Source of the DNA: Schizochytrium sp. TIO01
Lineage: Eukaryota > Sar > Bigyra > Thraustochytrida > Thraustochytriidae
Assembly (NCBI GenBank): GCA_004764695.1
Contig: SMSO01000037.1
Location: 3,222,337-3,286,336 of the forward strand
Direction: 5' to 3'
Length of the DNA stretch: 64,000 nucleotides
Below are positions 1 to 64,000 of this stretch, piece after piece. The notes under the pieces are model-generated. The model searched no databases and was not told the origin of the DNA. It saw nothing but the letters and a program-made list of their open reading frames with translations. Positions within the stretch are counted from its first letter, which is position 1. Each line of letters starts with the position of its first letter. The position numbers were made by a program, and so were the translations under genes.

Positions 1-1
1 T

Positions 2-1771
2 TGGGATATTGTTTCTACTCCTGGTGCAGAAGCTATACTTTTTGGCGTCGACGACGCAGTTTTTATTCGACCTCTCGACATCGACGTGGCCCTCGCAGCC
101 CTACGCGAGGACTCCCGGGTGGCTGTGTTTCACATCAAACTTGCAAGAGGGATGAACTTTTGCCACCCTGCTGGAAGGAACATGAAGCCACCACCAGATG
201 AAACCTTTCATACTATGGAGTGCGGGTCAGTGTGGTCGTTTCCTCTTGGGTTAGGAACATATGATTGGAGTTATCCATGGGATTTATGCGGTTCGCTGTA
301 TCGTGTGGATGACGCTAAACGCATGCTGTATGAACTCACACCTGCTGAACGGGGCCATCCAAACCTACTTGAAATGAACGGTGCAAAGCGAGTGTCCACA
401 TTTTTTGGGTTCTCTCGCCGCGCTGCTTGTTATCAAGGTCCTCAGGTCATGGCCGTTGTTACTGTGAACAGGGTTCAAGATCACTATGAGAATGCTGTTT
501 ACCATAATGCAGAAACATGCAACTCAAGTTCAAGTGGCTCTGAAAAAGAGTCAAGGAATGAGAATATTGATCTTAACCCATTTTACGGAACACACCAATT
601 TGACCTTACTGCCTTTCAATCAGAGGTTTTCGACCGAGTGCATATTGGGAAATATAAATTACTTCAACGTCATGATGTAAGCGTTATTCTACCCTTTCGC
701 AATTCAGCTGCCTGTATTGCAGGTGCGCTTGAGAGTATATACGACCAAGACATTATGGACGATGGGCCAAATGTTGTGGAACTTATTCTCGTGAATGATG
801 GATCAACCGACGCAAGCCTCGATGCTGTCCGCAATTTCTGGAAAGGGCGATCTACAACCCGTCTTCCGTGGAGACTCATCAATGCTGTCGCTTCTCCAAA
901 CGAAATTAATCAAGAGTCTTGCGGTGTTGCGTGTGCGTTAAACGCAGGGATTGCTGCTGCAACTGGAAACATTATTTTTCGTATGGATGCAGACGATGTA
1001 TCAAGCCTAGAACGGATTCGCAAGCAACTAGAAGTACTTCAAACTCGTCAGGACCTTGGTGTACTTGGGACCGGAGCTTGTAAGGTACGAGGCTTTTCTC
1101 CGCTGACGAATTTCAATGATATTCGTTCTGAGAACCTGGTTACCACATTTGTCGGTGAGGATTTCGTCAACTGGAAGATGTATTTTTCATGTGTGCTTGT
1201 CCATCCAACAGTTGCGTTGCGTCGTAGTGTGGCCTTACATATGCGTGGCTATCGTGATGGACACCCCGCAGAAGACTATGACCTGTGGTTGCGGTGCTTA
1301 GCAGCTGGGTATAAGATTGACAATATTCCAGATATTCTTCTTGGTCTTAAGATTTCTGGCACAAGCGTCACTGGAAAACGCACGATAGAAGAGAGTCGAG
1401 CAGTGCAAACTAGGACATCTCGCGATGCGTGGGTTCGCGCAGGCCTGGTTCCAGCAAGTGTATCGAAATCAAGCATGCAAGCATTATTGTTTGGCGAATC
1501 TCAAGGTAACATGGAAGATACAGCATTATTAATTCAGGCCCTCCAAGGACTTGAACAGCAAATTATTGCAGGGGGGGGTCATGAAGCGGAGGGGAGCGGC
1601 AAGCCCGATCCGCAGTACTCTGCAATTAAGCAGGAGGTTGACGACCGGATCCGAGTGCTCGCTATGATGTCCCAGGACGAGACTTTATGGTCGCAATTGA
1701 AAACCAAGCGCAGTATTGATCGACTCGAGGCATTTCGACAGCTTACGGATCACAAAAATCGCTCGAGATAA
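2..1771 (+). CDS. Two-module glycosyltransferase, GT2-like (5' truncated)
   Basis: The reading frame is already open at base 2, so the gene starts outside the window; the GTG at 86 is internal. The C-terminal half is a GT-A fold family 2 transferase. A beta-strand/loop start (VSVILPFRN) lies near 675, the NDGSTD nucleotide-binding loop near 795, the metal-binding RMDADD near 980, and the acceptor-side motif EDYDLWLRC near 1270. Upstream (LFGVDDAVFIRPL near 35-75, then W- and YPWDLCG-containing segments) looks like a second, divergent GT-A-like module ending in a low-complexity Ser/Glu linker near 520-570. Such proteins move a sugar from a nucleotide-sugar donor to a glycan, lipid or protein; the substrate cannot be told. 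No transmembrane segment is visible in this part. The TAA at 1769-1771 lies inside the convergent phosphatase gene. Confidence 0.85.
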   Translation, partial: WDIVSTPGAEAILFGVDDAVFIRPLDIDVALAALREDSRVAVFHIKLARGMNFCHPAGRNMKPPPDETFHTMECGSVWSFPLGLGTYDWSYPWDLCGSLYRVDDAKRMLYELTPAERGHPNLLEMNGAKRVSTFFGFSRRAACYQGPQVMAVVTVNRVQDHYENAVYHNAETCNSSSSGSEKESRNENIDLNPFYGTHQFDLTAFQSEVFDRVHIGKYKLLQRHDVSVILPFRNSAACIAGALESIYDQDIMDDGPNVVELILVNDGSTDASLDAVRNFWKGRSTTRLPWRLINAVASPNEINQESCGVACALNAGIAAATGNIIFRMDADDVSSLERIRKQLEVLQTRQDLGVLGTGACKVRGFSPLTNFNDIRSENLVTTFVGEDFVNWKMYFSCVLVHPTVALRRSVALHMRGYRDGHPAEDYDLWLRCLAAGYKIDNIPDILLGLKISGTSVTGKRTIEESRAVQTRTSRDAWVRAGLVPASVSKSSMQALLFGESQGNMEDTALLIQALQGLEQQIIAGGGHEAEGSGKPDPQYSAIKQEVDDRIRVLAMMSQDETLWSQLKTKRSIDRLEAFRQLTDHKNRSR

Positions 1772-2367
1772 GCATTCTCGAGCCGCCTGAGAATGATTGC
1801 AATTTTGTTATCTCCGTGAGTATCAAGTGGTTCTGTGAGGTGAAGAGTGACCATACCGTTGGCATTGCCAAAGACAGTATCTGTGAGCAGGCGGTCTCCA
1901 ACCATGAGAATGGAGCTGGGCCGAAAGCTGAGGTTATCGCTGCGATTCTCAATACGGTAGAAGTTGAAGTGGTTCATGACTTCGTCGAGACAAGCCGGTT
2001 TCTTTTCACGGTGCGGAATCACACGAATTCCAGTCGCAGTCTCCACGGCTTCCTTCCATTCAAAGTTTTTATCGTCTGGAGTTCCTGCAGAGTTGGACAG
2101 GATTGCGATGCGGTCTTTTCCAAAGAGCTCAATGCACTCCACAAGCGACTGTTCTACATGCTTATGCAAGTGATCTTTGTAGGGAGCTGTGAGCGTATTG
2201 TCCTTGTCAAAAACCACATGAGTCACCTGCGGAAATCGCTCCTGCACCATTTTCCAATCAACCTCCGCCATTGTACGCGCCACCAAATTTGGTCTTAGTA
2301 ACGAAGGCTCCAGAGGCACCCTGAAGAGCGTCATACGAATCGCCGGCCAGTTCAAGCTTTGGACCAT
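1750..2367 (-). CDS. GEP4: GEP4/YqeG-type phosphatidylglycerophosphate phosphatase
   Basis: A 205-residue HAD-superfamily phosphatase of the GEP4 family, which dephosphorylates phosphatidylglycerophosphate to phosphatidylglycerol in mitochondrial cardiolipin synthesis. The HAD nucleophile motif DKDNTLT (D54, D56) is intact. SNSAGT is motif II, HREKKPACLDEV carries the motif III lysine, and GDRLLTDT is motif IV. The N-terminal stretch (SLNW...PSLLRPNLV) matches the family's pre-HAD segment, which supports the ATG at 2367; M33 is a weaker alternative. Length is close to yeast GEP4. It is a single exon. The stop at 1750-1752 lies within the last codons of the convergent glycosyltransferase, a 22-bp coding overlap. 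Confidence 0.9.
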   Translation of the reverse strand: MVQSLNWPAIRMTLFRVPLEPSLLRPNLVARTMAEVDWKMVQERFPQVTHVVFDKDNTLTAPYKDHLHKHVEQSLVECIELFGKDRIAILSNSAGTPDDKNFEWKEAVETATGIRVIPHREKKPACLDEVMNHFNFYRIENRSDNLSFRPSSILMVGDRLLTDTVFGNANGMVTLHLTEPLDTHGDNKIAIILRRLENAYLERFL

Positions 2368-3795
2368 CTTGCTTCGTAGATCTCAGCAGAATCTTCTACG
2401 AGAGGGGTGAGTTCCTCTTGCCGGCTTTGGCCTGTCAGCCCTACCCAGAGTCCAAAGATGGAGGTACCTATCACTGCAAGCAATCGCGAGCAGAGCAAAG
2501 TAATGATTGATTACTACTGGTTTCATTCACTTTGTTTGCATCATTCATCTTCTCATTAACATCATCTGCACTATTGGCCGAAGGATCTTCCATCCATAAC
2601 TAAGAGTAGTCTTACTAGCTATGGCACCGCAATTCGCAGCTCTTTCGCTGTTGTTATTTCCGGTTATATTTCCCTCAAAACTAATGACTGGAGCCTCCCT
2701 CAGGGAAACTTTCTTTCAACAAGGGCGAGTGGACAGCTGGTCTCAACGTGGAGTTTGATAGTATCCACCAGAAAGGTTCACTGTCCTAAAAAAATCACTA
2801 CCAGTACCACGCTGCTTTCATCCCCTTCACCACTCGTCCACACACACACCAAACTAATTAAATGTGCTCGATATCGCTGTCATCAAGTTGGCGATGATGA
2901 AGGTATCGATCGCAAAACGTGCTGTCCGCAAGGCTCATCCAGACCATTGTACTATGAACCTTCGCATTTCATGTATTTCTATGGCAACTTTCCATCAAGA
3001 AGCGTCCGACTTGAAAGTCATTCGCAGAACTCACTCAAATTGCACATCGTGATTACTAACTCAATCTCGAAGACCATGGCAGCAGATCTGTAGTACTCTA
3101 ACTCTGCATTTCACGTTCATCATTCTTGATGTTGACACACTATCCCCTTAACTTAAAATTAAGGCCGCTTTTATGAATTGCGCAGTCTAGGGTTCGCCGT
3201 CGACCAAAAGTACAAAATGCGTTCTGCAGATTATGCGTTCCGCAGCCGGGTCCCTGTAGTTCCGCACCTCTTTTCCTCCTATCAAGCATAGCTTACTTTC
3301 TACTACCTTAATCTTTTTATAAAATACATTGGAAGAAAATGTTTCTTCGTAGTCTACAGTAGTACGTACTACTGGTTTTTTATTTTATTTTAAGATTCAA
3401 AATAAAACAAAATAAAACAAAAAATGATTAGGAGGTTCTATTACCTTGCTAACCTAAATTTTTCTTTGCTCTCCTCTCTTTTTGAGCTTGACTATTGATG
3501 GTTAGGTAGCTGCCTAGATAGTATAAAACCTAGGAGTGGCCGAGGAATGATCTACTCTGATTCCTTCGTCGAAGATCAAGTGTGATCAGTCAAATTTAAA
3601 GCATCGAGGATGAGAGCTTGAAAGTTGTGGTTAAAACCGCCGGCCAACAAATCCTTAAAAACGTGTCGGGGATCCACGACGACAGGTTATCTGGCACTTC
3701 GCGAACCTGGTGTTGAAAACCTCGCGAGCGACGGCTGAGTGCGTGGAGGGTTGGACAACGGTGGTTGCTTGCAACTTGGTTGGGCAATTGACGCA
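2368..3795. other. Intergenic, 1.4 kb
   Basis: Shared 5' region between the divergent GEP4 and BRCT genes. ORFs here (longest about 110 codons) start at non-ATG codons and have no recognisable domain. An A-rich tract with an AAAATAAAAC repeat lies near 3395-3425. No RNA gene was seen. Confidence 0.6.
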
Positions 3796-5817
3796 ATGAC
3801 GACAGCGACTGCAACGAAGAATGCTGATGCTACGGAGAACGTACGTCAAATTGCACATGCAAGGCGAAGAAAAGGAACCGTGACGGCTACTTCACAAAAT
3901 AATAATGCCAACTCAAGGGGGAATACATTTGCAGGCGTAGTTATCAGCGCCACGCAAGTTGACTCAGCTCAGAGAGCCAGGCTCGAGGAGGTGGTTAGGC
4001 TGATGGGCGGCGAGCTCTCAGGAAGCTTCGACAGGTCCATGTCTGCTCTTATTGCAGGTGGAGTGGGATCTGAAAAGTAAGTTGAAAGGATGAATCTGGA
4101 TTTCAGAGGAATTATGACAGTCATCAGTATGACTCGGATTTGAATGTTTTGGTCATGGACGACAAATGAACGGCCGTTCCTATTCATTGCTCGGCAAGCT
4201 ACATGTCAGCACGAGCCTCCCAGACTTAGTGAAGCTGGCGAAGAAAGCGAATGTGCGATCTTGCTGAAGTTTACATATTCCCGAACATGAGGATAGAAGT
4301 TAAGGCAAAGCGTTGTATGTAGAATGTAGGTTCTGAATTTAAGAGACTCACGCGATAGACACTTTGTGTAATTTGGCTATTTGAAACATAGATATCTGGC
4401 TGCAAAACGGTGGCAAGTACCTGTTGTGGAGCCTGCGTGGGTAGAAGCTTGTTTTCGGGCTCGTCAGTTAGTGGATGTATCAAAATATGAAATTGGTCCA
4501 TTCTATAAGCTTCGCTTTTCTGTTACCGGATGGAATGATGCCCTTGAGGTCAAAAATGAGATCGTCGACCTTATTTGTGCTAACGGTGGTCAATACGCCG
4601 CTTCCATGCGGCCAGAATCCACGACCCACCTAGTTGCAGAATCCTTCGTAGGACCGAAGTGTGAGGCCACATTGACGTATACACATATTGACGTCGTGTC
4701 CGGCGATTGGATTCGTGCCTGTGCTGAAGCCGGTGCCTTTATACCTGTGGACGACACCTATCGTGTTCGTTCAGAAGTAATTGAAGATCGCCGTGCCCAA
4801 CATCGTCGTGAAAAAGCTGCAATGCGCAAGAAGCGTGAGCGCGAGCTTAAAGAAGAACAAGAACGTGAAGAGGCACGCAAAGTCGCACTAGAGGCTCTCA
4901 TGGAGGCCGAGCGCTCGACGCTTGATAAGTCCCAACGAGAGGACACCCAGCTTACATTGCTCTCCCACTTCACTGTCTTTTTGCATGGGTTTGACCCAAA
5001 GCGTTGGCGTACTGTGCAATCTCTTGTCTCTCGTACTGGTGCGACAGTGCTTTGGGAATGGAATCCGACAGCTACCCATGTGCTTGTTGGGGATCGACCA
5101 AACCCTGATTATTTAGAGATGTTGAAAAAACTTCAGCCCGAATTAGAGGAAACTACAACACGCGAAATGATGGCATGTCTAGTGGATAACACAGTTCCCC
5201 GTCGTAAACGTCGGCGTATGGGCGGAGACGATACAAAGACTCACGATGAAAATAGCTCTGAGGAGGCAAATCAAATGCATGCAAAGGACAGTTTTAAACC
5301 GAATGAAACAACAACTGACCCTTCAGGATCAGCCATAGCAGGTAGTGGCGTTCCGGGTTCTTCATCTGGCATGCCGAAAACATCTCGCCCAGGCACAGAC
5401 CTTCCACCGTTAGCGCCACCAACATCATCTAAACACGGCAACCAGCCCGTGCGACCTGAAGACTTGCACGCATCTTCGCGTGCACCAACAAGATTGCGGC
5501 CCAAAAAGGTGCTTTCTTTCGATTATTCGAAGGCACTAATTTGTGTCAGTCGTTACGTCGGTTCCGAACGTCAGCGAGTGGAAGTTTTGGCAAAGCAACT
5601 TGGTGGTCGATTCACAGATCGCCTGACACGGCGAAACCCTGCAGTGACACTTCTTATTTCCCTTGACCTTGTTGGACCCAAATGTATCAAAGCTCGCGAA
5701 TGGGGAATTCCCATTTACTCTCTCGAATGGTTAGAGGGCGAAGCTAGAACGAAAGCAGAGCAGGATAATGCTCAATCTTTTTCTGTAACATCAACGTCAA
5801 ATAACAACAGCAAGTGA
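3796..5817 (+). CDS. Four-BRCT protein, TopBP1/Dpb11/Rad4-like
   Basis: Two exons, 3796-4076 and 4392-5817. The 315-bp intron has a GTAAGT donor and an ACATAG acceptor. Joining restores the BRCT sequence GSEK-YLAAKRW and gives 568 residues. BRCT1 (about 30-115) has the GG-turn MGGELSG and the Trp motif PAWVEAC. BRCT2 (about 131-210) contains THLVAESFVGPKCE and SGDWIRAC. A charged Arg/Glu-rich helix (about 223-271) and BRCT3 (about 286-340) follow, then a Ser/Pro/Thr-rich linker and BRCT4 (about 471-545, GIPIYSLEWLE). Tandem BRCTs bind phosphoproteins. The order of domains and the BRCT1-2 sequence resemble TopBP1/Dpb11/Rad4, scaffolds of replication initiation and the DNA-damage checkpoint. 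The nuclear role is inferred. The first in-frame ATG is at 3796; the frame is open upstream of it. Confidence 0.83.
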
Positions 5818-6618
5818 GGAAGCTCGACCTCCACCCTTCGAAACTAATTATTCCTGTGCTATTCTTATAACTCCTGTTATATACCCACTAGAGAAATTTT
5901 GGGGAAATATAAAAGAATTATTATTGTACTCTTGAATCCTATCCCAACCACAACAGATAGGTATTTGTGAAGCAAGTTTAAATTTATATTCGCACTACAA
6001 CAACCAAGATTTATATATGTTCTCTGTGGGAAACGATCACTATCATCAAATAATCTACTAGTGCCACCATATTTGATCTTCTCCTTCTTCATAAAGTAGT
6101 TTTAATTTTAAAAAAGAACAAACATTATGTTCCAATAATTATTATTACAACTCCAAAACATGATTACAAATGTGAATCTGAAGATCAGAGTATACAAAGC
6201 CTGTGCTTTCTCAATCCATTGTCGCAACTGATGCATTGTCTCCACAAGTCACACCACATCAGCAGCAGCTGCTCTCGAACAAAAAGTGAAGTTCCGCTGT
6301 TCATTTAGTTCGGCTTGCGTACATTCTTTTCATGTAACTTTTTCAATGTTTTCTCCATACAAATTATACTGACAAAAGTAATTTTATTTAATCATATTTT
6401 ATTTTGTCGCACCCTCGTTTGGGATGAAAGATTTCCAACAAACTTATGAGAGACATTCACACGTGGTGAACAAGATCGACAACGCTGTGCGGCAGCCTCT
6501 CCCGGTATAGTTACATGGCTGTATTAAGTCAGACAATATCAGAACTCTTCTTCTCCCCCTTTTTTGTTGTTGGTCAAAGGAGAGTGTAGTGGACGGAAGA
6601 ACGTTGGCCGCCATCGCC
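5818..6618. other. Intergenic, 0.8 kb
   Basis: AT-rich spacer between two plus-strand genes, holding the BRCT gene's 3' UTR and the GH92 gene's upstream region. Nothing else was seen. Confidence 0.6.
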
Positions 6619-9153
6619 ATGACGAGGATAAGGACAAGGACGAGGACGTGCTGCTGCACACAAAGGAATCGGGCGTCTCCGTCTTTAGAGAAATGGCTTA
6701 GGCTGGTCGTCATTTGTGGCATGTGGAGTTCTTGGTTGTCGAGCACTCGATGGTTTGTGAGAAGCGAAGAATGCAAAGTTAAGAATAATACAAGTGCAGA
6801 AAACGGTTTCCCCCAAATTGTAGAGAATTTTGTCGATATCCACCGTGGCGTTTTGCCCATTGGAAGAGCACTTAGTCGAGGGAATGTTTTGCCAATCATG
6901 TCTACTGCGCGAGGGACGGCACACTGGGTGGTGACAACTACCAAAGACTTGAAGGAGAGATGGTTTCACGACCCATATCAAGTGACGTTTTACGGGCTTC
7001 GCCTGACCCACCAACCTTCGCCATGGATTGGAGACTATGGACAATTTATTATAGCTCCAGAAGTGGACGGCTTGGGAAACTCAATCTACAGTCTACAAAA
7101 GAGTCTTTATAAACCACATCTCTTCAAGGGTAAACTTCTTAATTATTGCAGCAGACATGGATGCACCGAAGTTAGATTTGCGCCAAGCCAATCAGGAGGT
7201 ATTATGGAGACGTATTTTCCACCAGACCTGTTAGGAACACGAAAGATAGCTCTGGTTCTCAAGGACGGAGAAATTAATATGTAAGTTCTAGTATGAACAA
7301 AGCATGCCTAGAATATTCCCAGGTAATTTACCATTCGATCTTACAGAAACTGACTGTTGTTTCGAGTTCACAGATTTAAAGATGAAAAGACTAATCGGTT
7401 TTATATAGAAGGCTTTTCATCATCATACAACAAGGGCGTTGTTGATAAAGAGTCCCGCATCACACGAGATGGTCTTCAAGTAAAGTCTCGCTATCGAACA
7501 TACTTCAGTGCCAGTCTTGATGTATCAGATATCCCAGATGCTTTTGATTTTGAAGGTGAAGGAATGTGCAACGCGGATAATTGTTTTGCCATAATTTCAT
7601 GGTCTCCTAGTGACTCCAATCAAGCACAAACCGCAACATTACGTATCAGTACATCATTTATCAGCGTCGAGCAAGCGCGTATAAATAATGAGCGTGAGCT
7701 CAATCGATTTGAAGGTGTAAATGCTCTTGCTAATTATGCAGCGAAGAGCTGGAATAAACTTCTCTCTCGCATCGATATAGAAGTTGAACAAAATACAATG
7801 CCTAATTACAACTCAATTGTTGAGCAAAAGACTCAGTTCTACACCTGCTTGTATCGAGCATTATTGTTTCCGAGAGTTATTCGGGAGATTCAAGTAGATG
7901 GCAAGGAGGTTCACATGTCACCATATACCAGTCCAGCTATGGTAAGGCCTGGGCCTGTTAGCACAGATAGTGGCTTTTGGGATGCATATCGTACAGTCTA
8001 CCCCTTCTTGCACCTCGTTTATCCGGATCTTGTTCGAGATGTTTTACGTGGCTGGGTCAATGCATATCGAGATTTAGGTCGTGTGCCGCAATGGCCAAGT
8101 CCTGGACCACGGATAGAGATGGTCTCAACGATGAGTGATATAAGCTTTGCTGAGGGTATTGTCAATGGAGCGTTTGATGAGGAGGATGCCCGTGTTGCTT
8201 TCGAGGCAATCATTCGTAATGCATATCACTACGATAGAGGCTCAGAATCTCGGGGCGAGCATCTTCGCAGATTTGCGGATTTGGGATTTATACCTGGAAG
8301 AGTATCAGAAACACTGAATATGGCTCTGTGTGATTATGCAATCGCCCAAGCTGCGCACGTTTTTGGAAAGCAAGACATTGCAGCTGATCTTCAATTGCGT
8401 TCAGGCTTTTGGAAAAACTTGTTTGATCAAAATACTGGATTCTTCCGACCAAAACATGCAAACGGCTCATTTTATGAATCTTTCAACGAGTTTGAATGGC
8501 TAGGAGCCTATATTGAAGGCGGACCATGGCAGTACCGTTTCGCCGTGCCCCACGATGCTGCCAAATTGGCTCAAGCGTACGGTGGTCCAAATGCAATGTG
8601 CGCAAAACTCCAGGAAACTGTCAAAGGCATTTCTACGTTTTATCTTCCAGACGTTGTTCATGAGGCTACAGAGATGGGAGCGCATTGTTTTGGACAGTAT
8701 GCTCATAACAACCAGCCAACGCATCACATTCTGTACATGTTTGCTCATGCAGGCCCAACATGTGCGTTAGAGGGGCAGGAATGGATTCAATTCGTCCTTC
8801 AAACGTTGTATGGTACCTTTGGATACGCAGGCGATGAAGATAATGGAGAAATGTCAAGTTGGTATTTACTTTCTAGTATCGGTTTGTATGCTCTTGTTCC
8901 AGGCTCTGGCAAATACCAAGTCGGAGCTCCACCACTGTTTAAAAAAATTACTATTAACCGTCCCTATAACCTAGGTGGAACTCTGACCATATCAAGGTCT
9001 TCAGGGCTCCCGGTTCATAATAGCACGGGGACTCCCCAGTATATAGCACCAAGTGTGCGATGGCGCGAGCAAAATTATTCACTTCAAGATGGACCCGTGA
9101 ATCTTCCCTATCAAGAATTACTCAAGGGAGGTGAATTGATGTTTTATGTTTAA
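6619..9153 (+). CDS. GH92 alpha-mannosidase-like glycosidase, type II membrane protein
   Basis: Two exons, 6619-7280 and 7374-9153. The 93-bp intron runs from GTAAGT to TTCACAG; the alternative AG at 7345 would give an immediate stop. The product has 813 residues. A basic Arg/Thr-rich N-terminus is followed by one hydrophobic segment (about residues 27-42), suggesting a signal anchor with the enzyme in the lumen. The rest is glycoside hydrolase family 92, a calcium-dependent family of inverting exo-alpha-mannosidases. E602 in the EGGPWQY motif matches the family's catalytic-acid motif. The acidic cluster D708-E709-D710 before GEMSSWYLLS matches the region carrying the base. Two core motifs are therefore intact and activity is plausible. 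A role in N-glycan or storage-mannan trimming is inferred. GH92 is common in bacteria and patchy in eukaryotes, so transfer is possible, but the intron shows it is well settled. Confidence 0.92.
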
Positions 9154-11393
9154 ATAGTGTTTTATTTTTACAACTTATACAATTTTAGGCCTAATCAGAA
9201 TTCATAATGAGTTATCAAATAGAGAAAGTATCATTTTCACCCAACCCTTTCTCGGTCTCGGTCGATGCTACAGTCGCTTTTATAGGTCTTTCTTTCTCTC
9301 CTTCATAACATTCGTCATGGTAGCCTCGCATCGTCGTATACGCTTCTTAAATAACTGGTATAAATTTCCTTTATGCAAAATTTACAGAACTGTCAGACGA
9401 AAATTCAACAAAAGAAAATTGGGCAAGCCCTCATTATTGTTTGCTCCTTGCGCTTAGCAAGCAGAGAATATATTTACTTCAAAGAGGAAGATGTCGGCGT
9501 ACTACATCTTATCTTTACGTCGAGGAGATTGTCGGTTAACCTTAATTTCAGGTATCCAATCTCCAAGCGTACGTTCAAATACTAAAATGGAGGACTTTGT
9601 TCTTAAATCATCATTTATTCACACTCGCAAAGATCAGATCAACTTGGGCCATGTTTTATTTGAGGATTTCCAAGAGAAGGAAACTCTTTCAAATAAAGTG
9701 TGCTCATAGCTCTAATTTGTAAGATTGGGACTTTTTCCTTGCGTCTGGGTACTTGTTTTGTATGGCCGTTTACTTCGGTGAGAATGAACTGACCCTTAAA
9801 TATACTTTGTGAAAACAAGATAATGGCGAAGAATGGTTCTTGTGTCCATCGGAATTCAGACGAAGAGAAGACGATACAAAAGAGTGCGCGAATGTGTATT
9901 CTTGTGTCAATCGGAATTCAGACAAAGAGAAGCAACAACGGCACTCTGGCTCCCTTCCCCGCCTTGCGTGCTGGTTGATAATGCGGATTGACCCCTGCGA
10001 GCTTTTGGATATCATTGTTTACCAACCTTCAGGAGAAGCATCTCTAGAAAAGGAAGCATCGAAAAATATCCTCGTCAGGAGTATCTTGATCATAGAGATC
10101 GCGCCTTGTCTCATTCTCACAGTCGCCAACTTTATTTTTGTATTTTGTGTCTTTATTTTATTTCAGTGAATAACCGCTAGGATTTTTTGGATTTTTTTAA
10201 AATCACTCTTTTTCTGTCTTGTCGTGGTAGCGTTCAACAATCAATTCTGACTTCTCGTCATTCCTTTCATACATTTCTTGTTGTTTATGATTGTCATCCG
10301 CGTTCCCTTTAGTGTCTCCTACTCATAGTTCCGCTTTGGGAGGTTCTTTACTATCATGATTGACGCTTTTGTGTTAAAGTGTTTATCCAAATGAAAAGTT
10401 TTAAAGTTGTCCCCTATGACTTGTGAGAGTGTTGCATGTTGGTTCATGCTTTTTGGTACCTTATAGGCACTAGAGACATCCAGAGCCCCATTTTTCACAT
10501 GACCTTTAAGATTTCTTTCTACTTTTCTTCTTTCTTCGAGCTAGGCGTCTCCCAAAGATAGATTGCTGCTAATTATCGTCGAGCCAAAATTTATTTTAAT
10601 GTCTTAGGAAAAAGTAATGACCGTTTCTCATAATTACTGTGTTGTCAAGAAAACAAATTACTTTTCTTTTCCTTACGGAGAATACAAGTACAGGCAGGAG
10701 CTGTTCCACAATTAGTTTGTACTTCGCGGTGGAGCCAGTTCACAAACCAGCCCTGAGCAAAGGTGAGAGGTAGTAACATATATGTCCCACTTCAAGCCGA
10801 ATTCGCTACCTCTCAACGATCTCGTTGAATCTCTTTCTTTATTCCAATTTATCTTTGTATCGAAATAGAATTGAAAAGTATATAATCTTTCAAACAGCAT
10901 GAAACTTAGTTACGAGTTTGCAATAGCTTACGACTGGAACAACGTAATTCTCTTACATAGGTATAGACTTAAACAGGGATACACAGGTTTATCCTTCTGT
11001 CGCGAACTGCTTGTGTATCGGATGGCCACATTGAGCAATCGCAGGCAACAAACAGTTCCTGAAGCAGCAAATCCAAAATTGACGAGACAACTGGGGCTGA
11101 GTACCTTCCTTGACCCAAGAAACCCAGGAAATCTAAACAAATTCATTTTCGTTGCTGCGTGGTGAAGGGCTTAGAGCAAGGACATCTTCAATAGGTAGGA
11201 AATTATCATTATAATTGTGCAAGATATTTGAAGCATTCGACATTTGAAGCAATTCAAACGCGACAATATTAGCCTGACTAAAGACTATAGGTGAGCAAAC
11301 GCATTTTCATAGACAAAGCCTACTCGTCAGAAACAAGACAAAGGCCAACGCTGTGCTTTTAAACAAAAGATCTGTTTTGACCACGACACCAAA
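9154..11393. other. Intergenic, 2.2 kb
   Basis: No convincing gene. It holds a 33-bp imperfect direct repeat (9838-9870 and 9900-9932, listed separately). An ATG-started 88-codon ORF (10899-11165, plus) has no recognisable domain and an overlapping antisense ORF, so I do not call it. Confidence 0.55.
9838..9932. repeat. 33-bp direct repeat, two copies, 62-bp spacing
   Basis: Copies at 9838-9870 and 9900-9932 differ at two positions and share the core ATCGGAATTCAGAC. This looks like a local tandem duplication in non-coding DNA. No function is evident. Confidence 0.85.
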
Positions 11394-13370
11394 ATGAAAG
11401 CAGAAGCCTTCGTCTGGACTTTGCTGATTTCTGTATTTGGGCCTGTGGTTACGGTTGCAGAGCCAGAGTTTGTTGACAAGATACCCAATGGCAGAAACGT
11501 GCGAGCAGCAGATGGCAGTGCATGGCCTGCAGTTGGTCACGCCGAGGCCCTTGGAGGAGGTGAGCATCGAAACCCATTCGGCAATGACTTTGATGACGCA
11601 GGTAAAATATGGACCAAGCTTCTCTGTGAAATGGATAGTGATGGTGATGGGCGTAGTAATGGGGTAGAACTCGGAGACCCCTACTGTGAGTGGATGGAAG
11701 GAGATACTCCATTTCTAACGAGTGGAATTACGAATCCAGGAGTTGCAAATGCATTCGCTGAAGCTTCCTCATACTGTACTAATTATGAAGAACCCTCCGG
11801 AACTCTTCTGTTGAATGTAACTATGCCGAACTTTACAGTGCCCGGTGGTGCTTCGCCGAGCATTCGATACTTGTTCGATGAGCTCCCCTCAGGAACAAAC
11901 TACATTACTCGAATTTCCGCCTTGGTAGATCAAATTGAGATTGTCCTAAGCATGCGAATTTATGTCTGCGAGGATACCTTTGCGATTCGTAATAGTCTGT
12001 CATCGCCTGTGCAGGTAGATACCCTCGAAGGTTGTGGCAGTACGCAACTCATTTATTCATGGGCTATTGGAGGCAGTAGCTTTTGTATGCCGTCTGAAGT
12101 TGGCTTAGAATTCAACGGTACTGAACACGTTTTTGTTCTTGAGATTGACTACGACAACCCATATGGACGCTCTAGTAAAGTAGACTCGTCCGGTCTAAGT
12201 TTGTACTATTCTCAGTCTAGTGACGTCGACAGTTCTTTTCAGCCAGCAGCTTGGGGCTACCTTGCAGTAGACGAAAACGCGCTCTCGATTCCACCACAGG
12301 CATCAGAGTATGAAGTTACAGTTTCAGAAATACTGCCAGACTCTATCTCTAATTCGGGTGTACAAGTCATCGCTGTTATGAACAATGCCAATTCTTTGGC
12401 CACTAAAATCTGGACTAGTGTGACTCCTGCGAACTCGTCTTCCAATTCTTTCCTGTCGTCCTGCTCATCAAATTACGTTGCGTACCTCCTACAAACTGAG
12501 GTAGTGGACACTGAGATAACATTAGATGCTGGTGATCGACTCAATCTTCATTGTCAGTACAACTCTGCAAGCGAAAGCTCTACGATTGTGGGGGGCGAGG
12601 GAAGTTCCAACGAGCGTTGCGTGGGCATGTTTTTATACTATCCAAGCACAGGGTTATCTTTACAAATTACTTCAAGTGATATTGCAGATTCATCCGGAGC
12701 TTTAGAATTAAGCTATGACTCTCAGCTCTCATGCGGAAGTGGTCCTGTTTTTGCAGCCAGCTTCAGTTCTTGGATTTCTGGTGCCCCATGGCAACTCGGT
12801 TTGCACGCTATGATGATGTTTGTAGCTTGGATTCTACTTGTACCTGGTGCAACTCTCATGCCTGTAATTCTTAAACCTCTGAAAGGAAAAACATGGTTCG
12901 TGAGCCATCGATTCACTGCTCTCCTCGCAGTTTTCCTAACTTTGATCGGGTTCCTTGTTATTGTTGTCTATAAAGCTGGTGCGAATTTCGAGACTACCCA
13001 TGGAATGTCAGGTCTCGCAGTTCTTGTTCTTGTTCTTATGCACATTGTACTAGCTCTACTCCGCCCTCACCCTGGCGAGCGCTACCGCAATACTTGGGAA
13101 TGGGCTCACCACCTTCTCGGACGCACTTTAATGATTCTTGGGCTCGTTACTGTTGTTCTGGGCATTGAGGAGTTCGAACTTTTCAATATGCCCAGTGATT
13201 CAGATGATTCATTAAAGATAGCGAGCGTTGTTATTTCAGCGAGCGCCATCGCAGTGTCGCTTGTAGCACTAGGAAAACGAATTTGGGCAAGTATTAGAGG
13301 AACTAGTGAGTCGCTTCAGCAGACTCCTGCTAGTAATCACGCGGACAAAACACAGATTGGCCATACATAA
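11394..13370 (+). CDS. Temptin / copper-monooxygenase-like / cytochrome b561 fusion
   Basis: Single exon of 658 residues. A signal peptide (1-22) precedes a temptin-like Cys domain (about 25-100, DSDGDGRSNGVELGDP). Two domains of the PHM/DBH copper type II monooxygenase fold follow (about 128-270 and 300-425), recognisable from the YDNPYG and VGGEGSS motifs. A cytochrome b561-type membrane core comes last (about 465-600). The six copper-ligand positions of active PHM/DBH enzymes appear replaced: the His-His pair by L185-S186, the EIHY His by D252, the HxH pair by N331 and N333, and the Met by R408. The monooxygenase is therefore probably inactive. The b561 histidines that can bind two hemes are present (H471, H505, H536, H572/H573). 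A role as a transmembrane electron carrier with a binding ectodomain is inferred. Confidence 0.87.
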   Translation: MKAEAFVWTLLISVFGPVVTVAEPEFVDKIPNGRNVRAADGSAWPAVGHAEALGGGEHRNPFGNDFDDAGKIWTKLLCEMDSDGDGRSNGVELGDPYCEWMEGDTPFLTSGITNPGVANAFAEASSYCTNYEEPSGTLLLNVTMPNFTVPGGASPSIRYLFDELPSGTNYITRISALVDQIEIVLSMRIYVCEDTFAIRNSLSSPVQVDTLEGCGSTQLIYSWAIGGSSFCMPSEVGLEFNGTEHVFVLEIDYDNPYGRSSKVDSSGLSLYYSQSSDVDSSFQPAAWGYLAVDENALSIPPQASEYEVTVSEILPDSISNSGVQVIAVMNNANSLATKIWTSVTPANSSSNSFLSSCSSNYVAYLLQTEVVDTEITLDAGDRLNLHCQYNSASESSTIVGGEGSSNERCVGMFLYYPSTGLSLQITSSDIADSSGALELSYDSQLSCGSGPVFAASFSSWISGAPWQLGLHAMMMFVAWILLVPGATLMPVILKPLKGKTWFVSHRFTALLAVFLTLIGFLVIVVYKAGANFETTHGMSGLAVLVLVLMHIVLALLRPHPGERYRNTWEWAHHLLGRTLMILGLVTVVLGIEEFELFNMPSDSDDSLKIASVVISASAIAVSLVALGKRIWASIRGTSESLQQTPASNHADKTQIGHT

Positions 13371-14104
13371 CTTCAAGAACTTTCTTTGTTTGGTGTTCAA
13401 GGTCATAACAAATATCGAAACAAGGCTATTGCGAGAGACAGAGAAACTTTAACTAACTATAAAATATCTTCGGTCCTGTATTCAGCACTGTTTGCTCTAA
13501 TTGGTCAACCCGAACTCAAAACATATGAAAAGAAATGTATATATATATGTTTATTTATTTTTTTAATGCTACTCCATTTGTGTTTCCATACATCAGGACG
13601 TCCAGCGTACTATAACCTTATAGTCGAAGAGTCTTGTGCAATGAATCTTCACAACTCTGGCGTTTCTTCTTGGCGTATATACTTGACATTTTCCAGAAAT
13701 GTATAGTTTTTCCCAATTCTCCCCGCTGGAAAGGCGCAACGATCATACATTGAAAGGATGGTTGAATGCCGCGACCTCTCCTAGAAATGAAGATTAAGGC
13801 ATTGCTGGTGCTAGAAAAAACATGCGATTTTGCTTTCCAGGAACGCCCACCAGAAGAAGATGGCAAAGGATGACAACTCTAGATAAAGAATATAGATTTA
13901 ACAAAATCACAAGAGAAGAAATAAAAGAATATACTTTAGATGATATTGCTAACATTAGTGCGCAGTACTAATTTGTTCAAAATACATAGGAGTCACTTAT
14001 CTATATATCTTTAAATTCAATACCGGCATTCCATTCGCCTTGAAAGTCTCACACCAAAGGGTCAAACAAAGATTAAAAATATCAATGGAGAGCGTAACGT
14101 GGAG
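13371..14104. other. Intergenic, 0.7 kb, between convergent genes
   Basis: Holds the 3' ends of two convergent genes. There is a short (TA)n run and a T-rich tract near 13537-13566. Nothing else was seen. Confidence 0.6.
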
Positions 14105-17076
14105 CTAGGTAGGCACCCTAGATTTGAAGATTTGGTACCTGCGAATTGAACTAAGTTGGTCAATGTGCTGAAGATGTTTGGCAACCAAGGCTTTTTGTAG
14201 CTCTTTCTCTGTTGGAGTGCTCGGCAAACTGGAAAGACGAGGAGAGCTTCGGCGTAAGATCTTGCGTTCTCTGTACATAAGTACCGCGCATGCACGCCCC
14301 TTCAGCATAATGTTAATGAATGTTTTGAATGTCAGCAAACAGCCATATGTAAGCAACACAAAGAGTACATTGGGCACTGTGAACGGGTTTTCACGAAGGT
14401 CGTACGGCATGTTCACGAATGCAAAGCGCAGGACAATGCACGTGAGTGGCAATGTAGCGAGACCAATGCGTTGAGCTACAGCTTGAGTAGCATCCACGGG
14501 TCGACCACCAAGGCGCTGGCTTGTGGCATACGGGTGTTTATGGTTCCCGACAGGGGCAATATCTCGGCACAGTGCTTCAAGAAAGTTTCCGTAGCAAGAA
14601 AAGTGGATCCGGTTGAACTTGGTGATAAAAGCGTGCTTGACCCAATCAACAAGAAATTCGCAGACGAAAACATACATGGCACTACTGTAAAGAAACTCTA
14701 GCCAAGTGTCTGAGCTTTGAAGTCCAGTAAGCAAAAGAAAGACGAAAAGCTCGAATCTTTCAACCATATCACTGCAGGTAATTTGGAAAAGGTTTTGTTC
14801 AGCAAAGCGTTTGAAGACTGAACCTTTAAGTTCCACAAAGTTATTGGAAATTAGTATTGTCATCAGGGCATTGCTTGTGGAGTTAATTGCAGCATTAAGG
14901 GTAATCAATCTTACAAAGTAGAGCAATGCGTGTAAAGTGACGTAACATGTTCCAAGGATAAAACGGAAGAAAATTGGTCCATACGCGCGCGGTGAAGTTT
15001 TAGTCATGTAGAACAATGAGTCCATGATGTCCTGGCCAAAAGAACACATGAGGCGGTCAAAGATATCAAGCATGTTGAAAATCACATAGAGCTTAATGAA
15101 CGCCTGCCCACGCACATAGTGGTAAATGCGGGACATGTGGACCTGCAGTAATGCATAAAAGGCAATTGCAATGATGCTAGCGCGCAAGAGGTCATAGAGT
15201 TGAGTGCGGTGAAACTTGAATTTGCTACCATACTTGCTAGGAAGCACTAATGTACAGACCAACAGAAAGGCTGCCCGCACTACGCGTAAGGGGAGGTAGA
15301 CTAGCATAAACAATAGAGAGTCACAACACAGGAAAAACCGAAGATTAGAAGTTTCTCCACTTCAAGGGGAACACGAATGAAGTTAAACACATCATCTTCT
15401 ACAGATGCATTTTTGGCACTAAAAGCCTGCTCCTCCTCTGTTTCAAAGCCCAAATCCTGCCAAACCCAGTCGAAAAACCTGACAGAGTTGTTAGTGTCCA
15501 AGTCTTCATTTGGATCATCTTCCTTGACGAAGTATCGAATAAAATCGTCCTCCGGAAGTGCAGCAGCAGCAGCAGCTGCAGCTTCATCCTCTGGAAGCCC
15601 ATCTGCTTCAGCATCCGCGCCCCCAAGAATTCCGCTTGAGGCCACAGCAGCTGCTCCAGACTGTGACAGAACATCGGCAGAAGCCATCGCAAGGCCAGCA
15701 CTACTTCCTCCTATAGATGACCCTAGCGCACTAAAGCGCTCCATTGTCGAATCCGCGCGCGTGTAACGAGCAGTTGGGGTACCAGCTCCTGGTACAGCGC
15801 TTGCCGGCAAAAGACCATTGCTCGTAGCAGGTGGTGATACACTCGTCACAGAGATCTTATCAGGAATACGCAAAGATGCAGTGACACCTGATACAGAAGA
15901 ATTGACTATTTCCTCGGCGCCACGCTCAGAGACTTGCGAGCTTGGGTGACTGCGAAGAGCGTGTCCTGTCGAAGGTGAGCCATTCATCCCATCGTTTGGT
16001 GAGCCAATTGGTGACCCATTCGCTGACCCATTTGTTGCCGAACGATCACTAGAATCAGCATCTTGACTATGAGCTAAGACGCGACCCACAGGGCTCGCTC
16101 TCGACCTCCGTGGGAGCGATCCCCGAAACCCGGATCCGCCAACAAATGGGGGCGTTGGGTTTCTCTCTACCTCCTCATAAGCGGGCGAAGGAGAACACCT
16201 TGAAGAGAGAATACTGTTTGATGACTGCGAACGTGGGCGTCCTCCGAGTCTTGCCATAGCTGGGTCAAAACCAGTGAATCCAAACCCTGGACTCTGCGGG
16301 GTTTGCGGGTGCGAAGAGTGTAGCTGCTGAGCATTTCCATGCGCTATCGATGGTGGGGAAGAAGTCCCGGGTTGAACAAAACGAGATGCCATGGATACTG
16401 GAGAAGTTAAGGGTTTCACTTGCGATGGGTCTATTTGCGATGTCGCTGATGCTGTTGTGGAGTCCTTACTCTCGGACCTGGAAATTGCGGGGAGCTCAGG
16501 GATCTCCAGCAAGCCCACTTCTCCCGCACTAGCAATACTTCCCACAAACTCACTGCTCAAAGAATTTCCTGCCTTCGATTCCAAAGGTGTGCGGGCTTCT
16601 GGTGTGAGTCCTTGCAGCTTGTTACTTGCTGCGGCAGCTTTGTGCTTCTGTATGGGCGTACTGGGAAGCTGTTTCTTGCTGTTCTCAGCTTCAGCATTTT
16701 CATGCTGGGTGTTCACCTTCAGAGAGCTCATAGCTGCATGTCCATTTCCATTCGTTTGGAAGTTCGATGCTGAGCTTGCGAATTTCACATCTCCCTGGCT
16801 ATCATCTTCTTCGTAATGGTCATTTTCGTCCTCGTCAAGGCCAAGATCTTCGGCATCATTGTCTATATTCTCGCCGAGGGTTTCTGAGTTTGCAAGTGTT
16901 GCTTTGGTGTCCGGTTTCTGCATTTTATCTTCTTCTGCATCCCCAGAACCTTCGTTCGCCTCGACCTCTCCACTGCTCGGATTCGAGGTGTCGTTGTCCA
17001 GGTCAGCGTTAGCGTCCTGGTTCACGGCCGCCATCTGGCGCTTTTGCCTGCGTTTCTTAGCGGACCCGCGTGCCAT
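14105..17076 (-). CDS. TAPT1/EMP65 (DUF747) family membrane protein, with one-base frame break
   Basis: Two overlapping minus-strand frames make one protein. Residues 1-589 (17076 to 15310) are a long polar region with a basic start (KKRRQKR), acidic and Ser-rich stretches and a polyalanine run. They end in the family's VPLEVEKLLIFGF entry motif. The next frame (15310 to 14105, 401 residues) continues with YLPLRVV, then RGQAFIKLYVIFNMLDIFDRL, SFGQDIMDSL, SNNFVELKGSVFKRF and DWVKHAFITKFN, all hallmarks of TAPT1/EMP65. The spacing between the two parts equals that of human TAPT1 if a single T is added to the TTT at 15308-15310. No plausible intron fits. The join is thus a sequencing indel or a -1 frameshift. 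TAPT1 proteins sit in the ER/ciliary-base membrane; yeast Emp65 works with Slp1 in soluble ER-protein quality control. Confidence 0.86.
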
Positions 17077-17757
17077 GACCGGCGCACGGTCCCTTGCAGG
17101 TAAGTGCTGCCTCTATCAAGGCCTTTTCGCAACCCAGAGGCGCCTCGAGCCGCCCAGATGACGCCTGGAGCAGCGTTGCTTCTTGGATTGAAAATTGTTG
17201 TGGCCTCTCCAAGTCTGCTACAAAGTGTTTTAACAACCATGCCAAAATACTAACAATACTCTAACAATAAAGACAATCTTGAACCTGAAGACGAGACAAA
17301 AAAATTATTAAAAACAAGGACTTCTTCAGAACACGGGTGATTATGGAAACCCATAAGTAACTACTTCGTCGGTACATTTTGATCAACAACTTTGTGGTCT
17401 GCCGGCGATTGCCATCAGCAATGAAAGCAGGATGATCAAGAGCCAAAATGACGTCATGGTAAAAGAGGCAAAAGACCCAAGTGAACTGCAGTGCCAGTAT
17501 GGCGGCTGCCTAGAGTAGGTAATGTTGTTGGTGCCAAAGTAGAGCTTTGGGGTGCATCAAAGTGAAACAAAGTTCGCACAAGTGGGGTTTAGAAGCTATA
17601 ACCTATTTGCGAAATAAGAGAAGTGAACTTTGGAATGAATGAGAAGGATATCAAATCAGTGAATGAACGAGTAAATCAGTTTGTCAAGAGCAATACCGTG
17701 CAGAAACTGAATCGCTGTGTTGCCCGCGATCGAATCCGGTGTCACCCGCTTTGAGAG
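17077..17757. other. Divergent 5' region between TAPT1 and LSM12
   Basis: A 681-bp spacer between two divergent start codons, so it must carry both promoters. No TATA-like or other element could be assigned. Confidence 0.5.
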
Positions 17758-18710
17758 ATGGCGGCTGCACAGCTTGAGGTTGGTCAAGAGGTCCGCCTGC
17801 ACGTGCGTGAGGGACCCACTGTGCACGGCTTCGTCTTCTGCTGTGACCCGGACAGCGACCTCGTCATCATTGGTACGTGAGCCGAAACACCTGAACCTTA
17901 GGCAGACTACTCTCTTGGGAACGGAGGTATCGATGGAGGACCTGGTGTAAGATAGAATGTTTAGGAAGACAGAGTCTCTGGTGTGAAAGGAGTTGGAATG
18001 TGATAAATTGCCAAGAAAATAATGCGATGCAATCTTATAAATGTGATTACCTTGTTCTTGCAAATGAAATGCAAATGGTGTTGTGCGATCTAAACGTTGA
18101 CAACTAATATATATATATATGACTGTGATGATGATGGGCATGGATGCTTCTAATTTCTATGCGTGATAATGCGATTCGGGTTGGACAAAATGGTGCTTGA
18201 TGATCTCTTGTTCTTCATGCAACGATTGAAATTTATAGAGGAACCACACCCGCAGAGCACCCTGAAACAGGATGTCAGACTCATCAAGTTGAGCCTTGTT
18301 GAAAAAGTAGAGGTAAGTACTCCAAGAAAGGTCCTGTGATGCAATGAAAAAAATAGTATATCTAACAGCAGTGTGGTATTGTCAATCAACAGAAGCTTCA
18401 AGGCTCGCGTGCTGTAGAGGCCGTGCCTGCTCTGTCAGGTGATGTAGTCCGGCGTCGTCTGCAGGAGGGCCTTGATAAGGCAGCGAAGGTTGAGCAGCGC
18501 ACTGGCAAGGGCGTGAGCGACCAGGCTCAACGCCTTTTCAACGCTCTGGACAAGACTTATAGCCTGCGCTGGGATGGCCCCAACATTGTGTCTGAACTTG
18601 GCATTGTTATCAAACCGCCCTATACCGCTGACTCTTGCACTGGTAAAGATGCTGCGGCATTGAGCCGCTTCAAGAAGATTGTAGAATCTATCAACCAGCG
18701 CTCCCGTTAA
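17758..18710 (+). CDS. LSM12: LSM12-like RNA-associated protein
   Basis: Three exons: 17758-17872, 18239-18312 and 18393-18710. Introns are 366 and 80 bp (donors GTACGT and GTAAGT, acceptors TTATAG and CAACAG). The joined frame is exact and encodes 168 residues. The first two exons form a short LSm/Sm-like beta barrel (VGQEVRLHVREGPTVHGFV, then KQDVRLIKLSLVEKVE). The third exon is the anticodon-binding-like (AD) domain of LSM12, ending in VIKPPYTADSCTGKDAAAL and FKKIVE, nearly colinear with human LSM12. LSM12 proteins associate with ataxin-2/Pbp1 in translation and stress-granule control. The protein is somewhat shorter than the human one. Its 3' end lies only 172 bp from the convergent neighbour. 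Confidence 0.88.
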
Positions 18711-18882
18711 ACTAATCATAATATATTCAATTGTTCATTCGGAAACCAATATCAACCCTCTCCTTTTCTTTTCTCCCCAAATATAAATATAGCACAGCAA
18801 ACATTACATAGGCTATTGCATGTAAAGCCAATTTACGTCTTTGGAGCGCAGCCGAAAGATGAGTTGAAATAGCTAATCACTA

Positions 18883-20077
18883 TCATACGAAAGCAATGCG
18901 AGGAAGAAAATTGAGCCAACTTCCCGGAAGTGAATCTAATTCTTCACAAAGGGATGCAAATGAGTTGGCCTTCAGACTGAATGCCTCATCCCGATTTGTT
19001 CGACAATCAAGAACATGTACAGGACAGGCATTACCTCGGATTTTTAAGTCCTTCAATAAGAAATCTGGGCGAATAGCCAAATCAGAAGGTGTATTAACTG
19101 GAGCACCTTGATGACAGTGCAACAGACTCAAGACTCTCGTCTGTGGGCACTCCCGATGTATACGGGTCTGTTGAACAAATTGCCGAGCAACTTTCTTTTG
19201 AACGAGACCTCGCTGATGCTCACTCAATCGTACTACCTCAGAAACACCAGAATCCATGTTGTCGTCATTATTGCTCTTGTGTGAGGGTCGAAAGCGTATC
19301 AAGTAGACCTCGAGCGGCGATGCGAGTGATTGGCCGAAAATAAAGAGTGCTGCGTCGATTGAAGAGGTCTCCAAAATTTTTCCAACACTTCTATCATGTC
19401 GATCTAGTGTTTGGATTAGTCGATTGGCTCGGCGTTGTTGTCTCAACGCATCTCCTCGCACTCTCACACCTTCACCACTAGTCATTGACTCGGCTGATTG
19501 TCGAAGCTCTGATACCATGCTATTTTTACGACATCTCACAATAAATGTTAGTTTTTGCCAAAAATCTAATAAACCCGTTCAAGTCTTGAATACTATTCCA
19601 TTGGTTGACCCATAAAAAAGGCTACATTTTCAAACATACGTACCTAGGAACTTGCCCACGCACAAACATAAGGTATTCGAGTGCGAAAGAGATTATCGTA
19701 TGAATTATGTCAGAAACTAGTTCTGATTTGAAAGGGACATCAACAATTTGCGTATCGTGCATTGGTAGGTGATGCTTTTTGCGGAGCTCTGCTATCGCTC
19801 GAGACTCCTTGCGTCTTTGATCTGCCCGGACGCGTGCCTCGAGTCTCTTGTGTCTAGCTCGTTCTGACGGTACAGTTTCGCTTTTGGTTTTGGGCTCCTG
19901 CTCTCCCTGCTCAACCGTTTTCACTTCTTCATTTACCATCTGGGCACCCTGGATGGGGATTGTTCTTTCTTCGTTGCAAGCCCTCTGGGTTGAGCTTCGT
20001 GCTTCGAGCTTGGTTGAACCTGAAGTCAGCCTCGGTCGTTTTCTCGGCATGAATGCTTGAATATCTTCTTTCCTCAT
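18883..20077 (-). CDS. Probable p31comet / MAD2L1-binding protein
   Basis: Two exons on the minus strand, 20077-19644 and 19534-18883. The 109-bp intron (GTACGT to TGTGAG) joins in phase to give 361 residues. The first about 115 residues are a charged, probably disordered tail with a long Arg/Glu helix. From about 120 the order of motifs follows MAD2L1BP: a helix ending in FVRGQVPR (human YQRQQLPLP), a long helix then ALFIFGQSLASPLEVYLIRF (human LILLGGNALSPKEFYELDL), and near the C-terminus IRPD...RGNACPVHVLDC (human FRPK...RGHKLTVTLSC). p31comet has a HORMA-like fold and hands MAD2 to TRIP13 to silence the spindle checkpoint. The resemblance is distant and read by eye. An internal ATG at 20050 is an alternative start. 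Confidence 0.5.
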
Positions 20078-20715
20078 TGTGATTTTGGCAAGCTGTGCTT
20101 AAAACCAAACGAAAGGAAAGTACTTGAATATTGTTCCAAAAGTTCAAGTTCCTTAAGGCGCTCTTCATTCTTTGTTGAGAATTTCTGCATTAGGGGTTTA
20201 AGTCGAGGCAAAGGTGCCAAGAAAGCTGTTTCGAGCCCGTGTGCAGCCTATCTGAGTATTTTCTCGAGACTTGAACGATTCTAAGACTGAAATAAATTTG
20301 TGTGGAGCCCTGAAAAGCAAAGCTTAAAGATAGAATTGTATCTCGGCCAGGCTCTTATTATTTGGGAGTAAAAAAACAATTTAGATCCGGTGAGTGAAGT
20401 TAAGGTGTGCAAGGAGGGAACCACTTTTTTAAAAAGTAGAGAACGAATCAGGGATGAAATAAAGAAAGAATATAAGGTGCATTTTAGTAGCTGCTTGTTT
20501 TCATTGCGTATGGTTTGTTTTCAGTTTGTTTATAGAACGAGATCGTGGCACGAGGTAGCACATCCTTCTGGTTTGCAGATTGTCGAGTCCTGAAATATAA
20601 AAAGCTGGCCAGCATAAATCTGCAATGTCAAGCCAAGAGCTGCTCAGAAATAGCTAACGAGGCCCGTAAAGAAGATATCATTACGGTCTGTTCGAAATCT
20701 GGAAACTCTAGCTTT
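20078..20715. other. Divergent 5' region, 0.6 kb
   Basis: Lies between divergent starts at 20077 and 20716. The downstream frame stays open back to about 20545 but has no ATG there. A 5' UTR or small upstream exon is possible; nothing firmer is visible. Confidence 0.5.
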
Positions 20716-22740
20716 ATGGATAACCCAAATCAAAATTCAGGTGAGATCTCACTTGCTCAAGAACATCAACCTCAGCAAGAATTAACTGCAACTTTATCAA
20801 CGAGCGACGAGGTCGATCCAGTTTTATCAAACAAACCTAAATCTCCACGCTGCTGTCGAATATGCGACTCCACTATCGGCGAAGATGCTCCTCTCTTTGA
20901 ATATTGTGAAAACGGGTGCGAGCTTTGTGAGGATTGTAGTTTCGATAAAAGTGTACGGGAAGTTTTAATGGAGAAAAGGGAAGATATTTGCATGCTATGC
21001 GATACTGCGAAGCTCTTGCCAGGAAGATCAGACCCAGAGCTATTTGAAAAATATATAGTCCTCATATTTCGCACGGTTGTGGAGCAGAGCTCAAACCGAA
21101 GTTTATCATTGGGAGAAGCGGATCGACAAAGTCAGGTATCCGGAAGAAGCCAAAGCAGCAGAAAAAGTCTACATAGACGACATAGTAAGAAATCCAAAAG
21201 TAAAGATGGAAGTCACTCCGCAAGATCGTTTTCCAGCTCGAAGAGTGTATCTCGTGCACCGGATACAACAGGTCATAATTCTATTTCAGAGGCAACAATA
21301 CAAGAAGATGCAAATATAGCAGGCCTTCCGAATAGTATAGAAGGCAATTCAGACGAGCATGCATACTCGTTCTCTTTTTCAGGAGGGGTCGTGGATATAC
21401 GATATCATGACTTAGAAACTATTTTTTCTCAAAACCCTATTGAAAGCCAAATTATCGTTCACGAATACCGGCGTGTGAAAGCTCACCCTTTGATAAAAAT
21501 GATGCGAGTTCTCAATGGCGAAGCTCCAGGGAAAAAACGTGGTCGTGGTAGTGTGTCTCAGCCTCCTGTAGTCCGCAAGCTTCCTATGCGATTACTGATT
21601 CCAGAAATCAACGAAATATATGAGCAATGGCTACGGAAGTCTAAGGAACGAGGGAAGGCTTTAGATCTACCAGAATTTGTTCTGAAATTTGCACAGGATC
21701 AATATGGTATGAAAACCATGTCAGATGAGCACCTGCTAAGCCTTGTAGCAAGTGTAGTAGCGTATGAAGAACATAGCGAGCGAGTCGCAACCTTTGCAAT
21801 GGTGCTAGGTTTAAGTAAGCCCGAGTCATATACTCCAATACTTTCTGAGGTGTTCTATACCATAGTATGTTTGATATTTGAACAAACGCGAGACTGGCGC
21901 GAGTGCTTGGATATGGGGGATGGGTTATCTTGGGTGCCACAAGATCGTGTTGAGGTATTAAAGCATGGACTATATGAGGCAAAGTCTCATGCCTGGCTCA
22001 TAGAAGTTTCTCATGAGGATTGTACAAGGTTAAAAACTCCAATGCCCTGGAGCGCCACAACTCGATCTGCGTTAGATGCATACATAAACCGCCTTGCTAG
22101 CGATCCGACTGAAAAAGGTATTTCTCGGGCCAAGGCAAAAAGTATATCTTCGGTGAGTTGTCTTGATAGTATGCTGAAGCTTGCTATTGGCACTTGGCAA
22201 GCTGAGTGGGTACGTACTTTATCTCATTTTGAACGCGTTGAAGCAGAGTTTTTAGCAAGTGAACAGAGAGAATTAGAAACGAGAGCCATGATTCGTCTTT
22301 CAGCTAGCCAACGTGCATTTTCTTCTGTAGAAAAGGATCTTCTATGGGAACTTGTCGGCGAAGTACTTGCTAAGACTGACCCAATTCAAGAAGAAATGCC
22401 TCGCAATGCAAGCAGCCCTGAATGGCAAGCGCTAGAGGCAAGAAACTTGCAACGTCGTGAATATCAGTTACCCTTCATTCGTAATCGGGAGCTTCAAGAT
22501 CTTTGCGAATACTATCGTATTATGGTACGCGAGCGTGAAATCCAAGAGGCCATGCGTTGGGATTTTCATCGATGGGAATGGGACGAAGATTGGGAATGGG
22601 GCGGAATCACTCTTGCTGAGAACGAATTGCCTCATGATTGCTCTAAGACCATACACCGCACCCCGATGCATGCTTCCTCACTTATGCACCTACCTCAGTA
22701 TCAGGGCATGAAAATGAAGCATACACATGGGAAAAGATAA
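20716..22740 (+). CDS. RING-like zinc-binding protein of unknown function
   Basis: 674 residues from the first in-frame ATG. A Cys cluster near the N-terminus (C47-x2-C50, C64, C68-x2-C71-x2-C74, C92-x2-C95) has RING/treble-clef spacing, but the usual His is not obvious. It is followed by a Ser/Arg/Lys-rich stretch (about 135-190). A long helical region without a family I recognise comes next (about 220-640, rich in Glu, Arg and Trp, with WDFHRWEWDEDWEW near 610-625). The last codons overlap the ATG of the next LRR reading frame by 14 bp. A 61-bp intron (22698-22758, GTATCA to CCCTAG) would splice residue 660 in phase into that LRR frame, giving one RING-like/LRR protein. An E3 ligase role would be a guess. 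Confidence 0.6.
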   Translation: MDNPNQNSGEISLAQEHQPQQELTATLSTSDEVDPVLSNKPKSPRCCRICDSTIGEDAPLFEYCENGCELCEDCSFDKSVREVLMEKREDICMLCDTAKLLPGRSDPELFEKYIVLIFRTVVEQSSNRSLSLGEADRQSQVSGRSQSSRKSLHRRHSKKSKSKDGSHSARSFSSSKSVSRAPDTTGHNSISEATIQEDANIAGLPNSIEGNSDEHAYSFSFSGGVVDIRYHDLETIFSQNPIESQIIVHEYRRVKAHPLIKMMRVLNGEAPGKKRGRGSVSQPPVVRKLPMRLLIPEINEIYEQWLRKSKERGKALDLPEFVLKFAQDQYGMKTMSDEHLLSLVASVVAYEEHSERVATFAMVLGLSKPESYTPILSEVFYTIVCLIFEQTRDWRECLDMGDGLSWVPQDRVEVLKHGLYEAKSHAWLIEVSHEDCTRLKTPMPWSATTRSALDAYINRLASDPTEKGISRAKAKSISSVSCLDSMLKLAIGTWQAEWVRTLSHFERVEAEFLASEQRELETRAMIRLSASQRAFSSVEKDLLWELVGEVLAKTDPIQEEMPRNASSPEWQALEARNLQRREYQLPFIRNRELQDLCEYYRIMVREREIQEAMRWDFHRWEWDEDWEWGGITLAENELPHDCSKTIHRTPMHASSLMHLPQYQGMKMKHTHGKR

Positions 22741-23474
22741 CATGTTAAGTTCCCCTAGCAATGTTTTACGGCGAACACAATCAACGTTCGCCGGGGCATT
22801 TGACTTGAGCTATTTTTGCGTTGGCTCGCACCACGCTAATGTTGTGACAGAGGCGCTTTGGCGGCACCAGCAGCCAATAGAAACGCTTTCCCTCTGCGAT
22901 AACAAGTTCGATGATGCTGCCTGCACAGCGGTAATTGCCGCGGTAAGCAAGCATCATAATATTCATCGGTGCGATCTGTCTTGCAACCTTGCTGGTGAAA
23001 GTACAGCGGCCATGCTTGTGAAACAGGTCACCTCTGCGTTTTCAAACCTCGTATCGTTGAACCTGGCTCAAAATCGCTTAACAAATGCGGCCGCTATATC
23101 CATTTTGCGTGCAGTTGATCATCATGCGACTCTCCACGAATTAAGTATTGCGGGGAAATGGACTTGGCAAAGATGTTGAGCTTGGAAAGGCATTGAGCAA
23201 TCTAGTTGGGATTAATTCGCAACGTCAATTGTCAGTTCTGCAAGTACTTGATTTATCTTGGAATCGTTTAGTAAGCTCGGATATACAAGATATGCTCGAT
23301 GAACTGACAATGAACAATCGTCATTTACGCATTTTAAAACTAGATCTGAACCATATCAGTGGAGAGTCGACAGAGGTGCTAGAACGTTGCCTCGGTGCCA
23401 ATGCAACGCTAGAACAGGTGTCTCTGAAGCATAATAAGCTACGGAGGGTTCCTGATGACCCGAGGCTTGAGTAA
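22727..23474 (+). CDS. Leucine-rich-repeat protein (RNH1/NLRC3-type repeats), frame-broken
   Basis: Two frames, 22727-about 23152 and about 23154-23474, together encode about eight LRRs of the long ribonuclease-inhibitor type (IETLSLCDNKFDDAAC, LVSLNLAQNRLTNAAA, LQVLDLSWNRLVSSDI, LRILKLDLNHISGEST, LEQVSLKHNKLRRVP). Repeat LHELSIAG-NGLGKDVELGKAL is complete only if one base of the GGGG at 23152-23155 is skipped. As written, the first frame ends at a TGA at 23177. This repeat type makes horseshoe binding scaffolds; the partner is unknown. The ATG at 22727 sits inside the previous gene's last codons and just after an in-frame stop, so the LRRs are probably the C-terminus of that gene, spliced or shifted. 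Otherwise this is a small independent gene or a decaying copy. Confidence 0.6.
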
Positions 23475-24019
23475 CTACAGATTATCATAGCTTTCTTATT
23501 GGCTTTCCAGTAACGTCTGAACTTGAGGGACAAAGATAACCTATTTTAAAGAGTAGGGACATCTTTGGCTCTCTGCGCAGAGAGACTGAGAAACTACTGT
23601 ATCCATTTCATCATCAAATAAACACATCTCCTCATTATATTCAGAAGCGTCATGTCACTCGCAATCAAATTGAGAAATGAAATCAGAAATTATGTTTTGA
23701 TCTTTAGATTCGAGTTATTCACATAGCTAGACAAATTAGCCGAAGCAAGAAGCTGCTAGTTTTGTTTATTCGTAAAATGCTGTCTGCAAGGCATCAACAC
23801 ATCACGAAAGAATGCTTCATCAAATTTCTCAAACTAAGCGCTTGAACATTCAATCGACTACGTATATAACTATAATATATCATTTATTATATGGAATAGT
23901 CACTGCCATTGGGATGTAATATAAGTTCTAGCATTTTCATGAGTACAGGTAAACTCATGATTTTTGTGTTATTTTTAGCAGCGAGAAGGTGACAAGCAGA
24001 CAGAAAAATTTGGTTTGTG
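23475..24019. other. Intergenic, 0.5 kb, between convergent genes
   Basis: AT-rich 3' flanks of two convergent genes. Nothing else was seen. Confidence 0.6.
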
Positions 24020-26824
24020 TTACAATAAATAATCTTGCAAAGGTTCAAGTTCACGGTTGCGGAGTATCTGATCACACAATCGTACAACAATCTGATTAAC
24101 AGTGAATAAGGCAGCTGCTGCTACGACAGTGACCCAACAGCCTGGCAAGAAAGCAGTTTCAATACCAAAACAGGGTTCCTTGGTATACTGCTCAAGCTTG
24201 TCGCAACGATCACCAACGAGAAAGAGAGCAAATTTGTCAATTTCGACGCAAGCTGCCATGATTGATACGATGAAGCAATCCATAGCAGAAAAGGCCGAAA
24301 CCAACTCAGTAACCATCATGATGATTTTTTGATCACGGAGCCGCATGGGAATAAGCCATAGCGCGAGGAGAAATACACATTGAACTAAAGGCATAATAAG
24401 TGCGAAAAGGAGATATACAGTTTGCACAAAAAGAATGCCAGCGCGGGAGGGAGGCTCAATAAGATCATTCCCAGGGTCCACGGCTTGCGCGATCGACACA
24501 AGGCTATAGGTGCGAACAGAAGATGCTGGTTGTACAACTTTAATAGCACGAGCCGCTGTCCCAGTGAAGGTGAACTGGAATGAATCAGCAAGTGCTCCAG
24601 CAAGAACTAGAGCAAAAGTAGCAATCAGCAGAGCAGCAACGGCAAACTTTGAGGCAGTACCCATGGTGTCTGCGATCGCAATCTTTTTGTTCACAATGGC
24701 CTCTGCCCTTCCAACTGCTGGTAGCTCATCGGAGCCTACATTAAAGTATGAACCTTGGGGACAAGTACAGCAGTAGCGTCGTTTATGACGTTTGCTTTCC
24801 GCTGAAAGCACCGAGCGCGCTGTCACGAGCTCATTTGAACTTGTTGGACAGCTTTGAAGCGGCACCGCAGTCCCGTCTGCATCTTCTTCGTCTTCGTCCT
24901 CTTCTTCTTCATCCTCACGGATTACATAAAGACGCTGTAGTAGGAGTTCCGAAACCTGTGCAGCAACAGCGGTCCGGTGATATCCAAGCATAACATGACC
25001 TAAGATGATTGAGAGTATGGCAGCAAACATAAATCCAAACAGGCCCCAGTGGCTGCTAACTGTCACATCAAGAATGGCGAATTTCCGAGGGAACAGCCAA
25101 GAAAAGTGTGGAATTTCTGAGGATTCCACATGGAAGCGAAATGCCACGCTCATCATGACCATGAGAAATATGTCAATCATACACCACTTGCCTAGGGCAT
25201 CGAAGACAACAAGCATGCGACCACGCGTATTGACTGAAAGCAATCTTGTAGGAGCGACCCAGCAAAAGAGAAGAAGAACCAACTTTAAGTAAGGCCAAAT
25301 CCCTGACCAGACGAGCACAAGAAGAGCAAGAATATAAACACCTGCCTTGTGCATTTCTGTTACAGTATTCACTAAAGAAAAGTTGAAGACTCTGTACGGG
25401 CCGTAAATGTGCTCTTCCCAATTATCATGGTGACGCCATGGCGGCCAGACTGGTTTGTGCTCATATTCTATAACAATCTCCACGCTAGCACCGACTACTC
25501 GATTTGCACTTGCAAACATGGCAACGCAGACGATAATCAGCAGAGGCATGAGAAACTGAGCATGACGTGGAATACGGTGAGTCTTAGCTAGAGCTTCGTA
25601 TACCGGTTCAATCAGAGCTGTAGACTGATCAGGCAAGAGTTGCTCTTCGAGTGAAGAGGTTGCAGATCCAATGCTGCTGCGGCGTCCGTTCATGCTCAAG
25701 GTTGACTCTCCCATCAATTTATTTCGGAGGCACTTTGTTAATGATGTTTGCATGAAGATAATCAAAAACACTTCTAAGAGGGCACCCATGCCAAGAAAAA
25801 TGACCACAAAGATGACAATCTGCTCCCATTCTTCATTACTGTTGCCGCTCCCTGATTGTCCACCATGACTTCCTGAGTCATCAGTTTTATTTGTAATATC
25901 ATCAGGATGTTCAAGCTTACCATTGAGCTTATGTAATCTGTCTTGATCAAAAAGTAAGCTTTGGTCGCGGTAAATTGGTTCGAGAGCACTTTTGACATAT
26001 TCACATGTGTCGTGAACGAGAGTAGGCTCTCCTATTAACGCACAGTCCACACTTCCAGAGAGTGGATTCCAAGCAACCGATAGATTTCCTAAACTCAGAG
26101 GGTCTTTGCTGAGCCAAGGGCAGGCCACTGTTATATCTGCAAGCTGGAGGGCGAATGTACCATCTTCATCAGAGCGGTCTAATCCCCACTCGCCAGCGTG
26201 CTCTCCAGTACAAAGAGACAGAACATGAGTGTTAACAGATACTTCAGAAATTGGTGACGCTGATGTCTGTCCAGGTCGAATCGCTCCGAGCAGCGCCCCA
26301 AGCAGGGCTTGTGATGCCATTTTCCTTGAAGATGCCGATTTCCTACTTCCTCCTTTCGTCCCAGAACTGACTTCTACGCTAGAAGTAGCCGCCACAGAAG
26401 TGCAATCCTTTGCGAGGGTTTCGCTGACATTTGTTTCTTCCGAAGCTAGCTGGCAGGTTTTCGAGATCTTTGACGTTCGTCTGGTTGCCTTCGAGCCTTG
26501 ATGGTTTTGGCTTCGGTTCTCGTTTTGCGAAGCTGCGTCGTGCTCTGCGCTGACCGCGGACCGTGGCCTGAGCCTTGCTAAAGGGTCATCTACCGAGGAG
26601 AGTACAAGAGTCGCCACTGCACAGGCTAGTGTAGAAAGAACGACGAGTTCGTGGCCCCAGACAGAGCATAGGTATGCGAAGGTAACTTCGAGAGCATTGC
26701 GCAATGTAGCACTGCATGCAATGAGCAATGCTGTACCCATCAGCAGCATGCCGCTGCGCATCGAGGCCGCACCAGACCTCGCCTGGGTCTGCGCGACCAC
26801 TGTGGGCCGAGGCACCGAACGCAT
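24020..26824 (-). CDS. Eukaryotic PqiA-like multi-pass membrane protein
   Basis: Single exon of 934 residues. Two hydrophobic segments near 24-75 lead into a polar Ser/Lys region and a probable luminal domain with several Cys. Two four-helix modules of the bacterial paraquat-inducible protein A (PqiA) type follow. Module one (about 340-620) has WPYLKLVLLL and DALGKWCMIDIFLMV near 547. Module two (about 700-925) has MPLVQCVFLLALWLIPMRLR and MDCFIVSIMAACVEIDKF near 849. The loop between them carries an acidic run (about 636-648). PqiA partners a lipid-binding MCE protein in bacteria. The role of eukaryotic members is not established, so lipid handling is inference. The second module keeps D but not the full GKW-M-D core. 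Confidence 0.78.
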   Translation of the reverse strand: MRSVPRPTVVAQTQARSGAASMRSGMLLMGTALLIACSATLRNALEVTFAYLCSVWGHELVVLSTLACAVATLVLSSVDDPLARLRPRSAVSAEHDAASQNENRSQNHQGSKATRRTSKISKTCQLASEETNVSETLAKDCTSVAATSSVEVSSGTKGGSRKSASSRKMASQALLGALLGAIRPGQTSASPISEVSVNTHVLSLCTGEHAGEWGLDRSDEDGTFALQLADITVACPWLSKDPLSLGNLSVAWNPLSGSVDCALIGEPTLVHDTCEYVKSALEPIYRDQSLLFDQDRLHKLNGKLEHPDDITNKTDDSGSHGGQSGSGNSNEEWEQIVIFVVIFLGMGALLEVFLIIFMQTSLTKCLRNKLMGESTLSMNGRRSSIGSATSSLEEQLLPDQSTALIEPVYEALAKTHRIPRHAQFLMPLLIIVCVAMFASANRVVGASVEIVIEYEHKPVWPPWRHHDNWEEHIYGPYRVFNFSLVNTVTEMHKAGVYILALLVLVWSGIWPYLKLVLLLFCWVAPTRLLSVNTRGRMLVVFDALGKWCMIDIFLMVMMSVAFRFHVESSEIPHFSWLFPRKFAILDVTVSSHWGLFGFMFAAILSIILGHVMLGYHRTAVAAQVSELLLQRLYVIREDEEEEDEDEEDADGTAVPLQSCPTSSNELVTARSVLSAESKRHKRRYCCTCPQGSYFNVGSDELPAVGRAEAIVNKKIAIADTMGTASKFAVAALLIATFALVLAGALADSFQFTFTGTAARAIKVVQPASSVRTYSLVSIAQAVDPGNDLIEPPSRAGILFVQTVYLLFALIMPLVQCVFLLALWLIPMRLRDQKIIMMVTELVSAFSAMDCFIVSIMAACVEIDKFALFLVGDRCDKLEQYTKEPCFGIETAFLPGCWVTVVAAAALFTVNQIVVRLCDQILRNRELEPLQDYLL

Positions 26825-27297
26825 ACGCAGCCAAGTGATCTAAATGCAAGCTTTTGCTTTTTGATTTTGCGCGGGTTTAATTTGGATTGAGGTCTTCAAA
26901 TAGTTCTGTTTCAAATTCGAATTTCAAATGCAAAGAAACTTGAGCCACGCGAGCGATTCGGCTTTCGGTAGGAATCTTCACTACCGTCCTGAAGAAGATG
27001 CAATCACAGGCTTCGAATTGATACCCGAAAATAGTACAGACGGCAACAAGTCCAGCAAGCAGACGTGAATACGGTGGCTCGCTTCTGCTCTCTTTCCCTG
27101 ATTAATAGATTTCGGATGAGGAGAAAACAGATGCCTCAAGCAGCCGGCCAGCCGGGACTGTCTCCACAGTGTCGAAACGTAGTGTTTATCTTCCCCCGTG
27201 CGTCTCCCCGCCGGGTCTCCGGGCACAAGCTGAGCGAGCCTCCTTCCCGGCGGAGCTGCTCCTTTCAAGGTCTGCGGAGCTGTTTGACACGACCAAC

Positions 27298-27338
27298 TTT
27301 AAAAGAAAGAAAGAAAGAAAAAAAAGAAAGAAAGAAGG
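27298..27338. repeat. (AAAG)n simple repeat
   Basis: Purine-only tetranucleotide tract just past the GA/CT-rich 27170-27290 segment, in non-coding DNA. Confidence 0.85.
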
Positions 27339-29317
27339 GCAAATCAAATGACCAAAGAATAATGAACAATCGACGATCAAACAACTTTGAATGACTCGAA
27401 GGAATAACAAGCACTACTACTACGCCCAGTTACAACATTGCCTACCACTTCTTGTGTAGTGAATAGTGTGGAGAATGAGAGGATTCATCACAAGAAAAGA
27501 AAAAGAAAGACAAAGAGAAAAGAACGAAACAACCAATCTAGGATTAAGCCTATCTGAGCTGTAGTAACACTTAGGAGGACTCACCCTTGCGTCACACAGA
27601 TAAGTAATGTGACTTTTAGTTAATTAATTTATTGACTGATTGATTTGTTCATGTATTGATTAGAATATCAACACCAACGAGAGGATGAGAAGCCTTCAGC
27701 TCAAGATGGAGAAAGAAATCAGCAAAAGCAGCCATGGGGGAGTGGCAATAAGCTGCACGTGAGGACGAGCTCTCGTCAGGGAGTCCGCTCGTTCGCTTGT
27801 AGATATAAGGTTCTCCGTCTCTATTTCGGGAGTCGAAAACTCTTCACTCAGTAACTACCTACTACGTTCTTTTACGTGTTCCAGCTTCGTTGAATTATAA
27901 TTTAGAAACTCATTTTCTCAACAAACATGAATTGCTAGCGATCCTACGCAGTTTCCAGGGACGACGATACTGGACACCTAAGATAATAGACGAAACACAG
28001 CTATACGTACGTACGCTCATGAGAGGCCTAAAGACTCCTTTGCAATGGGTCGGTAAAGGGCGTCAAAGCAGGTTAAGGTGTTGCTTTTCTTGTTGAAGAT
28101 AGGTGTTCAAGTTGAAAAAGTGGACATGAACATAGGCACTGCGTACATATATGTATGGGTAGTGTAAATACATTTTCTTTTAAAAAATGTATAATTATAG
28201 CTTGAAAACTAAAAATTAATTAAATGAAGAATTTCATGTGCCAAGCGTAACTTTCGACACTATGTACTGCTATGTTTAATGATAGTACTGCAAATTGTAC
28301 AACGCAATCAGCGTCGTCATCATCTACCAAAGAAGCACGAACAAGATTACTTTCCTGAACGAAGTTCAAGGTCGAGTCCAGGTGTGGACAGGGTTCGCAG
28401 GATAATTCTTGACGATGATAAAATACAGAACGACTGCTGCAAGAAAAGATGCACGGGTTTATACATTTGCTGGGTGATTCTTGCACGACAGAACCACCGG
28501 CGGTGCATGGAGAAGACGCAACACGTGTGTGTGTGTCCAGGCAACTTAGTTTTCTACAAGTTCTCTACTCATTCAAAGTTCCTTTAATAAATTAAAACCA
28601 GGAGGCTTTACGAACTGCAGAAGCTTCAAGAGCTTGGAGGAAGAAAACTTCATCAGAATTAACCAAGGAACCACTTGACAATTAAGTTGCTTTGCTGAGC
28701 TCATAAAAACTAACTAGGTAGTGCTAATTTCCTCTACAATGTCTGAACAAGTTTTCTTTTGACCCGAGACTCAACTAGGTCCTTCCGCCAGATCGATGAC
28801 TCCTCGTTACTATACCTACCAATCAGTTACCTGCCGTACGAATACCTTTAAGCCTTAATTCCGTAAAGAACGCCATCCTCCACTCATTCCTTTGTACTAA
28901 CCACTTTTGAGTAGAGTTGATTCTTTTGAACTGAGTTCTTTTGGGCATTTGTAGGCTCAAACTTGAAAGAACCAACCGCAAGGGCTAGTTTCTGCATATT
29001 ACTGCTGACTGAAGCGATGATTTTGAATGATAACAAGGTTGATTTTACTTGTTTCTGTGGGATGAAAAGGCATCAACAAACAAAGCGAGGTGGAAACCTC
29101 GAGACACATTCATGAACGAGCACAGCCAAATTCGTACTCTCGGGTGCGCAACCAAACAGACGCCAGTGAGGCCGAAGCTCCCTGACAAGGCACGAATGTT
29201 CAAATGAAGTACTTTTCACCAATGACTGATGGCAGCACGTCTTCCGGCATGCTGTACGTCGATCTAAAAAAAAATCAACATTCACTTCTCAAGTTGAAGT
29301 CTTTTGAAGAACATAGT

Positions 29318-29333
29318 AGGTAGGTAGGCAGGC
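29318..29333. repeat. TAGG/CAGG tetranucleotide tandem
   Basis: A short run of GTAGGTAGGTAGGCAGG. Related TAGGTAGG or CCTACCTA copies occur elsewhere in non-coding DNA, for example near 31035-31050 and 34797-34855. Confidence 0.7.
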
Positions 29334-31005
29334 ACTACTGGAAGGGAGCAGGTTATTTGGATAGTTCCTGGGAACTAGGTCTGGGGACATTCTATGGATA
29401 GGTAGTGCTGCTCCATCCCCATTGGAGCCTCTGCCAATGCCGTACCTATCTTTCTATCGGCATTCAACTTCTATATTATTATTTCGAAGCATCTTGAAGG
29501 TTTGGTTTTGCATTCTTACTACGATGTACAGGTTTAACAAGATGTGGATCGCCCAGTCGCAATACCGCCAATAAATGTAGGTAGATCGCAAAATAGCTGG
29601 GAGAGGGAATTCAGCCACTGCTAGCAAAATATTCGGTAGAAGGTAGCACCTTGCATGTTGCAGTATTATAATATTTACTGATATCATAAACAATTATCAT
29701 GTTTGCTAGGAGCGAGTGATTGTTGCAGAGCTTTGCGTTTGTTTGATTAGTTTGAGCGAAAGACTTGGACTAGGTTTCGTACGTCATTTAACTTTAAGAT
29801 ACCAATGGTAGAGATAAGTACGTAAGCTTATGCATAAAGAGGTGTGCAAAATTGATGCAAAAGGAGCCTATTAAGGTAGGTGACTATTGCTCCAGGAAGA
29901 AGAGCAAGTGCCAACCTATGTCCGGAGAGCTTTTAACGAGTTTAAGATACTGTGAGACAGAAACGACTACAAAACACACACACAAAAACTTTGCTATGTA
30001 TTTTCAATTTAAGAACTTGAACGGGGATAGAGCAAAAAACATTGTTTAAAAGGTTAGTGCAAATAATTCTAAAATTAGATCGGCTGCTTAGGTAGCTCCA
30101 AGGAGATGTTTTGCACAGCAGAGCTACTATACTGCTAGGGATATAATGTGGTAAGATATCCGCAACCAAACTGATACCTTAACTACATTATGATTACGAA
30201 TGCTTGAAGTTGCTATACCGGTATTGCAAAGTAATGTAGTTCCTATATCCCCATTGCTTGTACAGCTGTGGCGAGCATGGGACGATTTTGAGAGCTTGAA
30301 CTACCTTCCGCCTGGACGCTTGATTTTTTGTGTTTAACACGCGTCATCTTGGTCAGTATGAACTATAATGGTCTCGGTATATATATATGCAGTACTTGAA
30401 GCGGGTAGTAGATATTGTGAAAACAGTTGGCGGTACTCACATTACTAAGGACAGGCATCTTCTACCGAAGCGGAGACCCATCTTACTCACTCAAATTATT
30501 GCTGAGCCAATACTAAGACTTCTCTTTCCTATAATTGGAAACTTATTTGGGCTCAGCAAAAATTCAACAAACGAGATTACACGTAAGATATTTCCAAAGC
30601 AAAGTTGAAATGGGGACCCATGAGAGACCTACGCATGCATGGTTTGGACTGTGCAATCGATGTAGTGTCTTGCTTTTTTGGAAAGAGTGTTTTACCAGGT
30701 TAATGAAGATTCCATTAATACGTCTCGTATCATGATGACAGCTCAATACATCTTAGATCAAATTTCTAGTGTCAAATACCAGGCATTAGTTCCCTGAGTT
30801 CCCAAGCTGATCAACCTTTGCGATGACAGGCGAAGGTGGACTCTGTATAACGCTTATTCACTGTTAAAAGTTTCCATTTTCTTCTTAATCGCACTCTTCG
30901 AAGCTTCCACAGACCGCTTCGCCAGCTCCTAAGTACCTGCTGCTTCCCAGCAGTACCTTTTCCACCACGACAGTTACGAAACTTACAATGATCCATTGAG
31001 GTGAG

Positions 31006-31029
31006 ATCTATCTATGCGCATAGATAGAT
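31006..31029. repeat. Perfect 24-bp palindrome
   Basis: The 12-base arm ATCTATCTATGC is followed at once by its exact reverse complement, with no loop. It lies 605 bp upstream of the SDR start codon. Confidence 0.95.
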
Positions 31030-31633
31030 GGATGAGTCATACCTACCTGTATGAATACGAAGGGATAGTTGCGCCTTTTCCTACCGTAACTACTACTGAG
31101 TGTGTATAGGACTCCCTTACATCCTTGAGCGGAATGAGGGCCCAAGCTTGGCTTGAGAGGACTGATGGCCACCTAACACTCCCGTAGTCGAGGAGTGAGG
31201 CAATTAAAGGCACACGCGTGGAGATGGGACCTGCTCTGGAGTTGAAATCGCTCGTTGCGTCAATTCTCGTGAATTTCATCGACTGACGATCTGCTATGGT
31301 GTTGATTGTCATTGATTGATGGAATGATTGATTCAATAATGATTGATTCATATCATTGACTGACTGATATGGACTCTTACTAGCGTAGGTTAGAGTAAAG
31401 TGTAGGACCCCGAGGTTTCAATCTGGGTCGTAATGATTGTAATGATTAACAGAAGAGGAGAATCCGCTCTTGATGAGTTTCAAGCTGAAAGAAAGCTAAT
31501 CAGAACACCTTCATTGAAGTTGACACATATTGCAGCAAACCTATAACTTCGGAGATCCACGTGACTAGTATTGAGAGATCTCCGGGAGAGGAACCAGCCA
31601 ACTGGGTATAGTTAAAAAGTAAACCTTGAAAAG

Positions 31634-32473
31634 ATGCCCAAGGCACTCCAAGGCGAGAACGATGTTGAGTCCATGGCGGCGCTGCCGGTTGGCACGCTGT
31701 TTGGCGTTGAAAACCAAGTTGTGGTAATCACTGGTGGTGGATCCGGAATTGGTGCTATGATTGCTATGGGCTTTGTTGCCAACAAGGCCAAGGTTTACAT
31801 TGTTTCACGCAAGGACACCAGCGACTTTGCTTCCGAGATCCAGTCTATTGGCTCAGGCAAGTGCATTTCCCTCCGCGCAGACCTCGGCACTGATGCTGGT
31901 GTTGCTGCCTTTGCCGAGGAGATCACCCGCCTCGAACCAAACGGAATTGATGTTCTTATTAACAACTCCGGCACGAATTGGGGCCAGCCCATTGAGCAGT
32001 ACGGTCCTGAGGCATGGGATAAGGTTTATGCTCTCAACGTCAAGGGCGTCTTCAACCTCACGCGCTTGTTGATTCCTTCCCTGGAGAAGTCTGTTGCTCG
32101 CCGGAACCTCCCCGCTCGCATTATCAACATCTCATCTATTGACTCGCTTCGAGTGCCTGCTCTCGATACTTACGCTTACTCTTCTGGCAAGGCCGCTGTA
32201 ACCCACCTCAGCAAGGTGCTCGCTGGCAAGCTTGGAGACCGGCGTATTCTCTGTAATGCAGTGTGTCCTGGGCCGTTTCCTTCTCGGATGATGCGCGGAA
32301 CCATCGAGCGTGCTTCTGAGGAGGCCGTCGCCTCTGGTACTGCTATTGGGCGCCTTGGCATGCCTGGAGATATGGCTGGCGTTTGTATCTTCCTTGCTTC
32401 TGAGGCTGGAAGCTTTGTGACTGGGGCCACCATTGCTGTTGATGGAGGTGCTGTTGTCAAGCCGCGAATGTAA
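31634..32473 (+). CDS. Classical short-chain dehydrogenase/reductase
   Basis: 279 residues, single exon. The Rossmann cofactor motif GGGSGIG (about 35-41) and the NNSG motif (usually NNAG) are present. The catalytic Ser (S168 region), Y182 and K186 (YSSGK) are in order, followed by the PG motif and a C-terminal TGATIAVDGG typical of beta-ketoacyl-ACP reductase-like SDRs. An NADP-dependent reduction of a ketone or ketoacyl substrate is likely, and the closest flavour is the FabG/RhlG group. There is no clear signal or transmembrane segment, and no peroxisomal targeting end (last residues PRM). A cytosolic location is inferred. The 3' neighbour is convergent and unrelated. Confidence 0.93.
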   Translation: MPKALQGENDVESMAALPVGTLFGVENQVVVITGGGSGIGAMIAMGFVANKAKVYIVSRKDTSDFASEIQSIGSGKCISLRADLGTDAGVAAFAEEITRLEPNGIDVLINNSGTNWGQPIEQYGPEAWDKVYALNVKGVFNLTRLLIPSLEKSVARRNLPARIINISSIDSLRVPALDTYAYSSGKAAVTHLSKVLAGKLGDRRILCNAVCPGPFPSRMMRGTIERASEEAVASGTAIGRLGMPGDMAGVCIFLASEAGSFVTGATIAVDGGAVVKPRM

Positions 32474-33055
32474 AGACTCAATGTCTAAGCGCGATCTTGC
32501 CAATCTTTTTGCATATTTGCTGTGCGCTGCCTCTAGATTTCGTTGTATTGAAAGCCCGAAGCAGCAACGAGACGAAGATTCACAAGTGCAAACATTTAAT
32601 CTATGTTTGATACTGCCCTTCTGCTAGACATTTGGGTTAGACATTCTCCTATTTACCGTTTGATAAAGATAAAAGTTGGCCTAAAGTAATGTTTACAGGC
32701 TCTCATCAAATTGATTTTTCTTTTAAATACAATTCCATTTTACTACTTTTTGGTGCCCCATTAGGGTGTAAGAGCAATGATATATTATATATATAGCAGC
32801 CATATAGTTATGATGGGAGAAAGGTCACCCGCCAACTAATAGCTAGTTTTCGGGAAAGGAAGTTAATGTAAACTTGTAAGTAACCATCGGGATCTTGATG
32901 GAAAAGGAAAGAGCGCTAGTATCTTATTTTCTAACGAAACGATTTTCTGTGATTGCAAAGAGGAAAAGAACAAGCACATTCGTAAGGAATAACCATAAAA
33001 AAATAGAATACTGCTGAAAACATGATATTGCATACAATTATTTTTGCTAAACAGC
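32474..33055. other. Intergenic, 0.6 kb, between convergent genes
   Basis: AT-rich 3' flanks with a TATATA run near 32778-32796. Nothing else was seen. Confidence 0.6.
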
Positions 33056-34234
33056 CTATTGGATTTGGACCTTCTCGCGTTGATCCAAAATGTTACCTAG
33101 AGACTGGAGAAGCTGCTGAAGCTCATTAGGAGAAGTAGTCACAGGGTACATGTGGTTATGCTTCGGGTTCCCAGAGTACTCGTACTCAAGTTTGATTGAA
33201 GTGACCATCTCGTTGCTCAGATCAACAATGGGGTGAAGAGAAACCTTATCGTAACCAAGAACACCGTCATTCTCGTGATAGAGAACCACAAGAGGCGAGC
33301 TGTAAAGGACTTCCGGGTTGTTGAGTTGGAAATCCCAGCCTGCTGCAGTCAACAACTGAGGAGTGATCTGAGGAAGCATACCGAGCATACCAAAACACAA
33401 GGCCAGTACCATGCCTACAATTTTAGCGGTCATGCGAAGGCCAGCGAAGTCGTCACCATGAAGCGTGATGGCCAGTAAAAGAGCGAAAAGAAGGCCCACA
33501 GGAACGGCAGCAGTCGGTTCCTCGACCATTGACACGGCTGCAGAGGAAAGACTACGGAATGAGCGATCGCTGACAACAATCAGCTCTGGATGGAGCTTTC
33601 GAAGCCCAAGCGCAACAGCGCCACCGAGACTTTGACCGTGCACAATAACCTTGCGGGTGTCTACTTCTAATACTTTGACTAAGTATTCCAGCACTGCTTC
33701 TGCATCTGCTACAAGATCTTGAGAGCTATACGGGCGTCCAGTGCTAAGTCCACAACCACGGAAATTAAAGCCAACCACGCGCTCAGCATGCATAGCGTGC
33801 ATATAGGCCTCCAGAAACTCTGCCATTTCTTCAAAAAGTGCGCCGTTCGCAGGCACATAAAGTAAGGTCAGACCTCTGCGCACGTCCGTATCAGTGGACT
33901 CAAGGATGCCAAAGTTAATTGTGTGGGTGACGGTTTTGGAATCCGAGACAGTGAGATTATGGACGTCCCACTCACTCACATCAACATCGAGTTCGTGATA
34001 CTTGATATGTTGCGCAGGAAGAATCATCGACGACAGGACAGTTTCAAGGCCGAGCACCAGGGTTACTGCTCGCATAACGAACAAAAGCCCTTTTCCACCC
34101 AAGTCGAAGATCTTAGAGTGTTGGCGAGAATAAAAAAACCACCATAGAACATGAGCAGCCAGAGTAGCTCCCAAAAAGATTCCAGCATGTGGCTGTCGAT
34201 CATTTTCAAGCATCCATGCTGCAAACCCGGTCAT
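33056..34234 (-). CDS. Membrane-anchored alpha/beta hydrolase
   Basis: 392 residues, single exon. Hydrophobic segments near 17-34 and 46-68 suggest membrane anchoring. The hydrolase domain shows the oxyanion-side motif NFRGCGLSTG, the nucleophile elbow GQSLGG (S202), a candidate acid in HENDGV (D323) and a candidate base in KHNHMYP (H359 or H361), so the triad looks complete. A hydrophobic insertion (about 240-290) between the nucleophile and the acid is likely a cap or further membrane helices. The substrate is unknown; lipid or ester hydrolysis at a membrane, as for BEM46/ABHD-like proteins, is inference. Confidence 0.87.
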   Translation of the reverse strand: MTGFAAWMLENDRQPHAGIFLGATLAAHVLWWFFYSRQHSKIFDLGGKGLLFVMRAVTLVLGLETVLSSMILPAQHIKYHELDVDVSEWDVHNLTVSDSKTVTHTINFGILESTDTDVRRGLTLLYVPANGALFEEMAEFLEAYMHAMHAERVVGFNFRGCGLSTGRPYSSQDLVADAEAVLEYLVKVLEVDTRKVIVHGQSLGGAVALGLRKLHPELIVVSDRSFRSLSSAAVSMVEEPTAAVPVGLLFALLLAITLHGDDFAGLRMTAKIVGMVLALCFGMLGMLPQITPQLLTAAGWDFQLNNPEVLYSSPLVVLYHENDGVLGYDKVSLHPIVDLSNEMVTSIKLEYEYSGNPKHNHMYPVTTSPNELQQLLQSLGNILDQREKVQIQ

Positions 34235-35794
34235 TTTCTTGACTGTGACACAAACAAGAAAATAGGGGTGAAGGTGTTATGTCCGTCGCACAAGTTCAAT
34301 GACAGCGTCAAGCTCTGCTCAACCAGCCTGCAAGGCTCAAGCAGAACGCTTTATTTACTTACGCCTTCTCAATGAAGTTCCTACACGACGTTGGCTCTCG
34401 CACGAGTGGAGAGCACAAGGAAGAAAGTACGTGAGTCCGGAGCAGGATTGGATTTTGCATCCCTGCCATCTGGAGCAAAGCGTGCAAGAAACTAATGTAA
34501 ACCTTGTTGTGTACATATAGTTTACTTTAGTGTTTACAATAGTATGGTGCACACCGCATGCGATGGGAGACGCCCGAGCTCTCACGGCACAATAATCTTT
34601 AAAGTGGGGTGATACCTTCAAATTGGGCGCTTGTGTAGGAGCTTACATGGTAGAGGAATGAGAGCTTGAGTGAGCTGAGCAACATAAGTTGTGCGAGCAC
34701 CTGCGAGCACCTGAACTCTGCTCGCACACTCTGTAGTAGTATTTACTGCTTTCCACGTGGCAGCTATCTTATCTCGAGTGCCCTTACGCACGCACCTAGG
34801 TAGGTTCTCTTCTACTACTGATCATTGACCTATTAAAGCAGGTAGGTAGGTATGTTCTTGAGATGTCGATACACTTTGATTCAAGAGTTCGAAAGATTGG
34901 AAGGTTGCCAAGGAGTGTCGCGGCGAGGAAATGAAGGCAAAAAACTAAATCGCATTCCAAGGCGTTTTCGAGAATAGTAAAAGTTCGAAAATCCACACTA
35001 TCAAGACTTCCCTGTTTCCTAAAATGGTGTGTGTTACTTTCATGTTTCTCGACACAAATCTCAGAGAAGACATTGCCTTTTGGCATCAAAGACACTCATA
35101 AGATACAGCTAGAAGTAACTCTTGCATGAGATTCGTGGGTAGAGCTCTAGATTTTCAAGCATCCGGCGCCGAGCATGTTTCGCTTGAAAATAAATCTACG
35201 TAGCTCACGAAAATTCGTACCTGCACAAACAATAACGCCAAAGAAAACACACATTCTAGCGCTCGTAATATATTCCTTTGTCTTTATAGGGTTCACTTGA
35301 AAAGTCTGAAAGCGAGCATTTTGCTATAGACGTCGTGATAATTATGATTGGGTAGGATAAGAATATAAACACCACAGGTGCATTCTTTTAATTCTGCTGT
35401 GTCTGGCGAGACTGACATTACGCCACTTGAGAAAACACTCAGGTTGGGTCACAGTCAAAGTAATGTACGAGTTTGTGGTGATTCCCTATACGAATACAGT
35501 TCTTGCATCCTGAAATATCAAAATGCTTTAGAGGAAATCGACGGTTTCTTAGAGTATTGAAGTGCCGCACCCCCCAGCATGAGCAATACGAACAGAAAGC
35601 GCGGAGCTAGCCAGGTTGCAGATCCCTTTTGCAGAATGAAGTGAGTCTTGGAGATACCTATAATTGTAGGGAAAAAAGAAGAAGAAATAAAAATAAAAAC
35701 TTTAAGTATCTCTGGAGAAAACGAGAAAGAAAGTCAAAGGAGTGTTGCCTCATGACTTTTTGAGCAGCGCTAGAGCTCTTTGGCGACGCTAAGA
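34235..35794. other. Intergenic, 1.6 kb
   Basis: Divergent spacer between the hydrolase and TTL genes. It has a double GCGAGCACCT near 34694-34713 and TAGGTAGG copies near 34797-34855. No gene-like ORF was seen. Confidence 0.6.
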
Positions 35795-37966
35795 ATGTCA
35801 TCAAAGCGGCAGCGAAAACGCAGGAGGAGATACTCACGAGCTTTATTTGCTCTAGCGGGCCTCGGTGTCTGGACTCTGGGAGTACTCTTCATCGCAGAAC
35901 GACTTCGTGACGAAGCCACGCCACCAGCCCGACTCCGCTTCAACGGGTTAGACGACAACGATGCTAGAGACACACCTCGCGACAGCTCTCTTCGCGGAAA
36001 CGCGGATAAAGCACCGGATCTAAAAGTGAATAATTATAATGATGCTGAAGTGCATCCGTTTAAAGACACGGTTCAAGTTATTGACACACATTCTTCACGA
36101 GATCCGGGCTCCCAGAATTTGAATGACATGTACGATGAGAGTGATGGTCAGCAAGGGCGACAAGGGCAACAAGATCAAGACTGGCAACCTAACCAGCAGC
36201 AAAGCGATAACTACCAGGCAGAGGGAGACGTTCTTGTTGAACAGATTAGTGGCGATGATGCACAGCCAGATGACATAGATTTAGCTCAGGAAAACGTAGA
36301 TGTTGACGAAACAAAAGAGTGGTACTTTCTAGATCCTATGATCGCAGACCTGTTCGCCAAAGCTGATGCGGAGCGTGTAAACCATGTTGGTGCTTGGCAT
36401 GCAGGTAGTGACGAAGAGGCCATGTCAAGCACAGAAAGCGCAGGTCGCGGATTTCAAGAACGACAACGTTTTGAACTGTTAGTCTTCGCTGCGCAGGCAG
36501 TTCGCGACAAGGTGAATTGGGACCCCATGGAGGGTAAGAGTCGCACACGACCGAAAGAGGCAGTCGTTGTAGGCACTGCAAATATTATTCAGAGAGACTT
36601 TCAGCCGGTTGCACTTGCTTATCGGATGATGGGGATCAAAGTTGAGGAAGCTTCGAAAATGAGTCCTGCTGTTTCTCATGGGCGCTCAACCGGATCGCTT
36701 CGTACTGTTCGACATCGCGACTGGGGCGTAATACTCTGTCTATCTCTGAGTACTGACAAGTGCCTTTCAGATTCAGACTTTCTGCGGCTCGAGAATGACG
36801 AAGGGTTATTCTCTCGAGTTAACCGAGTGGCTGGTCTTCAAGAGGTGCTCTGGTCTAAGGATCGATACTGCAGCACAATCAAACGGAGTGGTAGCTGGGT
36901 TCCATCTTTTACATTCCCTTGTTGGGTTCTTCCCACCGAAAACCAAGAACTTGCACGATACCTGATTCATAACTCACAAGGCCATAGATGGCGACCATGG
37001 ATTATCAAGCCTTATAAACAGGGAGGAGGAAAGGGTATCTCTGTACTAGACACAGACTCTGAACTTTCCTCGCTAGTATCTTTGGGCGATCGAAAGGTAA
37101 TTGTTCAACCTTACTTGGCACAACCTCACCTCTTAGACTCAAGAAAATGGGACTTGCGTACATATGTCCTTGTGACGAGTGTAAGCCCATTCGCTCGAGG
37201 CTACCTGTACCGAGATGGCCTAGTTCGCCTAGCCACAGATCCATACAACCCTCGAGCCAGACATGGTGGTAATAAGACTCAGTATCTTACCAACACTTCA
37301 ATTAATAAACGCAAGCAACAAGATATGAACCTCCTGACATGGTCCTTTGCACGCTTGGAGAGCGAATTGGGATTCCAACAGTTTCAGCTCTTGTTCGCTC
37401 GCTTACGCCGTGCAGTAGGAATGATGCTCGTAGCTGCTGAGGGCCGCTTTGCAGAATACTTTGAGCAGCTCGGACCAGGATTCCGTTGTGCAAACTGCTA
37501 TCATCTTTTAGGGGTTGACCTCATTGTGGATGCAAATTTGATACCGCGTGTCATTGAGGTAAATGGAGAACCAAGTATGAAAATGTCGGGTGCGACTAGT
37601 TCCCATTACGATACAACCAAGAGTCAGATGCAGCAAGAAGTAGCCAGAATCGCTCTTAAAGCTCGACGAGGTCTGCCTATGCGTACTGCCCAAAGACTTG
37701 TGGATCGATGCGCCGTGTCAGACGCAGAAGCTCGCATACTTGCGCGTGATGAGGATATGCTTATCTACTTAATGAATCTAGACAGAGAGTCAGGTTCAGC
37801 TACTAATTTCCATCTCGTATATCCTGATCCAGATGCATGTGGTCAAGGCCCGCGCGCTCGTCTATGGGATACCTATATTCATGCGATCGCATCTCAAGAG
37901 CCGCGAAGCTATCAGGATAGACGAAAGACCTTACACAGCTTTGCAAGTCGCTTTGTATGCAGCTAG
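35795..37966 (+). CDS. Type II membrane protein with TTL (ATP-grasp) domain
   Basis: 723 residues, single exon; the first ATG is at 35795. A strongly basic N-terminus (KRQRKRRRR) directly precedes one transmembrane segment (about 15-36). The positive-inside rule then puts the rest in the secretory lumen or outside. A Gln/Asp-rich stalk (about 100-180) leads to a tubulin-tyrosine-ligase-like domain (about 300-615). Visible motifs are the ATP-binding IIKPYKQGGGKGI, RKWDLRTYVLV, LGVDLIVDANL, and the metal-binding EVNGEPSMK near 588-596. TTL/TTLL enzymes ligate amino acids to tubulin in the cytosol, so this topology is at odds with a tubulin substrate. The target could be a secretory protein or small acceptor (inference). 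Confidence 0.87.
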   Translation: MSSKRQRKRRRRYSRALFALAGLGVWTLGVLFIAERLRDEATPPARLRFNGLDDNDARDTPRDSSLRGNADKAPDLKVNNYNDAEVHPFKDTVQVIDTHSSRDPGSQNLNDMYDESDGQQGRQGQQDQDWQPNQQQSDNYQAEGDVLVEQISGDDAQPDDIDLAQENVDVDETKEWYFLDPMIADLFAKADAERVNHVGAWHAGSDEEAMSSTESAGRGFQERQRFELLVFAAQAVRDKVNWDPMEGKSRTRPKEAVVVGTANIIQRDFQPVALAYRMMGIKVEEASKMSPAVSHGRSTGSLRTVRHRDWGVILCLSLSTDKCLSDSDFLRLENDEGLFSRVNRVAGLQEVLWSKDRYCSTIKRSGSWVPSFTFPCWVLPTENQELARYLIHNSQGHRWRPWIIKPYKQGGGKGISVLDTDSELSSLVSLGDRKVIVQPYLAQPHLLDSRKWDLRTYVLVTSVSPFARGYLYRDGLVRLATDPYNPRARHGGNKTQYLTNTSINKRKQQDMNLLTWSFARLESELGFQQFQLLFARLRRAVGMMLVAAEGRFAEYFEQLGPGFRCANCYHLLGVDLIVDANLIPRVIEVNGEPSMKMSGATSSHYDTTKSQMQQEVARIALKARRGLPMRTAQRLVDRCAVSDAEARILARDEDMLIYLMNLDRESGSATNFHLVYPDPDACGQGPRARLWDTYIHAIASQEPRSYQDRRKTLHSFASRFVCS

Positions 37967-38496
37967 AAAAGAAGCTAGCCATCCATAATAAACTTAATGT
38001 ACTATTTGACCTTTAATTGTCTTTAATTATCTTTAATTGAAGGAACAATGATTTGATATCAATTATGAGAGAAGAACGTAGACAAATTTATAAAATGTTT
38101 GAGTCGACGGTGTTGTTTAATGTCAATTCTTGCAAGTTAAATTTGTCATTTTCAAATCTTTGTCGGTGCTTTTTTGTGTTTCAATCCTTTCAAAAGCGAT
38201 TAGAGGAGCTTCAAACTCCAGGTGGCCCGCTTGCGTCGAAAGAAAAGAAAATGTGACCCCAGACAAGGCAATTGTGAAAAATCAAGTCGGCACAACAATT
38301 ACGAGTCGCAAGGTCAAATTCTTTCATCTTTGAAATATATTTTTTATGATAAGGAACCAAGCTTGAATAAGTGAAACAAATCAACTGATGCAAAAGCGAG
38401 ATCGGGATCGCGAGGGTGGAGTAAAAACAAAGCAAAAACAACCCGACGAAGTGTCCGCTGATGAACCACTTGGTGCTTCGCCAGAGCCTCTTACAC
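37967..38496. other. Intergenic, 0.5 kb, between convergent genes
   Basis: 3' flanks, with a repeated TTTAATTGTC/TTTAATTATC motif near 38009-38040. Nothing else was seen. Confidence 0.6.
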
Positions 38497-40763
38497 TTAC
38501 ATTTTCGTTTCGAGGGCATCGATTGCAAGAATGCCTTGACTTTTGCGAAGATCCAGGGCAGCTTGAGCCTCGGGGTGGTAATGAACCATCTCCTTCCAAA
38601 TAAGCTCCTGCAGCATCGGTTTGCTGAAGTCTTCGACGGTCTCATGCTCGAAATTAAACATTTCGGAGCAGTTAGGCTCATCATCTGGGTTGGCAAGTGA
38701 GGCCATGTATGGATGAGCTAGAGCTTCCACAACGGTGATGCGCCTGCTGGGGTCAAATACAAGCATCCTCTCCAAGAGGTTCACGGCGTTCGGGTTAGCG
38801 CGAGGGTACAGATTTTCGAAAGGGACTCGGGCCTTTTCGGGCTGCCTCTCCATAAAGCGCCGTGCTTTTTCAGAAGTGACAAATGCCAAATCTTCCTGTG
38901 TCGGTTTGCCGAGCAAATCGCTAATGAGAGTGAGCTGGTGAATGTAGTCTTCACCGGGGAACATAGGCTTGCGACCCAGCAGCTCGCCAAGAATACAACC
39001 GACGGACCACACATCGATGGCAGCTGAGTATTGTTTGCATGAAAGCATGATCTCGGGAGCACGATACCAACGAGTCACAACATACTCAGTAAGATCGAGC
39101 TTTTCGTCGTTGACGCCACGTGCAAGCCCAAAGTCGCAAACCTTAAGATCGCAGTTGGAGTTGAGCAGAAGATTTGATGGCTTCAGATCGCGGTGCAAGA
39201 CACCCGCGCTGTGCATGTACTTGAGAGAGCGAAGCATCTGGTAGACAAAGTATTGCACATGGTCATCCGAGAGTTTCTGTTTGGAATAAATAATCCGGTG
39301 CAAGTCTGTTTCCATTAGATCTGAGATGATGTAAACATCCTCAAATTCGTCGAGACTCGGGGGCTGGAGGATTTCCCTCATGGAAATGATATTCTCATGA
39401 TTGAAATGGCGCAGCAGCTTGATTTCGCGCAAGATGCGCTTGGCGTCAATCAGGTCATCAAATGCTCGAGGAACCTTCTTGATCGCCACCTTTTCTCCAG
39501 TAGCCCTATCGAGTGCGCTCCTGTGACATCGGTCAATAATCATCATCCATACATTTGTGGAATGAGGGATTGTTCATATCATGAAAAATAAAGCGGGTGA
39601 AAGATCATCACAAATATTTGCGAAGGTAGACATCACCCCGTCCACGCAATTCCAAAGGAACAACAACCATCATTCATTTAGTAGTACCACGACATCACGA
39701 ACATATAAGCAAGCAAGTACATTTTTCTCAACAAACGGTCAGTCTCCTGTTATGTTCATCACTTATTTCCAATATTCCCGCAAAAATACATGTTTCCTTC
39801 ACCGCCTATTAAAAATGAAAGACCCGCATCGGGTCTTTCACTCGTTTTATCGATGATCTCTTATAGGATACGTATTGACTCTGTCACTCTTCAAAACGTC
39901 GTTTTACTTCAAACCAGGCTTATCTTTACGTCTCCAACTCAACTCTTCATCGTGACTACCTAGCCTGCTAGCCCAAGCAAGCAAGCCAAGGAACAAAAGA
40001 GGGTAGACCTTCTTGTACGACTCTTCTAATATACCCTAGTATATGCTTAACCCATGCTAGACCTTCAAAATGAGATGAACATAGATGCAAAGAAGAAGAT
40101 TGAAACGAAGCGAAGAAGAGAGTGAAGAGAAGAATTTGCGAGTATATCAATACACATCTGCATCTGCACTATCTGCACTTGCATGATACCAAATATAATC
40201 TCTTCACAGATCTCTCTCTCTATATATATGTGGATATGCAGAATCAGATGTAGATTTTATACATGCATGATCAAAGCAGCGTTCCAGAAGAGAATAGAGG
40301 AATCCTGAACGGAGGTTCAGATGATGTGTTGCCTGGTTGAGAGACTACATGAGTCATGCACCTGCATTTGAAAGTTTGCGAAATATATGAGTATACATCA
40401 CGTGCATGCATGATGTACGGATGCATTTCATGTGCAACCATGGATCCTTTCATTGTGCTGCTTTCGAGATTAATCGTACGAGGTCAACAGTATTCAACTT
40501 CATAGGAATACAAAAGTGCCGCCAGAACGGCAAACTTACACGACGACTCCATAGGCTCCGTGGCCAATGGGTTTTATCAATTCGTAGCGCGTACTAATGA
40601 CGAACTTGGTGCCACTCACCACAAATGAGTGTTCTCCAGCGCCGACTGCCTGGCCATTCTGCTGCTGGCCATTCTGCTGCTGGCCATTCAGCTGCTGCTG
40701 TTGAAGCTGCTGCTGTTGCTGCTGCATCATCGCTTGCTGCTGTTGCTGCTGCTGCGGGTCCAT
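38497..40763 (-). CDS. TEY-type mitogen-activated protein kinase
   Basis: Two exons on the minus strand, 40763-40540 and 39520-38497, with a 1,019-bp intron (GTAAGT to CACAG). The splice joins GAYGVVV to SALDRATGEKVAIKK in phase; total 415 residues. The ATG at 40763 has a good context and follows no other in-frame ATG. Residues 2-45 are Gln/Asn-rich. The kinase domain is complete: Gly-rich loop GHGAYGVV, VAIKK lysine, HRDLKPSN (D186), DFG (204-206), activation-loop TEY (219-221), then VVTRWYRAPE and the MAPK insert. TEY marks the ERK class, activated by a dual-specificity MEK. The MAPK docking groove cannot be confirmed by eye. Confidence 0.95.
39816..39840. repeat. Perfect 11-bp stem, 3-base loop hairpin inside MAPK intron
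   Basis: TGAAAGACCCG, loop CAT, then the exact reverse complement, followed by a T-rich CTCGTTTTAT. The form is that of a bacterial Rho-independent terminator, but it lies in a eukaryotic intron. Confidence 0.9.
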
Positions 40764-43700
40764 GGCGGTTTGGGGCTGTTGCGCCTTCTTTGCCGAAGGT
40801 GCCTCTTCCGTGTCCTCAGCGCACCGCTTTAGCGGAGGGGAAGAGGGCGGTGGGTGGGGCCTCGTTGTGCGAAGGGAGTACGTCTGCGCAGAGAGAGCCG
40901 CCGCCTCGCCAACGCGATGGAGGCGGAATATGGGACACGAGGACGAGCGCAAGGAATGGGGAATGAACGCACTAGCAAGCAAGCAACAATCAGTGCTATC
41001 AATTCTATCCGCTTTTACTCATCTTTCTTGTTAAAACACCATATCTTCAGTACCTTACTGCGCATATAACAGATACCATAGGAGAGAGGGTTGAGAATTT
41101 TATGATGGGCTCAATTTATTTCTTTTTATTATTTTAACGCGGAACGATGTAGAGATGATCAATCAACAGCGATGCCTTTGCGTTGCTGACACTTTAAAGG
41201 TTAAGCAATGGCCTGGTTCACTTTATTCTACGCGCGCTCTTCGGTAAATCTCTCATCTCAGGAGCACGCGTGAAGAGATCGATCGAGGTACTGGCACATA
41301 TTGATAAATGAGATTATTTTGATTTCAACGCAACACAACCTCGAGCAGTAAGTAGGTACAGGGATACATAGGCCTATAATTTTATTTATTTATTTTCCTA
41401 AATTTGATTTTAAATACCAAGCCAAAAAAGGCGTTGTATATTCATCATGATATGCATAATATGTGTCTATACTAAAACTAAAGCGAAAGCAGAAAACTTT
41501 CTTTCAGAAGACTGAGTATATATAGGAGACTGGTAGTAAAAGTAGATTATCCTAGGAGTCTAATGTCTTTTTATCTCGTTTAGGTATCAGTATTCCATAA
41601 TCATAGGGACAATTCTGTAGCCCTCGTAATTTTTTATAATTATTAAATTAAAATAATAAATTAATAATTATTTTTTTAAATAAACGTTTGTTTACCCCAA
41701 AATATAATAAAAATGTAGAAAAGTATACAACTTGAAGTGCTACGTAAGTATGTAGTCTTAGTTTTGGCTGCTCTGTGTTGTTTCGATCGATAATCACTTA
41801 TCAGAGGCTTCGTGGCTCTTGAGTGCCCTCAACACAACGAAAGCGATCTGATCCAACAGATTGAGCAAACTAACAAACATATAGATATCCTTTGCACAGA
41901 ACTATACGTCGCTTTCTATTCGCACACTAAGAGGCGATTCGCAGAGGACGCCGCGTGCAGGTTTATCTTCCTTGTAATACATTTGGGTATACAACGCAGG
42001 TACGTCGTGCTGCGATCTTCTTCATTTCCTCGGGTCTGCATTTTATAAAGTCATCCTGATTAGGGACCCACTCACGTTTGGAGCTTGTCAACGCACAGAG
42101 CACTAGCTTCAAGCAAGTCTCACGCAGTTGGAGTCCAATGTATCTCAATCCTCACCAGTCTTGAACTTAATCGAGTCCATGAAGTGTTCTCAAGCCCTTC
42201 ACATTTCGAGGAGTAGTCAGTCTACTTGAGCGATGTGCCACATTCACTCTTCGCATATCTGATTGTTTGTTTACAAAGTGTATTTTGTGAGTCCGGCGAA
42301 GTTATTACTGCTTTCGAGTGTTAACAGTTCGAAACTGAGCGCACTCTTCTTTTGTCTTTTGTTCATAACAGTCGCGAGGTAACATATAAAGAAAGTCACG
42401 CGTAGAAAGTGAGAGAAGTCGAACTGTTGACTGTTTGCTCTATTGCAAAGACTTTGTTACTTCATTGAAAGAAAAAGAAAGTCGATTGAAGTTAACAAAG
42501 CTTTATCGTTCACTGTGAAAAGGAAGGAAACGCGAACTTGAAACTCGGTTCAAAGATTTGTTCTGTTATCTTATCTTCATAAGGAAAACAGAATAAGGTA
42601 CCTAAGGTCTCTATTTTATCTATTTCATTGCATAGGAACAAAAAAGGGAAGAACAAACAAAGGAAACTCTAAGTGCGTTATTAGCTACTACTACCAAGTG
42701 GTAGTATCAGTTCCAGATGGAAGAACCTCCGTTAAAACCAGCAAAATAGCAAAAGAATGTCTATCAGACTCGCTCATCTTCACAGAGAGTGGGCCCATCA
42801 TCTATATCTCCTTGGCCACAGACTCTGGCTCCACTCTATCAGCTTTGACTCAGATCTTGGTCCCGAAGCTGCGTTACACCTCGAGTTTTCAAGCTTCGAG
42901 TTCATTCTGATTTAGTTTCTACCTCGGCACTAAGTTATTTCAAGTTATTTATTCATGGAATAAACAAAAAACGTTATCTCTCAAACTTGTTTTTTAATTA
43001 AAGCTCTTGTTTCCAAAAGTCAATCAAAAGCCGAAGACCAACACCCATTACAGAGGTCTCGAGCAAGAGACACCAAGATAAATGAGAGCTAAACAGGATC
43101 GCCACGGTCACACAAATAGTTGCGAACATGTGAAGCAAGCATCCTTAGCTCCCGTAATCTGCTTGGTTTGGCTGGCCAGGTCCGGCTGGGACGATAGCGA
43201 TAACTTGGGTACAAACTACTAGAGATTTCTCCAAAAGTGCACAAACGTCAATGGGTAAATCAGCTGCTATCCGAAACACAGAGCTTTAAAATTGCCTCCA
43301 ATATCCACGACTCGGAGGTAGACGCTCTTCTCCTGGTGGCAATCAATCGTCACCCTCTGTTGCCAACCGCAGCGATCGCCCGTGGAGAAGACTCGCTTCG
43401 CTCCTACGGCGCAATTCATGTTGGTAAGCCAGCAAGTTTTCGGCATGTTCTGCGGACGAGGCCCCAAAAGACTTGGGTGTTTGCGTAGCCGTTACGGATA
43501 AGGACCAAAACTTGTAGTATGCTTTCTCGGCATTCTCTGGGTGTAGGTACTGCATGATATCCACTCAAAAAATTGAGTATGTGGACCGCTTGTAGATAGT
43601 TACTTACTAAGGGTGCGGTTAGCCCTCTAGGCAGAGGAGTACGCGTGTGTTTTTATAATTGGATGGTTGCAAGCAAATCCTGTGTGACTCAACATAAACG

Positions 43701-43893
43701 TCATTAAAAAATGCTCAAGAAAGACTTCGAAGAAGATAAGCTGCTGTGAAAATGACCATGAAACATAGGGACGCGGCAGGGAAGATAAAAAGAAATTGAG
43801 AAGATTGATTGTTTATTCATACCGGAGGAAGTCTAGTGTTTAAAAATAATCAACTATAAAACATAGACCTAAATGAATTGTACATTTGGTATA
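40764..43893. other. Apparently gene-free region, 3.1 kb
   Basis: 5' flank of the MAPK gene and 3' flank of the K channel gene. A very AT-rich stretch lies at about 41625-41720. ORFs are short, on both strands and featureless. No RNA gene was recognised. Confidence 0.5.
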
Positions 43894-46800
43894 TTAACCA
43901 CGGAGACTTGAAGATGTGGATACATCAAATTCTCCCTCTCGTTTCTTTGCCTCGCGGATTTTGCGAACGGTAGAGGTAAAGTTATTACTTGAAATTCTCT
44001 CTCCAGAAAGATTGTCTATTCCAACACCAAGAATTTGTGTAATAAGCTCTTCTAGCTTGGTACTAGAGTTTGCCTCTCCTGATAAGCGTTTGAGCTTCTC
44101 AGGTGACATACTCAAAATGTCATGAAAATGGTTCTGGACCAGCGACCAGAGTTTACTAGTCTTGCTCCCGCCAGGTCCTCTCTGTAATTTTCCAAAAGCC
44201 ATATCTTGTTTTCGTATCGCTGAACGCAATACACTTTGCAAGAGCAGAGCAAAGGGTGGAACCGAGTCTACCAAGTCGCCAATCGCAGCCTTGCTCAAGA
44301 TGTACAACTGTGTTAGTTTAGTACATTTTGCCGTGATTTCGTGACGTTTACCAGACAAAACGGCCTTGTGACCAAAGAAATTGCCCTTGGTGTGCTTGAA
44401 GAGCTTGGCGCGGTCAAAAGTTAGTTTTCCTTCTTCGTCGGGCTGTGGCCATGGATCTTCATAAACAAGCACATCGCCATTGACAATAAAGTAAATCAAG
44501 CTTCCAATATCCCCATGATGCACAATCACTGTATTTGGCAATGCAAGCTGTGGGTGCATCACCTGAATCAGATCAGCAGTGAATGTTGCTGTCTGGTCTT
44601 TAAATATTGGTAATGCTTCTACTGCTTGCTGATGAATTGTGATAATAATCTCCTGCCGAAGTGATGGACTGAGCGCACTCAGCAAATTCCTTTCGTCAAA
44701 AACAGATTTTAACGACAGCGAATAAGCATAGCATGATTTGCATTCTTTCCGCAGCATGCGTGGAATACCTTGTTCTGAAAGGTACTCATCGAGCTCATTC
44801 ATTTTTGCCTTATAAAGAGCGTCAGCAATATCCAACTGAGAAATGAGGCTGGCGATACTACCGACAACGTATCCGAAAATCGTAGCACCCATGATCATAC
44901 TCATAATTGCGTAGAGACGTTCTCCGTTTGTAGTAGGTGAAATATCACCATAACCAACTGTTGTCATCGTTGTAAATGTCCAGTATAAACTTGCAATGTA
45001 CTTGCTCGATACATCTTTGTCTGTGTCTGGAGAAAGGCCAAGCTGAACATACCAATGATCCCTAATGTCATCTGAAGCAGACGCTGCGTAGAACCAAAAG
45101 CACGCAAATAAATGTGCAACAAATGTAATTTGCATAAAAAGGGAGCCCAATTTTGTTACAGCAGAGGGGAGCTGAATCTCAGCATCAAGGTCCCCGAGGA
45201 TTTTCCGAAGCTTCAACAGACGAATAAGCTTCAAAAGGCGAATCATTCGAAAAATTTTGATAAGCTTGAAGCTTCGCAATGCCTCCTCATCAGCACTTGC
45301 CAAGAATGCCGTAAGCACTACATCGAATGGAAATGTTGAAAGAAAGTCAATCAGAAACCAACCCTTCAGATACTGGATGGCGATAGAACGCGGAATAGCA
45401 ATGATTACATCTTGATCAGGACTTTCAAAACCAGTGCGGAAAGCAAGAATTATATCAATCGAAAAGAACACATCTACTGTTACATCCACGAATTCGGAAA
45501 ATCCTTCCGAAGCTTGCGAGAAACCAAGACGATATGGAACCAACAGCACCGAGTATACAATAAAAAACGCAATGAGAAGGTCCCATTTGATCTTGTATAC
45601 ATAGCCTGGAGGAATTATCCAAAGCTCTTTGATGACACGGTCATGCTCCATTTCGAGATCTTCGCACACCCTTCCTCCCACGGTCGGAACCATAAGAAGA
45701 GTTGGAGATCGAACTGGTTTCATAGGATTCGAACTCTGTTCTTTATGATCATCATCACGCTGATGCGGAAGCTGAGGTGACGTGACAGACGTTGGAGACC
45801 TTGGATTCTGGACTCCAGGATTGATCCCGCCATCGTATTCATTTGAGCCCCAATGGCGTACATAAGACGCTCTACTTCCCCTTTGGTCTAACCACTGCAT
45901 AGTTTTGGGAATGTGAAAGTTGGAAAGGAGGCCATCAGATTTTAAATTGGGGACCCGCACCCGAGACTTCGTAGCGTTGAATTTCCCAGATTTCCATGAC
46001 ACCTCGAACTGCGAACTTGGGATTTTGACTGGATCATTCAAAATACTCGAGGGCACAGAATTTTCTCCTGAATGCCCAGTGTCCATTAAAGGGGGGTCAC
46101 TAATTGGAAAGACCCTAGCGTTATGCTGACCAGGTGGTGATACCTCATCAGCTTCTTTCAGTGCCATTTCTTCTGCATACTCAGGCGTGTGAAAAAGGAG
46201 ACTGCCTGCGCGACTCTGCTGGGATTGTAATATCACGCGGCGAATCTTAATTATTTGTTTCGGTGCAGGGCCCGTCTTTTGGTTGCTGAAGTCTGTACTT
46301 GTAGAAAAGATGCCCTTGCGCTGTGTTTTATTAATCAATTCCCGTTGTGCCTGACTTTGAAATTTACCTGTAATGTCATAAGCAATCATATTCGACAATA
46401 CCATTCTTCCTATTCTGCGCTCAACTGCTGCTGCACTTTGGTGCATTCGCCCATCAACAGTTACCTTGGACTTGATATGACGGTCAGAATGGGGGAAGTA
46501 TTCCGTCACCGAAGCGATTGATTCGGTTACGAATTGGCAATGCTCGTCACAACGCTTCCGAAAACGCAATGCACTTGTCGGGTACATGTATATAGCATAT
46601 TCCATGTGTTCTTTAGAAATAGAGAGTAAATCACAAGTTTGGTTTGCTCGAAAAGTAGCTTCATGTGGTTTGTTATGCAAGACCCCAACTTCTCCAAAGT
46701 TGGAGCCTTTGTTATATAACCCTACAACTACAGCATGCTTGAGTTTGGCACTGTCATGAAGGGCTAGACGATGTCGAGACATGTTTCGATTAGACATGCC

Positions 46801-48609
46801 TAACTGTCTTTTTACCATATTGCGAACTTCCTGAGGCCTTGGGAGTTCAATCTTTCGTTTAGAACCAGGCGAAGAGGTACTAGCATTGCTATGGTACCCT
46901 GGGCCAAGGCTTTCTCCTGAGTCATTTCCATTTGAGTTAAGGTTTCCCGCCTCTTCAGAAGACAACACTAAAGCTCCTTTCGCAGTTGCTTGACGTTCTA
47001 ATCCAAGTTTAACAAGAACACTCTCCTCTTCGTCCTTTTGGATTCGGCGCCGTTTGTGCTCATTTTCATTGATCTCGAGAACAATCGCCTCAACTTTCCC
47101 TTTTAATATCATATAAATATCAACGCCCACGGAATCTTGCTCACAAATTACCTCACCAGAAAGTGCTAGTAAAACTTTCGATCGCGCCATTATATACGCT
47201 ACAAAGCTGCTATCTTCGTATTTGAGAAAGTTAATTGATCTTGCTTTATGGCCATGTACATGAAGAATAACAGTCTCTGTGAGATGCGAAGGCAGCTGAC
47301 CAAGAATATTAGCATCATCGAAAATCGATTCACGCGTAAGAACATAGTCATAGTATTTGCGTACTCTTCGTTGTAGCCGTCGAGGGAGATTGCGATCTCG
47401 CATGTACTGTTTTAATCTGTCCATACGAGTTCGATAAGCAGAGGCGCGCGGGTCAAATGTCTCTAAGAATGCTGAGATGTTGGCAATGATGAAACCGAAG
47501 CAAGTTGCTCCTACAACCTGAACAAAGATGGAATACATGCGCTCATAGTCATTTGCTGCGTGGAGGTCGCCGTAACCTACGGCCATCATCGTTGCAACTG
47601 TCCAATAGAAGCTAGCAAGATACTGTGCTGCAATAGGTTTATCGAGAATTCCGCTAACCATAACCCAAGTCTGATCCGTATTGTCGTTTAATGAAGCTGT
47701 GAAATACCAAAAGCAAGCCAACAGATGGCAAACAAATATGATTTGAAGAAGCAACTTCAATAGTCGTTGTAATGCTGGGTTCAAGCTGAAGATACCTTCC
47801 AGACTTGAACCAAACTTTTTCAACTTGATCACACGGACCAATTTTACTAATCTCACGAGGCGAAAAAATTTGATCAGCTTAAGAGATCTTAACGAGCTGC
47901 TTGCACCGCCATCGGAGCCAATAATTGCACCAGCAATATGATCAATAGGAAGTGTGGATGCAAAATCAATAATAAACCACCTACGCATGTAGTGCGTAGC
48001 GATAAACCGATGGCGGACTTCAAGCTCATCATTGTGCCAGTATGCTGTAAAAAAACTAAGTGCAATATCAATAAAAAACATCGCATCTACAAACCAATCG
48101 AAACCCGACCCGAAACCCGTAGCTTCTACACTGAAGCCAATACGAAACGGGATAATAATAACACTGTACATAATAAGGGAGCTAACAAAGAGATCCCATA
48201 GAACTTTTCGGGTACTTTGTGGATGAAGGACAAGCCTTGGAAGAGGTTCTTCTTCATGCTCAATTATCAAAGAAGATTTTTCATGTGTTTCATCATCAGA
48301 GCTTTCGTCACCACTTTCTGAGGCGCTCACAATCGTGTCTTTGATGCTCTTGTCATCATCACCTTCCAGCTCTGAAACACGAAAGCTAGGTTTTAATAAG
48401 AGTTTTTCAATGGAGCTTTCAGGCTGCTCACGCTCACTTTGTGCTGGCCGGAGCACATCGTCATCGTCACTAAGACCGTGCAGAAAAGTTGTTGCTTTCT
48501 TCTCTAGCTTGAGATTTGTCAACAAGGTCACATGATTTCTTGTTGCACTACTGTTTCCTTCTCGAGTGAATCCTCCAATTAACTTTCCACCGATTGATCC
48601 TTCTGGCAT
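43894..48609 (-). CDS. Two-repeat voltage-sensor/CNBD potassium channel
   Basis: Single exon of 1,571 residues with two complete channel modules in tandem. Module one: S1 near 130, an Arg/Lys-rich S4 (KLIKFFRLVRLVKLVRVIKL, about 245-270), a pore with filter VGYGD near 341, and a CNBD about 480-690. Module two: S1 near 995, S4 (KLIKIFRMIRLLKLIRLLKL, about 1115-1135), VGYGD near 1218, and a CNBD about 1340-1445. A polar linker of about 270 residues separates them. GYGD filters indicate K selectivity, and the architecture is of the EAG/HCN/CNG superfamily. The Arg that binds the cyclic-nucleotide phosphate is His in both CNBDs (H649, H1423), so direct gating by cAMP or cGMP is doubtful. Two such chains would form a four-module pore. 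Plasma or ciliary membrane location is inferred. Confidence 0.95.
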   Translation of the reverse strand: MPEGSIGGKLIGGFTREGNSSATRNHVTLLTNLKLEKKATTFLHGLSDDDDVLRPAQSEREQPESSIEKLLLKPSFRVSELEGDDDKSIKDTIVSASESGDESSDDETHEKSSLIIEHEEEPLPRLVLHPQSTRKVLWDLFVSSLIMYSVIIIPFRIGFSVEATGFGSGFDWFVDAMFFIDIALSFFTAYWHNDELEVRHRFIATHYMRRWFIIDFASTLPIDHIAGAIIGSDGGASSSLRSLKLIKFFRLVRLVKLVRVIKLKKFGSSLEGIFSLNPALQRLLKLLLQIIFVCHLLACFWYFTASLNDNTDQTWVMVSGILDKPIAAQYLASFYWTVATMMAVGYGDLHAANDYERMYSIFVQVVGATCFGFIIANISAFLETFDPRASAYRTRMDRLKQYMRDRNLPRRLQRRVRKYYDYVLTRESIFDDANILGQLPSHLTETVILHVHGHKARSINFLKYEDSSFVAYIMARSKVLLALSGEVICEQDSVGVDIYMILKGKVEAIVLEINENEHKRRRIQKDEEESVLVKLGLERQATAKGALVLSSEEAGNLNSNGNDSGESLGPGYHSNASTSSPGSKRKIELPRPQEVRNMVKRQLGMSNRNMSRHRLALHDSAKLKHAVVVGLYNKGSNFGEVGVLHNKPHEATFRANQTCDLLSISKEHMEYAIYMYPTSALRFRKRCDEHCQFVTESIASVTEYFPHSDRHIKSKVTVDGRMHQSAAAVERRIGRMVLSNMIAYDITGKFQSQAQRELINKTQRKGIFSTSTDFSNQKTGPAPKQIIKIRRVILQSQQSRAGSLLFHTPEYAEEMALKEADEVSPPGQHNARVFPISDPPLMDTGHSGENSVPSSILNDPVKIPSSQFEVSWKSGKFNATKSRVRVPNLKSDGLLSNFHIPKTMQWLDQRGSRASYVRHWGSNEYDGGINPGVQNPRSPTSVTSPQLPHQRDDDHKEQSSNPMKPVRSPTLLMVPTVGGRVCEDLEMEHDRVIKELWIIPPGYVYKIKWDLLIAFFIVYSVLLVPYRLGFSQASEGFSEFVDVTVDVFFSIDIILAFRTGFESPDQDVIIAIPRSIAIQYLKGWFLIDFLSTFPFDVVLTAFLASADEEALRSFKLIKIFRMIRLLKLIRLLKLRKILGDLDAEIQLPSAVTKLGSLFMQITFVAHLFACFWFYAASASDDIRDHWYVQLGLSPDTDKDVSSKYIASLYWTFTTMTTVGYGDISPTTNGERLYAIMSMIMGATIFGYVVGSIASLISQLDIADALYKAKMNELDEYLSEQGIPRMLRKECKSCYAYSLSLKSVFDERNLLSALSPSLRQEIIITIHQQAVEALPIFKDQTATFTADLIQVMHPQLALPNTVIVHHGDIGSLIYFIVNGDVLVYEDPWPQPDEEGKLTFDRAKLFKHTKGNFFGHKAVLSGKRHEITAKCTKLTQLYILSKAAIGDLVDSVPPFALLLQSVLRSAIRKQDMAFGKLQRGPGGSKTSKLWSLVQNHFHDILSMSPEKLKRLSGEANSSTKLEELITQILGVGIDNLSGERISSNNFTSTVRKIREAKKREGEFDVSTSSSLRG

Positions 48610-49733
48610 GTTGGTTTACGCTTACACTCGGAGTAAGCTGATGAACAACTTACTCCTGGTGTTGCCGAGCCGACTTTGCTAGATTCTGCTTTGTCCGGCT
48701 AAGCTTGCCTCAGCTACACGAATTCCAACATACAAGCACAGAAGAGAGGATGAATAGCAAACCTCCTCTGTAAAATGAATTGAGAATGTGATACAGATTG
48801 CAATCAACGATGGAATAGACAATAAAAGGGAAACCAGCTTCCTTACTTAACTACCTGCCCTTACAGAAGCCACGGCTTTGTTCTGCTACTCCTGCCTCTC
48901 AGACACGCCACTCCTACGAACCAGGTGCTTCTTTTCGTCCTGCTCGTGAACCAGCGGCAGAGCCGAGCTCCTCGATGAGCACTGTGATATTATACAAACA
49001 ACTAGTTAGTTAAGAATCCATTGGTAGCTCGCATAAGAGTGAGACAACAGTAATGTGATTCCATTGAGGAAACTATTTGCTTTAACTTTAGGTGCGAATA
49101 AAGCTACTAGAGTTTGCCTTAGCCCCAACATCTCGTGTGTATATCCGTTGAGAGAAAGGATGCGATAGGGACATACTATGTATGTCCCTTCAAAATTATT
49201 TCAGGTTCTAGGGTTACAGATTGTTCAATATGGCAAGGTGAGGGTAGCTTATACTTTATTATGAGATGACGAAGCATAAAAAGCGACCCTAAGAATGCCG
49301 TCCGTTGCTACACCCGGACTTTGGCTTTGTTAGCTTGCACAAGTAATCATATAGCATTTGTTATTGGTGCTGTAACGTTAGTAACAACATAGGGGAAGTA
49401 TCATACAGAATGAGTTGGTGATGGCTGAGTGGAGGGCCGACACTTAGGATTTGAAATAAAATTTATTTACTTGAAAGATAATCTATGAAACATATTCATT
49501 TCCAAAGATGGGAAGGGTTGCAAATGCAAAAATTAGATCTAGAAAAAGAAATGAACCGAGAGGCTACCAAGAGTCAAAGTATTTCTTAAATTAAAATAGG
49601 GAGCAAGGAATTCAATACAGAACGGCATGTTAAACTAAGATAAGGCGAATAATTCAACAAAAGAAGTAATAGTAAGAACGAATAAGAATCCGGCGTATCA
49701 CCATTATTATTGCTTAGGCTCTACAGTTTCTAT
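48610..49733. other. Intergenic, 1.1 kb
   Basis: Lies between the K channel start and the PPIL2 stop, both minus strand. It should hold the channel promoter and the PPIL2 3' UTR. No gene-like ORF was seen. Confidence 0.6.
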
Positions 49734-51356
49734 TTACCAAGCGTCAAAGTTCTGAAATACAACCCCCTTGTTTGTGCGAGCGGGTGGCGTTTTGGGTTCC
49801 TTGGATGCGTTTTCCAAACGCTGCCTTTTGGCTGCCGGCTCTGGTCGTTCTTCTGTTTTCCTAGCCTCTTTATTTGTAGAAGCGCTAGAGGAGGATACCG
49901 AACTTATATTATTTTTGGATTGAAGAGTTGCCGATTTTTCTTGCGATGGAAGGAGCTGGTGCTGGTGCTGGTGTTGGATATCATAGTCCTTAATTGGGTT
50001 CACAAACACCAAAGTGCGTCGAATAATAACGGGTTCGGTAGGGCGATCGTCTTTATCAGTTGGAATAGACTCTATCTTATTCAACACCTCAAGCCCTCCT
50101 ACGACTCGGCCAAAGACTGTGTGCTTACGATCTAAATGCTTGGATGGTCCAAAGGTGATGAAAAATTGTGAGCGGTTCGTGTTTGGTCCAGAGTTTGCCA
50201 TAGACAAGAGACCACGTTGCGAGTGTTTGAGATGAGCATTGCCCGGATCAAGTTCGTCTTCAAAAGGTTTACCCCAGAGTGACTGGCCACCTCGACCAGT
50301 ACCAGTTGGGTCACCACCTTGAATCATAAACTCAGGAATAAGGCGATGAAAAACAGTCCCATCGTAGTATCCTTGCTCTGCGAGACCAAGGAAGTTTTCT
50401 GCAGTGCGGGGGGTAAAATTGCAGTATATCTCAAGGTTTAGATCACCATGACTTGTTTCAAGTCGAACGTAACCTTTCTTTTTCAAGTGTCGAATAGCCC
50501 GGTAACGTTTTCCTTCAAGTTCTGCAGCAGTAGCTGCCTGACGAGCGTTGCTAGTTTCAGGGCTAATTGCACTGCTTGTAAGGGATGCAGCACACAGACC
50601 TGAAGAGAATGTACTCTGCTCGTTAGATTGGTTGACTAATTTGATAGGTGCTGACTTGGCTTCTTCGAGAGCGCGTTTCTTTGCTACTGCGTTGGCTTTT
50701 TGCATGATTCGTTCTGCAATGCCGGACATGCGTATATGCGGTCCCGTGCTTTCCTGAGCAGTTATCTTCTGTTGGGTTTTAAGACCGGATTTAGTCTTGC
50801 TAGGGGAAGGAGTTTCTGTTGGTAGAGGGGAGCCTGCTGGCGAAGAATGTTTTTCACGGGAAGATCCATGCGGATCCTGCAACGCTATGATTGACGACTT
50901 GCCAGCAAAAGGTTTACTTGTCAAAGGATCTTGCCATACCCCGGGGCGCAAGCACAGCTGACTTACGGCCTCAAAGCTATATACGTTTCCTGTTTCCTTG
51001 ATCGCAATGATGTGTGAAAACTTGTTGAAAGTCTTGAGAGTAATTGGGCATTGGAGTTGGCCCTTATCGTTGCGACTCCACTTTAGGGAAATCAAGTCTT
51101 CCTTGGAGAAGGGTTTATGCTGAATAGGGTCCACTCTATGTTTCTTCAAGTACACCGCAATTTGCGATAACTCGAACACATATCCTTGTCCACCAATTAC
51201 AGCCAGAACAGGTGTGGCCCATGGAGCTAAAGAGAGCGCACAGCAGTCGAACGGTAGGCCCTCGGCCTCAGACACCACAGCTCCATTGCTTTGACCGCCT
51301 GATGGCTCTCGTAGCTCCTTGGACCGCACGTGAAGCGACTTTGAGCTCTTCACCAT
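49734..51356 (-). CDS. PPIL2: U-box cyclophilin PPIL2/CYC4
   Basis: 540 residues, single exon; the ATG at 51356 follows a frame open only through GTG upstream. The N-terminal half has the PPIL2 pair of U-box-like folds (LPFDCCALSL near 35; LQCPITLKTF near 100; GNVYSFEAVSQL and QDPLTSKPF near 122-155). The cyclophilin domain (about 294-455) keeps the peptidyl-prolyl isomerase core: FHRLIPEFMIQGGDPTGTG with the catalytic Arg, then ANSGPNTNRSQFFIT. The usual Trp position reads HLDRKHTVFG, as in other cyclosporin-insensitive PPIL2 proteins. PPIL2 is a nuclear, spliceosome-associated protein with ubiquitin-ligase activity. The C-terminus is polar and charged. Confidence 0.95.
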   Translation of the reverse strand: MVKSSKSLHVRSKELREPSGGQSNGAVVSEAEGLPFDCCALSLAPWATPVLAVIGGQGYVFELSQIAVYLKKHRVDPIQHKPFSKEDLISLKWSRNDKGQLQCPITLKTFNKFSHIIAIKETGNVYSFEAVSQLCLRPGVWQDPLTSKPFAGKSSIIALQDPHGSSREKHSSPAGSPLPTETPSPSKTKSGLKTQQKITAQESTGPHIRMSGIAERIMQKANAVAKKRALEEAKSAPIKLVNQSNEQSTFSSGLCAASLTSSAISPETSNARQAATAAELEGKRYRAIRHLKKKGYVRLETSHGDLNLEIYCNFTPRTAENFLGLAEQGYYDGTVFHRLIPEFMIQGGDPTGTGRGGQSLWGKPFEDELDPGNAHLKHSQRGLLSMANSGPNTNRSQFFITFGPSKHLDRKHTVFGRVVGGLEVLNKIESIPTDKDDRPTEPVIIRRTLVFVNPIKDYDIQHQHQHQLLPSQEKSATLQSKNNISSVSSSSASTNKEARKTEERPEPAAKRQRLENASKEPKTPPARTNKGVVFQNFDAW

Positions 51357-52174
51357 AACCGATCCACCCAAAGTAGCCACTGCAACCTGTCACTGTCTTG
51401 TCAAGATAATGTTCTGCTGATCGTTCTGGGCTACTATGATCATGCTGCTCCTTTCTTCTTCACGAATCCACTCTCAATGGTTTTTTCCAAGTAATGGCTT
51501 TTCTTAGGCCCATATAGGAGAAATGAGAAGCTAAGAATAATTTTTTACAATCTTAAAAGACAATCCTTTCTTCTTCTTTTTTTCAGAAGTTGGTAAAATC
51601 ACACGAACAAAATGCCCATCGAAGAATCAAAAGCGCTTCTTACGGTGAACTTAGTCATATCTTGATGCAGATACTTTTTCTGCTTACTCTCCTTCACCCG
51701 ATTCTTCGGACACTGAAGTGTAAGCGATTACTGCACAGTAGTACACATGAGACAAGAAATTTGCATGGAGGGCCTGGTGTAAAGCATTAGGAGTGAGTAG
51801 GAATCAAAACTCTTTCTTTTTCTTTCCATTCTTATTTTAATCCTACGTACTACTATATGGTGTAAGATTAATAGGCCACTGGGAACTCCATAGCAGTACT
51901 TAGTTCGCACTCTATATAGAGGATGTAATGCGCTTGGGGCGGCGTGAGTAATCTCGTTGAATAAGGCTGGGTAATCCTGCAAATCCCGAAACAAGAAACC
52001 TCAGGACACTGCTAGATTGAGGGGTCTAGGCGAGGTGCGAGCACGCAGGGACAAAGGGAACAACGAAAATTGCAGAGTTTGAGTGAACTTGCGTAGTCGT
52101 GTGCTAGTTGATAACTTCCCTCGCAACGTAGACTCAGAGCTGGACTTGAGGAAAGTGCACCTTGACAACTGAAG
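51357..52174. other. Divergent 5' region between PPIL2 and PEX11
   Basis: 818 bp between divergent start codons, so it should carry both promoters. No gene-like ORF was seen. Confidence 0.6.
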
Positions 52175-52876
52175 ATGAGCTTTGACTTGAGCCTTGTGGG
52201 CTGGAACAAATTTCTTGCCACCAGTTCTGGCCGCGACAAGCTTGGCAAGTTTGTGCATTATGGTGCCCGTGGTATTGCTGGATATGCTGCTCAACTGATG
52301 CTGAAGTACCCTAAAGGATCCGCAGAGTATGCCAAAGCTGCCTTCATTCAGGAGAAAGCTCGTGCGCTCTTTGTTCGCCTGATGGACTCGCGTCGTACAA
52401 ACCGATGGCTCTCAAGCATCCCTATCATCATTGCTTTGCGAAGTGGAAAGTGCCCCTGGCGCGAGGATGCCTCAGTCGCCTATATAGTGGCACAGCTTGG
52501 CATGGTTTGGTGGCATGTGATTGACCATATTCGCTGGCTTCAACAAATTGGCTGGGTGTCTGGTGATCAAAACAATTCCAAGCGTATTAGTTTTAGGGGA
52601 TTTGTGCTCTCAAGTCTCATCAACACCTGGTATGTGCTCACTGAGATTCAGCGTGAATTGACACCTGGTGGCGACGGAAAGGAGGATAAAAAGGCTGAGA
52701 AGGAAAAATTCATGCGCCGTCTTAACCTCGTGAAGCACCTGGCAACTGTAATCAGCACCCTCCATGTCAGTGAGCTCTTCCTTTCTTCAGAGCCAATCTG
52801 CGGTGCGTGCGGCGCGTTGGCAAGTGTGATTGACATTTACCAAATGTTTCCGCGTGTTGCAAACAAGGAGGACTAG
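52175..52876 (+). CDS. PEX11: Peroxisomal membrane protein PEX11
   Basis: 233 residues, single exon. The protein is PEX11-like throughout: an amphipathic N-terminal helix region (TSSGRDKLGKFVHYGAR), KARALFVRLMDSRRTNRWL, a central hydrophobic span (VAYIVAQLGMVWWHVIDHIRWL), a charged loop (GGDGKEDKKAEKEKF) and a C-terminal hydrophobic helix near the end. PEX11 elongates peroxisomal membranes before fission. Length matches PEX11 of animals, fungi and plants (about 230-260). The start ATG is the first in frame. Its 3' end is 184 bp from the convergent PPC-domain gene. Confidence 0.9.
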   Translation: MSFDLSLVGWNKFLATSSGRDKLGKFVHYGARGIAGYAAQLMLKYPKGSAEYAKAAFIQEKARALFVRLMDSRRTNRWLSSIPIIIALRSGKCPWREDASVAYIVAQLGMVWWHVIDHIRWLQQIGWVSGDQNNSKRISFRGFVLSSLINTWYVLTEIQRELTPGGDGKEDKKAEKEKFMRRLNLVKHLATVISTLHVSELFLSSEPICGACGALASVIDIYQMFPRVANKED

Positions 52877-53060
52877 AACTGAGCGTATGAGAACAAGAGC
52901 ACTTCGTTTTAATGCGTGGACTCAATCCTATGAAGACCAACCATGTTCAAGGTTAATCATATAAACAAATACATAATTATATCTTGTTATCTTCATTACT
53001 TAAATTTAGTTGTGTCTATATTATTTATTTATTTCATATTTATGCCATGTTCGCGAGCTA

Positions 53061-54832
53061 TTATCGACGAAATGCAGCAAATGATCGAGAAACAACTTGT
53101 CTATCCTGTTGCACTTCTGCTTGTGAAATTCCAACCTTGTCGAGGTTGTAATGGTGGTCGCGCTGATGCTTCGGTGTTCTCTGGCGGGACGAGTTACGAC
53201 TGCGATGCATAAGATGTGCAGAACCCTCTTCGAGTTCTCCTTGAGCCGCTGTTACAAGAGCACGCGCGAAAGCTTTGCGCGTCCGCTCATCTGCAGAACG
53301 AACAGGCACCTCAAGAGCTAGACCTCCGAGTTCGGTAAGTTGTGTAGCATTAAGAAAGGCTTCCTCAAGACGACCTTCCTGACGTCGCACTCGGCTTGCG
53401 AGATTATAGGTTTTTTCATAAGCTAGCTCGGCATGTTGTGCCGTCAAATGAACGCTTTGCCGAACTATAGATCGTTCACGAAGCTTGCGCTGTCCAAAGT
53501 GAAGAACCCCAGCAACCTCATTATTGTGGCTTTTGTTGGATGACTCTGGTCTCCCAACTGTGAAATCTCCAATCCCAATCCAAAATGCACGTTGAACTTC
53601 AGCTGATGGGCATACATCATTCTCCCAGAGTTTTCGTGCATTAACAACTCTACTAGCTTCTTTTGTGTTTTTCCGCAGCGCTGCTAAGTCCTTTAATAAC
53701 TTTCTCTTTACACTATATTTGTCCATCTCCGCCTCCTTTGTACTGTGTGGTATAAAGTGCTTTTCAAAATCCACATGGCCAGAAATTGAACCTCGTCCTA
53801 TATTTGACGAGCGTTTTCGCACCATAGAAGGCTTCCGCACTTGTTGTGTGACCTGACGATGGCGAATCTGAGCATCTCGAAAGTTTAATATTTTTTCGGA
53901 CACTCTCGCTGTCGCAGTTTTCTTAAATTCTAGGTTATCCATGTCCCTTATGAGGTTTCGATTTTCGATCCACGATGCTTTGAGGCGAAAATGACATCGA
54001 CTATGCCCGTGAATGCCAATGTAGAGATTATTTGATTTAAATTTTGGATCCCCCTGTTGAACATGAACCACGTCATTGCCTTCAGAAGCAGAACGCCAGG
54101 TGTGATGACTTTTGCTTGGCTTTGGATGAGTTTGACAAACATAGAGATCGGGATCACCTTCAATAGCTTGCAGGATCACTTTGAAGCCAACTCCGCCTTG
54201 TTCAAATGGCAAGCGGTAGAATCGAGTTTCCCCTTGAAAGGCACTATCTTTGATCTCATATCCACTCTCTAGATCTTGAGGTGGTGTTGGGTGCATCTCT
54301 GCGGTAAGGGTCTTTAACTTGCTAGTGAGATGTAGTAACTCCTTTGTGAGTTCTGGACAGGCAGCTTTGCCTTGCTCAGATAATAAACGCTCCAAATTTG
54401 GTCTTCCACCAGCAACGTCATCGTCGCTAGATTTGTCAAGCCGAGCAAGTCTTTCTGCAAGCTCGTTGTTGACTGCGCTGGTGGCTGACGCAAAAGTAAA
54501 ATTTCTTATAGGAGTTGATATCTCCTGATCTGTGTTTTCCTGATTGCTTTCATTTTTTGAAGACTCGTTTTTATCGCAGCTAGAATTGGATATACCCTGG
54601 CTTCTGTAATAGTGATTTGGAAGCAAGGCTTCAGCAAGCTTAACTGTTGGTTTTAATTTAAGACGCTCCGCATGCGCAAGTCTAATCTCTTCGTTCTGTT
54701 AGGATTGAAGTTAGTTAAGTTCATCTCTTCAGTTTGAAATAACGTCAAGAAAGCATTAGGACGTACCAGTATGGACGAGTCAGCAGCACGATCAATGTCA
54801 ACCTTGGCGAGGGTTAGGTCAGCCAAAGCCAT
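53061..54832 (-). CDS. PPC-like domain protein of unknown function
   Basis: Two exons, 54832-54767 and 54695-53061. The 71-bp intron (GTACGT to TAACAG) joins in phase 0 to give 566 residues. The 22-codon first exon starts at an ATG (MALADLTLAKVDIDR). Residues about 165-260 look like a bacterial pre-peptidase C-terminal (PPC) beta-sandwich: YEIKDSAFQGETRFYRL, IEGDPDLYVCQTHPKP, HTWRSASEGNDVV, NLYIGIHGHSRCHFRLKAS. No signal peptide precedes it, which is unusual for PPC domains. The rest is Arg/Glu/Gln-rich helix, then a His/Arg-rich tail. PPC-like folds without secretion occur in flagellar and cytoskeletal protist proteins, so a ciliary role is possible but only inference. Confidence 0.62.
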
Positions 54833-55229
54833 CTCGTTTTATTCGATTAATGTCTGTCTACAGCTCTTCTTTCTCTTAGCAAATCATGCCTTGCTAGTAT
54901 TGCTCCTGTCGCCTGAAACAATATAAAGATCTTTCTGCACAACACTGGCTGGGCGACGCCTACGTCGGAGGGTTTTGCCTCAATAAAAGCTTCTGGCCGA
55001 GTTATGCAAGCAAGGCGTAGCTATCTAACCGTAGATATTCAGATTCGTGTGCGTACCCAGGTAAAACATGACCTGCGAAACGGAACTCCGAAGGGCCTCA
55101 TATTGTGCCTTTTTAAATTGACCTCCGTGAGGTACACACCTTTTTAATGCATTGTATTTCAGTCTGATGCTTAAACTCATTCAAACTTTGCGGAGACTTC
55201 CGTACCAGGAGTTGAGCTAAGCTGGAAGG
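54833..55229. other. Divergent 5' region, 0.4 kb
   Basis: Lies between the PPC-like gene and a small basic-protein gene. Nothing was recognised. Confidence 0.5.
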
Positions 55230-55661
55230 ATGCCGCCCCGGAAGAGGCGGCCTGGACGGCGTGAGACAAAGGTGCTGGCAGCTGCCTCAGCACTAGACGA
55301 TGGTGGCCGTGCACAGCCTCTTGTGTCAAAGCTTTGGGGTTTTCAGTGTCGCTTTGACGCCAGCGAAGACCTCCAGCGGGCAGCTCTAGGCGCGAGAAGA
55401 GCAACGGAGTGTGTGGAGCTATCGGCTATGAGACAAGAAGAAGCTTTATCCCAAGACCTTCGAAGACGGGAATTGAAGTCAGACTACTACATACTTGTTA
55501 AACTTGTGCATCGTTACGGGGCATGTCCTGGAGATATTTATTGCTCTACAACAACTCCTGGCGAGGCGTATTCCAATTTTCTTAACTCAAAGTCGAGCAT
55601 GTTGGCTTGTTGGTGGCGTAAACAACGAAGGAGACAGTCAGCTACCGAACGAGTAAAGTAA
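55230..55661 (+). CDS. Small basic hypothetical protein
   Basis: 143 residues from an ATG in good context. The N-terminus is very basic (PPRKRRPGRRE), the middle is a predicted Glu/Arg/Leu-rich helix, and the C-terminal part has an YYILVKLVHRYG segment, four Cys in total and a basic KQRRRQ end. I recognise no family. The last codons read GTAAAGTAAGT: either the TAA at 55659-55661 is the stop, or GTAAGT at 55658 is a donor into a tiny last exon (for example after TTTCAG near 55735), adding only a residue or two. It sits between a divergent and a convergent gene, as a real gene would in this window. Confidence 0.5.
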   Translation: MPPRKRRPGRRETKVLAAASALDDGGRAQPLVSKLWGFQCRFDASEDLQRAALGARRATECVELSAMRQEEALSQDLRRRELKSDYYILVKLVHRYGACPGDIYCSTTTPGEAYSNFLNSKSSMLACWWRKQRRRQSATERVK

Positions 55662-56049
55662 GTCGCATGACAACTTGTCACTTAGATAAGAGCATGCAGA
55701 TGCATGGACATATTCTCAGGACAATTTGTTTCAGGCATTGAATGATAAAAACGAGGTTATCCTTCATCGTGCAAATTTTGATACGAGAAGTATATATTGA
55801 TGAGAGATGAGGCAAAGAACTTTGTAGCTCATTAAACTGCAATATGGTTTTTGGTGTTTATGTGTATAATTTGAGTAGAGACACAACTATCATCGGTGAC
55901 ACGACAACACACGTCAACAGATGCACTATGCTGAAACGTCAGTTACGTAAAGCATGAGCAGAGTAGGTCCGAGCAAGAAAGCTTCTCTAATTAGACATCG
56001 CAAGAGATGGCATGCAAAGAAAAGCAAGTATAGTATAACCTTGTTTCAC
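55662..56049. other. Intergenic, 0.4 kb, between convergent genes
   Basis: 3' flank region; it may contain the tiny last exon noted for the neighbouring small gene. Nothing else was seen. Confidence 0.5.
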
Positions 56050-56929
56050 TTATCGCTTGCCCTTCTTCTTTTTCTTGCTTGCTCCAGATGCGGGAGCTTG
56101 TGTGGTAGTTGGTCCCTTTGCATTACCTCCCTTGTTCTGTTTAGCAATGGCCTCTTCCAGACGTTTTTGGTGCTCTTCGCGTGCTTGCATACGCTGCTGG
56201 CGGATCTTGCAGTTAGGGATAGCCTCTGCACAATATTTTAACAATGATTGCTTGGTCGGGAAGTCTAAGTGCTCCGGGATCTGGCTGTCTATTTTGCGAT
56301 ACTTGACGCGAAGGCGACCAGTGCGACGAGTAGGGTCCCTCGGATGAGCCTTGCCACGCTGTGTGCGATTCACAATTTAATAATAAAGGATCAAATCAAA
56401 TGCATCGAAAGAAAGAGTCAGTGTGAATCACTAGTAGTGCATCATAACAGCAAGTTCAATTGTATGATTTGTGAACCTGCTTGAAATTTCTCTATGTCAA
56501 AGACAAAAGATTGGGAAGAAACCTTCTACTTACCTCAAGGACCATGGTAAATTTGGCCTTTTCAAACAAAACAGACGCCATCTCTTCTGCTATCGGGAAT
56601 TCACAGCAATTCTCTTTCGGCAATTTGCGTCCTTCAGCAACTGACTTAGCGGAGTCGATGTAAATAGGGTAAAGTGTACACCACTCGCCGGTGGTAAAGT
56701 CCATATTTTTCACCTGCTGCTGCATGCGTTGCTGTCTTTCAATCGCCGCTGCGTGCTCCATACGCTCCTCCTCCATAGCGTCCACAGGTACTCCCATGTG
56801 AGCGGCCATTTCTTCATTGCTCATGGGCTTGCCACCAGGCATGCCGGGCATTCCAGGCATTCCAGGCATTCCAGGCATGCCGGGCATGCCGGGCATTCCT
56901 CGCATTCCAGGCATCATCTTGCTTTCCAA
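56050..56929 (-). CDS. SRP19: SRP19, signal recognition particle subunit
   Basis: Two exons on the minus strand, 56929-56534 and 56358-56050. The 175-bp intron (GTAAGT to CACACAG) joins MVLE to RGKAHPRDP in phase; total 234 residues. The core (about 75-195) is SRP19: TLYPIYIDSAKSVAEGRKLPKENC, then VLFEKAKFTMVLE, RRTGRLRVKYRK and the FPTKQSLLKYCAEAIPN helix. The Lys-rich tail (SKKKKKGKR) is as in human SRP19 (144 residues). SRP19 clamps helices 6 and 8 of SRP RNA so that SRP54 can bind. The extra N-terminus holds seven Met-Pro-Gly units in a row (about 11-31), encoded by 9-bp repeats (56840-56898), a kind of sequence better known from SRP54 C-termini. Confidence 0.92.
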
Positions 56930-59700
56930 CCTAATCTAAAATTCAGCTGATCCGTTTGACCTTCGCTTTTGCAGGTATACTCGGACGAGACCAACGTTTA
57001 TGTATGAGGATGTCTTAACTCTCCAAAAGACTCTAATCAGCGACTCTGTGACTGAGCAAGCACCTGCAAGAGCCCAGAGTAGACAACCTGGACAAGGATG
57101 CGCTGCTGAGTTGGCAGCTCTCCCAGCAAGTAAGCGTCAGCACAAACAATCACTGGCGTCGAGCGAAGTCCCTCCGGCAAGGAGACTTCTTTCTCTTTCG
57201 ACAACGGTCTGGGTCGGCCAATCGACGTAGGAGAAGGCAAGCAAGACCTTCGTAGTTTGAAGTTCGCGCGATTGTCTCCAGACTTCTTCTTGTTTCTTTC
57301 TCTTTTCTATCTCTCGTGTCTTTCTCTTTTGCCTGGGTCTAATTAAACCTTATAAAATGCGGTCGTATCGCGACACACAAAGTAAATTTGGCCCCCTTTC
57401 TTACATGGAATCCACGTATGGAGGCTTTGAATGTGCAGCTCACTGCAATAAAGTGTTCTAGGTACAGTGTAATGGTGCGCAATAATGTCGAGAAAAGAAA
57501 AGTATAGGGCTATTTATGTTTCGTTATTTTCCAGGGAAGACTTATTTAACAAATGGTATAGCTCCCCCAAGAGTAGGTTCTAGGTATCACTGTGATGATA
57601 CAGTGTGATTGAATTTTTGCTTGAATTTGGGTCCGCTATTTTGCTTAAATACGAATAAGATTTTGGAAACATCGCAGACAAATACAGGAGAACAAGCTCT
57701 GCAATAACTCAGTCGCATTCTGGTTCGTATGATAATTATTTGCATATTAAGTGAGCCTGAATGCCGCGAGATTTGAAGTATTCAAGCAACCAAGAGATCT
57801 GTTAAAAGAGATAATTTAGTGCAAAATCATGAGAGAGTGCATTGGCATGAGACTGATATGCATGATAAATGTGGAAGACATGTGCTTTAATTCCAACTGA
57901 TTTGTTGGAAATTATTGCCATGAATTCTAAATTTTTACATTTGCTCAAACCCTGTTCAATTTCAGTCATCACATATGGGTTTAGACACTGATTCGAGAGC
58001 CTAGTATTGTAGTCATATATTTGAGGAAATTCGCTCAGATCAGAATCAATGGTACTTGACATCAGCTTGAATTTATGAGCATTGATGTTAAAATTGTCTC
58101 GAGATAGTTCGAGATCAACTGATTCTAATTAACTGCTGCTACAAAATTAATTGCATAAAGAATCGCAGCATACAAATATAGCGACCAGGAAGAGAAGGGG
58201 GTTTACGGCTCGAGCGGAAGCAACTTCCAGAGAGACCTTCCGTTTCACTAGAGAATTGTGCTTTCGATTCAATATAGATTTGCATGATGATCCTAAGGTA
58301 TGATATATGTAACATTAAGAGTAAAATAGTTATAGTAGGTGTATATCAGAAACTATAGTAGTGATGATACGTTCCTGATAGTTCCGACGGTGCGTTCCCG
58401 AGCACCACCGACTCCTTGTAAAGAGGGCAGGAGTAAGCACGACTAAGTCTACTACTATGAGCCACAAAGCAAAGCAACATCTCAGCAAATGGCCGCTCCC
58501 AAATGAAGATTTCGTGTTGCCTCCTAGGCAGTAAGTACATATAAGTTGAAAGTTCTATGAAGCATATTATAACACAAAAACTTATACAATACAAGCCTGA
58601 TTTATTCACATTTTAATAGACAACAACGAGCAGTTGCATGTGCTAGGTTGTATTTCTTGTGTGGAGGATCTTAGGTAGCACTGATTTTGCAGGTTTGCAG
58701 CTTTATTTTCGAAACGATTGGAGTTTGGAAATAACTAACCTGGGTGAAAAGACAAAACTCTTTGCAGGAAATTTAGTGATAGCTCATCCGTAACCAAGGC
58801 TGAGGGTTGATATCGTCATTCCCCAATGTTTTCCAGCGGTCAATACGTGACATTTGTCGAAGGCACGAAACATCGACTCGCCCTCTATGTTACTACCGTG
58901 CACGATATCGATCGAGCACCGGCACAACCCCAATTTTTTCTGGCAAGAGCTGTCACGCTCCCTTTCTTGAAATTGCCACGTTTTATGACCCTTTCGCAGC
59001 CTTCGGTAATTCCTATTCTAGCCCTTCAGGCCTTCTATCTCTGCTACTCTACTGGCTTCTGTTGGGCTTTTTGCTGCAACCCCGGCATCCACTTTGCGAG
59101 GCCTGCGCTCCCATCGTCCCTGTGGTCGGTAAAACCCACTCAAGCACAGTACCGTGCACGATAATGTTGCATAGTATCACAATTGATTTGCAAGAGGAGG
59201 AAAGAAACAAAGAGATTGCTTGAAGTGTCTAAGGTAATGGGTAGTAATGCCCATTTATTAGGAACTCTAGCAATGTCTACATTCGTACTAATAGCACCTA
59301 TATGTTATATGGTTAGAAAGGAGAATGAGCGACTTCGAATTCATTGATTCAAAACCGCGACAGCCCGGTCTTGTGACTGCGTCCTCCGCGGGTCTTCGCG
59401 GGAGATCTGTGGCTGGCAGTATAGCTGCTGGCTACTGGCTGGAGGGACAGTTCCGGCCACCGCTGGCGTCTTTCCTCTGCTGCTGTGTGCCGCCCTGAGC
59501 AAGGCGTGCCACGGCAGAGTCCGTTTTGAAGAGTGGAAATCTAGCCATTTTCAAACTTGGACCTGGCCGGTCTTTGCTGTGCTTGTGACTCGAAGTCTTC
59601 GCTTCCTCTCTTGTTTGTGAGAAGGGAGATATCGGTCCCTAGATCAAAACTAATCGCACTGGCTAATTTCCAAGGACACGGACATTTTGATCTAGACGCA
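56930..59700. other. Intergenic, 2.8 kb
   Basis: Spacer between divergent SRP19 and TTL genes. Two ATG-started ORFs of about 110-140 codons overlap in different frames at 58807-59223 and lack any recognisable domain, so neither is called. An ORF at 57000-57230 just upstream of SRP19 is likewise unsupported. Confidence 0.5.
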
Positions 59701-62700
59701 ATGGCCAAATCCAAGGTGAAAGATGAGTTAGACGAAAAGTCCAAGGTCAAGGTCAAGTCCACGAAGGAGGTTGCTACAAAGAAGAAATCCAAGACGAGTT
59801 CAAAATCAACAGCATCAGAATCTGACGCTAAAACTAAGTCCAAGTCGAAGAAATCCTCATCGACATCCAAAAAAGTATCCAAGAAGGCTGAGCCGGTTGC
59901 GGAGGGGGTCAACACGAAAGTTGACGCCAACGCAATTATCGATACAAAGCCAAATGCAGATGAAAATTCGTCTTCCACGATTGAAGATGTGACTGCTGCC
60001 GCTGCTGCCACGGCAGCTTCCGCAGTTACAGCAACTGCAGAGGCAATTGCTGAGAATGCCTCGGGTGAGTCTATTGCAGTACAAGCACCGCCGACACCAC
60101 AATTAGTGAAAAGTTCTGAAGAAGAATTTCAAGGTCCTCTGGAGGAGGAAACTACAACTTCAAAGGCCAGCACTTTGCCTACTATTGCACAGGAAGGTGC
60201 TGTGGAGACTAGGTCATCTGAGGAGCTTTTGCAGACCCCCCAAGATGTGAATGACGACAGCAAAAATGAGGCAGTGGATGCTTCTGAGGCGTTCGCAGCA
60301 GTGCCAGTAGAAAACTCTGCAACCGCAGATGAGCAAAGTTTGACTGAAGATATCCAGCCAGTCCTAAGTGAGACTTCAACAATGGAGGCCAAGGCTGAGG
60401 AAGCTGAGCAGGCACCCAAAAATGGAGCAAATGCGACTGAGCTAGAATTAGCTTCAGAGAGCATCAGAGAGTCTAAAGCAGGCTCCGCTAAGAGTGACGA
60501 AGAAGGGTCTGAAGAAGAGTCTGGCAATGGCGATGAGAAAAATTCTGAAGGTGGGTCTGACAACGAGGAAGAAGAATCTGACAATGCCGAATCTGAAGCC
60601 GAATCTGGCTCGGGTGATGAGCATAATGCCAAAGAGGACTCCGAAGAAGAGAATGCCTCCGAAGAGGAGGAAGGCTCTGAAGAAGAGGAGGGCTCTGAAG
60701 AAGAGGAGGGCTCTGAAGAAGAGGAGGGCTCTGAAGAAGAGGAGGGCTCTGAAGACGAGGAGGGCTCTGAAGAAGAGGAGGCTCTGAAGAAGAGGAGGGC
60801 TCTGAAGAAGAGGAGGGCTCTGAAGAAGAGGAGGGCTCTGAAGAAGAGGGGGGCTCTGAAGAAGAGGAGGGCTCTGAAGAAGAGGAGGGCTCTGAAGAAG
60901 AGGAGGGCTCTGAAGAAGAGGGGGGCTCTGAAGAAGAGGAGGGCTCTGAAGAAGAGGGGGGCTCTGAAGAAGAGGAGGGCTCTGAAGAAGAGGAGGGCTC
61001 TGAAGAAGAGGAAGGGCTCTGAAGAAGAGGAAGGCTCTGAAGAAGGGAAGGCTCTGAAGAAGAGGAAGGCTCTGAAGAAGAGGAAGGCTCTGAAGGAGAG
61101 AAAGAGTCTGGCGATGAGCAGTCAAAGGATGGATCTGGATCTGAATCTGGATCTGGGTCGGAAGATAATGAAGAAGAAGCGGCAAATTCTGAGGATGAGG
61201 GCTCATCATCTGAAGAAGGGTCAATCTCTGGCCCTGGCGGTGATGATGGAGAGGAAGAGGAACATTCAGCTTCTGGGTCTGAAAACTCCAATTCTGAGGG
61301 CACAGATAGTGACGATGAGGTGGAAGTTCCCCTCGAGGTTTCTGACGACGATAGTGAAGAAGGAAATGAACAGGAATCAGGATCTGATCAAGACAGTGAC
61401 TTGGGCTCAGAAGAAGGGTCTGTATCAAATTCTGGTGAAGAAGAATTTGAGGATGTCGAAGCCCAAAAAGATAGTGCATCCTCATCATCAGAGGAAGAGG
61501 AGAGTGACGAAGAAGACGAAGATGACAACACATCTGGCTCAAACTCTGGATCTGGATCTGATAGTGAGCATGAGGAGCAGGACAAATTAGAGCGCGGCAA
61601 ACTCTCAGAAAGAGGTGGGCTTAAGCTCCGTAAGAATGCACAAAAGAAACCTGCGGTTCGCTCTGTAAAATCATCCCGTTCCGTGAAATCCAAAAAGGGC
61701 GCTGGTCGATTCAACCGAATCAAAGAACTCCTGGCGGTGCCCGCAACTTTGTTGAAAAGTGGAGCCCATATCCGCGCAACTATGCAATTGAAAAAAGACA
61801 TTGAAGAAATTAAACGTTGGTGGAAAACAAGGGGCAAACGGTTGCCTGTGAAGAAGGGAAAGAAAGGAAAGAAGGGCGCCGCTGTGGCTGACCCGATGCC
61901 TAAGTCAGTTAAAATTGCAATTGCGCGCATTGCTGGACTTTTCTTCCTTGTCTTGGCTTTGCTAGGTGGATTCTTTGGTACGGTGTCAGTATTGGCCTTG
62001 GGCTCTGGTTCCGGAAGCAAATCTCGCAATGCTGGACCCAGCTATGACCCACGCTGGTTGCAACCTGGTATTGACGCCGATTCATTAATGGATCTAATTC
62101 ATATTCATGAGCACAAAATTACAAACGAGTCGACTGTCAAGATCAAGCGTCTTCCAGGTCTTGATCCTCCACAATACATGTCCAAGACAGCGGCAGATCT
62201 GGTGCAGATTCGTCGGCCTGCTGTTCGCAAGATGCGTCCGGAGGATACTCGTGCGGTGCGTACTTTTGGTTGTCTGCGTGACGGTTGCCGTGGTCTCGCT
62301 ATCGAAGACCTTCTTGATCGTGGTTGGCAAATGCGTTTTCGCGCGGCCCAGAACGGTGATACATATAAAAGTATCAACTATCGAGTCACTTTCTTGCTTA
62401 CTGATACCACCCAGCTCAACCATATGCAAAAGCTACGCCCTGACCTCTACAAGAATATCTATGAGGAGTACGAAGGAAAGAGTTATCTCACGGCCTTTCA
62501 GGGTGGTGACGCAATTGGTGGAAATAAAGGTCAGCAGCTCAAGGTCAAGGAAAGCTTTGTCAAAAAATATGGTTGTAAGTACAATGACCTTGGTATCTCT
62601 CCTATGTCTTACCGTCTTTATCGTGATGATGAGTGTAATGACTTGGCTCGCTTGGAAGCCAATGGAATCACGTGGCTTCTCAAACCAGAAACAGGTTCGC

Positions 62701-64000
62701 AGGGTCAGGGTATTACCTTTCACTCTGAAGTTGCAAGTGTTATGAGCAAAGTACCTCAATTCTTTCCTTGTAAGAGGGCGACCTGGAAACCGACTGAACG
62801 TTACCTCGTGCAGGAATATCTTGAGAAGCCGCTTTTGTTGAAAAAGTGCAAATTCGATGTCCGTGTGTACATGCTTATTTCTTCCAGTAACCCGTACCTT
62901 GTGTGGTACCATGAAGGATACTTGCGCCGTGCGCTTGCAGAGTATGCACCTATGTCCAAGGATCGCCGGGTTTACCTGACCAACACTCACTTCCAGAGTA
63001 TGAAGAAGGGTTTTAAGCTTTCGGATCACATTTGGCCGTTTGCTATGATGCAAGACCACTTGCGTGAACACGATAAAACCGGTGCACACTACGTTGAAAC
63101 AATGCTCAACCCGTATATCAAAAAGGTCGCCTTGCTAATCTTCCAGTCTGCGCGGCCAAAATTCATCAAACGCAAGGGTACCTTCCATATCTTCGGTATC
63201 GATTTCATGATTGATGCGGCCTATCACACCTGGTTCATTGAGTCCAACGGCTACCCAGGTTTCACTTGGAGTATCAACTTCGATTCACGTCAGATGGTGG
63301 AGGAATACTTTAACCTTGCGCAGCAGACACATGAGAACCCGCAGTTCTATACTTTGATGCGCTATGGCGATCGCTACGGCAGTTTTGAGATGATCTTTAA
63401 TGAACTTGAGGAGGAGCGCACGCGTGTTGTCTACAACCCATGTAATGAGTTCAAGAATAACCGTGACTACAGTGCTCCTTTGAAGATAGCAAACCGCCGC
63501 TTTGCAAAGTACACGGGTAAAACCGGTTCCTTGGAGAAGTTTGGAACATTCCAAAATGGCGTCCCCGGTCTCGAGACGATGGCTGGACACAAGGGAGAGA
63601 GCGTGTTGGCGCAAGTTGATTTTTTTAACTCCTTTGGCTGTGATGCGCGTAAACTTAAATACATGCCACCCACCTACATGCTCTACGACAATGAGGACTG
63701 TAAGGCCTTCTTCCAGGTCAAATCAAAGCAGAGATGGCTTCTCAAACCCATTGACAGCATGGGTGGCGATAATGTGCGTCTTTATTCTACGATTGAAGAA
63801 CTCCGGGAGGATTTTGGAGAGTGTGGCATGTCTCGCAAGGGCGACGTGATTGCACAAAAGTTCATCTCGAATCGTCAGCTATTTGACAATAAATGGTGGG
63901 ACATGAAGGTATTCCTACTCGTTTCTACGACTCGTCCTTTTATGGTTTTCTATCACCGCGGATACCTCCGCACTTCAAAAATTAACCAAGATTCTAGCAT
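59701..64000 (+). CDS. Membrane-anchored tandem TTL-domain protein (3' truncated, frame breaks in repeat)
   Basis: The start is ATG 59701. The cytosolic part is Lys/Ser-rich, then Ala/Glu-rich, then an 18-bp repeat encoding GSEEEE (60673-61091). The frame is 1 before the repeat and 3 after it. A missing G near 60778, an extra G near 61014 and a missing base near 61045 link them; without these the reading turns into (ALKKRR)n and stops at 61590. Frame 3 is then open to the window end. A basic stretch (RWWKTRGKRLPVKKGKKGKK) precedes a transmembrane helix (about 61912-62000), so what follows should be luminal. TTL module one (about 62260-63310) has WLLKPETGSQGQGI, KFDVRVYMLI, FGIDFMIDAAY and FIESNGYPG. 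Module two starts near 63620 (WLLKPIDSMGGDN, WWDMKVFLLV) and is cut off. This is ATP-grasp ligase chemistry; the substrate is unknown. Confidence 0.8.
60661..61098. repeat. 18-bp coding tandem repeat, about 24 units
   Basis: Units of GGCTCTGAAGAAGAGGAG, many identical, run with net loss of one base. The sense frame encodes GSEEEE. The repeat is free of stops in two forward frames and all three reverse frames, which explains the long antisense ORFs over it. Confidence 0.95.

Follow-up and report, generated by a model that had tools for sequence, protein, structure and literature searches.

What might be the role of a protein that retains the two-domain scaffold of a copper monooxygenase and carries none of the residues that bind copper? 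In the window (the whole 64,000-nucleotide stretch of DNA that was analysed), positions 11394..13370 of the plus strand form a single intact open reading frame, from an ATG to a stop codon, which encodes 658 amino acids with a predicted secreted ectodomain. Its N terminus reads as a likely signal peptide, MKAEAFVWTLLISVFGPVVTVAE (11394..11462, hydrophobic residues 3-23), and is followed on the same strand by a Temptin_C domain (residues 22-117, 11457..11744; PF24784, E 2.7e-32), a result that bears out the temptin-like N-terminal domain suspected in the initial annotation. Next come the N-terminal (CuH) domain of the PHM/DBH type (residues 141-258, 11814..12167; PF01082 Cu2_monooxygen, E 6.6e-12) and the C-terminal (CuM) domain (residues 295-423, 12276..12662; PF03712 Cu2_monoox_C, E 1.7e-11), both also delimited by alignment with DBH and both copper-less, and finally a cytochrome b561 core (residues 470-597, 12801..13184; PF03188 Cytochrom_B561, E 4.7e-10). 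All four Pfam matches exceed their curated cut-offs.

The six positions that bind copper in PHM and DBH are all occupied by other residues. The CuH His-His pair is replaced by L185-S186 (11946..11951) and the third CuH His by D252 (12147..12149); in the CuM domain, the His-x-His motif has become N331-A-N333 (12384..12392) and the Met has become R408 (12615..12617). The initial annotation had named exactly these residues, and alignments with DBH, PHM and the paralogues now confirm both its numbering and the complete replacement. First, a phmmer alignment of human DBH (4zel) with residues 132-429 (E 2.1e-17) placed all six ligand positions, a profile of five paralogues searched against DBH (E 1.1e-32) agreed with these placements, and a separate DBH alignment returned identical columns. 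Second, the same profile, aligned with rat PHM, agreed at the CuH ligands and at the CuM Met; this alignment did not extend over the PHM His-x-His stretch. Third, DBH and the ligand-complete paralogue are identical at 80 aligned columns, of which the window protein keeps 50 of the 74 non-ligand residues (68%) and none of the six ligands (hypergeometric p = 0.002), so that the loss centres on the copper sites. Only two His, H245 and H386, are found within residues 131-440, where the ligand-complete paralogue has eight. H386 is not a substitute copper ligand, since each of the five paralogues has it, the ligand-complete one among them.

Outside the copper sites, several features of the active enzymes are kept. 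Both Pfam halves stand in the same order as in DBH and rat PHM (1opm), approximately 300 residues align with DBH, and the VGGxG and YxNP landmarks (the latter given earlier as YDNP) are common to the window protein and PHM/DBH. The claim that the Cys pattern is kept holds in part: C192, C214, C387 and C409 are shared with DBH, whereas the remaining disulfide positions of DBH have been lost. A single-sequence AlphaFold2 model of the ectodomain (residues 22-439) had a pLDDT of 30. Unlike PHM and DBH, the window protein has Temptin_C in front, where a DOMON would stand, and b561 behind, in addition to its six replaced ligands.

Both Cu2_monooxygenase domains of an active PHM/DBH enzyme are thus present and both ligand sets, CuH and CuM, are absent. 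In PHM, mutation of a single CuH His abolishes activity, and crystal work found that apo-PHM and CuH mutants bind no peptide substrate (PMC6123673). Because the loss of one CuH His already inactivates PHM, and because apo-PHM binds no peptide, a copper monooxygenase reaction by the window protein appears effectively excluded. The same findings make it unlikely that the domain binds substrate in the ancestral sense, as the initial annotation had allowed. Annotators should be cautious here: on domain matches alone the protein would be labelled a copper monooxygenase, almost certainly wrongly.

When did the copper sites disappear? A search of the genome (64 Mb in 37 contigs) found six PHM-domain genes. 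Five of them, including the window gene, have the identical order Temptin_C, PHM and b561, and all five map to a single contig, C36, with the window gene at 3,233,730 and the other four at 3,377,711-3,394,119; in a comparison of the window locus with this cluster for shared synteny, the coding region alone matched. The four others (L002 to L005) are 41-75% identical to the window copy. At positions 185, 186, 252, 331, 333 and 408, in window-protein numbering, L003 reads H, H, H, H, H and M (six ligands kept), L002 reads E, T, H, Y, R and M (two kept), L004 reads E, T, Q, F, R and M (one kept) and L005 reads Q, S, D, N, N and L (none kept), next to L, S, D, N, N and R in the window copy (none kept). 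Read from these aligned columns, the five-member family shows a graded loss of ligands. In the phylogenetic tree, two pairs are well supported, one of the window copy and L005 and the other of L002 and L004; the tree does not fix the root, the order in which L003 and these two copper-poor pairs branched or, in consequence, the number of independent ligand losses.

With 75% identity to the window copy, L005 also has S186, D252, N331 and N333 in common with it. Because these four replacements are shared, copper was lost before the two genes split: as judged from these residues, their ancestor is shown to have been already without at least the ligands at 186, 252, 331 and 333, and their subsequent divergence therefore took place in a copper-less protein. 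Over this divergence, dN/dS (estimated by NG86, YN00 and ML; YN00 gave no value for b561) was 0.11-0.14 for the whole protein and about 0.09-0.13 for the PHM-like region, whose bootstrap 95% interval was 0.09-0.20; b561, at about 0.08-0.09, lay close to the PHM-like value. Because dS is 0.8-1.4, near saturation, these ratios are approximate, yet they are far below 1 by all three methods. At the amino acid level, the PHM-like region has changed less (82-83% identity) than b561 (72%). On these estimates, neutral evolution of the copper-less region is excluded, and strong purifying selection has acted on it after the copper was lost. The replacements, like the invariance described below, are read from five genes of one genome.

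Could the gene instead be a decaying pseudogene, or its missing ligands an error of sequencing? The frame of the related L003 is broken, which might invite such a reading. However, the window frame is intact, its PHM-like region shows the low dN/dS given above over a dS of about 1, and the landmarks and all the heme His are kept. A local error that removed the ligands, the event that could have overturned the initial annotation, was rejected, as an independent gene, L005, carries the same S, D, N and N. Because of these shared replacements and the low dN/dS, we exclude both error and decay, to which we attach almost no credence.

We also considered whether D252, S186, N331 and N333 might hold another metal (e.g., Ca, Fe or Zn) or a redox group in the vacated sites, creating a new enzyme. 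The residues in question are common to the window copy and L005, D, N and S are able to bind hard metals, and 21 of the 22 positions in the strand that surrounds the former His-x-His are identical between the two copies, compared with 82% for the region. Nevertheless, N and S are weak ligands and the region retains just two His; moreover, the former Met position is R408 in the window copy and L in L005, and the L002/L004 pair has E, T, Y or F, and R at ligand sites. We therefore regard this possibility as very improbable.

If the ectodomain is no longer an enzyme, attention turns to the membrane part. Hydropathy analysis indicated, after the signal-like stretch at residues 3-23, five transmembrane stretches between residues 468 and 630, and a five-helix membrane domain surrounds the b561 core at approximately 12795-13283 (from hydropathy and a low-confidence model). 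The N-terminal part is predicted to be extracellular, with four heme His within the first four helices. These are H471 (12804..12806), H505 (12906..12908), H536 (12999..13001) and H572 (13107..13109), which, as the initial annotation held, remain in place: all four are invariant among the five paralogues, as is H573 adjoining the last. R557 and R565 (13062..13088), the proposed cytosolic ascorbate contacts, are likewise invariant among the five. Modelled from a single sequence with AlphaFold2, the membrane part showed five helices at low confidence (pLDDT 63.5), and a fold search with this model matched b561 (4o7g; Z 8.7, rmsd 4.8, 135 residues aligned) at a level that unrelated helical bundles also reach.

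This arrangement resembles that of the CYBDOM proteins (SDR2/CG8399, Arabidopsis HYP1 and CRR), which likewise have a signal peptide, one or more extracellular modules and then a b561 core, in which helices one to four carry the four heme His (PMC10691727). HYP1 uses cytosolic ascorbate as the electron source for the reduction of ferric and cupric acceptors, and its modelled ascorbate contacts, R299 and R307, are eight residues apart (PMC10784544); by this spacing only, R557 and R565 are likely to be the equivalent Arg pair. The extracellular modules differ: CYBDOM has a DOMON, whereas the window protein has the dead PHM pair and Temptin_C. A Pfam scan of the window protein at E up to 1 found no DOMON, and no third, extracellular pair of heme ligands is evident in it. 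As a separate observation, the one DOMON match of the genome (L032; G000:C13:3982931-3983239 and flanks) is followed by a b561-like pattern of helices and His that is CYBDOM-like, although Pfam calls only the DOMON there.

We propose, with about even confidence, that the window protein moves electrons across the membrane in the manner of a CYBDOM protein, with its catalytically dead PHM/DBH scaffold acting as the extracellular module. Against this reading stands the lack of an evident DOMON or third heme ligand pair outside the membrane, which would leave the final electron step without an explanation. The gene would have arisen by duplication from a copper-dependent PHM-b561 fusion, which L003 still resembles, and in that ancestor the protein's own b561 presumably fed electrons straight to the copper monooxygenase. 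In animals, b561 is a separate protein that supplies electrons to DBH/PHM across the vesicle membrane; the fusion unites this electron donor/enzyme pair in one chain. In the window lineage, the copper chemistry would have been given up and the pair of beta-sandwiches retained above the outer heme, for structure or for docking. The part outside the cell or in the lumen would then consist of Temptin_C followed by the copper-free scaffold, and the membrane part of a working di-heme b561, through which electrons probably pass from cytosolic ascorbate via two b hemes to an external acceptor that is not PHM copper. This acceptor would most likely be ferric or cupric ions or their chelates, as in CYBDOM; otherwise, it might be a docked partner protein. 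The initial annotation had suggested selection for a non-copper use coupled to transmembrane electron transfer, and the ligand loss, the constraint and the intact heme His are consistent with this, the part that now seems unlikely being substrate binding of the ancestral kind.

The Temptin_C domain raises another possibility, namely, that the protein is a surface receptor or adhesion molecule, in which Temptin_C and the dead PHM pair would bind a peptide, a pheromone or a surface ligand, and b561 would chiefly anchor the protein or report binding by a redox signal. The temptin of Aplysia is small and secreted; in the window protein, the shared Temptin_C domain is one module of a predicted membrane protein. 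Both the membership of temptin in a mollusc pheromone complex and the existence of secreted temptin-like proteins in oomycetes (PMC3091767) would fit a receptor. So would the acidic loop DSDGDGRSNGVELGD within Temptin_C (11634-11678), which is probably calcium-binding and in which D81, D83, D85, E92 and D95 are identical in all five paralogues; moreover, the family members form a cluster and have diversified, which is common in families of surface proteins. A mere b561 anchor, however, would not require four invariant heme His and an invariant Arg pair, the peptide binding of ancestral PHM requires copper (PMC6123673), and no ligand is known. We therefore consider a receptor unlikely. As an observation in its own right, a Temptin_C-like stretch elsewhere in the genome (L014; G000:C13, around 3588110) shares one reading frame with a lipid desaturase and with a cytochrome b5 domain; this is possibly a fusion, the gene model being uncertain.

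Might the dead copy instead be a partner subunit, or prozyme? It would pair with an L003-type paralogue or with PAM and contribute electrons, stability or regulation in trans. DBH itself is an oligomer, strong constraint on a copper-less PHM-like region would suit a protein interface, and the genome holds both a ligand-complete paralogue and a ligand-complete PAM. L003 (G000:C36:3377651-3379644, minus strand), however, has one frame break directly before the CuM Met, which might represent a recent pseudogene or an assembly error; its two open pieces were joined end to end for the alignment. Because L003 is the only ligand-complete b561 fusion and is split into two frames, the assembly contains no intact one, and a like active partner may not exist. 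The paralogues are also strongly divergent from one another. Such pairing therefore seems decidedly unlikely to us.

Returning to the electron carrier, we may ask whether the change extends beyond the window lineage. We speculate, more tentatively and with some doubt, that a family-wide switch took place, in which the copper sites of a PHM-b561 fusion monooxygenase disappeared stepwise, perhaps twice, and copper-free transmembrane redox proteins arose whose dead fold binds the acceptor. Two losses are conceivable because the window/L005 and L002/L004 pairs carry different replacements. The family forms a natural series with six, two, one and no ligands, and such a series could serve as a probe both of the copper-free PHM fold and of a change of acceptor by b561.

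The sixth PHM-domain gene (L001; G000:C32:437762-440107, minus strand) encodes a bifunctional PHM-PAL protein, that is, PAM, and was used as a control. It shares the two PHM domains with the window protein and differs in that it keeps all six ligands and has PAL, a beta-propeller, in place of b561. According to a review, stramenopiles (diatoms, oomycetes and brown algae) are completely without PAM (PMC6529398); L001, in a genome whose eukaryotic size and PfaD-type matches fit a thraustochytrid (a labyrinthulomycete and so a stramenopile), may be an exception. Another member of the DBH family that was freed from its ancestral function is the DBH-like MOXD2, which, according to two reports, was lost by inactivation in apes, whales and birds (PMC4125168, PMC4830563). 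MOXD2 differs from the window gene in having been inactivated, whereas the window frame is intact and constrained.

PHM/DBH, b561, CYBDOM and Temptin are each already known. In the open-access literature, outside which most subscription journals lie, we found no description of a temptin-PHM-b561 fusion or of total ligand loss under purifying selection within one, and their combination is apparently undescribed there. No relatives were confirmed in IMG/VR or in a collection of bacterial and archaeal genomes.

Several other features of the window and genome were noted. At 59557-63998 on the plus strand of the window, two overlapping frames, 59557-61590 and 61320-63998, read through an acidic repeat region, and the latter frame leads into a protein that has two TTL-like stretches and extends past the window end; a frame break within the repeat is possible. 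On the minus strand, a 1571-amino-acid open reading frame (43894-48609) contains two ion-channel and two cyclic-nucleotide-binding stretches, which correspond to a tandem fusion of two CNG/HCN-like channel units. Elsewhere in the genome, there are two strong matches to PUFA synthases of the PfaD type.
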